DNA of 64,000 nucleotides from Rhea pennata (lineage: Eukaryota > Chordata > Aves > Rheiformes > Rheidae): assembly GCF_028389875.1 (NCBI RefSeq), contig NC_084671.1, forward strand, positions 67,001 to 131,000. Reading direction: 5' to 3'. The first letter of the stretch is position 1. Each line of letters begins with the position of its first letter. This document shows, piece after piece, positions 1 through 64,000 of this stretch. The position numbers and the translations under genes are program-made. The notes below the pieces were generated by a model. It did not search any database and was not told where the DNA came from. It saw nothing but the letters and a program-made list of their open reading frames with translations.

Positions 1-3000
1 TGAAAAAGGTCTTGCCTTCATAATGTCCAGAATAAGACATTCCTACATTAGGGATTGTGAAGATCAGTATTTCTGCATGGCTTCCTTATATGGTAGTCAG
101 TACAATGTGGAGGCTTAGAGAAAAGAGTAAAATGTAATAACTCTTAAATGACTACAATTCCCATCACTACTGTTTTCAGTCTGTTAAGGTTTTTCTTTTT
201 CAGTTAAAGATTGCCGAGTTTAGCCTTAATTATATTCTGCAGAGGAGAGAATGAAAATTTATAATCATATAATGCATATCGGAACATAATTTCAGAACAG
301 GAAACCTCATCATCATGTTTTGATGTTAATTTTAGAAAATCAGCCAACTGAGTCCAAACCCAAGTTCCAAAATACTGAAAATAAAAAACAACCTCACTCA
401 TTTAAGTCAGTGGTGAACATCAGTGGAACAGAAATAAAAATGTCTCTTTTACTCTATAGGAGAATATTAGGAGCACACCATATCCAGTATGCATTCAAGT
501 TTTTCTTGAATGGTCAAAAAGCCATTTTGACCTTCCTCAATAACTAGTAACCAGACTTGTAGATGGACATACCGCGCTGTATTAAACCAACTAATATAGC
601 TGAAGAAAGCTGGAAAAAGCCATTGATTACTCAGCAGCTTTCCTCACATTTGAAAGAGAAGTAGCAGACCTAAATACAACTAGCAAAGAGAAACACAAAT
701 AGAGAACGATTGCTCAGAGTTCAGGTAGGTGTATATCAGTTAGACCATCTCTGTAAAACAAGATATCTGAGAACTTTGAGGTAAAATAGAATTTAATAAG
801 GGGATAAGAGGAGATAATGTAAGGGAAGGAAACAGACAGTTTATTGCCTGTGGAACCCAGAGAGGGTAGTGAGGAGGAATATTATACTGTGCCATAAAAT
901 CATTAATGCTATTGACTACCTGGTTTTACTTCAAATAAAGGAAGGCTTGTGTGTCCAAAAGCTTGCCTACTTTCTCTTATTAAATCAAATCATCTAATGA
1001 AAGATCTCTACCTACAAAATCTGTTTTCCTATGTTCCAACACCATCATGGCAATTACAACACTACATGAATCTGGAAGATGTCATGTACTTCAACCGTAT
1101 TTGGATAGCTGTCACACATGCTGAGATACCTGTTCTATGGTCCTTGGTCACGTTTAACATTCAGATGTCATATCTTAGACTTCCTAATCTTAAGAAGTGG
1201 AATTCTGCAGCTCATTCCTTGTTATGCTGCAACCAGCACTAAAACTCTCTTTGTAACAACCATCACTATCTCAGAAAGTGCACTACCTTGTGCTCTAACA
1301 CAGACCTCATGCACTGAGGTCTTTGAGAGATGTGATGAGCAGCTAAAACACAAGGATTATTCAGTTTTCCCTATAGCAGTTGTTTAGTATTAGCAGCTAG
1401 AATACTCTTTAAAACAGCCAGATTTAAAAGGCAAATAAGCCTACCATAATTAATAGCTTCTGGTCCCATACATTTCTGTTTATCATCTTTATAGTTTAAT
1501 AACCACATTCTCTGGTATGACTCTAAAGTACATCAGAGCTCTACGACTGATTAGCTGGCATCTCCAAATCCTTTCTCCTTCCATAAATTCTCTAAATTGC
1601 TATTCCTGCTGCTGTCTCATTTCTTGGTCTTTTTTTCCATTTTTTACTTGGGCCAATGCACAAGTTTGATCCATCGTAAGTCTCCAAGTTCAGGGAAGAA
1701 CCAATACAAAATTGAAGAGAAAAACAATGTATAAATAGTAATCATTAGGAAAACAGCGTTTGCTGTTCTTCTTTGACGTTACTCCAGAACATAAACTCTG
1801 TCCTTTCCAGTACATGAAAAGGGGTCTCATTAAAGATTTCCATATAGTATTTGAACCCTATCAGTGGCTCTAAATATAGCTAAAATGCTAGGAGGAAAAG
1901 CACATTGATTTATGTGAAGCTACGAAACCTAAATGTGCCAGGGATAAAGATGACTCTGGAACCCAAGTATTTTCTACTGTCCTTTTTCAGATTCGTAATC
2001 AGCTTCATAAACAGATGTTCACTGTCCTCTGTACAGTTCCCTAAATAAAACATTTTTCCTCAACATACACTCCCACAACTGATACTGTGCCAAATGGTCC
2101 TCCTGAATATAAGCCATATCAGTGTTAAGTGCTTAATAGCTACAGGCTAAAATCTATGATCTCTCAGCTGGACCATTATACCCATTAAACATTTAAAGAA
2201 AACAATTTCAATTTATGTACAACTGAGGTGGGAGATATTTTTTAGCAAGAATCATGACACAAATCATTCTGTACTAAGAGCAATGAAATATACATTCGGA
2301 TGAAAAAATAATCACTGTGAATTCCTACCTATGAAATTTTTTTATGCCTCCTGTAGGAGAAAACACAGCAATGATACTCAGATACTTAGCAGCAGTCATC
2401 CTTATTAAATCTAAAATGTTCAGAACAGCCCTTGTAACTAGAAAGACATGTAACACTCCTCGAAAACCAGACAAGATGCCTTAAACTGTTCTAGAAACGA
2501 TGTCATTTTAAGCAGGGCTTCTCCAGAAGATACCTGGGAATACATAATGGGAAGGACCCCGTGGCCTACAATTAGCACGGACAAAATGTTAAAAGTAAAC
2601 AGTGGAGTTCCCTTCCTAACATGATATTAAGATCAGGAGCCTTGCAGGATTTCTAAATGTTGTACATATTTATGAAAAATGAAAATATGGTCACAAAAAT
2701 AGTACTAAAAAACTCTAGGGATCAAAACCCCATCAGATGCACTTGCTTCAGATCTTTACTGTCAACCACTACAGTTACAGCAGTGTCAACTGCCACAACA
2801 AACTGACCTCCACAGGTGACAGATTACACCAAAATACAAATGGCCACTGGCAAAAGCATCAAGAAGAAAGAAGCAAATAGATCCTGGACCTCTTTATTAT
2901 ACCATCTGGGGCTTTTTTTTTAATAAACAACCAACTCTCCTTCCATTCTGCAAATTAGTACTAGCTGCAATTAAATTTGCCTTCCTATGAAAAAATAATG

Positions 3001-5035
3001 TAAAGAATGGAGGGCCCAAGTAACATGATTGCTGTTGCCCAGTGCAGTGAACAAAACTGCTGAATCTGCAGTTTGAACAACCTGGGAGCTACAGGGAAAT
3101 GTTAATGAGCATCCTGAGGAGAGGCAATGAAATAATAACAAACAATGCAGGAGAAAAGAACAAGATAATTGTTGCAAGGTTTGCATAGGATAAATAATGT
3201 TATGGTCTGTACAAATTATGCAGCTAGAAGGTCACCTTTGACTAAATTTGACATACAGGGCCAATTCACAGAGAATTTTCATTAGTATTTTCATACTAAT
3301 TATGCCCAGCTTCCTAATACAACCAGAAAGCATTCCTCAAAAGAAATCTACTTTACACTGCATATACTTCAAGGCAGCTACATTTAACAAGCATTTAATT
3401 GGAATTATACACCCACCTGAGACAGCAAATGTACTTGGCACAGCCAACATGGATGCTGTAAATGAGACTCAGCAAGAAGTTGTTTTCTGCAGACTTTCAA
3501 TAATTACCCAACTCTTAAGTAGAACTTAGAGCACTACTGCACACTTCAGTAAGTGTGAAAAAGGAATTCATAAAGCTGATTCCGTTAATTCCCCTTTAAC
3601 TGTTCACCAGATACATTTCTGTTTTCACCCACCTTGAATATTGTTCAGCACCGTGACAACACTTCTGTTTTTCAGCATACGTTGTGCTAGTTTTATCAGG
3701 GAGATGGGATTTAACAGTCACAGATCATTTTGCACTGCGATGCAGACAATATCCAGGATTTCTAATCAGCATGTCGTTATTGATCAGCCCCTTGATTAAT
3801 GGCCTTTTTCTTCCGAAAACCTAACTTTCTAAGAAAAAAAGACTCCACTGAAGGGAAGCCTTCCTAATTAGCCCTCAAGCACTGTCACACTCAGGTCAAG
3901 AACCCAGGAGCACGTGCCCGCAGGCTCATGCTACTCCGTTCTGCACGTGAGTATGAAGGCCTTGGCAGGAAGGTCAAGTGCAGGAGCGCTTACACCACAG
4001 ATCTATGTTGGTGATGTTCTGTGCAGTCCTGAGGAAGTCATGTAAGATCATCGTTGCCTGAACTGATGGTACCATGCTGCAATAATCACTCTTGAGGTTA
4101 ATTAAGAGGATCTCCCGAGTAACATCACTGTTACTTTACACTAGCATAAACTGCAAACTCCTTCCATTTGATCTGAATGAGCCCTATAGTCTTCATCGGT
4201 AAAAATGAATGTAGTAATAATTAACTGCTCAGAGATGTAGGATTAACGCTTATACAAGTCTTTCACAACTATAATTGTTACGCATTATTCTTAATGTATC
4301 ACTTCTCTAGTAACATGGATGCTATTACACTTTATCAGGTATGTAAGCATTGAAGCATCTCAATGGTAACTAAGATTTTCCAGAAGGGCAAAACAGAGTT
4401 CAGTTAATCAGAGTTCAGTCATTCCCAGCCTATCATCCTGATTTTTGTTGTTGTCGTTTTATTTCCACGAGAACTCAAAGTAAATTACATGTCCTAACCT
4501 GGAAGAGGTATTAACCTGAGAGTCAGCATGACTCTTTAACTAAAGCACTGTTCTAAGTTTGAATAATCTGATGGAAGTATTACCTCTGCTTGCTCTTAAA
4601 TCCCTGCTAAGATCTCTACATTTTGAGAGCTTTGCATCTCCAAAAATTTTATCATAGGCTACTTTGTTTGCTTCAAGTCTTGAAAGTTTTAGCATTTCTT
4701 AAAGGAAGGAAGGAAAGTATTTTAAGATGAGGTACTAAAAGTTTTCAGTTTCAGGAGATTTTAAGATTCTAGTCAGCACTTCTGTGAAACTTTAAGAAAT
4801 TTAAGATTGATTCTTACTATTGAGGCAGTAGCACCTACAGCTCAGGTAAGTGACTGAGAATCCCTTGTACAAATACACAGGAAGAAGTAGACTTTCACTG
4901 TTCTAGTCACGTGGAAAAAGAGACAGAATAAAAAGAGGAAACAAAAAAATGCCCTCCTCACACTCTCATGGCAATCACAGTTAAAACTGATGTCAAAGCT
5001 CGCATTTCTGCTCTTAGGCACATGTCCTCATCAGA
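1..5035. other. Intergenic DNA upstream of GYG1, no recognised gene
   Basis: About 5 kb of AT-rich sequence with only short, stop-limited open frames, the longest near 100 codons (949-1242). None resembles a protein family I know and none is flanked by a convincing chain of splice sites. In human the gene on this side of GYG1 is a carboxypeptidase, but I could not pick out a zinc-carboxypeptidase motif on either strand. No transposon was recognised before 5036. It could contain old, unrecognisable repeats or distal regulatory DNA of GYG1. Confidence 0.6.
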
Positions 5036-5039
5036 GAAC

Positions 5040-5185
5040 AGCTGAGGCGGGAAGGGACCTTTGAAGAGCACCTGGTCTAGACCTCCCGCTCAAGCAGGGT
5101 CACCGGTCTGCTCCAGCTGCGTGTGGAGGATCTCCAGGGACGGAGACGCCACGACCACGCCGGGCTGCGCGCGGACCAGCAACGC
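5040..5185 (-). mobile_element. Eroded CR1 LINE 3' fragment at the edge of the GYG1 CpG island
   Basis: On the + strand the segment contains, in order, the reverse complement of CR1 3' landmarks: a GGAAGGGACC core, an AGCACCTGGTCTAGACC block, a CAAGCAGGGTCACC block and GGATCTCCAGGGACGGAGACGCC. The same order and spacing occur in the better preserved copies at 21191, 37213 and 48655 of this window. Beyond about 5165 the resemblance fades into CpG-rich DNA. Many positions that are A or T in the other copies are G or C here, so the fragment is old or has drifted in a GC-biased, unmethylated setting. It is a 5'-truncated, non-coding LINE relic. Confidence 0.65.
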
Positions 5186-5589
5186 GCCCCAGCCGCCGGG
5201 AACAACGGCGGGGCGGGCCGGGCCGCGCCGAGCGGGCCGCGCCACGGGAGGACGAACGACGTGCTCTCCCCAGCGGGGGCAATGGCGGAACCCCGCCGCC
5301 CCGCCCCGTGCCCGCGCCCCGCCCCGCGCCCCGCCCCGTCGCGCCCGCGCCATGCCCGCGTCGCGCCCCGCCCCGTGCCCGCGCCCCGCCCCGCCCCGTG
5401 CCCGCGTCGCGCCCCGCCGCGTCACGCCCCGCCGCCCCGCCGCGTCGCGCGGCGAGGGGGCGGGCGCTCCTCGGGGCGGGGCCTTAGTCCGCGCCAGGGA
5501 CGTGCCGCGCGGCTCCGCCCGTGCATAAGGCCGGGCCGTGGCGCAGTGCTGGGGTGCTGCTGCCGCCGTTGTCGGTGGGCGCCGCCGCC
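5186..5589 (+). promoter_or_regulatory. GYG1: GYG1 CpG-island promoter with GC-box minisatellite
   Basis: This stretch is extremely rich in G, C and CpG and lies directly before the GYG1 start codon. Between about 5298 and 5450 it is a degenerate tandem array of CCCCGCCCCG and TGCCCGCG blocks, each a potential Sp1/KLF box. A CATAAGG motif at about 5524 is a weak TATA-like element some 65 bases before the ATG. The island continues into intron 1 to about 6000. The array is an obvious candidate for a G-quadruplex on the minus strand. The transcription start itself cannot be read from the sequence. Confidence 0.7.
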
Positions 5590-8500
5590 ATGGCAGGTGG
5601 GTGAGCGCGGGCCCCCGGCATCCGTGCTGCGGCTTCTGGCGGCGCGGCGCGGGCTCGTGGGGCCGCCGGGCGCGGCGCAGGGCTGAGGCGCGGCGGCTAT
5701 TTTTAGGCTGCGCCGCGGCACGTTCCCTGGGCGGGACGGGGCCCCCGCAGGGGCTCGGCGGCAGCCGCGGGCGGGCGGGGAGGACGCCCGTGCTCCGGCC
5801 CGGCTGCGCGCTGTGCTGGAGGTCGCCGTGCCGCCAGCCGCCGTTGGAGTGCGGCGGGGCCGCTCGCAGCGCGAGGGCCGGTGCAGCGCGCGGGTCTGCG
5901 CGCTTTGCGGCGGGCGAGTTACTGCCACTCGGCAGGGAGGTGCGGCGCTGTCCCCCCGCTTCTGCTCGCCTGGCGGCTGGAGTAACATGTTTCACTTCTA
6001 GAGCCGCGAGGGGCTCGCGATCCGCCTCCTGCGGCACATGTTGGGTAGATGCTCCTGTTCCCTGAGGAATCCTGGGCTCAAAACCAGCCGGATGTACTCA
6101 CCTCCTCTCAGAGGAGCAGATGAACACCTGTGAGAGCTGTGGATGCGCCTTTAGGAGCTGGCGTCGCTGTCGATGCCCGTGTGGCGCTCCGAGCCTGGCG
6201 TGCCTGTCCGCTGAGGGTGCGCCTTGCTCGGGCCTTGGGGCCCGTGCGAAGGGCTGCTTCAGCTTTGTGCTGCAGCCTGTGAACCAGGCAGCCAAAGAGG
6301 TCCTTGAAATAGCTTCTGAAGATACAGAGTGGCTCCAATAAGCTGTCACATGAGAAAGTTTTGCCCAGATAAGTCAGTTATGACTTACGAAGCTGTACAA
6401 ATATCCTGTGCTTTGTGTTGCAGCCATGTTATCACTAGTAGCTAAGTTTACTGTTCTTCTGTGGTGAGGGACAGCAATGACTACAGTGTGAACAGACCTT
6501 CTGTGGAAGAAGAGTTACGGTGAATGGACATGGGGGAGGATTGCAAGGGAGGCTCACACAACTAGAAGGTTTCTGTGTTGGGTGGAATGGACTGGTCTCT
6601 TGTAGATTTAACTTCCATGTTAAGCAGTAACTGGTCTTGCCTAGCTTGTAGCATGGGCTCATATGTAACATCTATGAATGTAGCGAAGAGAAGGTATGAG
6701 ATGGGGCATGTTTTATTCAGAGCTGTGAAAGCTGTACTGACTTTGTAGCTCTACAAGCTGCCAATGTCCTCCTCCTGCCAAGCAGTCATAATGTTTCCAA
6801 ATGTAGTTGAGATGGGCTAGAGGGCTTTTTTAGTCTTTACTTCATACTTAAATTGGCTTTATTTCTTGAAGACCCATGTGTCACAAGCTACCTAACTAGT
6901 AAACATAGCAATACAGAAATTGAATACTCAGTTTGAGCGAGGAGACCTGCCAAGAGTATACAGGCTAACAGTGAAACACAAAAGATTAGTCTGTCAGTGG
7001 CAAGGATACTAGAAGAACGAGTCTTCTGCTGAAAAAATTAGTACAGTCTTGCCTTGTCTGTGTTGGATTTTTAGTGAGCTGTCTGTGTAGAGTAAGATGC
7101 AAATTTGGCGATAATGCATGCTTCCCTATTGGATGGATGTTTATGCCACCTAAAATGGTACACACTTGTTACTTGTAAAGCATCAAAGCTCTAAAAAAAG
7201 GAAAGTATCATATAGATTTGCTGAATTATATGAAGTAATATGAACTGCTAGTTTAATGAATTAAAATACTTTTTATTTCTGGCTTTATAGAATTTTTCTT
7301 GAATTGTGTAACTGACCACTGTAATCCAAATTCCTGGGGCTAATTGGTTTGGCTGATAGATAAAATATAGGGTTTTGAAGCTGGCTTGTAGAACATATCT
7401 GCTGAGTGTTTAGACCACTGTGATACATTACTCTGTTAACCACTGTTTAGGTGGCATTAAAATTAAATAAAAACTTGACTGTCTTACAGGCTGAGTAGTT
7501 GTCCCAAATGACATGATCCCTCTGAAAATAGCTTCCAAAATTTTGATGTGAAAGAACCTCTTCTTGAAATTCCTACCAAAAAATTTTACAGATAGTCTTC
7601 AAAAAAAAAAAAAAAAAAAAAAGCTTTGTAGGGAAAATGTGTGCTTCTCGGTAAAGCACTGTAGCTTAGAAGGGACTGCTGCATAATGACAGTCAAACAA
7701 GTGATTTCTAAACTACTTCAGTTCATTGTTAGCTGTGTCAGTTCCACCCTGGCAGTTTAAAACAAAAATGCCAACTAAAAATGTAAAGTTTGTATTGTTT
7801 GGTCTTAATGAGTAGTACAGGGCAAAGTAATACATCTTAGTCATCACTTTTAAGAGACTGCTGGAGCACAAGATCATACTTCATAGCTACAATCCATCCA
7901 TACCTTTCTAGAGAGCACCAACTGAAGAGCAAAAACTATTGCTACAGGACTTAAATCACTTATTACTAGATGCTTTCCACTTAAATTTTGCATTCCTGTG
8001 ACAAAGCTGCAACAATGCATTGCTAAACAACTCATCTGCAAAATCCCGAGCTAGCAAAAATTAATATAGCTGTCCAACATCTAATTCAACAGTTGCTTTA
8101 ATTTAAAGTGAAACCTGAGACTTATCCTGACCTAGCTTCTGTGTTCAGAGCTGAACCCACAGAACTCTGCAAAACTGAACTGTTCTTAAGCTTAGACTAT
8201 GCAAGCTTACTAGCACCAATACTTGAAAATGGCTATATATTTGCCCCAAATATGGCGCTCTATACTTCCCCCCCCCCCCACTAACATCTGATGTGACATT
8301 AACCTGTGGGCAAGCTGGAACTGAATTTTTCTTGCAGCAGTCTTGATTTTGCTTTTTACTACATCTTGCTATGTGTCAAGTTGCTAATGGCAAGTATAGC
8401 TAAGCAAGTATAATCTGCTTCATTCAGTAGTAGACAAGCAATACACACAGTTAAAGGACATGTCCTAGAGGTACTAAGCATGACTTCTGACTAACAGTTC

Positions 8501-11500
8501 TAAGTTTCTAATACCTCTCTTGGAATAAAGTGATTGACCTTGCTAACCTGACCAAGTTCATTTCTTTCAGATCAGTCTTTTGTGACTCTAGCCACAAATG
8601 ACTCTTATGTGAAAGGAGCACTGGTACTTGGTTCATCTTTGCAACTTCATAGAACAACAAGGAAGTTGACTGCACTCATAACTCCTCAGGTCTCAGATCC
8701 TATGAGGTAAGGTCACTTAAAGGCATCAGATTGCCACAGTCCCTGCTGATGTGAAAGTTTAAAAAAGAAAGCTAAACTTCTATATAGTAATTTTCTAAAG
8801 TTACTGGAAGCTTAGAAACTAAGCCCAGCAAAATCAAACTCTGACTGTCTGTTGAAAAAGCACTGCAAGTGCTGCTTCAGACAGTCTTCTGTATCACTAT
8901 ATGGTGATGACAAAAAAAAAAAAAATTAAACCACTGTACTTAGAGCACTAAACTGACTTGATAGTACTGTTTGAACTGGATCTCTGCTCTTTAGTGCTCA
9001 TATCTGGAATTGCCCAAAAATGACATTGTGCCTTCATTAGGGGGTCTGTGTGGAGGTGGGGTAGGGATGTGGTGTTTACCTATTTCATGGGAGTGTTCCA
9101 GATGCATTAATGTAACATTGAAACTATGGAAATCTAACAGACACTTCAAATCAGATTGCATCATGAAAGAATGTATGAATCAAGCTGATGTAGCACCAAG
9201 GATGTCAAATCAACAGAATCAGAGGTTGATTGGACTCTTTGGAGATGAACCTGATAAGCATGCTTACTGTGCTAGGTCAAAGTAGCTATGCTAAGTTCTT
9301 AGACTAGCTATAGCAACACTACCAGTAGATACACAATGACGTAAGTGGAACTTGCACTTTTCAGTCTATCCACAAACATGTGCCTTAAGTTAAAAACAAC
9401 TGTTCCTACTCTACTTTTCATCGGTAGAAAGACAGCCTTGTAAAGCACAGTTCTAACTCATCTGTGAACTCTCCATGGCTCAAACTGTACAGATTGCTGA
9501 GCATTCAAGATGCTATATAAAATAGTGAGACTTTACAGATGCTTTTGATTCTTAGAAGCACATCCTTCTTATCCACCATTTGCTTTAACATCACTGCTTA
9601 ATTACAGAAGAGGTTATTAGCCACAAAATTTCACTACGCCATCTGAAAGCTTAAGGTGGACATGATACTGAGTCAAAATGCTGCTGCACCCATAGCCATG
9701 ATTTAAGTGAGCCTTTAAAATTTCATGGGGTAAAGAAAGCTTTAATAACTAGTCACATTGTTTTAATAACACTGTTCTATATTCGTGACTGTCATGGCTA
9801 TTGCATAAACTGCTGTTACAACTGCTCAGGATTCAGCTACTGTCCAAAGTCTTGCCCAAACTACTCTAACAGCTTCCTGTTTCTTAATTGCAAGCTTAAA
9901 ATAGGCTGTCATTTTACCGAAGAGCTCAGTCTGGTGGGGTGGTGGGAAGTATGGAAAGCTTGTACTGCATAGCCATAACTTACCTAACCTCGTAGCAATA
10001 CCAGTTAAACCCTTTATTTGGAAAAAAAACTTACTGATTCCCCCAAAGGTATCCATTGCAAAGTAGATACACTGAGGTGCAGAGAAATGCTTATGCATTC
10101 AAACATATGCACTCAGCTCTTACTGATGGCACATGAACCTGTGACAGGTTCCTTGTTACCTCACTTCTGTTCATGGAATCTGTTAAGTGGTCTGGTACTG
10201 GAATAACAGTAGAACTAAATTCTGGCAACTATGTCTTTCCACAGGAAAGTGCTGGAAAAAGTCTTTGATGAAGTCATATTGGTAAACATTCTGGATAGTG
10301 GAGATTCAGCACACTTGGCATTAATGAAGAGACCTGAGCTGGGCATCACTCTAACAAAACTTCACTGCTGGGAACTGACACAATATTCAAAATGTGTTTT
10401 CATGGATGCAGACACAATGGTAAGTAGTTGTGTCTCATGGTGCCTCTTTATAACCTGCTGGGGGTTTTGTAGTTCTGGATACGTTTTGTTTCATTTTTGT
10501 GAAGGAGTGGTGAAGGGTTTTTGCTATTTGGACTTGTAACTCAGTAACTGTGGAAGTGCTTTTAAATCTAAATACTTGTAACATCTAATAAATGGGGACT
10601 ATCTCAATTTAAAAAATTGTCCTCTATAACAAGACTAATGATGTGAGAACTTTTCTTCATATCTTGAGATGGATATCAAAATTAAGACAAGATACCCAAT
10701 TCCCAGCCCAGAAACCAGAAAGCAATTTTTCCCCTTACAACTAGGTTTTGTCAAATATTGATGAACTTTTTGAGAGAGAAGAGCTGTCTGCAGCACCAGA
10801 TCCAGGCTGGCCTGACTGTTTTAATTCTGGAGTTTTTGTTTATCGACCTTCCACTGAAACATACAATCAGCTGTTACAGCTTGCCACAGAGAAAGGCAGT
10901 TTTGATGGTATGTATTAATCCATATTCCACTATAATTTAGACCAAACTAATGCTGGTTGGGATGGCTCAGTAACTGGATGTGTGCTATCAGGGTTCAGGA
11001 TGATAGAATTCCAAACTCTGTTGTGACTACACAACTTATTGCTATAGAGGATTTTATTCTATTATGTTTTCAGATTGTGGCCCCCATGAAATACAAAAAT
11101 AAGAGTTTGGCCTTTCGAACTAGCAGCTGAAAGCACTAGCAATGCAGAATCATATAGTGAGCTGTTAAGATGGGGCAAACACAATACATGTGTAGCAAAA
11201 TCAAACTGCAGTGCCGTGCTTCATGCATTTCTGAATGAACTTGTCTCTTCAGCTAACAGTACACTCAAGACTGGGTGTTTTAGGTTAATTCAGGTTGCCG
11301 TGAGACACTAGTACTGGTTAACTTAAGTGCAGCTCCATGAACAAATGCACTTGAAGATATGACTATCACTTAAGATTAGAGCTTGATACACTGTGATAGC
11401 TTCCTATCTTTATAAGACAGTGACAGTTGTTGTCCAAATATCAAATGTTTGTAGCCCTGGCTGCTTCCCACCAGAGGTCACTTGGGATCAGTCACTGTGC

Positions 11501-14500
11501 CAAATTTAAGCTTGAGAAGCCAACTTCTGCTGTCTTTTAAGTATCTTCAAACTATAACCATTCCGGTGAACGCACTTGTTGCTTGAAGCCTGCCATAGAT
11601 CAATGCTTCTGAATGACTGGCACCGTTTCCCTTCACTAAACTTCGTTATATAACTACTGCGGCACAAAACCAGGTCTAACTGAAAAAGCTAGAGAACTAT
11701 GTAAGAAAGACCTTAAAATGCTCTCTTATTTGAATGTAAATAGCTATCTTGTAGACTTACCTTTTGTACCTTGTAAACAGTAACATTTTTAGATGTCACT
11801 CCTAGTGTGCAGGATAATTGCTTTGTATGCATTCCTGTGCCTCCTAAAGAACATTAAGTGTCAGTTGGATGCTTAATGCTACCATGTGAATAAACTCTAC
11901 TGAAAATGAGTACTTGAAATAAAGGGTTTGTGTATAGATTATTACTTACAAGGTAGCAGCTGTCAATTCAGGAAGTGCTCTCAAATGTTGAGTGTAACTG
12001 ATCAGCAGCTGTGGCGAAAGTTTTAACATGATACTGCATTCTTGTGGTAATAAAAATAGATGGGGGGAAAAACCTTGTGCAGGCCCACTGTTGAATAGTT
12101 CCAGGAATATCTGAGATCTGGTGATTGTTTGCTGAGATATCTGTGCTTGACTCTTAGCAGACCCTATCTTAGGCCTGTTAAGGCCCCTGTCTACTAAAGG
12201 ATAGAACTGCTAAAGCCACAGAATGGTGCAACTTCCTCAGTGTCCTAAACAATAAGCAGTTGTTGCAGCACTCGAACAGTAAAAGTGTAGGTTAGTGGTT
12301 TAAGTACAAAATTTCTAAACTGTCACCTCTATTTCAGGTTTTACTTTACTATTCAGTTTTACTAGTGCTAAATGGCAGATCTGAATAATGAGAAAGGGAA
12401 GACGTATACTACCTGCATAAGCTGTTATTGAGCTCATGAACTCAGATGAGAGGGATTTAAATTGGTCTGAATAAGTTTACTAGTAAACTTCCTTGAAGAG
12501 AGAGGTCTGTGAAGGATCACTGTTCTTAATAGGGTGCAAGGATGCAAACTCTACAAGCTATCAAGCAATACATATCTGAAATCAAGCTCCAAATACCTCA
12601 TTTGCAGGAGTAACAACTAGGAAATGCAAGACCTTCCAGAATATTTCATGTTTATTAACTATAGTAGATAGATGCATCTTATATGATGCTGTTGTCTAGA
12701 AATGATAGAATGATGACTAGTTCTATAGAATAAAAGCTAATGTCTTTGAATGTCACCTTTCTAGATGATAAGGAATATGCCATGGAATAATTCTAGATAC
12801 TATTTAAAACTAGTGGGGAAAGGAAACAGAGTTCGGTATTAAACAAGTCTGGCAGTACTGATACCTTAAGTTATTGCTATTACTCAAACAATCCTCTGGC
12901 TCTTTAGCCTGAGATATGGAATGTTTTTCACATATAAAGACATGATGCAGCAAGTCTACAGATGTAGACTCGTAGCTAATATAATTGCCTGATTCTCATG
13001 TATGGTCAGTTTGTACAACACTACCAGTGAAGTGTGAACCAGGACACCTAAATGCTGCTTTCAGTGGCTGCTTTGGCATAAATGTGTGCAATTTGAAAAC
13101 AAGCTGAGTATGTGGAACAAGTTGGAGTGATAAGTCTTGTAGAGTAAGCTGATTGTTGTTACTATCAATAAAGATATGACCCATGCAGATCCATTTCTTC
13201 TACATTATTTTACTGTTAGCATATGCATTCTTAATACCCCATTGAATTAGAAGGTAAGACTAAATGTAGCTGAATAAAGACTGAGGGCTTGTCTAGTTTC
13301 TTTGCTGCTTTGTTGTGATGGGCAACTAGTTCAAAAGTGCTTTTCCTCTTCATGGGCTGAGAAGTGAGTTAGGATCTAAAGTGTCTCTAGGCAATTTCTC
13401 ACTCTGCAATCTGCATGTACACTGACAGCTGTAACAGGATACTTAGGGTTTATATTTGTCAGTGTACCTCCTCTACCTCTAAGTGTGCCCAGTATCTAGA
13501 TACTTCAGTCACAAAAAGCAAACTATACTCAAATAGCAATAAAGGTGTAAACCTTAGTTCAATCATGCTGTAAGACCTTTCTGGAGTCAGCAGAGACTGA
13601 CTGCTTTAGAGAAGAAAAGATTAAATAAAATATCATCTCTTTTCTAACTATGCTATCCACTTAATCTTGAGAAATATTACTTTAACAGAGATGAAGGGAA
13701 GCGAGCAAATCAAAGTCAAGGAAATCTCTCTGGTGGTCTTGTACTTGCAAGACTAAGTGTATTCAGTAATACTACGGAATGGACGGATATAACTAAAAGG
13801 TTTCTACTTCCCTGTAGCTGCTTGTAAACTAGTCTGTTTCAGGCCAGGAGTTTCTTTTTTAGCTACTCTACTACTAACATATCAAGTAACTTTAATTTGA
13901 CCTCACTACAGCCTCTACTTGCAAATTGAGAGGCAACCCCTCCCAGTACTGTAGCTCTAGTCGTAACTTCAACAGTTATCCTCATTCAGGGGTTAGTAGC
14001 TTCATGGATATGCGCAGAAGTGGTATTTGTCTCAATGACTTTCCAAAATACTTAAGAAATCATGTCCAGAGTTTGTATATGAACTCTGACCTTAATTTAT
14101 GTGCAACTGCTGGTCATCTTTGATCAGAGCTCTCCAAACACTAAATACTTGAAACAGGTAACTGCTCCCACTCCCATAATCATACTAAAAATGATTAAAC
14201 TCACACTGTTTCAGTGTAATTTCATGTCATCATATTGATGTGAATCACTGGAATACTAGTACAGAACTAGAGCTTTTATTTCCTATTAATGGATTTGGTG
14301 AAGTTCTACTAGAGCTGTCACTAAGACTGAAAGTGCTTTTATTAAGATCACAATGTAGAGTGATGTGTCCAGGGCTGTTAGCTTATTAACAGAACACTGG
14401 TACCCTAATTCTGGTCCAGGGATCTTGGTTACGTTATGTGTAAAGCTTAAATAATAAACTTGCTGTTTGAGCAGGATCTTCTTAGCTACAGCTTTCCTAA

Positions 14501-17500
14501 AGATATGTAGTATGCTATTATCAGGTCCTGCTTGCTGCTGCATTACACAGCTTGCATTTAAGCGCTACTAAAATAACCTGAATAGCAGGGTTTGAACAGC
14601 TTGCTATCTTTCAGAAAGCAGGAGTAATTTCAACCAACCTTTTTCATTCTGTGCAGTTTTTTTGGATCTTCGATGGCTGCAAGGTTTACAGGGTCATTCA
14701 GAAATAGAACTTCAGTGAGGAGGTGACAGGCTGCACTACTAACCCTTAATTAGGAAGGACTAGTGGAGTGATTGAAGATCCTAAAACAACCATCTAAAAC
14801 AGCTTATTAATGTATTTTCAGGTGCGGACCAGGGGTTATTAAACACCTTCTTTAGCAGCTGGGCAACAACAGACATGAGCAAACATCTACCATTTATTTA
14901 TAACTTGAGCAGCACTTCTGTGTACTCCTATCTTCCAGCATTTAAAGCGTAAGTTAAAAATTCTGGAGTGAGTTGCTAACCAGATTTAAGGCTTATATAA
15001 ACTAATCTTTTGTTACATAATGGCAAGGTATAATGTGAACTTACACAAGAACTTTTTCTAAATGGGTACTATTATCTAACCAAAAGAAGATACATAGCAA
15101 TTTCTATTCCTTTTTAAGGGCTGAATTAATACTAGTTATCTCATGGTGAGAAAAGCAAAGAAAGCTGTATGTTTGTGGCTTAACTACCATCCTTGGGAGT
15201 AACACTGAAGTTGATTTAGAATAAGCATACTTGAGAGGTCACTTCCAAAAAGTGAGAAACACAACTTACTTGGAACCTGGAGCCTGGAACTCTTATTACA
15301 GCTGTAATCAAAGACATCAGATCTTGAATTGGTTTGAATCAGCAGAACTTCGTGTCACTGGTAGTGGTGTTCTTGTCTAGATAGCTTGTCCTGTCGTATC
15401 ACTTAAGGTATTTAACAACCAGTAGTTTTTTCATCTATTGATCTATACCATTCAAATAAACACATGGAATTGTACAAAGTGTGTAACTCCTATAAAGCTA
15501 GAACTCCCTCCCACCAGTCTTTATAGACCTAGGACCAGTTCCCTAAGTAGTAAGATGAGACAAAGACTGCAGCCAGGTGTCATGCCACTGCATGCTTCTA
15601 CTGTTAAAGAAAACAACTCTCTACTCCCTAACAGTATTAGATTTTTGGCTTATGACTAAACCCTATGTGATAGGCAAGGTCACTCCTAAGAGTGTTATAA
15701 CAAACAAGAGGAGAGGAAGTAACATGAGAAGCTGAACACTAACCAAAACCCATGCTCATTAAGAGCTGTAAAAGTAAGAAATACCAGTTACAAAAAATAA
15801 TCTGATCTCTGAATGACATCAAATGACTAGTGTCTAAAGCAGCAGCTAGCATAAGCAGGACTGTTGCTGGCTGAAGCTCAAACTGTGTCTTGTGATCAGA
15901 ACACCATCTGAAATCCTGTCGTGCTAAAAGTGGAACACTTATTTTAAGAAATACATGCAAGCCTGAGAATGACTAAGTAGTTAGATAGCATTTGACAAGC
16001 TAACTTCTATTGTGAAGTATGTCCTCTTGCCATTGCTGGCTGGCTGATAGTCATGTGACCTTGCTGCCACAAAATGCTAATGGGATTGGTGGCTCCTGAC
16101 AAAAACTCCCTTTAACTGATTACATCAATTGTATAACTGAGCTCAGCACACCTTCAGGGAAAGAAAAAAAAAAAGAAAAAAAAAAGGTGCTGCATTTCCA
16201 TCTAAAAGTAGAACACCCTGGTCAGTAGGTGAGCAGTCCCCTTGGTTAGATGAGGAGCTACGCTCACGATAACCAGCAGGTGGAATAAACTGAGGCTTAA
16301 GTCTGTTAACATCATTAGCTATGCTTTTTGCTGCTTTGTACAAGACCAAGCTTCATAGCAGTCTCAGTAATCCTTTTTCTAAAGGAAAATGCTCACACAT
16401 GAGAAACTGTCTAATTTCAAAAAAATGGTGGAATGCTTCTTTTTTGGGAGATGGGGAAAGACAGATTAGTCACTATGGCTAATTTGGACATAAAGCTTCT
16501 TAACAGTTGCGTTTAAGTCTCTAGAAGAGAGATCGTATCTAGAAAACGGATACTGAGAACATCCTTGAAGCCTTGCATGTATTAACTGTTGTACAGTTCT
16601 TAAGTGGCCAGAATACTAAGCGTACTTTTCTTAATTTGTAAAAACATTGTAACTTAACGCTTCTTAGGCATTCTCTAAGGCTAGAAATAGAATTTGCCAT
16701 TTAAGCCTTGATTTGTAGCAATGACATAGCTTCTCAAGACAGTAGCAGACTGAGATGAAGAAAAACAGCTGCTAAATAGCGATGTGCCAGCTAATGAAAC
16801 CAAGGTAGCCCTATTATGTCAAATCTTGACACTGGGATTTACAGTTAAAGCCCAGAAACACCTTCTCAAGAGAGTTCTCTGCTTGCAACTACTACAAATA
16901 TTTGATCTTGTTTCAAGCGTGCATGAGTTTCCATGCCTCAGTAATACCAGTCGTGTCCGTGACACTGTATGCAAATGCAGTTAATCTTTCAATGTAGGAG
17001 AGGAGACAGACGTATCAAAAAATGCATATGCTTTGAGTAGCCTAGACTTTGAAACACACCTGTACAATCTCCTTATGCAGAAGAACTTGAACATCTGAGT
17101 CCCAGTCAAAATGATCTGGGCATTCTTAAATTGTATTACTGCATAAGCTAGTTTTGCATTATTACCTAGTTCAATTTTATTACGATGAGAAGAAATCCTA
17201 CACTGGATTATTTCAGTGATACAAACTGAACTAGATATGAAAGCTGTTGTTACTAGAGAGACTGGTACTGCCAGTTCTCAAAACTGACTCAAGCTGAACT
17301 CCATGCAGCCATAGGAGAGGAACGGAATTAATGTCATCTCTTTTACTGAAGTTCTTTACTTCAAATGGGTTGCATCTTATCTACACGCTTAATGCAAAAC
17401 AGCTTACTAATAATGTTTGGGACAAAACTAGAAATCCATACTGAAAATGGAATTCAAATAATTCAAGAAATCCAAGTTTTTACAAAACATGGCTAAGCTA

Positions 17501-19405
17501 AGGTTATTTAGGAAGCAGTGATTTGTTGTCTAGCAAGATTCTGCTGCAACAAGATCAAAAGTCCTTTGGAATAGCTACGTTACACATAGACTATGCCTCT
17601 GGAAAATAAAAGCTACCTGCAGCAAGACCTTATTAAGATCCTTTGTACACAGATACAGACTGAAAGAGTAACTCTTAACACTGACCCTTCCTTACATAAT
17701 GCTTGTACTGTCTAGCTGTCCAGATCACTGACTTTGGAGTAGAATCTTTCTCACTTTTAAAACTAGTTCCATTTACAACGGCTGCTTGAGACTGCTCTTT
17801 CCTGAGCTATGGACATCATTCTACCTAAAGACTTGAGTTTGCTGTAAGTACTGAAATAGCCCAGACATTAGTTTTTTGGCTGTATTCTGACTAGTGTAAT
17901 CGTAGACTTCTGTTTGCATAGAAATGCTTCCAGTTCCAGTAGGCATTGGCAGTTTCATATAGTTTAGTGTTTAGTCTCCTAAAGACATTCATGTTTCTGT
18001 TTTCTGGACACCTACAGAAATTGTGGGTTCTAACTTTTTCTGTCTCACAGGTTTGGTGCAAATACTAAAGTGGTACATTTCCTGGGAAGCACAAAGCCAT
18101 GGAACTATACATATGACTCCAGAACAAAAAGTCTAAGAGAGAAAATGCATGAACCTAAAATAGTTCACCCAGAATTCCTCAACATGTGGTGGGATACCTA
18201 CATGGCTAATGTTTTACCGTTACTAGAACAGCATGGAGTTGTTAAAGAAAATATCACAAGTGTAAACATGGTATGTTTTTTTTTAATATTCCTATACAAA
18301 CTATCTAGGTATGGATAGGTTCTGTACCATCTCAATTTTTTCCCCTTACCCACAGCTCAAAGCATGGGTTTGGTTTAATTTATTTTTGGGGTGTATTTTG
18401 TCTAGTGGGTTTTTCGTTTTAGCTTGGAATAAAGAACACCACAGGTGAGAAGTGTGCTGAAGTAGTCTTAAATATGAATGTCTGCCTAACTTCCTTATTT
18501 CAAAGTTACTTAACCAACAAACTATAGTTAAGTGACAAACTAAAGGACAGAAATTAAACTGTCTTTTTCAGTATGTACAGAGAGGGGCCATGACTCAATG
18601 TGTTTCAGCTAATACAGTTCTCAAGAAGAATCCTAATTCAGCATACAATCTGTACATACAGATTTTACATGGTAAATCTAGGTGGGGCTAGAATAACTAG
18701 AAAATAAGTACTTTAGTAGACTGGCAGGGATGAATCTTAATACTTGTCAAGGCCAAAGTAACTCTTCTAATTCTAGTTCTCATGCATGCAGTTTAATAGC
18801 ATGCTTCTGAATGCAGACTACAGTTTCAGCTTAGCACATGGGCCAGTTTAAGTTCTCAGCCTTTCTCAACCCAAAGTTACTGATCTCTAAAGATGTGCTT
18901 TCTCCTGTTAATGTTGCATCTTTCATCTTTCTAATGAACTATTTGCAGCTATCGGGCTTGGTCTATACTCTGGCTTTCTCTTGTGGCTTCTGTAGAGAGG
19001 TATGAAGAACTTAAACTTTTTTTTTTTTTCTCTCTGCCCACTGACTTTTAACACTTTGCTTTGTTATTTTGCTAGGGAAGTTGCATAATCCCTGCACACT
19101 GGCAGTGCTAGCTGCTGTGCATGAGAACATCTACTTGTCCCATCCCCATGCCTGTTGCTTGCGTTAGCTGTGCAAAGCACTGCTTTGTTTTTTCACTCTT
19201 CCTTTCTTTTTAGGCAGAGGTTACAGAGGCAGTGTCTCACATGTCAGTATCAGCAACAGCACCACCACCTTCACCACCAGCACCAGTATTACCAACTATA
19301 TCTTCACAAGAACGCAGGGAACGGTGGGAGCAAGGCCAAGCTGACTATATGGGGATGGATTCTTTTGACAACATCAAGAAGAAACTTGACACCTACCTTC
19401 AATAG
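5590..19405 (+). CDS. GYG1: Glycogenin-1, 8 coding exons, 356 aa
   Basis: Self-glucosylating UDP-glucose glycosyltransferase (GT8 family) that primes cytosolic glycogen and hands the primer to glycogen synthase. Coding exons: 5590-5596, 8571-8706, 10245-10419, 10745-10907, 14822-14948, 18051-18270, 18949-18999, 19214-19405. All junctions are GT-AG, phases agree, and the sum is 1071 nt including TAG. The protein starts [15 protein letters not shown]. The GT8 catalytic fold is about residues 4-215. Seen directly: Lys86, the Mn-binding D102-A103-D104, D163-Q164, and the acceptor Tyr195 in [12 protein letters not shown], all at human numbering. The C-terminus, [20 protein letters not shown] to DTYLQ, is the glycogen-synthase-binding tail. 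Exon 7 (17 codons) is the segment spliced out in a short human isoform. The linker in exon 8 is proline-rich. The start is set by the GCCGCCATGG context and exon phase. Identification is near certain. Confidence 0.97.
5597..8570 (+). other. GYG1 intron 1
   Basis: The first 400 bases are still CpG-rich (the downstream half of the island), then composition falls to ordinary AT-rich intron. It holds an A20 run around 7601-7622 and a C12 run at 8268-8279. I saw no transposon, no RNA gene and no alternative coding exon that fits the phase of exon 2. Confidence 0.6.
10908..18050 (+). other. GYG1 introns 4 and 5 (around exon 14822-14948)
   Basis: Two introns of 3.9 and 3.1 kb. Open frames inside are below 90 codons and look random. 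No CR1, SINE, tRNA or box C/D snoRNA pattern was convincing. Apart from short poly-A/T tracts (16160-16185) nothing structured was recognised. Confidence 0.55.
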
Positions 19406-20026
19406 AAATACTTGTCTCAAACACTGTCAGTGCAAGGACTTGTTCCAGAACTATAGCCGCTAGAAAGGTATTGAATGGGGTCAGTTAAACTTACTAGTAG
19501 CTTTTTGAAGACTTTTTGGTTAAAGGTTTCTGCAGTGCTACAGATAAGATTGAGCAAAGGCTAGGAAGCAGAATTCCTTGGGCCAGCTATAACTGCCCAG
19601 TTTCCAATTCTCCCTCCTAGACTAAAAACAGGTATTTTAAGCTCAAGTTTTGTCTGTTGCAATCAAGACACTAAATTGGCTCAACATACTCCTTGAAACT
19701 GTGGGTTTGTACCTCACCTTGTTAAGGTGACTAGCATTACTCCCTTTGCTTGCTGTTTTAGACACAAAATCAAATCTATGGGATTGCTCATGCACTAGAG
19801 TGGTTGCCATTCTGCCTTATCATAAATGTAATGACACCGGGATACATGCAGGTGTAAAAGTAATAGCACTGCTTTATTTTTCTAGTCACACTTGCACTGA
19901 AGATCTGGACCAGGTTCTTATGCCCAGGGCCTACAGCGTGGCAGAATGCATTTGTTAAGTTCTATATAGTGTGAGACTAGTAAAATGAGTTTTATCTGTT
20001 ACTTGTAATGTTGCACTTGACGCAAA

Positions 20027-20032
20027 AATAAA
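20027..20032 (+). terminator. GYG1: Probable GYG1 poly(A) signal AATAAA
   Basis: Canonical AATAAA about 620 bases after the GYG1 stop codon, followed by a T/G-rich stretch (AAGTTGTCATGCAC). Later AATAAA copies at about 20344 and 20613 could serve longer transcripts. Confidence 0.6.
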
Positions 20033-21190
20033 AAGTTGTCATGCACTTCTGGCTTTTCTAAACTCCGAAACAATTAAAAAAAAAGAGCTCTGTGCAAGTC
20101 TTACTAAAATATTGAGCAGGTACAACTCATAAGCTCTGTTAATGCCATTCTAACTACCCTCAGCAGATGGCCATCTTTAGTTCTGTGAATAGATCCAGAC
20201 CCTAGTCACTTGCCAGGAAGCTGCTTAAGGCAGATCACCTTATCAAAGTGCCATGTATATGACAGGCCTGTGGAGAAACTACATGCTGAAGCTATTCAAA
20301 TAAGCAGAATGGAGTCTGGAAAGAGGGAATGTTTATTTCAGAAATAAAGAAACATCATTCCTAATATAAGCCCTGTAGAACACAAAATTGTTTTTAAATG
20401 CAATGCTGTTACGAAGGAAAGGTTTTCAGATTTAGAAGTCAAAAGATCAACTCTGTTTAAGTAACTGCACCTGCCTTGATTAGAAAAAAAGCTATTCTTT
20501 CCATGTGTGCATAGAGTGAGAGATGAGTTGCCTTTTTTTTTTTTTTTTTTTTGCCAGATTCAAGGCACATGTATTCCAGCATACATGTAAGAGCAGCGTA
20601 AGTGCCATGTTAATAAAAATGTTCTGACACCAGATGGAGATGGCTGTTTTCTGTACTAGGTCCCAGAACTGCCTTTTAGCTGAGTGAAGAATCTAAACAG
20701 CTCTCTGGTAACTGTAGTTTTCACTAGTCTGGAAACACTAATAAATGGATAATTATTTCATTATTTTCCTACTGGAGGAGGATGTGGCAGAAAGCTAGTC
20801 AGGGTGTGCTTTTAGCCAAAAGAGAAAGTACACCATCAGCAAGCTCTCACTACTTGCTGATAAAGCAGACAACATAGTCTGAGTGTTAGTTTAACTTTTT
20901 TCACTATTTAATTGCTGCAAGTCCTTCATCAAAATTCATCAAAAATTCTAAAGAGTTGTCCAAATCAAAGCAGCTTGCAGCTATTTAAATAGCATTTGAA
21001 CTCCCACTGTAATTAGCCCTTTCTTCCTCTTAAAGGTTTTTTTACAGATAAATTCGAAGCTCTGAGAAGAGGGAGATTAGTGAGCATAACCTATAATTGG
21101 ATATTTGTCACAAGTACAAACCTTGAAGCTCTGTATGCTGACAAAGCATTACAGAAGCATTACAGAAAAGAGTAAAATACTCTTTTGAAG

Positions 21191-21803
21191 AGAATCATAG
21201 AATCAGTAAGGTTGGAAGGGACCGCTGGAGATCATCTAGTCCAACCTCCCTGCTCAGCAGGGTCACCTAGAGCATGTTAGACAGGGCTGCATCCGGGCGG
21301 GCCTTGAAGATCTCCAGAGAAGGAGACTCCACAACCTCTCTGGGCAACCTGTGCCAGTGCTCTGTCACTCTCACAGGGAAGAAATTCCCCCTCACAGTCA
21401 GGTGGAACTTCCTGTGCTTCAGTTTCTGCTCACTGCCTCTTGTCCTGTCACATGGGGCAACTTCTGAAAAGAGTTTTTCCCTGTCCCCCTTGACTCCCTC
21501 CCTTCAGGTACGTATACACACTGATAAGACCCCCTCCTCCCCCAGTCTGCTCTTCCCCAGGCTGAAGAGGCCCAGCTCTCGCAGCCTTTCCTCATAGGGC
21601 AGGTGTTCCAGCCCTCTGATCATCTTCACAGCCCTATGCTGGACTCTCTCCAGTAGCTCCATGTCTCTCTTGTCCTGAGGAGCCCAGAACTGGACACAGT
21701 ACTGGAGATGGGGCCTCACCAGGGCTGAGCAGAGGGGCAGGATCAACCTCCCTTGACCTGCTGGCAACACTCTTCCAAATGCAGCCCAGGATACCATTGG
21801 ATT
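21191..21803 (-). mobile_element. 5'-truncated CR1 LINE with RT C-terminal remnant
   Basis: Reading the minus strand from 21803, a frame covers the end of the CR1 ORF2 reverse transcriptase: [16 protein letters not shown], then [20 protein letters not shown] and [11 protein letters not shown]. The 3' untranslated part follows and ends at 21191 in GGTCCCTTCCAACCTTACTGATTC plus one ATGATTCT-type unit, the diagnostic CR1 3' terminus. The copy begins at the codon block NGILGC, so it lacks most of ORF2 and all of ORF1. It lies in the spacer between the convergent GYG1 and HLTF genes. Confidence 0.92.
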
Positions 21804-21965
21804 CAATTTCTGCCCATTGCTTCTTGTCCTGTCACATGGAACAACTGAAGAGAGTTTGGCCCCGTCCCCTTGACACCCTTGCTTCAGATACTTACAGACT
21901 TTGATAAGATTGTCCCTCGGTCAGCTCTTCCCCAGGCATAAGAGGCCCAGCTTAAGAGATCTTAA
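21804..21965 (-). mobile_element. Second CR1 fragment abutting the first
   Basis: The segment repeats, with about a quarter of positions changed, the part of the neighbouring CR1 copy that lies at about 21420-21605 (TTGTCCTGTCACATGG ... CTTCCCCAGGC ... GAGGCCCAGCT). It is in the same orientation and carries neither CR1 end, so it is an internal piece of another copy or a partial tandem duplication. Confidence 0.75.
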
Positions 21966-24930
21966 CAGTCTCAGTTTTATTCCCCTTCCCTGTTTCATTA
22001 CTAAGGAACAAGCAGATTAAAGTTCTTTCCAAATAAGCTGAAAAAGTAAGTGTAAGTAAGTGTGAAACTACAACAGCCTGAAAATTTGATTTAGCATATA
22101 AGTTTTGTTACATTAATATAAGAAAATAAGGCACAAAATAAAAAGGCTCTAAGGAACAGTAGATGTTGAAGACCGGCACTTGTATTTTCTGAGTTAACAA
22201 ACAGTGAGTAAAGAAATAAAACCTGTAAAACCATCTTGTCCTAGCCCCTGACTCATACTAAGGTCAAGTGTTTACCCATAGTCTGAGGAAGTAAAAGCTA
22301 TGATCTGTTTACCTAACCCTATATAGCATATTTTCAGTAAGAGTTATTATGTCATTATCTGCCACTATTTCCTTCATAATTAACGCAGGCAACATTAGCA
22401 AAGTATACATTCCTTCTTTCCTCCCACATGAGTATTACTTTGACACATCAAATGGCTGTTCTGAGGTGTAGGTACTCTTAACACAGTAGCTTAACTACAG
22501 CTCTAATCTTAATTATTCAAAAGAATCACAGTCCTGTTGCTATAATAGTTGCCTTTAGAAAATGTATCATTTAAGGTTGTCCTTATGGTGACAACTCAGA
22601 GTAACAGTTGAATGTCCAGAAGTTGTGGGTTTTTTTTTTTTTTGTTTGTTTTTTGTTTTTTTTTTTTTAATTTAACTACATCTGTCATGAGCACATGTCA
22701 GAGCACACTGTTAGAACTCCAGGAAAGAGAGTACCGATAACCACAGACAACTTTTATTTTGTTAAAACTGAAAAAAAACCCACCATGTTTTTTCAGCCAC
22801 TCAAGCAGTTGATCTATCCAATCATCACTTTTGCTCTCAGCTTTGACCTTTACTATTCTCTTGGAAACCATTACTGTTTTTCTTGGGGGACAGCTTAACA
22901 AGCCATGCAGATTAATACTAACTCCAGTAAGATCTGATCTGGCTTTGGAACAGGAAATCATCATCTGGTAGGTGAAAAAATGATACTACTACTAATTGGT
23001 TTCTTAACAAGTCAATCATGTCACAGCTCAAGTTACTCTGCAAAATGTCACTATTCTACATTACAAAGTAAGTGGTCAGCATTATTTTAAACACAAGCAG
23101 TGATGTAGCCTGATTAGCCATTAAAATGGGTCTCCAGAGAACTTTAACTTGGACAAGACAACAATGACACAAAGCCAAATCTTTCATTCACAATGAAAAT
23201 TGCTTCTCCACTTCCAACCTCCTGAATGTGAGCCACAAACCTAAAGAAATTTCAACTTACAGATCTAGCAGTACAGCATGAGCAACACATACACAAGCAT
23301 GTTTCAACAGGAGGATTGTTGCATACACTCTGTATCAGGTGTACATCTGTTTTCTTGTTCTGTTGTCAGCTGTTTTGTGGTGTAACCAGCTGCCAGGGCT
23401 CTGTTTCCATCATTCAGAGCTTTTTAATTCTTTCTCTAACAAACTTAAAACATATCTTTCCCCAGCATATAGCTAACATGCTGCCTTGCTCCCTGAAAAC
23501 TGGACCATCATGACAGGTCACATGTTTTCAAGTCCTTTCTCACGCCTTCCATCGGCTCCTTGTTTTTCCAACTGTAAAATGTCTTGCCTTTATTTCCCAG
23601 TCCTTTTCATTTCTGCTTATGCCTGCAATTCACATTGTATCTTAAAATATCCATTGGCTGATTGTAAGAAAAACAAGAAAGGCATTACCAAGTTTATTTC
23701 TCTGCTGCCAAGTATACTTCCTGAATCTAAACGCAGTCTAAACATAGCAGTCTATGTCTCCAATTCTGAGCATTACAGGGAAGCCAGCTTCTCTGCCTCA
23801 CAACACTTAACAAAACACCAGAATCAACTGGTCTTCCAGAGAAGAGCAAGATGGAACAGATGAGAATATCCAGTATTCTTCAGTGCTGTTTATTAGTTTG
23901 TGGAACATACATTTGAGTGATTTACCAAACAACTCTTTCCTGTATCAGTCAAGGTGTATGCAGATCAGCATTCCATTAAGGCATCTTTCAACCTGCAGAA
24001 TGTGTGGGGTTGGGTTGGAAGAGTGTTAAGCAGTACGAGAAAACTGTTAGAGAATGCTGTTAGCTACTAAGGTCTATTAGTATTAGGGTCGTACTCTGTA
24101 TGTATCACAACTTACATACACAAACTCTGAACAATGCTACTGTGCTTTAAGTGATCATAAACTGCATTATGAATATACGCCTCTGATTCTATCACTTTAT
24201 CCAAACTGCAAAACACGTATTTTTATAAAAAAAAATATTAGATATATCAGAAAAGTACTAGAAGAAAATATTTTACAAATGCAGTAATCAATTTTTGACT
24301 AGAACTTGGAAGATAATCAACAGAAGAACTCTCTGCTACATCTGTGCATTATTCAGAAATCATGAAAAAGATTCCAGTGCTTCACAAATTAAACATTTTG
24401 AAATAAACACCATATTTGAACATAGTCTGCAAAAGTAAGAATTTCTTACAAAATGATCACTGACCAGCTGTACTGAAACAAAAACTTGAAAAGATCCGTT
24501 TAGTTAACAGGAAACACTGAGACTGAAACATGAAGCTAATTCATTTCTTAAGAGTGATGTTTTAGAAGAACAAAACACACATGCTGTTTACTTTTCATGC
24601 TAAAAAGCAACGAAATTCTTAGAATGCATGAAAAATACGCAGTTCTATTTTGAGGGATTTTAAGGAATTCTTAAACCTTTGTATATAATGTGTAACATTT
24701 GGAAGAAATAAATACCTTGGAAATACTTCAGTACTGTAAAATACATTTATGCACTTCTAAATCAACATTTAGGAGGAAATTAATTTTTCTGGCTTAAATT
24801 ACTGCTAACATTTACGTTTTGACCACATAGATAGCAAAATTATAAGGTGTCATGAGAAATAAACTGAAGATTAACCAATATTACCTAAATTATTTATTAT
24901 GTTCTTTACTAAAAATACCATCATTTCAAA

Positions 24931-27900
24931 CTATAAATCAATTAGTGTCTTAACTTCATTAATTTTAGTTTGTTTTATTTCACTTGCAGATGGCTTTTTG
25001 GTAGCAAAGGCTCCTGCTGCAAGTTCTCTCTTCTTATTCTGGATTTTCAGCATATTTTCTTCTACTGAATCCTTCACAATGAACTGAAATACATAAAACC
25101 CTCACTGAAACAAAGGCATTAGCTCTTCTCCCTTCCTTAAAAATAATAATAAAAAAGGTGCTTAAAAAAAAAAAAAAAAAAAAAAAGTACACCAAAGCAT
25201 AATTACATTATTTAGTAATCTAATTTCTTTGCAAAGAAAATGTAAGAGGGAAGGATTATAAAAACAGTTGGAGGAAAACATTTAGCATTTTAATTATTTT
25301 TTCCTCTTTTTGTTTTATCTTCTTTTAAACAGTTGTTGGAAGTATAGAAGAGAATCTGTCTTCATATTACCAAGTATTATTTCTGTGATTAAGTACTGGA
25401 TGACACAGACTAGTTGCTTTGCAGCTGAACAAGCTGCTGTGACATAAGAAAGAATGTTCTAAATACCTCCAAAATGATGAGCAGGAACAACCAGGCTAGG
25501 CAACAGCAACAGTACCATCTTAGCCACTCCAAACAGCTCAAAAGGGACATTTTATTTTTAAAACTATTATTTCACAGCAAATAAGTTACTTGTAAGTTAA
25601 CCTTAAAATCCAATGCCCCTTTTCAAAAGTCACACCACAACTTCAGTTAAGTTTATCAGTGAGACATACAATGCCACAATTTTGTTACAAAAAATACAGT
25701 AAAGCTTTTTAGAAAAAAATTAATCACAGTTATACAACTTCGAACAGACGTTCTTTCAACTTACCTTAGTAATAACGACACTGTACTTCTGACCCAGCCT
25801 GTGACATCTGTCAAAACACTGGTCTTCTGCAGCAGGATTCCAAGCCTATCAATGGCAACAATGAGGAAGTTAAATAATCACGTTCAAAACACAGAGCAAG
25901 ATACATATAGAATCATTAAAAATGTTATCATACCGTCCGCACTTAATCGGACAAATATTGCACTGCAAATGAACTACTCCCAGTCTGAGGCTAGCACAAA
26001 AAATTAATTTTAGACTTTGTCTAAGAACCTCTGATGGCTAAACAGGCTTAAGATAAAGAGGAATGCGGATAAGATAAAGAGTTAACGGAGCAAAAGTGGA
26101 AACAATACTTTCTAAGATACATCACAATTAATGATAATATTCTAAGATATATTACAATTTTCCAAGGCTACCTCTTCATATTTTCAGTCATATATAATTC
26201 CTTTATTAAGTAGATAATTTTTGTCTCCATGCTGATATTGTCATTAACCTGACTGCCAAGCTAGTACATTTTCTTTACTATTGGTGAAACCAGATGTGGT
26301 ATCTGGTGATACCAGGTCTGGAGTTACACTTCATTATTTTAATTTACTTTGTTTTTGTTTTCAGGTGAAATCGAACTTGAGAATTTGTATCGCTTTCCAA
26401 TTTCAAAAATTTAAGACATATGACATAAAGAGTAAATAGTGGAAAAGGGAGGAAGTGAACAGAAAAACGTTAGTTTTATACAGTGAATAATCAGACAGGA
26501 TGAGACACAAACCGATTCTTCTGAGAGATATCATTTTTCTATGATTTCTTTTTTCACTGCAATTTACGCTTTCTTTCCTTAAAAGTAACTTTTCATTATG
26601 TTTCTTCCAGAGAGTTTTAACTAAAAAATAAATACATAAGTAACTAAAAAAAATCTAATCACCCTAAGGTCAGGTACCATCATCACTCTTAGCCTCCTAC
26701 AATTGTGAAAAGTGATCTCACACTCATGTCTTTATTTGTAAGTAAGGTCACAAAAATAACAGAACCTACAGATGCACTGCACTATAGCACAAAAAATAAG
26801 AGTTTTTGCAGAAGCAAAAAACATTGCACCACTTCAAGTTTCAAAAGCACAAGCAGAAAAGCACATTAAAAAGTATCCACAGAAAAACAAGAAAATTGAC
26901 ATCAAATGCTACACTGTAAGGTGTCACATCATTTTGTAAAGAATACTATTAGCATTCCAGGTGTCCTTCCATTCAGGAGAAGTAAATGGACACAGAAGTA
27001 TTGTGATAAAGCAAAAATGCGCCAGAGAAACAAACAAAAGCCCTGCTTGCCCTTTAACAGATACCTATCAGTGTCACTCCTCAGAGGAGGACACCAAAGG
27101 AGCTTCACTTCAATTGCGTCAGGTCATTATGAACAATCTTTTACTTACAGGATCCATTAAAAACACTCGGGAAGCTGCTGTCAGATTTAATCCAACTCCA
27201 CCCGCTTTTAGAGACAAAAGCATTATGGTTGGGGATCCTGCTTGACTGCTTTGGAAGCAATGAATTGCTTCTACTCTTTTTTTCTGTGTCATGGAACCAT
27301 CCAAACGAGTGAATAGAAACCCTGATTTTCTGAAGAGAAAATAATAACTTTTAACAATTCATTTTTTTGTAACAACAGGAAACAAACATAGGCAAAACCT
27401 GACCTCTACTTTGAAATGCATATTTAAAATTGTTCATTTTAAGGGCTATACATTAAAAATAACAAGAATGAGATTCATGCTCTATGCCACTAAACAAAGT
27501 ATTTAATAACATGTTCATATTCTGAAGTTATAAAAAACTTAAATGAGACCATCTTTGTGCAAGCTTTTTAAATGAGCACGTGCTTACTAAAAAATGACAG
27601 TAGTTCCACTTACTTCAAAGGATTTTCTATCAGTGACAGGAAGGTTGTGAACTGAGAAACAATCAGACATTTAGTAGCTGGATTCTCCTTCCGTAGTTCT
27701 ATTAAAGCATGCATTAGAGCATTTATCTGAAATCAAACGAAGACTTATGCAATTTGATTATGACTTGGTCACGTTTCATTCCTAATAGTGCTTTGATCAG
27801 GTTCACATCAACTGAGAAATCAGTGTTCCATAATACCTTTCAAACTGTCTAATCTTAAGTAATGTGGGTCGACTTTCTTTTAGTTTCCTAAGTAAAGCAA

Positions 27901-30900
27901 GGGCTGAGCACTTTCAATGGTTACAAACCATAGATCTGGGGAAAGGAAGATAACAAACACATCTTCCAGGCATACTTCTCACTGTCAGGAATCAACAACT
28001 CCCCTAACCCCAGAGCAGATGGAAAAAAGGAACAGAGCATTGGAACTCAGAATACTAAGTTTTGAGCAAGGGAAAGCCATAAGGCAGTGTTATCTCACAG
28101 GAAAACTCAACAAGTGAGAAAGGCTTCCCGCCCTGGAAATACACAAGAAAATAACCTCTGCTAGACCCTTTACTGGCTATGGCAGAAGACAAGGAGCCAC
28201 CAGAAGAAATCTCAGGACCAGCGTGAGAAGAAATGAGCACGGACTTTGGTAAGAGGCAGAGAACATAGCCAATTTTCTCATGTAATGTTTAGCTACGATG
28301 AGGTGGAGAACTACTGCTAGAGAATGTAAATGAGAGAAGTAGAGGCACTAGTTTAGAAAACACCTTGATTCACCTTAGAGTGCAATATCCTAAATAACTT
28401 CTTAGGTCACCGCAGAAAGATTTGCAGGGAATAAGTTTACAAACATCTTTTGAAATAACAGTAACTTCACTACAAATTTAAATGACAAACGTAATGTTCT
28501 GAAAAAGTAATCTCAAAACAACAAAAATATTGGAAGTACAAAACGGAAATTTTCATGTTTGGCAGTAAGCACACAATGAACGTGATGCAAAAAAAAGTGT
28601 CAGATCTTGAAGAAAGGTCTACAACGTAACATTAAAATATCTCACTGCTTTATCTGACAGTATTGTATTAAATATGTAAAGCTCATTCACTTTCCCCTCC
28701 AGAGCTGAAAATATCTCCTTTTTTTAGTCAATTTCTAAGAAAGAATTATTTACTTAGATTTTTAGTTTCCAAAAGGAAGAGCTGAATACTTTTACTGGTT
28801 ACAAAACTACTCAGTTGTCAGAAAAAGAAACAAAAGATAAAGCAACAGGCTCTTCCACTGAAAGTCATATTTAATTAATATGCGTCAAAGTCCACACAAA
28901 GATGAGTACCAGATTATGTGTTTTCTCCTGTGCTGGCTTGACATGCTGGGCAGTCTTCTAAATAGTAATTCAAAACGTGCATATTTACACAAAAGTTCTA
29001 GAGAGCGCTCTACAAAATCAAAGTAAACCAAAATTTAATATACCTTTGAACTGGATACCCACTCCTGATCACCCTTCTTCCCATTACTGGAGTCTAATTC
29101 CTCTTCCACGGGACATTCCACCAAATGCTCTACTCGAAGTTCATTCCTACAAAGGGGGCAACTGGCATTTGGCTACAAAAAAAAACAAATCCCCAACCCC
29201 CCCAAACAAACATTATATAAAAAAAATTAATCATAGTGAATACTAAAGATCACCAATATAAAGCACATTTTACTAAGTTACTGTACTGTTATCCATTAAA
29301 AAATCCTCAAGTAGTACATTCTTCCTCATGACCCACTCCCCAGTCACATAACATAATCAAAACAATTACATTTGTTAGAGCATTTAAGGTAGCATGTAAA
29401 TGCTAAAAGTTTTAACAGTACTCAGCTTTCCTTAAAATAAGTCTTTCCTGAGCATATTTATATTTTAAATAGGTAGCTGAAGACTTAAATGCAAGTGAAT
29501 ACTTGGTTTATGGGGAGAAGACTAAACAGACAAAAAAAACAAACCATCTTTTAAAGTGAGGATCATTCTTATTTGTAAGCAAAGAATGAACTTGAACTCA
29601 TTCTGTCTTCATCATCAGCACAGAAATAGTAGTAATTTGATGAAATATGCTTTGTTAAGGTCAGATATCAGACACAGGCTACCAACTTCCCCTTCTCATA
29701 ACAAACATGAGAAATAAGACACAATTTAACACCAACAGCGCTTCTCTCTGAAGCATACATAAACTTCGGCTAAAGCAAAGCTTAGAATCTATGCAATAGC
29801 ACTTTCATGGAACTACACACAAAATTAAGACTGTGTATGGTATACAAATATGCAACTTAGGGAATCAAAAAGATAAATATGAAAAATTTTTGACTAAGAG
29901 CACAACCACTTAAAATTGGTTGACTCAACTTCTACAGCAATCTGCACAGAAGCAGCAAAGCACCTCTCAGAATGCTGATCTGGAATGAACAATAGTTGAA
30001 AGGCCAGCAACCATAGTGTGCACATACAGTATTAGTGCAGCAATAATGATTCCTTTTCAGAAGACAGAAACTGTATCTTGCCTCATTCCTCTTGCCACAG
30101 AGGAATCTGAAATAACAGTCTCCACAAATGTAGCTACAAATGAACATTCCATAATTTGGCAGCAATCCAAACCCCTCTAATGTCAAGAAAAATTAAATAA
30201 AGTCTGACAGATTTGAAAAAAACAGGAAATTTTCAAATCTCCTTCACTACATCAGTGTTTTTTTTTTTTTTTTTTTTTTTCCTCGTATCTTCATGCATCC
30301 CTTCTCGAATTGAGTTCTGGAATTAAAACCAACATAATAACAAAAATGCACATGTACAATGCCAACACAGAAAAGGAGAACTTGCAGTGAATAGATATGA
30401 AAATGACAAAAATATTTTCTCATAATAAAATCTAGAAAAAAAAACCCACATCATTTGATGCTTATCTGGCATGTTTTTAGATGAATACAGTAGATACACA
30501 GAGGAAAGCTCATTAAACTGTTGACCACTGAAAGGTTTTCCAATTTCAATAAATAGTATCAGAAAGATAAAATTACCTTGAAGTTTATAACAAATGAAAG
30601 ATCGATCTTTTTACTCAACAGTTTTGTGCTGGCAGTTTCACATCCCATTCCTCACTGCCAGTTTAATGCTCCCATTTTAATTAATAATGGAAACCATAGG
30701 CTACCATCCTGGCTGGTAGACCTTGTATGGGTTTACACTGTTTTGGAGGTGTAGGTGTGGGCTGGTTTATTGGTTTGCTTTGTTTTGAAGAGGAGATGGC
30801 CAGTAAAGTCCTCTTGGAATCAGTAAGGTTGGAAGGGACCTCTGGAGATCACCTAGTCCAACCCTCAAACAAGTGGCCCATACAGGAATTGAACCTGCGA

Positions 30901-33900
30901 CCCTGGCATTGTTAGCACCACGCTCTAACCAACTGAGCTAAACCTAACCCCAAATCTATGCTAGCACAGAATCAGTAAGGTTGGAAGGGACTGCTGGAGA
31001 TCATCTAGTCCAATCTTCCAAAGATTTCCTGGTGTTGGTTCCACTGGGGATTGAACCCAGGACCTTCAGTGTGTAAAACAAAGGTGATAACCACTACGCT
31101 ATCCCTCTACTCTTCCAAGTTATATACTAGGATAAAGTAACTGCTCTAACCATTCTGTCATAAGAATTACCCAACTGAGATGCAGCCCTAGGACAAATAC
31201 CTACTATATGAAAAGTCAAGTTAATTCTCTTGACTTTGACATTTAGATGTGAGCCAGTATTTCAACTGGAAGATGCAGAAACTCCCCTTAAGACTTGACT
31301 TAAACCAGCAATCATTTTGAACATAGGAACTTGTTCAAATGCTTCCCCTCTATTTTAGAAACTCATGACAGATCCAGAGAAAGTAGAACCTACACTTGCC
31401 CTCACTACTCAGACTTGATTACTATGAATGCAATCTTTGGAACAACGTGAGACTAGACAAAGACTCTAGTTCTGCAAAATCCAAGGTCATTTCCAGGTGA
31501 AGCAAAAGTCTTATTTTCTATGCAAGTAATACATGCCCCACTATAACCTGACTGATTTTTCCACATATCCAGATACTCAAGAAGGTGGCAAGGGTCACTG
31601 ACTCTGGTACAGACACATCAGACACATCAGGAAACTCTACGTAGGAAAAAGGCCTCTGCAAGTGCTCTTTCCTTAGATAATAATTTCACATCACTAGATT
31701 CCCTCAAAATTCTCAGAAACTCCTGACTGGGCCATCTGCATTGGAATATTTGTGTGTGACAACACAAAGAGTAAATTTACATACCAAACACACTACATTT
31801 CCTAGGCTTGACTACATTCAGGCAGGAACTATTTTGCCCTCTGTTGCCTCACAAGAAGTACCACCCAGGTTTAGCCTGGTATTTGCAGCTCTGCCATGTC
31901 TGAGTGGGAGACACACAATTCCAGAGCGGAAATGTGAAAGTGGTGAATACAGATGGTAGAACTACCATACAATCAGATTCCCTCAGAAAGCAAGGGACAA
32001 GCAAGAAAGCAGAATATAGCTTAGAACTGCATGGGAACACATTAAAAAAAGGGGTGGGGGAAGGGTTCCCCCTCAAAAAAGTGGCCAATGGAAGATGAAC
32101 CACAAATTCTGTTCTGGAGGAAGAAAATCTGATGGCCTAAACTGAAAGGCAGCACAGCTCTACATGTTGCAGGAAAGACACTTGCCCACATTTGAGTTCT
32201 GTTCCACACACAGGACATTAATCTGTTAGAGAAGAATAAGGAGAGCAGCTGTTTTTAGTTCAACGGTCAGCTTCCAATATACAGTTTTGGTCCCTTCTAA
32301 GTACAACAAAAATACATGTGCATTATTTCACATGCAAATAATGAAGAAGGATCAAGCCATATAGAGGTATACAACAATGCATTTGATGTCATCACATTCA
32401 CCCAAGGGCTAGAAAAGGTGAGAACCAGGAAAGCACAGGAAAAGGTCTTTGAACATACTGATGGACCTTAACACTGTTCAGTTTGACAGTCCTTAGTTCA
32501 AGTGAAGGCCAACAGTTTTTATACTAGTGGCCAGTGGATGACAAGTTTTAGACAATTTACCAATTATGATTTACAATGAACAACAGCTAGATGGGCTTCC
32601 GCTGGTACCAGTTCTTAATTCTTTTTGAATAGCTATTACAATTAAATGCAACCATAAAATATCCAACCTGTTCACTTCTGATGACTTCATAAATACATGG
32701 TTTACAAAACACATGTGCACAGTGTGTTATCACAGGAAAAGTCAGTGATTCTAAGCAAACTGCACATTCTTCATCTGAACCAGAGTTCAGAACCAACTTC
32801 ATTTTATCGACTAACATCTGACGCAGTTCTTCAGGAGTATTATTACCTGCTAATACAGAAAAACACTTGAAAATAGATATTCCATATAGGAAACTTAACT
32901 GGCACATATTAACACAGTTCCACTGATCAAAACACAATTTTAACAATTTTACACAATAAGGATTTAGCCTACAATTATAAAAACATAAGATGACAAAAAC
33001 TAAAGAAAAATTCTAATTTACTATTTCAAGACATACTAGGAATAATCTTACTTGGAAAAACGGTAACTAGAACTCAAAGAACCTAGACTATAAGCTCAGT
33101 GATGAACGTATGTGTAACATAATGCCTAACGAGATCAAGCAATTTTCACATGGCAGCTGTTTAGGTAGCAATGATATTACTGGGGTGTTGGAAGTCACTT
33201 TATTTATAGTTAAGGCTGCTCAGAAACACTCTTACAAATAAATAAATAAATAATATTTAGCAATTACTAATTGATTTCCAAATAATTATTAAAACAATTA
33301 TTCACTAATTTCTTCAAGCTGTATTTTTCAGAAAGATAAATAGCAGCCACCTAAAAAAATTCAACATCATATTCTCATTAGTCTTTTTTGAAAAAAATAA
33401 CAACTATACTAATGGCATTTCACAATAGGATTTTTTGAAATACTAAAACTATGAACTCTTAAATTGAGTGTTTTAAATAGTATTTAAATACTTACAAATG
33501 CAATACCTTCTTCTGAAAGAAGAAAATGGTATCATTTTTAACACTGTGCAGCAGTACACTTCTGGTTTCTCCCAAAAAGTTCCACGCTCCTTTCAGTTCT
33601 CTGTGTTCACCCCTCCTTATAGCCACAAAAAAAGTCACTAGTTTCCTATTCTGCTGAAGAGTCATCAGATCCTCCGACAATCTACAAACAGCTCTGCCAA
33701 ACTCGTCTACACCTTCTCTCTTGAGGCAAGAAGAAACTTGCAGCAAAAGCACTTCTGTAAATTATTACAACATATACACTGCTTTTTAACAAGCTTTCTA
33801 CAGTCGCCTCTGCAGAGGTCTCACTTCAGTCATTTATATGAGGGGCTGTAAAGGCTTATCACTTCCTGCTTCTAGCCTTTATAACTACTAACACTTCTAT

Positions 33901-36900
33901 GCTTTCCTTTTTATTTGAGTATTTCCTTGACCACTTCTCAAACATATTCAAACAGATTATGGTAAGAAAGGAAGAAGGGAATAAAGCTAAAAGGTCACTA
34001 ATCCAAGCTGACAGGAGGAAGGCCAGGAAAGAAAGCTCAGAAAGCACACAAACATGTTTGCACTCTTGAATCCAAAGTGAAAGTCCTGTTTTTAGAAATG
34101 CAGAAACCAAATATACTCACTCACCAGTTGAAAAACTAGAAGATGCATTTGTACAAAGACGAAGATGACAACAGAGCTGTCGCAATCTGAGCAGAACACC
34201 AAGGATATCAGCGTAGTGAGCTAGTACAGTCCCCTCATTGAAAAATCTGAACAACAATATTATTGTTAGAGTATGAAATACTACAGTCTGAAGTAACAGA
34301 TGACATTAAGGGATCTAGTTCAGATATCAGAATTATGTTCTGATTTTTCATTGTCCTGTTTGAGTAACATTTTTTTCTCAAATCCTCTGCTGAAAAATGG
34401 TACAAAATGCTATCAGTAGCATGTTCTACTACAAGAAATTCTAACAATCAGTGACAAAAATTCTAAGACCGTTCTTCAGCTATCTGACATTGTTTTGTTT
34501 CAAGATGGTTAGAACTTCTAATACATAGTTAAGCAATAGTCTCCACTTCAGAGCTGAACAGATGCTACTACTAATTCACAATTATGCTACTATTAACTCA
34601 CAATTATTAGCTTAGGACATACAAACTGACATCCTCTGCTACTATAGCTAATATGATCAAAACTTCCAGAACACTTGTTTGTGATACCAAACTTCAAGTT
34701 TCAGGATTCAGACAGTCTTTTTATTTACCTCTTAATAGCAGCTTTGCCCTCCATCTTCACAGACTGATAGATTTGTCTCTCTTCCTCTGTAAGCGTAACA
34801 TACTGAATAAGTACTTTACGCTCTGGTAACTCCAAAACAGGTTTTCCTTTAACTTTACTTATTTTAGTTCTTCTAAGGGTAATACTCTTAAGCAGCAACT
34901 GTAAACGCCTGAAAGTACACACATGGACCACTTATTATTTCATTAACAAAAATTACCAATGGGTATTTTCTGTAGTTTACTGCATAAATATATGTTCTGC
35001 ACAAAATCCAAGCCTAGCACTAAAATACAAGCCATTAATTTGCAACATGAAAGAACCGACAATATATGTTAAGTATTTCAGTTTTAAACTTGAAAAATTC
35101 ATTTTTCACACTGCCCTCATAGCGTCAGTCACACCTTCCCACAAACTCTTTGGGAAGGCTTCATACCTAAGTCCTCCTGGAGTTCCCATTGCGACTGGAC
35201 GCTGAATTGTTCTGTGCCACCACTCTCGATCAGTAAAAGGTTTCAGTTTTAAAAAGGAAATAAGAGACCACAAATCCTTTACAGAATTCTGAATAGGAGT
35301 ACCTACACAAAAAGTAAATAAGCAAAAAAAAGACTGTAAAATCTCAAAGAGTCTAAAAATGCAGAGTTTTAGTCAAAGTGAAAACTCTATGCTTTTTCCA
35401 AACCATGAACAGCAGACAAGGATTCTCACAATTAGTTTGACCTGTTGTTTTATATAATACATATTATTTTTTTAATTTAAAATACTAAAACGCACTCAAA
35501 TATATGCAAGTGAGAGAAGTGCAGCTCTCAATGCTAGGAAGTCTTGGATGATAATCTTTTCACTCCATCCTTACTACCAGTAGCTACATCATTATCTTCT
35601 TGAAGTTAATGTTAAGAATCATGTTTGCATGGTCCCAGACAGTTTCTAGGATTGTGGCACATTTCAGAAACCTTCCAACATTCAGATAAACAAGAAAGAG
35701 AAAACTCCTAATCAATCCAACATGTCAGTACATGAACAGGTCCTTTTTGGTTGTATCTTCACTGAACCTGTGATGTCGAATTTTATTTTAAAATTTGTTG
35801 TCACAAGCAGAATTAAAAAACAAACCAAAAAAACCCAGAAGAGATAAAAGAAAAACAAACACAACAAGCCTAAAACACCGACCAAAGACAAGCTTAAAAA
35901 CATTCAAAATAAATTTGACATGGACAGACATCAGGCACATCTCAGAAAAAGTGAAAACAGCTACTTGAAAACACAAGGCGGTATTATTCTATGATGATAT
36001 GCATTGCAATTCCTCATGTCAAATATTTTACCTGTAAGTACCCATCTTCTGTGTGCCTCTAGACTTAAGACAGCTTTAGTTTGCTGAGCATTTGGATTTC
36101 GTATAGTGTGTCCCTCATCCAATACAATTCTCAACCACTTGATTTTATGTAATGGGCTGTCATCTCCGATCTGAAACACAGTATTTTTTGATCTTTTGAC
36201 TCAAATGAAAATATTTCTTTTCAATTTGGATTAATTTAAGCTATTAATGTAACAACTTCACATCTAATAATGGAAAGTATTTATTTACATCTTGTTTACT
36301 TCTCAGCAAAGAACAGTAAAACTAAGAATGAGGCATTAATTCTTTTAATGATTCCTGTAAAGGTCTATGAGTTTTCCTCAGACTTTATTGTGGAAGATGA
36401 ACTACAGCAAAAGGAATCAAAGGAGAGGCTTCAACAACACAAAGATATGGAAGATAAATCAGAGTTTACAAAATCAAATAATGTTTACATTATACTTCAG
36501 GCTTTTAAAATGGCTGTGTTGTGTCTGTGGAAACATCACTTTTCAAATTATGTCTTATTTTGAATTATGAATTCATAGGCATATGATTTATTTGGTTGCA
36601 GCCTGTATAGAACACATCTTCCCTATGCGCCCCAAGAGCTATGGAACCATGCTTTTACCTCAAGAATTTGATACAGAAAAGTAGAAATGGGGGTCTCATG
36701 CCACTGAGAACTGTAGGAATCTACACACTTCACACACTTCTCTATCCTTAAGATGTCTCTTCCTAAAGATGTCGTCATTACAGCAAAGCCATTTTCTCCA
36801 CAGAAGCAGCCAAAGAACACCACTGGTTACCACAGCAAACTTGCTGGAAAGCGTGTAAAGCAGACCTACAGCTATACCCTTTGGATCGCCCAGCAAAACA

Positions 36901-39900
36901 GCACTCAAATACGCTGCCATCATTATCCCAAATGCTGGGTATTTTCACAGAACACTTTCACATTTACTTACTCCGTAATCAGCAGCTAAAATGTTATAGG
37001 TTGTCAGTACCACATCTTGTTCTGAAAGAATTGCTGGGTCTTTGTTACGGTGAGAACCATAATAAATATAAATATTTAGATGAAAATCTTGGCAGGTATG
37101 TTGTTCAAACTGGTCCTGAAAGGAAAGTCACCATGACACACTCAAAAGATACTGTGTCACTACATTATTATTATAATAAAATTCCTGAAAGTTGGCTTAA
37201 GTAATAACCACTTCCCCTAGCACTCAGATCACAGAATGGATAGGGCTGGAAGGTCTGGAGCTCACCTAGTCCAACCCCCTGCTCAGCAGGGTCACCTAGA
37301 GCATGTTAGACAGGGTTGCATCCAGGTAGGTTTTGAGTATCTCCAGAGAAGGAGACTCCACAGCCTCTCTGGGCAACCTGTTCCAGTGCAGATTTTCTAC
37401 ATCTGCTTATGTAACAAGAGCAGTATCGGTTTATTTTTACCTGTCTTCCCAAGTGACAAGAGGGATGAGGAATATTCATCTCAGTTACTAGTAACACACA
37501 CAGTGTAACATACTGATAACTACATTTCTACTTTTTGTAAAATATTAATTCATATCCTGATGGTATATGTACTTCAAAATCTACTGTTCCTCCCGAACTG
37601 TAATGGGAGAGCTTCTGTATTCTTTCTCACTTTTTACCTTCTTCTCTTCGTGGTTCATTCTCTTACTACTCATTTACAATTTCTCCCACTACTGGGTTAA
37701 CCATCTTAGGTTTTTAGCTTTTTGCCATAAAAATTAAATGCAGTATTACAATGCAGTACTTATCTCCAGGCTGCACAACAATGCAATTCGTGATACAATG
37801 TACCATAAACAGCTGCATGACTGTCAGCAAAGTCTTAAATAACACACGGCTTATATTCCTTACACTTGTTCTCTCAAGCTCTCGGTATATGGTAATTATT
37901 GGACATACCATTTTTAAATACTTAATTCAGTTTCAAGTAAATAAAAAGAATAATTTTTGAAACTATTTATAGTTTCCTGCTTGACTGTATGATTTGAATT
38001 TTTTACTTACAGTCTAAAATTAAAATTTTGCTGCCTTTTCTTATTAATGTTATAACCACAGGTAGCAAGGACTTCCAGATAAAACATAATTTGAAAGTTA
38101 AAGTATCCCCTTAATATTTTCACTCAAAATGGTATGAAAGCAAAAAAACTGTAACTTATGCAGAAACAGAGCGAAAAAGGGCCCCTCAGTCTCTTCCCCC
38201 AGCAGATCTACTTTCACAAAGAGTAGAATCATCAAATTACTGTACATCTCTAATAGATTAGTTACACGCATTACCAATAAACGGTAACTTCATTTTGAGC
38301 ATGCAAGAAATAGGACATGTCTCCTGCATGTCCCCGCTTCCTTCCCCAGTTTAAGGAGATAGATCAGCTCACAACAAAGTTTCAGAAGTGCCAGTCTGCC
38401 TAGCCAGAAGCAGGGAATGGAAAGGGAGCTCTTTCTCTTTCATAGTAGTAAGCTCATTGGAATGGCACGTGGAATAGTAAACTTGTGGAACTGCACTGTT
38501 AATACAATACTACTTCATTTCTACAATTTCTCTCAAATATGTCTCCCTTGTGAAAGGAGCTCTATTTTATGAAAAAGGAAAACCACGACATTTTACCAGC
38601 AGTGCTACCTCTGCAGCATCAAAATAACATTTACACATTAGAAGACCATAGAACCTACAATCCAGTTGCTTAGGACAGACAGTGGACATATAATCAGAGT
38701 TGTTCTGGAGCCGTCTTCAGAGTATTTTTTCTCAGATGATGGAATGCTAGCGGTACCTGAGAAAATAGAAGTCACATTTAATAACAGTCCACCTCAAAGC
38801 ACAGTAGAAGCTCATAGAACCTGCACAGTTCCCTGAAGTTCTGTTTGTATTTCTTAATCTGAACAGTATCAAAGCAATTCATAACAAAATATGCTTCATT
38901 TATAAAGTGGCATCTATACAGTATTTCAGCTTCAAGTAATACTCAGAAATTAATATGCTCTGTTTATTTCTTCATTACCCTTCCTCTTTGTTTTTCTTTT
39001 TAAAGGAGTAGGCGATGCTACAAGAACAGATCCAAAGCCTGTATCTTCTGGAACAACACAAGAAGTTGCTGCAAAGAACAAACAAACATAAGAAGTTTTC
39101 ACACCATGTGTATGCAAGCATTTATTTTTATGACGCATTTCATATATTCAAATGTGTTAACCAAACAAATTACTTTTCCTCTCCAATACAGTAAGATAGC
39201 GTGCATAAATATAGCTTCTAATACAATTCCTTACTTCAGGCTATGAATTTTCAGAATTTCATTTACCAATCATTACAACAGTAGTTTAGCACAGGTTTTG
39301 CCCCAAGTACTTTAAACCTAAACTTACTGCTCACGGAAGATTACCTGTAACCCTTAATTTTCTTTCATGCAAGATACTTAGTTCAACAAATGACATGTTC
39401 TTGCCTTTTCAAGACCACAATTTAGGCATTTACCTCAAAAGGTACACTTAAATTTTTTGAATGTTTCTCCAGTTCTAGTGCCCTGGTAACATCTTTGTCA
39501 AATCATAAAAATCTAATTCAATTTTTCACTACTTATTTTGCTAAGTAGTGAAGTTTAAGTTCATAGCTTGTCACAGCTAAAGAAACAATTAAAATACGTA
39601 AGACAAATGGTTATTTGTAAAATTTTCTGCTTAAAGTTTTCATTGAATAAAAAATACAATTAAGAAGTTTCCTTAACTTCTTTTCCAGTTAGTTGGAAAT
39701 CCTTCTCAATGTTGGGTGAAAAAAGGAAGAGGTTGTGTCACAGTAATTAAGGCTTGACACTTTTTAAATTTTTTTGACGATTAGGATAAAAATAGAATTC
39801 CCTGGAACTTACTTTCTGTTTGCAGTGGTAGACATTCTTCAGACTCTCCCAAGTCACTGCTTCTTGAATATCTGGGTTTCTTGGCTTTACCGCTAAGATA

Positions 39901-42900
39901 GCAACATTAAAGAGAAAAACAAGAAATTTTACTACTACTTGAATTTAGATAGTAAGTCTCAAAAGCATGAACAAATACAAAGCAAACTAATTTGTTGTTG
40001 CAAATAACAGACCATAACGATTTGAAAATTTTCTTTTTAAAGGGAGGCAGAAAAAAAAGGGAATCAAAAAACCAGTGTGGTGGGGTGAATGATGCTCATA
40101 CAAATTAGTACAGATCATCATTGAAATTCACATTTATTACAAGAAGAACAAGCTAGCACAATGGGAAAATTCAAACATACTAGAATGCTTCACAGCTTCA
40201 TCAGCTTGTGTCTTTCTGACAGAAGCATACCTGTGAAGTATTTTCTAATCATGAAAAAAAATGATGGATGTTAAAAGGAAAAGATTACTCCAGAACAATT
40301 TTTTCAGATAATACACACTGATGTTTAAGACTCCTTTGCTGCTGAAGGAGATATCCGAGTCATAAATGCTGCTTAGAGTAAGTTAATTTTTAAAAAGTAT
40401 GTCCAAAAGCACAACATACAGATAGAACAGTTAAATATAAGCATAAGTATAAAATATTGAATGAGGAAGAGAGAGAGCAGGAACACGTTTTTGGCTATGC
40501 TTAATCAAAAACAAGTACAACCAACCATTTTTAACAAATCATCAAAAAGACAAAGATCATTCCAGGTATCTACCTTTTCAGATGGCAACTTGAGAATTTC
40601 AATGGAACAGTTCTAAGGTTTTTTACATCAGAAACTCCAGATTCCACTGTACTGCTAGATTCTGTAAGAAATAGCAAAGATCCTTCATACAGAACCATAA
40701 TTATGAAAAAAACGTGCATATTCTTCAGCTTGGTTATCAAAACAGCTTAAGAGTAACTTGATCAACAAAAGACTTTCATTAAGACAAGCTGAATTGTTCT
40801 GCACATAATGAATGTTACTGAGATCACAAATGAAAAACGAAAGTACTTTTAAAAAAACGTTAATAATTTGCAAAGTCATAAAAAGTGTACCGAGTTTGCA
40901 GGTGGTCAGAAACCAAACTGTCAAGAAAAGAGCATGCAAAATGCAAGCATTGTACTGATAACAAGAAGGGTCCCAATAAAGTTCTACCAACAGTTCTAAA
41001 TAATGCTAAGTAGGAAAGGTTTTTTAATGTTGAAGTCTCAATAATTAGGGATTTCTGCATTGCCTAACACAAAAATCAATCACAAGACAAAAAGGCATGA
41101 TCAGAAGTGCACGCATATAGTTTACACGCATACAAAAAAGTTTTTTTTTTTTTTTTTTAATTAATGTCTTATTGGCTGAAGGACAAAATCTCACTTCTGC
41201 ACTCAGCCAAAATAGCACACAGGAAGCAAACGCAAAAAGAAAACATATTAAGGCAGAGCTGATACTGAAACTGAGAGAATAACACTTGCAGAAAGAATTT
41301 TGCTGTAACTCAGTTATAGCTCCTGGATCTGATAACATACTCCAATGTGTAGGTTTCTCACAAGCCACTTTATCTTCCTATATGTCAATTGAAACATCTT
41401 TAAAATACATGTTTTAAATACTTCTCTGAGATACTTAGCTTGTAAAAAGTTTTTACACACTTGTGAAATCAGACCGGTATTGCAATCCTAGAACTGACCA
41501 CAGGGTAAGAGTTCCTCAGGTAACTACATTAATTATCATGTAAACACTACTGGTCTCTTCACAGTTTACTGTCACCTTTACGTAGTTTGGGTCCAATGTT
41601 CTTCATGCTAGTAGCACCAGATTCCTAAGGAGGAATGGAAACTTTTATTCTTCAATGCAGCAACAGGACATAATGCCAGTAACACCATTACACTACCCAT
41701 CCCTTAATTAATTACTGCTCTGAAACATGAAAAACTAGTTCAGTGCTATGCAGCTAGATCATTTAAAAGTTGTGGAAGAAGTTACACTTTTTCTTAGTAG
41801 CCACATACACAGTTCAAATGAAACTACAGAAAGGCAGAAGGGAGGAAAAAAAACAGGCTACACAGCTGCCCTAGAAAGAAAATACACCAGTAACATTTCC
41901 CCCCTTAACACTCTGAGGTCAACTATAAAACATTATTGTGTTAAATTTAGGCAAGTATGTTAGAAAAGGAAGTGAAAATCTCAGCCATAATACTGTAAGG
42001 GAATACTGTGTAATAAATCAGATAATCCCAGTATTTAGCTTATTTCACTGTCCTGCAAATCATATAGAAAGGGGAACGTAGCAAAGCAGACACTTGAACT
42101 AGACTACGTAAGAGCCTGCACACTTGTGTTTTCAATTTTTTGTAGTTTCCCTTCCCTTTTGTAGTTTTCCCTATAATTCCCTTTACAACATTAACAACCT
42201 AATATTTTTCCTTCAAAGTTTCTGAGTTCATTCTTCCTTGGAGTATAAGCAAACTCGCGCTCTAAGATAACACAAATCTACAGCTCAGTCATGCACTGTA
42301 AAATAACATACCCTACCTACTGGCAACGAATCTATCCTATTCTTCCTAGTTGACCTACTTGGATAACATTATGTATAGCAAGTATAAAAAGTTCACAGTA
42401 TAGGAAGTTACATTAGGCACTTTTTAAATTAACTGCTTAACTGCTAAATTAACTGTGAAGCATTCTTTTCCTTTCATCTCACCTCATAAGATTTATCACT
42501 TGTGATCTTTTCAACAGGAAGAGGCTTGCCATCTTGAAAATTTGTGAGAATCAATGCAATAGTAGTAAGCGTTTTACCCTGCATAATATAAAATGTCATA
42601 TATTCCATGGATTTAAGGGAAAAAAAAAAAACACATACACAACTTGTATAAAAAAAATTCAAACTTGATAAATATTTTTACCAATCCCATATCGTCAGCT
42701 AGTATTCCTCCAAGGACATTTTTTGGTCGCTCCTTTACGGCAAAATTTGTAAGTATATTGTAATAGAAATTATTTCTCTCTTCCCAAAATGGTGGCAAAT
42801 CATTACTGTTCTCCCGTGAAATCATCCAAGCTAAAGCCTGCTTTTGATGGGGAAGCAACAAGGTTCCAACAGCCTGTAAATTAAAGAGACATGTTATACC

Positions 42901-45155
42901 GTACTACCATTTTCGGGGGGGGGGGGGGGGGAAATCATTTTAAAAATTCTTTTTTTTATCTACTAAAATCTTGACTGATCCAAGCAATTCATGCGACTAG
43001 ATGACAGAACTAAACATGTACCTGCTTGAGAATAAGTTTTTATATTTTTATAGAAAATGCTTAAGTAATACCTCTGCTCCTTCCATTTCACAAGTTTTAT
43101 CATCTTCCTTCAGATCCTCAAACAATTTGTCAAATTCATTTTTAAGCTGTACAAATGAATAAAAAAAATGCAATTAAAACATGGTATCACTAAACATTCA
43201 ATGACTCTATACCTGGTAATAAGTATGGATAGTTCCACCACTGAAGACCTAAGCTGCTGGACTATGTTTTATTGAAATGGCAGACAAATGAGTTGTGAGT
43301 GACTGCAATATAAAATTAAGTTCAGTTTTTCTGAGATACACATAGGCAAATAAAAGCAAGCGCCGCATCCCTATATAATACTCAGTACAGAAATTAATTC
43401 ACTCTAATTTGAAAAAAAAATCTTCACAGATCACTTTTGCCCTAATTTTAAGATGAATTTTGTGAGTCTCTTTTTATTTTACATTTGAGAAAGTGAGAAT
43501 ACTTGCTATCTGGTAAAACACTGAGACAGAAAAATAAAAATACACAACCACACTCACATACAAGGAACTGATAAACAATCAAAACCTCCCAAAACCTGTC
43601 AAGGGACTCAAGACTGTCACAGCTGAAATTTCTGCTTACAGTATAAGAAAGAAAAAGTTCAGAAGTTCAATATGACTGTGACCTTTAAAGCAACTTCGTG
43701 GCTCAAAGACAAGAAAAAAAGTATTTAACTGCTTAAAGAGAGAGCCTTCCACTTCACAAGTAGCATTTTATTAATAAAGAGTTAAAAGGACAACACTGTT
43801 AAAATACTACCTTCCTAGCATTTGCAATGTAAGTATAAAAAGCAAACCTGTTCAGTTGTCAGGTGCACAGCAGCATGAATTGGAGCACTGTAACTTGGTC
43901 CAGTTTTTCCAGAAATCCACTTTGATCCAAAACCACATTCTGAACCTACTTGTCGTTAAAAACACAGTATTTTGAAAAAGGTATGAAGGCAATCTTCACT
44001 GGATCATGGGCAACAGGGCTGATCACAGGCACTATAAAACACCTGTCCAGTATCTTTTCCCATTTGTCTTTTAGTCTCAGTTTACCCTTTACTTACTATG
44101 GGCTACAAAGGCATTCAACAAAGCCTCCTAAGTCTCAGAGGCAATGAGCTATGGGTTGGGGTCCTTTGAGATGGCATCTCTTTTTCTTAAATATTATTCT
44201 GCTGTATAAAAGTTGACTTGCTCAGATGACTGATAACACAAAATGCTTTTTATTCCAAACTCTATTTATCTTTAGCAATGCACAATAGAACCTAAAAGAT
44301 AGCAACTGAAAGCTTGTTTTACATTAACATATACATTAATCATGAAAACTGATTTTTTCACCAAATGTTTACTCCTATTAATAATGAAAATTGCTGTAAC
44401 TCAACATTTTTAATATACAAGAACTGTGTTCTTTAGAACTCATGTGATGACATAGTTCTGAAAACTGGCATAAGGAGCTGACAATTTTAAGGTAAGTCCA
44501 AAGCTATGCCCTTGACAAATTAACCATACACACATACCTCAAGAATGTAAACAAAACTGCAGAGCCCCAGACAACGCATGGCAATACAATCCAGCAACCA
44601 CAAGAAATCAAAATATGAAACAAAGCTTTCTTAATACCTGACAAATACCAAGGCATATCTATCACCCTAAGTTGCACCACTTATGCCTTTCAATCCTTAC
44701 TCCACTGTTTGGCCCCTTAGGGGAGTAAGAGTTTAAGGACACATGGGCATAGACAGTTTTGAGATAACTAAGGAGATGACGACCCCTAACAAATTGACAA
44801 AGGGTAATCAGTTGCCCCTAAAATGATTACCAGTATCAGTGAGTCTGAGCTCTACTAGAGAAAACTAGTGGTATTTCCTGCCTCACTGAGATAACCGTAT
44901 TTCCCTCTGCACCCACTTTTACTCCTGATTACTGCTATAACCTCCACAAAGCCTGCTTCCAGGAGCACAGGTGCTTTTGTATAAAGCTGGCACTGCAAAG
45001 CACCAGCTCTGCTAAGCTTATTCATTTACGCACCACACCTCATCTGTAATTTGCTCACACCTCCAGCAGGATACATGTTCTAGCACTAACTGCTAACAGT
45101 AGCACTGTCCCAGAAACCTCACTGCATGAAAGGATCTTTTCTATTTCAAAAAAAA

Positions 45156-45187
<32 letters not shown>

Positions 45188-48100
45188 AGAAAAGAAAGAA
45201 AAGAAAAATCCAAACCTAGAGAAATGCAGAGAAATCTTACTGTTTTAACTTAAACAATGTATTTTTGAGGTAGCTCAAATGCCTCTCCAGTTGCTGGTAG
45301 CTATTTTAAAAGATAGGATACAAAAGCACAGTTTCTCTGAATCTCAAAATTAATAGCTGTGAGCTCGGCATTTTTCCCCAATTAAATTTTAAAAGTTTTA
45401 CGAATGACAACACTATTACAAACATCAAGCCCTTAAGCACTTGTTCCAACCAGCAGGAAATTCAACTTCAATATCTTAAAAAGTAAAAGTTCAAGACTTA
45501 CCTTTCAAAGGAGGAGCCAATTTAAATCCATGCATTTTTAGTCGATCTAGCACAGCTTCCTTGTTTTCTTCTCTTCCCCAAAAACTCATTTGTACAGGCA
45601 TGGTAAAGACATTTTTTGCTCCATAAGGGACAACCCTGTTAAAAATCAGAGAAACAATACAAAACACTACATTAATCTTTAATTTTTTAAATCTTTTATA
45701 ATGAACTTTTTTTTTTCAGTAAAAGGTATTCCAAAGTGTTTATTTTCAGCAAAAGATAGTTTTCCAGACAAGCTTATGCAGCATGTGTCCTAAAGTCTTT
45801 TACAGAAGCTACCACATCTAGTTTAAGAGTTCCACAATGACCTTTCTTTCAGGAATTTGCTCCCACTACGATCTCTGAATTTTATCATATATGCAAAAGA
45901 ATGAACTGTAATGTAAGTAGTTCAAGAGAGTAGTAAAGAGTAGTAAAGAGCCTGAAAACATGAAGTTTTAATCATATTGCTGTGAGCTGTCATTTCTGCC
46001 AAAAGAGGATAATTATAATAGTTTTCTGAAAATGCCAGTAGAGTAGAGCAATAGAATGCTTCCATTACTTTATAATTCATGGAACTGAAAGTGTGATTTG
46101 TCCACTTACCCTTCAACTACTGCTAGTTTGTTGTCCATAATGCCTGCCAATGCTGCTGCTAGTTCTTTTTTAATATGTCCTACTTGGTCTCCATTCACAT
46201 TATTTACTTTCACTGCATTTTTATCATAAGGATTATTAGGCTCCCTCTGCAGTGCAACCATTTCATTGTTATTAACCTAACAAAAACAAAACCCCAAAAC
46301 AACTCATTAAGGTGCAAATTATTTGCAGAAGTACTTAAAACACATTTATTTAAATGTCCTGAAGCTTAAAGTTAATTTGGCATAGCATTCTGTTCAGTCA
46401 CTGTAATAATCTAACACTTATTCAAAATACCAAAAGCATTACAAAAGAATGATCTGATGTCAGCAATTTAGAAAATACTCCTGAGAGCAAGAACTATATC
46501 CGACACCAACATAACAGATGAGTGTAAGTCTCGTAAAACCTTTTCTGTAAAGAAGCATCCCTTTATGTCAGTCCGAACAGTTCAAAGACTTATGTAATTA
46601 CTTGTTTTCAATCATCTTCATTTGAGTCAGAGGATCAGCCGATTTACGAAATAACTAAATCATATTTGAAAGAGAGTTACTGCAATTGTATTTTGAAAAA
46701 TAAACTAGTTTTAGATTATACATTTCCCGTGAAGAATTTTGAATACAGTAAGTTGGGAAAAAAAATCTAACACTACACAGTCAAAAATTCTGTGAAATTT
46801 TGAAATTTAATTAAAGGTCTTTTCTGAAGTTGGCAACGCTTTGTTCTGCTTTATTATTTATCATGCACTTACAACCCCTGTGTAGTATCGTAATCCAACG
46901 ATACTTCCTCGCAAAGTTCCATATAAGATAGCTGAATCTGTATCCTCTTCATCTGTTCCAGAAGTGTCACCTCTAGAGAAGCCTTCTAACTTAAGACTGG
47001 AGCAAAACTCAGAAGAGGAATTATGAGAATAGTTTCTCTCTTCCATGTAGAAGTTATGTGGCGAGCATTCCCACGTAAAACCTCTGCAGAAAGACACAAT
47101 GTGAATTATTCGACAATAACTTAATTATAACAAATAATAACAATTGAAAGATTATTTCCTTGTAACCACTTACGTTCACCCCTTTACATGATGGCTACCT
47201 ATAAACCTAAGCCGAACAATTTTATTCGGATAGTATTTCCCTTGAAACATTCAAAAAAGTCTTATGTTAGAGTAACATTTTTATGCCATTTTTTAATCTC
47301 CAATAAATTCATTTAGTCAAATTACAATAAATAAGAGTTGACAACATAACTGACAACACTGAAGTATTTGTGCATTTTACCACACATTCCCTTGCAGGAA
47401 TATCTTAGGCAACAACATTAAGAAATCATTTTCCCTTAGTTATGTCTCTAATTGTAGTTGGCACAGTAGCATTTCTGTGTATTTTCCAAACGCCAGTTTA
47501 TCTCATTTAAGAGAGAAGTTAGAAGAGTGTTGTTAACTGATTGCCTCTGTATGACTTCATGCCTACAGATCCACAAGTGACAGCACAAAAGAATTATCAG
47601 AAATACTTGCAAGTTGCAACACTAAACAACATTTCCCTACATTTTTATTACACCTAACAAGTAATGACTTGTCGATCTGTAATATAAATTTCTATCAGCC
47701 AGGTTCCCTGACGAAAAGAAACATCTAATAACTCCTGCTCTTGCACAGTAACTAACAGATGGAAATGTCTGTTTATGAAGTTTAAATGAACATGTAATTA
47801 TTCATGTTTTGCACATCCAATTATGTTAAGAATCTTATTAATTAAAGCCATTAGTTTCAACATGGGAGTTCTCTGGACCTTGGCACAGCTTCACTTTGGT
47901 TTATTTTGCACGTAACATCTAAAGCAACTGTAAAGTCAACACTGTACTTCCTCTGATAGCAAAAACAGCTTAAGGAGTCTGCCTGGAGCACACTGCAGAG
48001 GAACTCGCGAGGGGTCAGCCGGAAGGCAGACAGCCGCTGCCCGTCTGGGGAGCGCTCGGGGGCCCTGCTAGGACTCAGAAGCCGCCCGCCGGGCCGGCGC

Positions 48101-48298
48101 TGCCGGGGCAAGGAGAGCGCGCCGCAGGCCCGCCCCGCCCTGCACCGCGCTGCGCCGGCCGCCACCGCGGCTCCGCGCCGCCAAGGGCGTGGCTGCGGAG
48201 CAGCCCAGTGCGCACCCGACCCGCCGCTGACGGTCTAGCGCAGCGCGCCCAGCCCAGCCCCTCCCGCCCCCGCCTCACTTGGGCACTCTCCACGACAT
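24931..48298 (-). CDS. HLTF: Helicase-like transcription factor, 24 coding exons, 984 aa
   Basis: Nuclear SNF2/RAD5-type ATPase that reverses stalled replication forks and is a RING E3 ligase extending ubiquitin chains on PCNA. Exons, 5' to 3': 48279-48298, 46873-47083, 46110-46276, 45502-45635, 43848-43945, 43072-43146, 42682-42873, 42483-42578, 41576-41624, 40574-40661, 39813-39892, 38979-39068, 38659-38756, 36972-37115, 36032-36170, 35167-35302, 34729-34908, 34125-34246, 32668-32846, 29044-29172, 27614-27726, 27149-27329, 25765-25845, 24931-25083. Every junction is GT-AG with matching phase. Seen: HIRAN domain about 57-130 with Y73-Y74 and N91-N92-P-Y-D95; Walker A DDMGLGKT ending at 302; DEGH at 532-535; C3HC4 RING C734, C737, C749, H751, C754, C757, C771, C774 inserted between helicase lobes; motif VI DRCHRLGQ near 919-926; ending TLIDL. 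About 25 residues shorter than human, mainly in the linker after Walker A. The N-terminus is divergent. Confidence 0.96.
30817..30947 (-). mobile_element. tRNA-Ile-headed SINE with CR1-type tail
   Basis: On the minus strand 30947-30874 is a tRNA-like unit with an intact A box (TTAGCTCAGTTGGTTAGAGC) and B box (GGTTCAATTCC), ending TGGGCCA as tRNA-Ile does. The anticodon loop reads CTAACAA, that is AAC where Ile-AAT would be expected, and the 5' acceptor strand no longer pairs with the 3' strand, so it is not a working tRNA gene. A short linker CTTGTTTGAG leads into GGTTGGACTAGGTGATC and the CR1 terminus ending CTTACTGATTC at 30817. This is the structure of the passerine tRNA-Ile/CR1 SINE (TguSINE1, recalled). 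It inserted in HLTF intron 19 in the gene's sense orientation. Confidence 0.85.
30969..31108 (-). mobile_element. tRNA-Val-headed SINE with CR1-type tail
   Basis: On the minus strand 31108-31036 resembles tRNA-Val(TAC): TAGCGTAGTGGTTATCACC for the D arm, an anticodon loop TTTACAC with anticodon TAC, then GAAGGTCCTGGGTTCAATCC and the 3' end AGTGGAACCA. The 5' acceptor strand (AGAGGGA) does not pair with the 3' strand, so it is a derived, not functional, tRNA. A roughly 20-base linker precedes GATTGGACTAGATGATC and the same CR1 terminus, ending CTTACTGATTC at 30969. It sits 22 bases from the tRNA-Ile SINE, in the same orientation. Head and linker differ from that element, so it is a separate family or an independent tRNA-CR1 fusion. 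Confidence 0.8.
33237..33256. repeat. (AAAT)n microsatellite in HLTF intron 18
   Basis: A short run of about four to five AAAT units. Nothing else is attached to it. Confidence 0.6.
37213..37392 (-). mobile_element. CR1 LINE 3' fragment in HLTF intron 13
   Basis: The + strand carries the reverse complement of a CR1 3' end: CACAGAATGGATAGGGCTGG, then CACCTAGTCCAACCCCCTG, the CTCAGCAGGGTCACC block, and GGAGACTCCACAGCCTCTC to CCAGTGC at about 37390. About 180 bases remain. Several substitutions and a small deletion near GGTCTGGAGCTC set it apart from the copies at 21191 and 48655. It is non-coding, in the host gene's sense orientation, and some 100 bases upstream of exon 14 in HLTF transcription. 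Confidence 0.88.
42915..42931. repeat. G17 homopolymer in HLTF intron 6
   Basis: Seventeen consecutive G on the + strand (C17 in the HLTF transcript sense), about 40 bases before exon 7 in transcript direction. It is the only G run of this length in the window and could form a quadruplex or be an assembly-sensitive length. Confidence 0.85.
45148..45208. repeat. Poly-A/AAAG-rich tract in HLTF intron 4
   Basis: About 27 consecutive A followed by A runs broken by single G (AAAAGAAAGAAAAG). It is poly-pyrimidine on the HLTF sense strand. No retroposon body is visible next to it. Confidence 0.8.
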
Positions 48299-48560
48299 GG
48301 CGGCAGCCGGCCTGTCGCGGCCGCGGCGCTGCTCCGACGGCCGGGCACCGCCCCGCGTCCCGGGCCTGACTGACAGCAGCAACCACCAATCCCTACCGAG
48401 CACGCACATACGCAGACCAATGGAGACAGCGCGGGCAGGACGGAAGCGCCACCCTCTGTGCCCGCCCCGCGCACTGGCCGCGCGCAGCAGGTGCGCGTGC
48501 TCGCGCTCGCGGCTGCGGCGCGCCCACCCCGCCAGTGCTTGCACCGCCCTGCACATTGCC
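47990..48560 (-). promoter_or_regulatory. HLTF: HLTF CpG-island promoter
   Basis: A GC- and CpG-rich block spans the first HLTF exon and the 260 bases upstream of it (higher coordinates). The start codon lies in GCTGCCGCCATGTCGTGG on the minus strand. Two CCAAT boxes on the + strand, at 48386-48390 and 48417-48421, are about 90 and 120 bases upstream of the ATG and 31 bases apart, a spacing typical of NF-Y-driven TATA-less promoters. No TATA box is seen. The island ends abruptly at about 48560. Confidence 0.7.
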
Positions 48561-48654
48561 GACTGTACGGGACAGCTGGGGGCGTTAAAAAATCCACTTG
48601 CAATGGTATAGGACGCGTGCAATTAGCCATAACAGTTCATGGGGTTCCAGAGAT

Positions 48655-49045
48655 CATAGAATCAGTAATGTTGGAAGGGACCTCTGGAGATCATCTAGTC
48701 CAACCTCCCTGCTCAGCAGGGTCACCTAGAGCATGTTAGACAGGGTTGCATCCAGGCGGCCTTGAAGATCTCCAGAGAAGGAGACTCCACAACCTCTCTG
48801 GGCAACCTGTGCCAGTGCTCCGTCACTCGCACAGGGAAGAATTTCCCCCTCACATTCAGGCAGAACTTCCTGTGGCTCACTTTTTGCCCATTGCCTCTTG
48901 TCCTGTCATATGGGACAACTGAAGAGTTTGTCCCTGTGCCCTTGACACTCTCCCTTCAGGTACTGGTACACATTGATAACATCCACCCAGTCTTCTCTTC
49001 CCCAGGCTGAAGAGGCCCAGCTCTCACAGCCGTTCCTCTCTGCTG
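48655..49045 (-). mobile_element. 5'-truncated CR1 LINE downstream of the HLTF island
   Basis: About 390 bases, beginning on the + strand with ATCATAGAATCAGTAATG and GGAAGGGACCTCTGGAGATC, followed by all the blocks seen in the 21191 copy (CCTCCCTGCTCAGCAGGG, GGAGACTCCACAACCTCTC, CCATTGCCTCTTGTCCTG) and ending near CCCCAGGCTGAAGAGGCCC. It contains the 3' UTR and the last few ORF2 codons only. It starts within 100 bases of the end of the HLTF CpG island. Confidence 0.92.
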
Positions 49046-50911
49046 CCAAGATGCCAAGAAAGTAAGAGCATCCAAAGACTGTCAAAGTCTTATTTTGTGA
49101 AAACTCATAATAAATCTGATTTAAATAGTAGCCTCTACTTATTACACTTTTTTTTGGGGGGGGGAGGGGGCGGGACACAAAATTGATAGAATACTCCCTC
49201 ATTTTGCAGATTCACCAAACCCAAAAGTGACAGTTCATTCACAGTTTTCCAACAGAATTTCTTTTACAATACAACCTAGTTCCTTTTGCTTCCTAATTCT
49301 TTGGCAATCCATGCTGCAGACTGAAGGGAATCCTGCTCTTGGGCAAACCAGGACACCATCAAGGGTAGCAGAGTCTAATGTGCTTTCAATACACTGATGC
49401 TTCCAACATCCACAATGCCACATAAAATCCCAATAAAGAATGTCTTGCAGTCAGAATACTATGACTTACACAGTTCACTGCCCTCTCCTGACATTTAAGA
49501 TTGCCTCAACATTCAAACTAAAAGTTTTAAATATCAAAAGTCCTTCAGAAACGAGTACTTTCTTCATTCATTCATTTTATTAACCCTATACTATTTCCTT
49601 ATACTCTCCCTCTCTTACCTCTCACTGTAGATTCTCTTGTCTTTCATACTAAGCTTGCAAGATTGTTGTCTGATCTTGAATAGACCAGAAACACAGACCA
49701 GGACATCTACGAAAGTCACGGCATACTTTGGTCTTGTTGTTTTCTAGTCTGGTATGATCAATACGGCTGAGAACACCATGATCATCGCCACATTCTGAAA
49801 ATGGTTAGGTACAGCAGTTTATAATGTTTTTAAAAGATATTTCCATCATCAGGAGTTTAGTAACTACATACAAAACATCTGCAGCAATCAGACATCAAGT
49901 CCTTTCAGATTTCAAGAAAAATTACAATAAAAATTCTCTTAAAGAATATATGAACAAAGATGACTCCAAAGTCCCTCTTAGTGGCTCTGAACTACAGCCC
50001 ATATTTTGAGAACTTACTTCCAGACTCATTTCAAAACATGAAAGCGGTAGTGGATAGAGGAAAGAAAAAAACATTATACTATGCAGACCAACATGTTACT
50101 TGCAGACTGTTTTTTTGCCATGGAGGGAAAGCAATACAATCCAGACATCATGCAAATCAAAAATACAATCTTCTGAACTGTTCACTTGCACATTTTAATA
50201 AACAAAAATATTGTAATAAATTAGGCCTCTCATGTCTCCTTTGGTGACGCTGAACATTTTTGCATCATTACCACAAGATGGCACTACTGCACACTTTTTT
50301 TCCTCCTCTGTGCCTGTTATTGCTAGATATTTAGGATAACAACCATTGAAAAGAGATCTGTGTCCAGGAAGAGTTATGATCAGAAGTCCTCCTCAACTTA
50401 CAAATTAGGATGGTTAAAATGTACCAGAATTCTGGCAGCTAGGAGTAAATGAGTAAGTCTGACATGTATACAGAGGACTGCAGAAAGAGCTGAACATATT
50501 CAGGTCATTTGGCGGTAAATGGATAATTCTGTAATTTAGATTTAAATGCTGTTCTTGCATGTATCTGCACAACTCTTTCCAGCAGAGAGGAATTAACAGT
50601 ACTGCAAAGAGTTTTGCCAGTAAAATTTGTAATAGAGTTTGTGTGCAACTCCAAACACTAAAGTTCATGGCAATCAGGTTTGATCACTTTCAGGGAGGCA
50701 GTGATAAGGAATGAAGACTGTGCATTAAAAGAGGCTTAAAAGAGCCCAGATTGTTTAGACTACTAGACTAAAAGGAAAAGGATTGTATGACCTCATAAAA
50801 ATTGTACACACAAGCACAAATGGCCATAGCTAGGCATAAAGATAAGAAAGGATACTTAAAAGAACAGCTGGATTCTAGGACATTCTTCCAATAGAAATTA
50901 CACACCCCCCC

Positions 50912-50946
<35 letters not shown>

Positions 50947-53900
50947 CTCTTTAAGATGAAACTTGATCAATTTAAAATAGACATTCTATGAAATAGCTCC
51001 TTCTGTCAGCAGGGGACTGTGCCAAGCAAGTCAGTGTCAATAACAGACTGGTGACTTAAAAAAAAAATTAATAAATTCACCTAATTTGATACTCTTTGCT
51101 AGTCAATGGTCTGAAGATGCAGGAAGGAACCAATTTGGAGCCTTGAGACAACAGCTTAGATTCCTACTTGAGATGAATTAGCATCACTCCATTGGCTTCA
51201 ACAAAATAATAACAATTTCTTCATCTTAGTTGTTACCTGCTCTTATTAATAGCAAATATGTCTTTTTCTTTTTCCTTTTTTTTTTTTTTTTGAGAAAAAG
51301 AGAGATAAACTGCCATCTTGCTTTTGGCGAAAAGAGCATGTGGTAGACCGATGTTAGATGCTTCTGTTCACAGATGTGTGGGACAGTTATTCTAGGTGGA
51401 ATCTCATTTGTAGCAGTTTCTTTAAAGTCTGTTTTATTGTAAATCATGCTGTAATTTTACACAGCTTAACATGAAGAACACATAAAAAGTTCTAGTTTTA
51501 GTCTAAGTATTTTACCTATTTCTGATAAAAGGAAATTCAGTGTTCTCCTTATTTTGCAGTAAAAATACATGCAGAAATTCAGTGATTATCATTGTACAAA
51601 TAGTAAAATTATTAGGTTTTTTTTTGCAATTTTAGACTTAACATAGGTTTTACTGTTAATTAGTGCACTGAGTACCTTGTTTTGCCTATTGATTGAAGAG
51701 TCAGTGTAGTATGAGATGTCTTTAAATTAGTAATGTAAAAATGCTAATAACATTGGTATTTTATCAAAATAAGATGGAATGCATTTTAAAGACTGAATTA
51801 ATATTGTACTCTGTCATCCTAATGCAGTGGAGAACAAATGAGAATAGCAATTTTCTTATCATTATCGCAAAAAAAAAATACAACACTGCAAAGGAATAGA
51901 TAATGAGTATTGAATTTTAAGGGCCATCAATTACTTATTAGTATTTCCTATATTGTAAGGAAGCTTTATGAACAAACAACATGCACTGATTAATGGAACT
52001 GCACAATGCTATCAGATCAACATGCATTTTATAATCAAACAAATAAAAGATGTATAACCCTCTACTGCGAACCAGCAACCTTCAAAAATGTTTGCTTTAT
52101 TAACTGCATTTGTAGCTTCCTCTTTACTGGAAATACTAATATAAAATATGTTAATACTATTTTTCTGTTTGTCAGTTCTCTAAGTTTCTAGAATTTATTG
52201 CTGAATTATATTCTTTAAATCTCTCTAGCAATTAAGGCATACTCCATTCATGAAAAATTAACTTTCTCTAACTGAGACACTCAAAATTTCAACAATATTG
52301 AAGAGAATTGAGAAGGAAGAGAGGTCTCAAGCTGTGTCTTGTCTAAAGTTATGTTAAAATATACTAGACATATTGATGGAAAGTTAGATTGATAAACTCA
52401 CACTAGAGTTACCAGTTAGAAAGACACTGGAAATGATGAAATTTCTGGAATCATTGCGTGCTAAAAACTACATCAGAGTAACTTTTACTGGGAGAGAGGA
52501 AGGGAAAGGAGGAGGGGAGGAGATCTTGACCAAAACCTCTGAAGACCCTCAATGGGTCTATTAAAACAATTTTGTATAAACAAAATCAAAGGTATTGCCT
52601 CTTCAAAACTTTTTTCTCCGTGCTGCATGCAGTTAGGGGCAATCATCGGCACGTTTGAAGTCTTCTCTGCCATTTATACTGTATACCACCCTCATTTAAA
52701 GTTATATCCATAACTTATTCATAAAAGCTATCCACAGAAAGACATACAACATACCTGATTATTTTCAAATGATCCAATGCAATTTTATATTAATGATTAA
52801 TTATAAAATATTAAAAGCAAAGGAGAACACAGTAAACCCTCAATTTCAGTACCTCATTCATAAACAGAAAATTGCAAAGATAAAAAGGACAAACTATTCA
52901 CAAATAAAATGGCATCCCTCCATCCTTTCTTTTGTTTTTGCAATTACAAGATTACATTTAGCTTTAACACTGAAGAGTTGGTTCAAGACTTTTCAGCAAT
53001 ATAGGCGTTTTGCCTTCTAGGGAAAAAAAAAAAAGAAAAAAGATGTAATAGGGACAAAAAGCAATGATGACAATTCTAGGAGACACAGGTTAGCTGCCCC
53101 AAAGAAAAGATGCTTCAAAGGAAAGGTGCAAATACTGCTTCTGCTGAGTAGTGCTATCTTTCCCTCAGAAAGTGCCACTGCCAAATAATCTGACACTTCC
53201 CAGCCTGGTTTTCCACATTTTGTATGGCCATAGGTAGGACTTCACCTAAGAAACTCTCCACTCTGTTTACAGTTAGAACTCACCATTCTAATATAACATT
53301 TATGTAAAATTACTCATACACAGACTTTTTGGCTATTTTATACCTTTGTACCTCTCTATTTCAAAATGGAGTTCTAAGTCATAATAAAAAGAACTGTGGT
53401 GGATTTATGTTGTAATTCATTGGAGATATAAAGTATCTGGCACCTTTAAAAATGAGGAGAATTAATAAATTTAAATGCCAAAGTGAGAGTATTTTCAAAT
53501 GCTCTGAGTGTTTCTGGACTTTTACCAATGTAGTTATGATGAGCTTATAAACCAGTTCATATTCTTGAGCTAGTAAAAACTTAACACTATCTATCCACAC
53601 ATATTTAACGTAACCCATTTAACTTTTCATTAACCAGAACAGTATGCTCTAGCTCTCATTTAAAAAATCTGAATTGAAGCTAACTTACTACATCTAGCTT
53701 ATTTTTTGCATTTTTACCTTATCAAAAGATCAACAGCTTCATTCAAATGCATACGACAATTTATAACTGCTGATACTTTGTTCTTCTAACGAGGAAGTTT
53801 TGCAGATAATGGCAGAAAAAAAAATAAAATAGACTGCCTGGAATGCAGAGAGAAAAAAGTATTACTTAAAGCGTGCAATACGCTTTTAATTTATCATTAT

Positions 53901-55200
53901 GGACCATGGAAAGGTTACACATCATCACAATGTCAGAAGCATCTTCAGAGCCAGGAACTCTGAATATTATAAAGTACCGAGGAACTTACTAAACCAAACT
54001 CAGTTAGGGCCAGTACGAACACCAGTTATATTATTAAGCACAAACTAAGTACACAGAAATAACTAATATAATTTCTTCTTCTGGTGCCATCTCATTGTAC
54101 AGGTACATGAGGATTTGAAGCATCTAGCAATTAAGAAACTGCCAGAGTCCAGCTCCATCTTAAATTTAACAATAGACTAGACATCCACAAAGGGCGGGGG
54201 GGAGGAGGAGGACACAAAAAAACAAAGGCAGAATCTCAGTAGCCATTTGCAAGTTCTCACGGCTTTAAAAGGTCACACAATAAATCAAACTATCTTAAAC
54301 AATGTTGTTAGCCACATTGCTTAAGTTAAGCTTTAGGATGGATGAAGCATCAACTGATGGAGATAAATTCTCTTTTATCATGGCAATCTTCTTCACAGCC
54401 CTAAGACTCTCAGATTCAAGCAATACACTTAAAATTTTCTGTCGTATGCCTTAAATTAAATTAACCTGAACTCTAAACCTAAGTAAAACCTTAAACATAA
54501 ATTAGGTCATAATTTGCATAAAATTAATTTGGCTTTGCAAGCCTCTTCTATACACTGGGCTTGAAGGATTCCATAATACAGGAATACTCTTCAGCCTCTT
54601 TCATCTTTTACTCTAAACATAACCTCATCACAATCACTAGCCTCGTACCAAGAATAAATCCACACATGTAATTATATCCTATTTGCTCAATCCTAGTTTG
54701 CTAGGTATTAAAGAACTGAGCAATAAACCAACGTAATCTACAACCTAACCAGAGAGTAACGGAAAAATAACAGAAAAATGTGTGTATCTATACATATTAC
54801 ATATGAGAGCAAGAGAGCATTTAAGCACCTGTATTTAAAATTATATACCAAATCACATGTGTAAATGAAAGCAAGTCATGCCATAGATCTTAGTTCAATC
54901 TTCTATAGTAGTACCGACCCCCTAAAAACAACAGAAATTTAAAATGGGAGGATTCATGTTGTTAGGATCTTGAATACAACTGGGAAAAATCTCATCAGTA
55001 AGACTACAGCCGTTTTTGCACCAGTTTTCAGATATGAACTGCTTTTCTAAGATTTTTTTTTTTTTTTTAATAAAAAAAAATAGCAGGTACCAGGCACTGA
55101 TCTCAATTTTAAGTTGTTCCTTTAGATGCAGTTTTCATAAGCGCAGTTCGTTGCAGACTGCTTGCACTTGGCAGAGAAGCAGACCTTCCAAGTCAACAAT
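49046..55200. other. Intergenic DNA between HLTF and the alpha-tubulin gene
   Basis: No coding exon, RNA gene or transposon was recognised. Simple tracts: a G-rich run at about 49152-49170, A35 at about 50909-50943 and a T14 run at about 51278-51291. All open frames are under 105 codons with no family resemblance. Enhancers cannot be called from sequence alone. Confidence 0.55.
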
Positions 55201-55204
55201 GTCA

Positions 55205-55732
55205 CGTTGTAAGTTTACGGTGAGCCAGCGATGTGCCCTTGTGGCCAAAACCACCAATGGTATCCTAGGCTGCATTAGGAAAAGTGTTGCCAGCAGGTCA
55301 AGGAAGGTGTTCCTGGCCCTCTGCTCAACCCTGAAGAGGCAACATCTGGAGTACTGTGTCCAGTTCTGGGCTCCCCAGTACGAGAGACATGGAACTACTG
55401 GAGAGAGTCCAGCGTAGGGCTACAAAGATGATCAGAGAGCTGGAGCATCTGCCCTCTGAGGAACAACTGCAAGAGCTGGGCCTGATTAGCCTTGGGAAGA
55501 GAAGACTGAGAGGGGATCTTATCAGTGTCTACAAATATCTGAAAGGAGGGTGTCAAGAGCACTGGATCAGGTTGTCCAGAGAGGTAGTGGAGTGTCTTTC
55601 TCCAGAGATACTCAAAACCCACTTGGACGTGATCCTCTGCAATGTCCTCTAGGTGCCCCTGCTTGAGCAGGGGGGCTGGCTAGATGATCTGCAGAGGGCC
55701 CTTCCAACCTCAACCATTTTGTGATTCTCAAG
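55205..55732 (+). mobile_element. 5'-truncated CR1 LINE with RT C-terminal remnant
   Basis: Reads on the + strand. It starts in a block coding [20 protein letters not shown], continues [16 protein letters not shown], then (after a one-base frame change) [20 protein letters not shown] and [13 protein letters not shown], the C-terminal part of CR1 reverse transcriptase. An internal deletion removes the end of ORF2. The 3' part (AGGTAGTGGAGTGTC ... CTCTAGGTGCCCCTGC ... GGGCCCTTCCAACCTC) ends in TTTTGTGATTCT at about 55732. This end differs from the CTTACTGATTC end of the other copies, so it belongs to another CR1 subfamily. Confidence 0.9.
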
Positions 55733-56025
55733 AATCTGAAGTCAAGCCTTATGGGCAGACCTCTGGAACAGAGAATAACTTTTGCTTAGTACTGTATTTT
55801 TTGAATACATAGCAACAATATAGTTCACAGGAATGGGATGTGGATTGTTTGACGTTTAAAATAGAACAACACTTAGATTTTTTTTCTATTTGTTACTTTC
55901 AGGCAACTGTCTGAATAAAGTAAGTTTTCTTCTTCAACTTTCATTAACTTTGTCATACATGGAAATAATAATATCCTGGACCAAATACTCCTATTGTATG
56001 AGACTATTAATAGGAATGCCTAGCT

Positions 56026-56050
56026 TTATATATATAATATATATATGTGC

Positions 56051-56086
<36 letters not shown>

Positions 56087-56087
56087 A
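56026..56087. repeat. (AT)n microsatellite
   Basis: About 60 bases of TA repeats interrupted once by GTGCGTG. Perfectly alternating runs can form cruciform or slipped structures. Confidence 0.9.
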
Positions 56088-56419
56088 ATCAGTGGTTGAA
56101 AGAAAAAGAAAGCAGTATTGAGACTGTAATACCTTCCCATCTTGACTAAAAATGCATTAAAATAAATAGATATCTAGCTGTATTTTTGTAACAAGGTCTC
56201 TCTAGAACTACTAGGCAGAACTAGCATAACATGAAAATAAGCTCTGCTCCTACTCAAGAAACTCACAATGCATTTACCGGATTTTTCTGGACGAGTCTGA
56301 TCCTCTACTCCAGCCTTCAGCACCCACCACAAAGAACCTCCACGCAGGAGTTGCCTCATGAAGAGGGGATATGCTCAACACTGAAAAATAAGCAGGTTTT
56401 GATTGATAGAATAAAAGCT

Positions 56420-57068
56420 GGCGGCAAAGCAGCTACTCCAGAAAGCAACTGCGCTTCTCCTCCGGACACCCCGTTTCCCACTGCTAGAGCAGACTTCCAG
56501 GCTCTCAGACCGCGCTGGCCCCACGGGCCGCTGTGCCCGGTTCCGCGCACCGCCCCCCCCCCCCCCCCCCCCCCCCGGAGCACGGCCGCCGCGGAAGCTT
56601 TGTGGAACTGGTACGAGCGCAGCCGCCGACGGCGGGCCCGCGCTTGAGCATCCCCCACGGCACTGAGGGCAGAGCTCAGAGCAGGCGGGCGCGCGCGGAG
56701 GCGAGGCGAGCGGCTCCGGCACTGCAGGCTGCACAGCGCTGCGCCGCCCGCCAGCTCCCGCGCGAGGCGCCGACACCCGCGCCTCCCGCCCAAAGCCGCC
56801 TGAGCAACTCCCTGCAGGCCGTAACGTTCGCGCCTGCAGGCGGGCACGTAGCAAGCACCGCCCACGTGGGGAGAAGACCACCCCCAGCTAATCAGAGACC
56901 TCCATTCTCCTCCATTCTTCTCTGGACAGCCCTGGAAACAGCCAATGGGAAGGCAGTGCGCGCGGGCGTGAGGCGCGAGGCGGGTAGCCGTTGGCAGTTG
57001 GTGCGGTCCGGCAGGGAGAAGTGGACGTGGACTGGCGTAGGCGAAGCTCCGCACGTTAGCAAGGCAAC
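56420..57068 (+). promoter_or_regulatory. Alpha-tubulin CpG-island promoter 1
   Basis: CpG-rich island upstream of the first candidate tubulin start codon. Visible elements: a C24 run at 56553-56576, a palindromic CCACGTGG E-box at 56862-56869, a CCAAT box at 56942-56946, and GTTAGCAAGGCAAC at 57055-57068. The last has the GGCAAC half of an RFX X-box and a near-match in the other half. A cluster of purine-rich GGAGAAG blocks follows the CCAAT box. The distance from the CCAAT box to the ATG (about 125 bases) fits a short 5' UTR. No TATA box. Confidence 0.55.
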
Positions 57069-62183
<5,115 letters not shown>

Positions 62184-62255
62184 GAAAACTGAGGTCTGAA
62201 AACGTATTTGAACAAAAAAAATACTCGGAATCCTGTTTACTTGTTTGATTTTTCA

Positions 62256-62261
62256 AATAAA
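62256..62261 (+). terminator. TUBA3: Alpha-tubulin poly(A) signal AATAAA
   Basis: AATAAA 73 bases after the TAA stop, followed by a T/G-containing stretch. It implies a very short 3' UTR, common in alpha-tubulin genes. Confidence 0.75.
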
Positions 62262-62274
62262 GCTTTAAAGGTTC

Positions 62275-63535
62275 TACCTACTGTTCTATACTCACTAAGC
62301 AAGGACCATTTAAAATTGTAATTTTTGGTGACATCCAGGCATTTGCAAATCATAAAAGAAATCAGGAAGTTATGTCCACCTTCCTGTGATCCTGACATTT
62401 TCTACCTTCATTTTGCTTTCTCCCAGGCAGGAAACTGCTGCTACTTCAGGTTGTTTCAGGATTAAAACATTATTATTATTCCAGGCCTGTCTACACAATA
62501 CAAAGGAACATCTTATATTCTCCCATTGAGGCTAGCTTCAAAGAAGACCTCAGTAAAAATTTCCAAAGTTACTTAACTAGCACTGAATAATGCTGTACAC
62601 AAGTAATTACTTGACTGTAGTTGTGTCATATGCCATTGCACTTTCGAACTGAACTAGCACTTTCTACTAGATTACTTGCTAAAAACATAAAACTTGCCAT
62701 TTTCAAAAGAAAAAATTACATACACAAAAAAGTAAATTTTCCAATGAGAAAGGTCCATGCATTTGATTTCCTTCAGATAAAAGGAAAAATAAAAGATCTA
62801 ACATCTGCTTTAGAAACACTACAGTCATTTTAAAAGCTCCTACATTAGCCTATTAGAACTACTTTATGAATAATCTTTTAATAGTATATTCAATTTAATA
62901 CAGTTTTATAGACAACTGTGAAACAGTGAACTCAGGACAGTCAGCTTAGGTAAAGACTGGTGATCCACTTGCTTAGAATGGTCTAGTTCTGAATCCTGAA
63001 AACAAGAAAAAATGTTTCTACATGTTCTATAAGACCAGAAGGGGAAACATGAAGTGTGTTTTTTTGACTATACATATGCTGAAGATATCCAGAGAGAAAT
63101 TATTTTTGGAAGTACTTGCATCCAGCATTTGTATAGCATCCTATGTATGCACAGTTTGTGAGGCACTACAGAAAAGTGCCTTTGTTTTTGCATCTAGGAT
63201 ACTCAAAGATCCCAGACCACAGCAGCCTGTGCTCAGCATGCTGCCACTCCAAACCTGAGCCCTGCTCTGAGCCACCTACCATCCATCCCAAGCAGACCGA
63301 CTCTGAATACACACCTCTATCCCACAACTTCAGCAATAACTTCTCTTTATTTTCAAGGCACTGTTCCCAGCCCAGCCTCTCCCACTTCACCTTAGCCTCT
63401 CACTCAGGAAGTCATGGTGCTAGAAGCTGCTAGCTGCATCTCGAGCAACACTCCATGCGATCCGGGAGGACTCCTAAAAGCACCAACATAGCATTGAGGT
63501 CACAAAAACACCGCACAGCACCTCGGACCAAGCGT
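62275..63535. other. Spacer between the alpha-tubulin gene and HPS3
   Basis: About 1.3 kb without recognised exon, RNA gene or transposon. Open frames at 63022-63258 and 63143-63433 overlap in different frames and match nothing known. CpG content rises from about 63540. Confidence 0.55.
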
Positions 63536-63539
63536 GCAA

Positions 63540-63817
63540 CAACAAAACAACGCTTCCAGACGTACGAACACGGCCGTGGCTACGCAGACGAGCGCTCTCG
63601 CGCCCAGCCCCGCGGAACGGAGTGACCGCGCCGCGCTGCGCCCCGCCCCTGCACACGCAGCCGCGGAGGGCGGCCCCGGCGCGGCCACCTCCCCCGGCCG
63701 GGGCGGCGCGGCGCGGCGCGGCGTTGCGGAAGTGTCCCGGCTGCCTCTGCCACGGTGCGGGGCTCTCGGTAGCCTGCGGGTGCTGCCCCGCTGCTGCGGC
63801 CGTGGTCTGTGGGGGCC
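63540..63817 (+). promoter_or_regulatory. HPS3: HPS3 CpG-island promoter
   Basis: GC- and CpG-rich block directly before the HPS3 start codon. It contains an ETS/GABPA-type site CGGAAGTG at 63727-63734, about 85 bases before the ATG, where such sites often mark TATA-less start regions. It also has a GGCGCGGC tandem run at about 63703-63722 and a CCCCGCCCC GC box at about 63640-63648. Confidence 0.65.
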
Positions 63818-64000
63818 ATGGTGCAGCTTTACAACCTGCACCCTTTCGGGTCGCAGCAAGTGGTGCCCTGCCAGCAGGAGCCAGCGCGTTTCTGCTGCGG
63901 CCAAGATGAGCTCTTCGTGGCCTGCGCGGCGGCCAGCTGCAGGGTGGAGGTGTTCGCGGTGCACGACCAGGGCCGCTGCGAGCCCCTGCGCTCCTTCGCC
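63818..64000 (+). CDS. HPS3: HPS3, first coding exon (cut by window end)
   Basis: Subunit of BLOC-2 (with HPS5 and HPS6), which acts in the cytosol on endosome-to-melanosome and lysosome-related organelle traffic. The ATG sits in GGGGCCATGG. The 61 codons visible begin [18 protein letters not shown], the same as I remember for human HPS3. A short GC-rich region ([17 protein letters not shown]) resembles the beta-propeller-like start of the family. No splice donor is reached before 64000, so the exon continues outside. Position next to HLTF matches the mammalian order. The remaining roughly 940 residues are not in the window. Confidence 0.93.

Follow-up and report, generated by a model that had tools for sequence, protein, structure and literature searches.

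Birds have few SINEs, and for the two passerine SINEs with CR1 tails in the literature searched a single founder has been proposed. These are TguSINE1, with a head derived from tRNA-Ile, and PittSINE, with a head derived from tRNA-Asp, both mobilised by CR1 (PMC5729268). PittSINE has diagnostic tail bases in common with TguSINE1, and its authors derive it from that family (Suh et al. 2017, PMC5729268). Other bird SINEs, as described in the accessible part of PMC4844689, are mobilised by AviRTE and have tRNA-Glu, 5S and other heads. The excerpt available of PMC8665684 cites CR1-mobilised SINEs in some birds only, and the portion available of the tuatara report names CR1-mobilised SINEs there, the single 'tRNAVal' in that portion being mitochondrial (PMC7116210).

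The window, by which we mean the whole 64,000-nucleotide stretch of DNA analysed, carries a SINE with a different head, and its features are collected in Table 1. The earlier note had described this element as a degenerate tRNA-Val(TAC) head joined through a linker to a CR1 3' end, which was confirmed by an Rfam match and by alignments of copies. It had placed the element at 30969..31108; the element itself stood, but the low end missed the terminal ATTCTGTG by 4 bases, and the high end missed the leader by about 2. The Rfam tRNA match to the head scored 28.9 bits at 31036-31104 on the minus strand (E 0.0011, 1101 bases searched), spanned model positions 1-71 of 71 and lay 0.1 bit below the gathering score; at gathering scores, a search of the whole window listed the neighbouring tRNA-Ile copy as the sole tRNA. 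ARAGORN called zero tRNA genes in the window. The boxes of the head were named by likeness to the A-box and B-box consensus. Taken jointly with the mechanism proposed below, 30965-31110 is very probably a fossil member of a SINE family that is derived from tRNA-Val, mobilised by CR1 and dispersed in the genome.

Table 1 Features of the tRNA-Val SINE, its neighbour and the CR1 copy in the window
Feature	Position	Strand	Basis or remark
Whole tRNA-Val/CR1 SINE copy, derived subfamily	30965..31110	-	Alignment with 39 copies and the consensus of 40 others
5' leader and tRNA-Val(TAC)-derived head	31036..31110	-	Rfam tRNA match at 31036-31104
A-box-like TAGCGTAGTGG	31091..31101	-	Likeness to A-box consensus
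B-box-like GGTTCAATCCC	31047..31057	-	Exact B-box pattern present in window copy
Linker	31014..31035	-	16 nt plus 6 nt (31014-31019) corresponding to CR1 GGGAGG
CR1-derived tail, terminal ATTCTGTG	30965..31013	-	
10-nt spacer separating Val SINE from tRNA-Ile SINE	30955..30964	-	
tRNA-Ile SINE, TguSINE1-like	30817..30954	-	Rfam tRNA 41.9 bits at 30874-30944
tRNA-Ile SINE leader	30945-30954	-	
tRNA-Ile SINE head	30874-30944	-	
tRNA-Ile SINE linker	30862-30873	-	
tRNA-Ile SINE tail	30817-30861	-	
3' end of CR1 copy resembling Val tail; candidate source and helper family	48640..48860	-	

The host genome (1.27 Gb, 180 contigs) was searched with the window copy, and all 40 matches scored among 2033 candidates, the window's own place included, were copies of the element. 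The 27-bp head-linker junction of the Val family was present at 497 places at up to two mismatches and at 612 places at up to three, with 0 places for the reversed control in each case; by comparison, the 27-bp tRNA-Ile junction was present at 447 places at up to two mismatches. The other 39 genome matches, the window's own place apart, formed a first set (A) and aligned across head, linker and tail. A second set (B) of 40 further copies, picked from exact-junction places among the matches listed, gave the same consensus as the first 39, and the leader, head, linker, tail and ATTCTGTG end were common to the Val copies read. An Rfam tRNA match was obtained in 9 of 11 Val SINE copies scanned and an exact B box in 56 of 80 loci, the latter searched over the whole fetched loci. 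Divergence of set B from the consensus, outside the search pattern, averaged 0.063 (K2P, range 0.020-0.128), and that of the window copy was 0.109. The bird substitution rate is near 2e-9 per site per year, at which a divergence of 0.06 corresponds very roughly to 30 million years. Thirteen of the 40 set B copies started no earlier than consensus position 19, in keeping with 5' truncation.

The origin of the tail was assessed by comparison with CR1 and with tRNA-Ile SINEs. The CR1 copy in the window had 40 genome matches at 95-100% identity, itself included, and a CR1 sample of 29 (30 loci cut, the window's own omitted) was selected by likeness to this one copy. The tRNA-Ile SINE sample of 34 comprised 14 and 20 copies from two collections; the 20 were picked by a pattern fixing positions -6 to +4, so that at -6, -4 and -3 just the other 14 count. 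Tail positions -6, -4 and -3 lie ahead of TTGGACTAG, and 39 and 40 are counted from its start; these diagnostic positions were derived here from copies in this genome rather than taken from the four bases published for TguSINE1. The Val tail consensus was the same as the CR1 consensus from GGGAGG through ACTGATTCT, and one base of the terminal repeat differed. The CR1 base at -6, -4, -3, 39 and 40 was found in 37, 39, 40, 38 and 39 of the 40 Val copies of set B, and in 28, 29, 26, 27 and 28 of the 29 CR1 copies. The tRNA-Ile SINEs mostly had other bases at these five positions. The 14 countable copies carried T at -6 (14/14), A at -4 (14/14) and G at -3 (13/14), and were mixed at 39-40 (TA 4, CA 4, CG 3, TG 2, AG 1; taken singly, T in 6 and G in 6), as CpG decay of CCG would give; 17 of the 20 pattern-picked copies had CA there. 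In Val copies, 39-40 were TG in 39/39, 37/40 and 31/37 of three sets. The 29 CR1 tails diverged from their own consensus by 0.013, which would suggest more recent activity of the CR1 helper, although these were the nearest copies to one query.

Because the Val tail has the CR1 bases at the five positions, where the tRNA-Ile SINE mostly has others, its sequence points to capture directly from CR1, apart from the tRNA-Ile SINE, as the most likely origin, and the suggestion of the earlier note that another tRNA had independently captured a CR1 tail gained support. Alternatively, the tail could have been taken from a TguSINE1-like tRNA-Ile SINE by template switching, the route proposed for the origin of PittSINE (PMC5729268). 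The two families co-occur in this genome, have an identical tail core and are alike in divergence when CpG-type sites are left out (0.063 and 0.055), yet the tRNA-Ile states are mostly missing from Val copies at the five positions, where the CR1 states are present, and the tRNA-Ile form TTTGAGGG ahead of TTGGACTAG would need reversion to GGGAGG; we consider this route improbable. Far less credible still is a one-off template-switch chimera at the window place with no family behind it, an alternative raised by the earlier note, which had set a single copy in advance as refuting a family. The single-copy outcome was absent, since 40 of 40 scored candidates matched and the junction recurred at 612 places, and 79 further copies aligned in a common layout. 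Such chimeras may nevertheless occur, as in the locus L168, where a tRNA-Val head adjoins some 1.07 kb of CR1 sequence. At this locus (L168:2700-3920 minus, G000 C1), a head of 61.7 bits is followed by GTGCCA and a 5'-truncated CR1, and the junction was spanned by that place only among 40 scored of 1274 candidates; it is either a chimera or a CR1 inserted beside a tRNA-Val.

The family might also already carry a name, whether in Repbase, in Dfam or in a repeat library made for some species and left unpublished. With about 600 copies this alike, it should be picked up when RepeatModeler is applied to the host or to a relative. The literature, in the portions available, leads to TguSINE1, PittSINE and AviRTE-mobilised SINEs and to no bird SINE headed by tRNA-Val. 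It thereby supports the proposal of the earlier note that the family is possibly undescribed, and a prior name seems to us rather unlikely.

Copies with a more complete head were also present in the genome. A pattern for the intact tRNA-Val 5' half was found at 35 places (reversed control 0), 20 of which were fetched and read. Eighteen of the 20 loci continued into the CR1 tail, including a single copy that has lost an internal stretch; the 3' flank of L166 likewise opened with a CR1 tail, and L151 continued into a CR1 body. In these early copies GGTTCCATAG was present and GCAGAAGG mostly so, and the leader ended in GTGGT or similar in many. Stages were assigned to 116 copies, made up of sets A and B, 19 of the 20 early loci (L151 omitted) and 18 of the 20 loci of another collection (the tRNA-Val gene L170 and the matchless L188 omitted). 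The tRNA 5' end was kept in copies with stem base A (23), C (1) or T (2) and replaced in copies with A (6) or T (43), and 41 of the 116 were short or unclassed. Within set B the stem base was T in 33/40 and A in 5/40; because the sets were chosen by different patterns, stage proportions are meaningful within set B alone. The simplest reading of these classes is an order from full tRNA to new 5' end to broken stem, and the window copy belongs to the last of the three main stages, with a replaced 5' end and a broken stem.

The early consensus head folded as a whole tRNA-Val cloverleaf (z -2.15), a stability reached by 8 of 200 shuffles. Early copies with a 5' end had Rfam tRNA scores of 66.6 bits (L154), 57.2 (L036), 50.3 (L169), 49.1 (L149) and 31.5 (L109). 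For 5'-short copies with an A stem base the scores were 30 bits (L180) and none (L182), and for late copies 33.5 (L085), 32 (L116), 29.5 (L106) and none (L099). A stand-alone tRNA-Val(TAC) gene, L170, scored 64.5 bits, matched the early head at 65 of 73 bases and lacked the SINE linker; by sequence it is a candidate only for the parent of the Val head, and no parental tRNA-Val gene with the linker (3' flank like GCGCCAGGAAATC) was seen. L154 (159-231 minus) gave the top tRNA-Val score of 13 loci scanned, above the gene L170; its tRNA-Val is joined via GTGCCAGGAGG to the CR1 tail with the usual linker absent, which is either a founder-like form or a microhomology deletion. L177 and L184 have a different 5' leader in common, AGGTTTTT then GTGTACTGG, and are perhaps a further side branch.

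The linker was compared, as pieces of 14 to 22 nt and ungapped, with the CR1 3' end and the CR1 body of L168, and matched little or no better than shuffles; the lowest of 15 comparisons, 49 of 500, was for a hand-picked 14-nt sub-piece. Derivation of the linker from CR1 was rejected on these matches at about shuffle level. The linker TTT could be read as the Pol III terminator that closes a tRNA-Val trailer, but this is not claimed, because a TTCG containing a CpG is equally likely in view of the CTTCGGG and CTTCAGG seen in older copies.

The tRNA-Ile SINE beside the Val copy, which the earlier note had also reported, proved real (Table 1), and the TguSINE1 primer (PMC5729268) matched exactly at 30916-30935, inside it. 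Pairs in which a tRNA-Ile SINE comes after a Val SINE, both in one orientation, were found at no fewer than 6 places among 40 candidates scored, namely in the window (30817-31110) and in L044, L052, L053, L054 and L055. The distance from Val tail to Ile head in these pairs was 14 to 32 bases, with spacers unlike one another, and the chance expectation of a Val-Ile pair within 35 bases was 0.004 to 0.09, by the copy numbers assumed. A composite Val-Ile dimer mobile as one unit was rejected; since the spacers differ, separate insertions fit better, and the pairs may represent insertion into existing SINE tails. A tRNA-Ile SINE lies farther off in L013 and, by flank likeness, in L043 and L083, and L056 and L057 are Ile-Ile pairs. 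A shorter tRNA-Ile SINE subfamily (GTGCTGCTAATG ... ATGCTGAGGG) occurs in L044, L054 and L056, beside the usual TguSINE1-like form. Val and Ile divergences were 0.063 and 0.089 over all sites outside patterns, 0.053 and 0.038 in the tail, and 0.063 and 0.055 without CpG-type sites; as the order flips with the sites used, no order of age is claimed.

Flanks of up to 150 bases per side were compared all against all for the 116 copies, giving 0 matching pairs on the 5' side and 22 on the 3' side. Eleven of the 22 formed four groups with common sequence directly past the tail: L152, L156, L157, L159 and L182 (8 pairs), L149 and L158, L024 and L083, and L154 and L166. Members of the groups sit at unlinked places, and the common stretch is 20 to about 130 bases long. 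In L152/L156 and L149/L158 it reaches some 115 bases beyond the tail; it is longest in L024/L083, at about 130, and shorter in the other pairs. The other 11 pairs were mostly tRNA-Ile SINEs, CR1 tails or tail repeats, and L040/L107 had one 20-base match outside those sources. About 500 bases of 5' flank gave zero match inside L152/L156 or L149/L158; the last 26 bases of the 5' piece alike in L149 and L152 are the leader and head start. Plain genomic duplication was rejected for L152/L156 and L149/L158 by these roughly 500 unmatched bases, and for the remaining pairs on the up to 150 bases compared. This is most simply explained by read-through at a small number of source loci, whose RNAs would have extended beyond the tail and been copied together with the flanking sequence (3' transduction). 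The 3' but not 5' likeness of the 11 pairs means that the CR1 end is internal in those copies, which conflicts with a strict need for a CR1 3' end, and plain tail-end priming would not give them. Such copies would offer a test of how strictly CR1 needs its own 3' end.

Pol III boxes in the head, a tail of CR1 type and truncated 5' ends suggest that the reverse transcriptase of CR1 acted on the element in trans. The founder would have arisen through a template switch, from a CR1 3' end under reverse transcription to the transcript of a tRNA-Val, in an event probably separate from the TguSINE1 lineage. The A and B boxes in the head would direct transcription of the element by RNA polymerase III. 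CR1 reverse transcriptase would recognise the 3' end, which is of CR1 type and bears ATTCTGTG repeats, and target-primed reverse transcription would copy the RNA into new sites, often 5'-truncated. In later masters the 5' acceptor strand was presumably replaced (GGTTCCA to AGAGGGA), and thereafter one anticodon-stem pair may have been broken (GCAGAAGG to GCTGAAGG). A stem was predicted in the tail alone (z 1.18, 180 of 200 shuffles as stable), and neither the whole Val consensus (z 0.82) nor the window copy (z -0.94) folded beyond shuffles; because the tail folds no better than shuffles, a recognition hairpin would rest on the published CR1 model. A search for target site duplications gave no signal over the permuted control, the mean longest shared flank word in 79 copies being 3.42, against 3.51 when permuted. 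Avian CR1 insertions typically have short or absent target site duplications.

More tentatively, and as a possibility we lean slightly away from, the family could mark another, fully independent origin of a CR1-mobilised SINE among passerines, whose series of steps is still readable in one genome: a CR1-tRNA template switch, a full tRNA-Val subfamily, a replaced 5' end and a broken stem, with new SINE copies tending to land on older SINE tails, as in the Val-Ile pairs. An independent capture with ordered stages would let one ask how often a tRNA hijacks a LINE tail, and the stages could show which steps make a master copy. Val insertions would also add to the markers available for the bird lineage in which this SINE occurs.

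Compared with described systems, the Val family resembles TguSINE1, of which a TguSINE1-like family is present in this genome, in its tRNA head, CR1-derived tail and ATTCTRTG end. TguSINE1, however, has a tRNA-Ile head and a linker like CACTTGTTTGAGGG, whereas the Val head is tRNA-Val with anticodon TAC, and at the site that reads CTG in Val and CR1 the TguSINE1-like tail mostly has CCA, CCG or forms decayed from these. PittSINE, also from passerines and with a CR1 tail, likewise lacks a tRNA-Ile head, but its head is tRNA-Asp and its diagnostic tail bases are those of TguSINE1 (PMC5729268), in contrast to the CR1 type in Val. PittSINE was not found in the genome with its primer, which gave 7 places at up to three mismatches (reversed control 4); the 6 that were read had tRNA-Asp and no CR1 tail in the 120 bases shown. 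Going by the distribution in PMC5729268, a TguSINE1-like family would point to a passerine host outside the New Zealand wrens, and the negative PittSINE result speaks against a pitta. ManaSINE1 and GymnSINE, as presented in the accessible part of Suh et al. 2016 (PMC4844689), are suboscine SINEs that also have Pol III-type heads, but these are tRNA-Glu and 5S rRNA heads with AviRTE rather than CR1 tails. The tuatara elements tuaCR1-SINE1a/b (PMC7116210), compared by mobilisation mode alone from the part of that report available, are similarly CR1-mobilised in a reptile host. Judged against the literature, the Val family is a new SINE family of the CR1-mobilised, tRNA-headed type.
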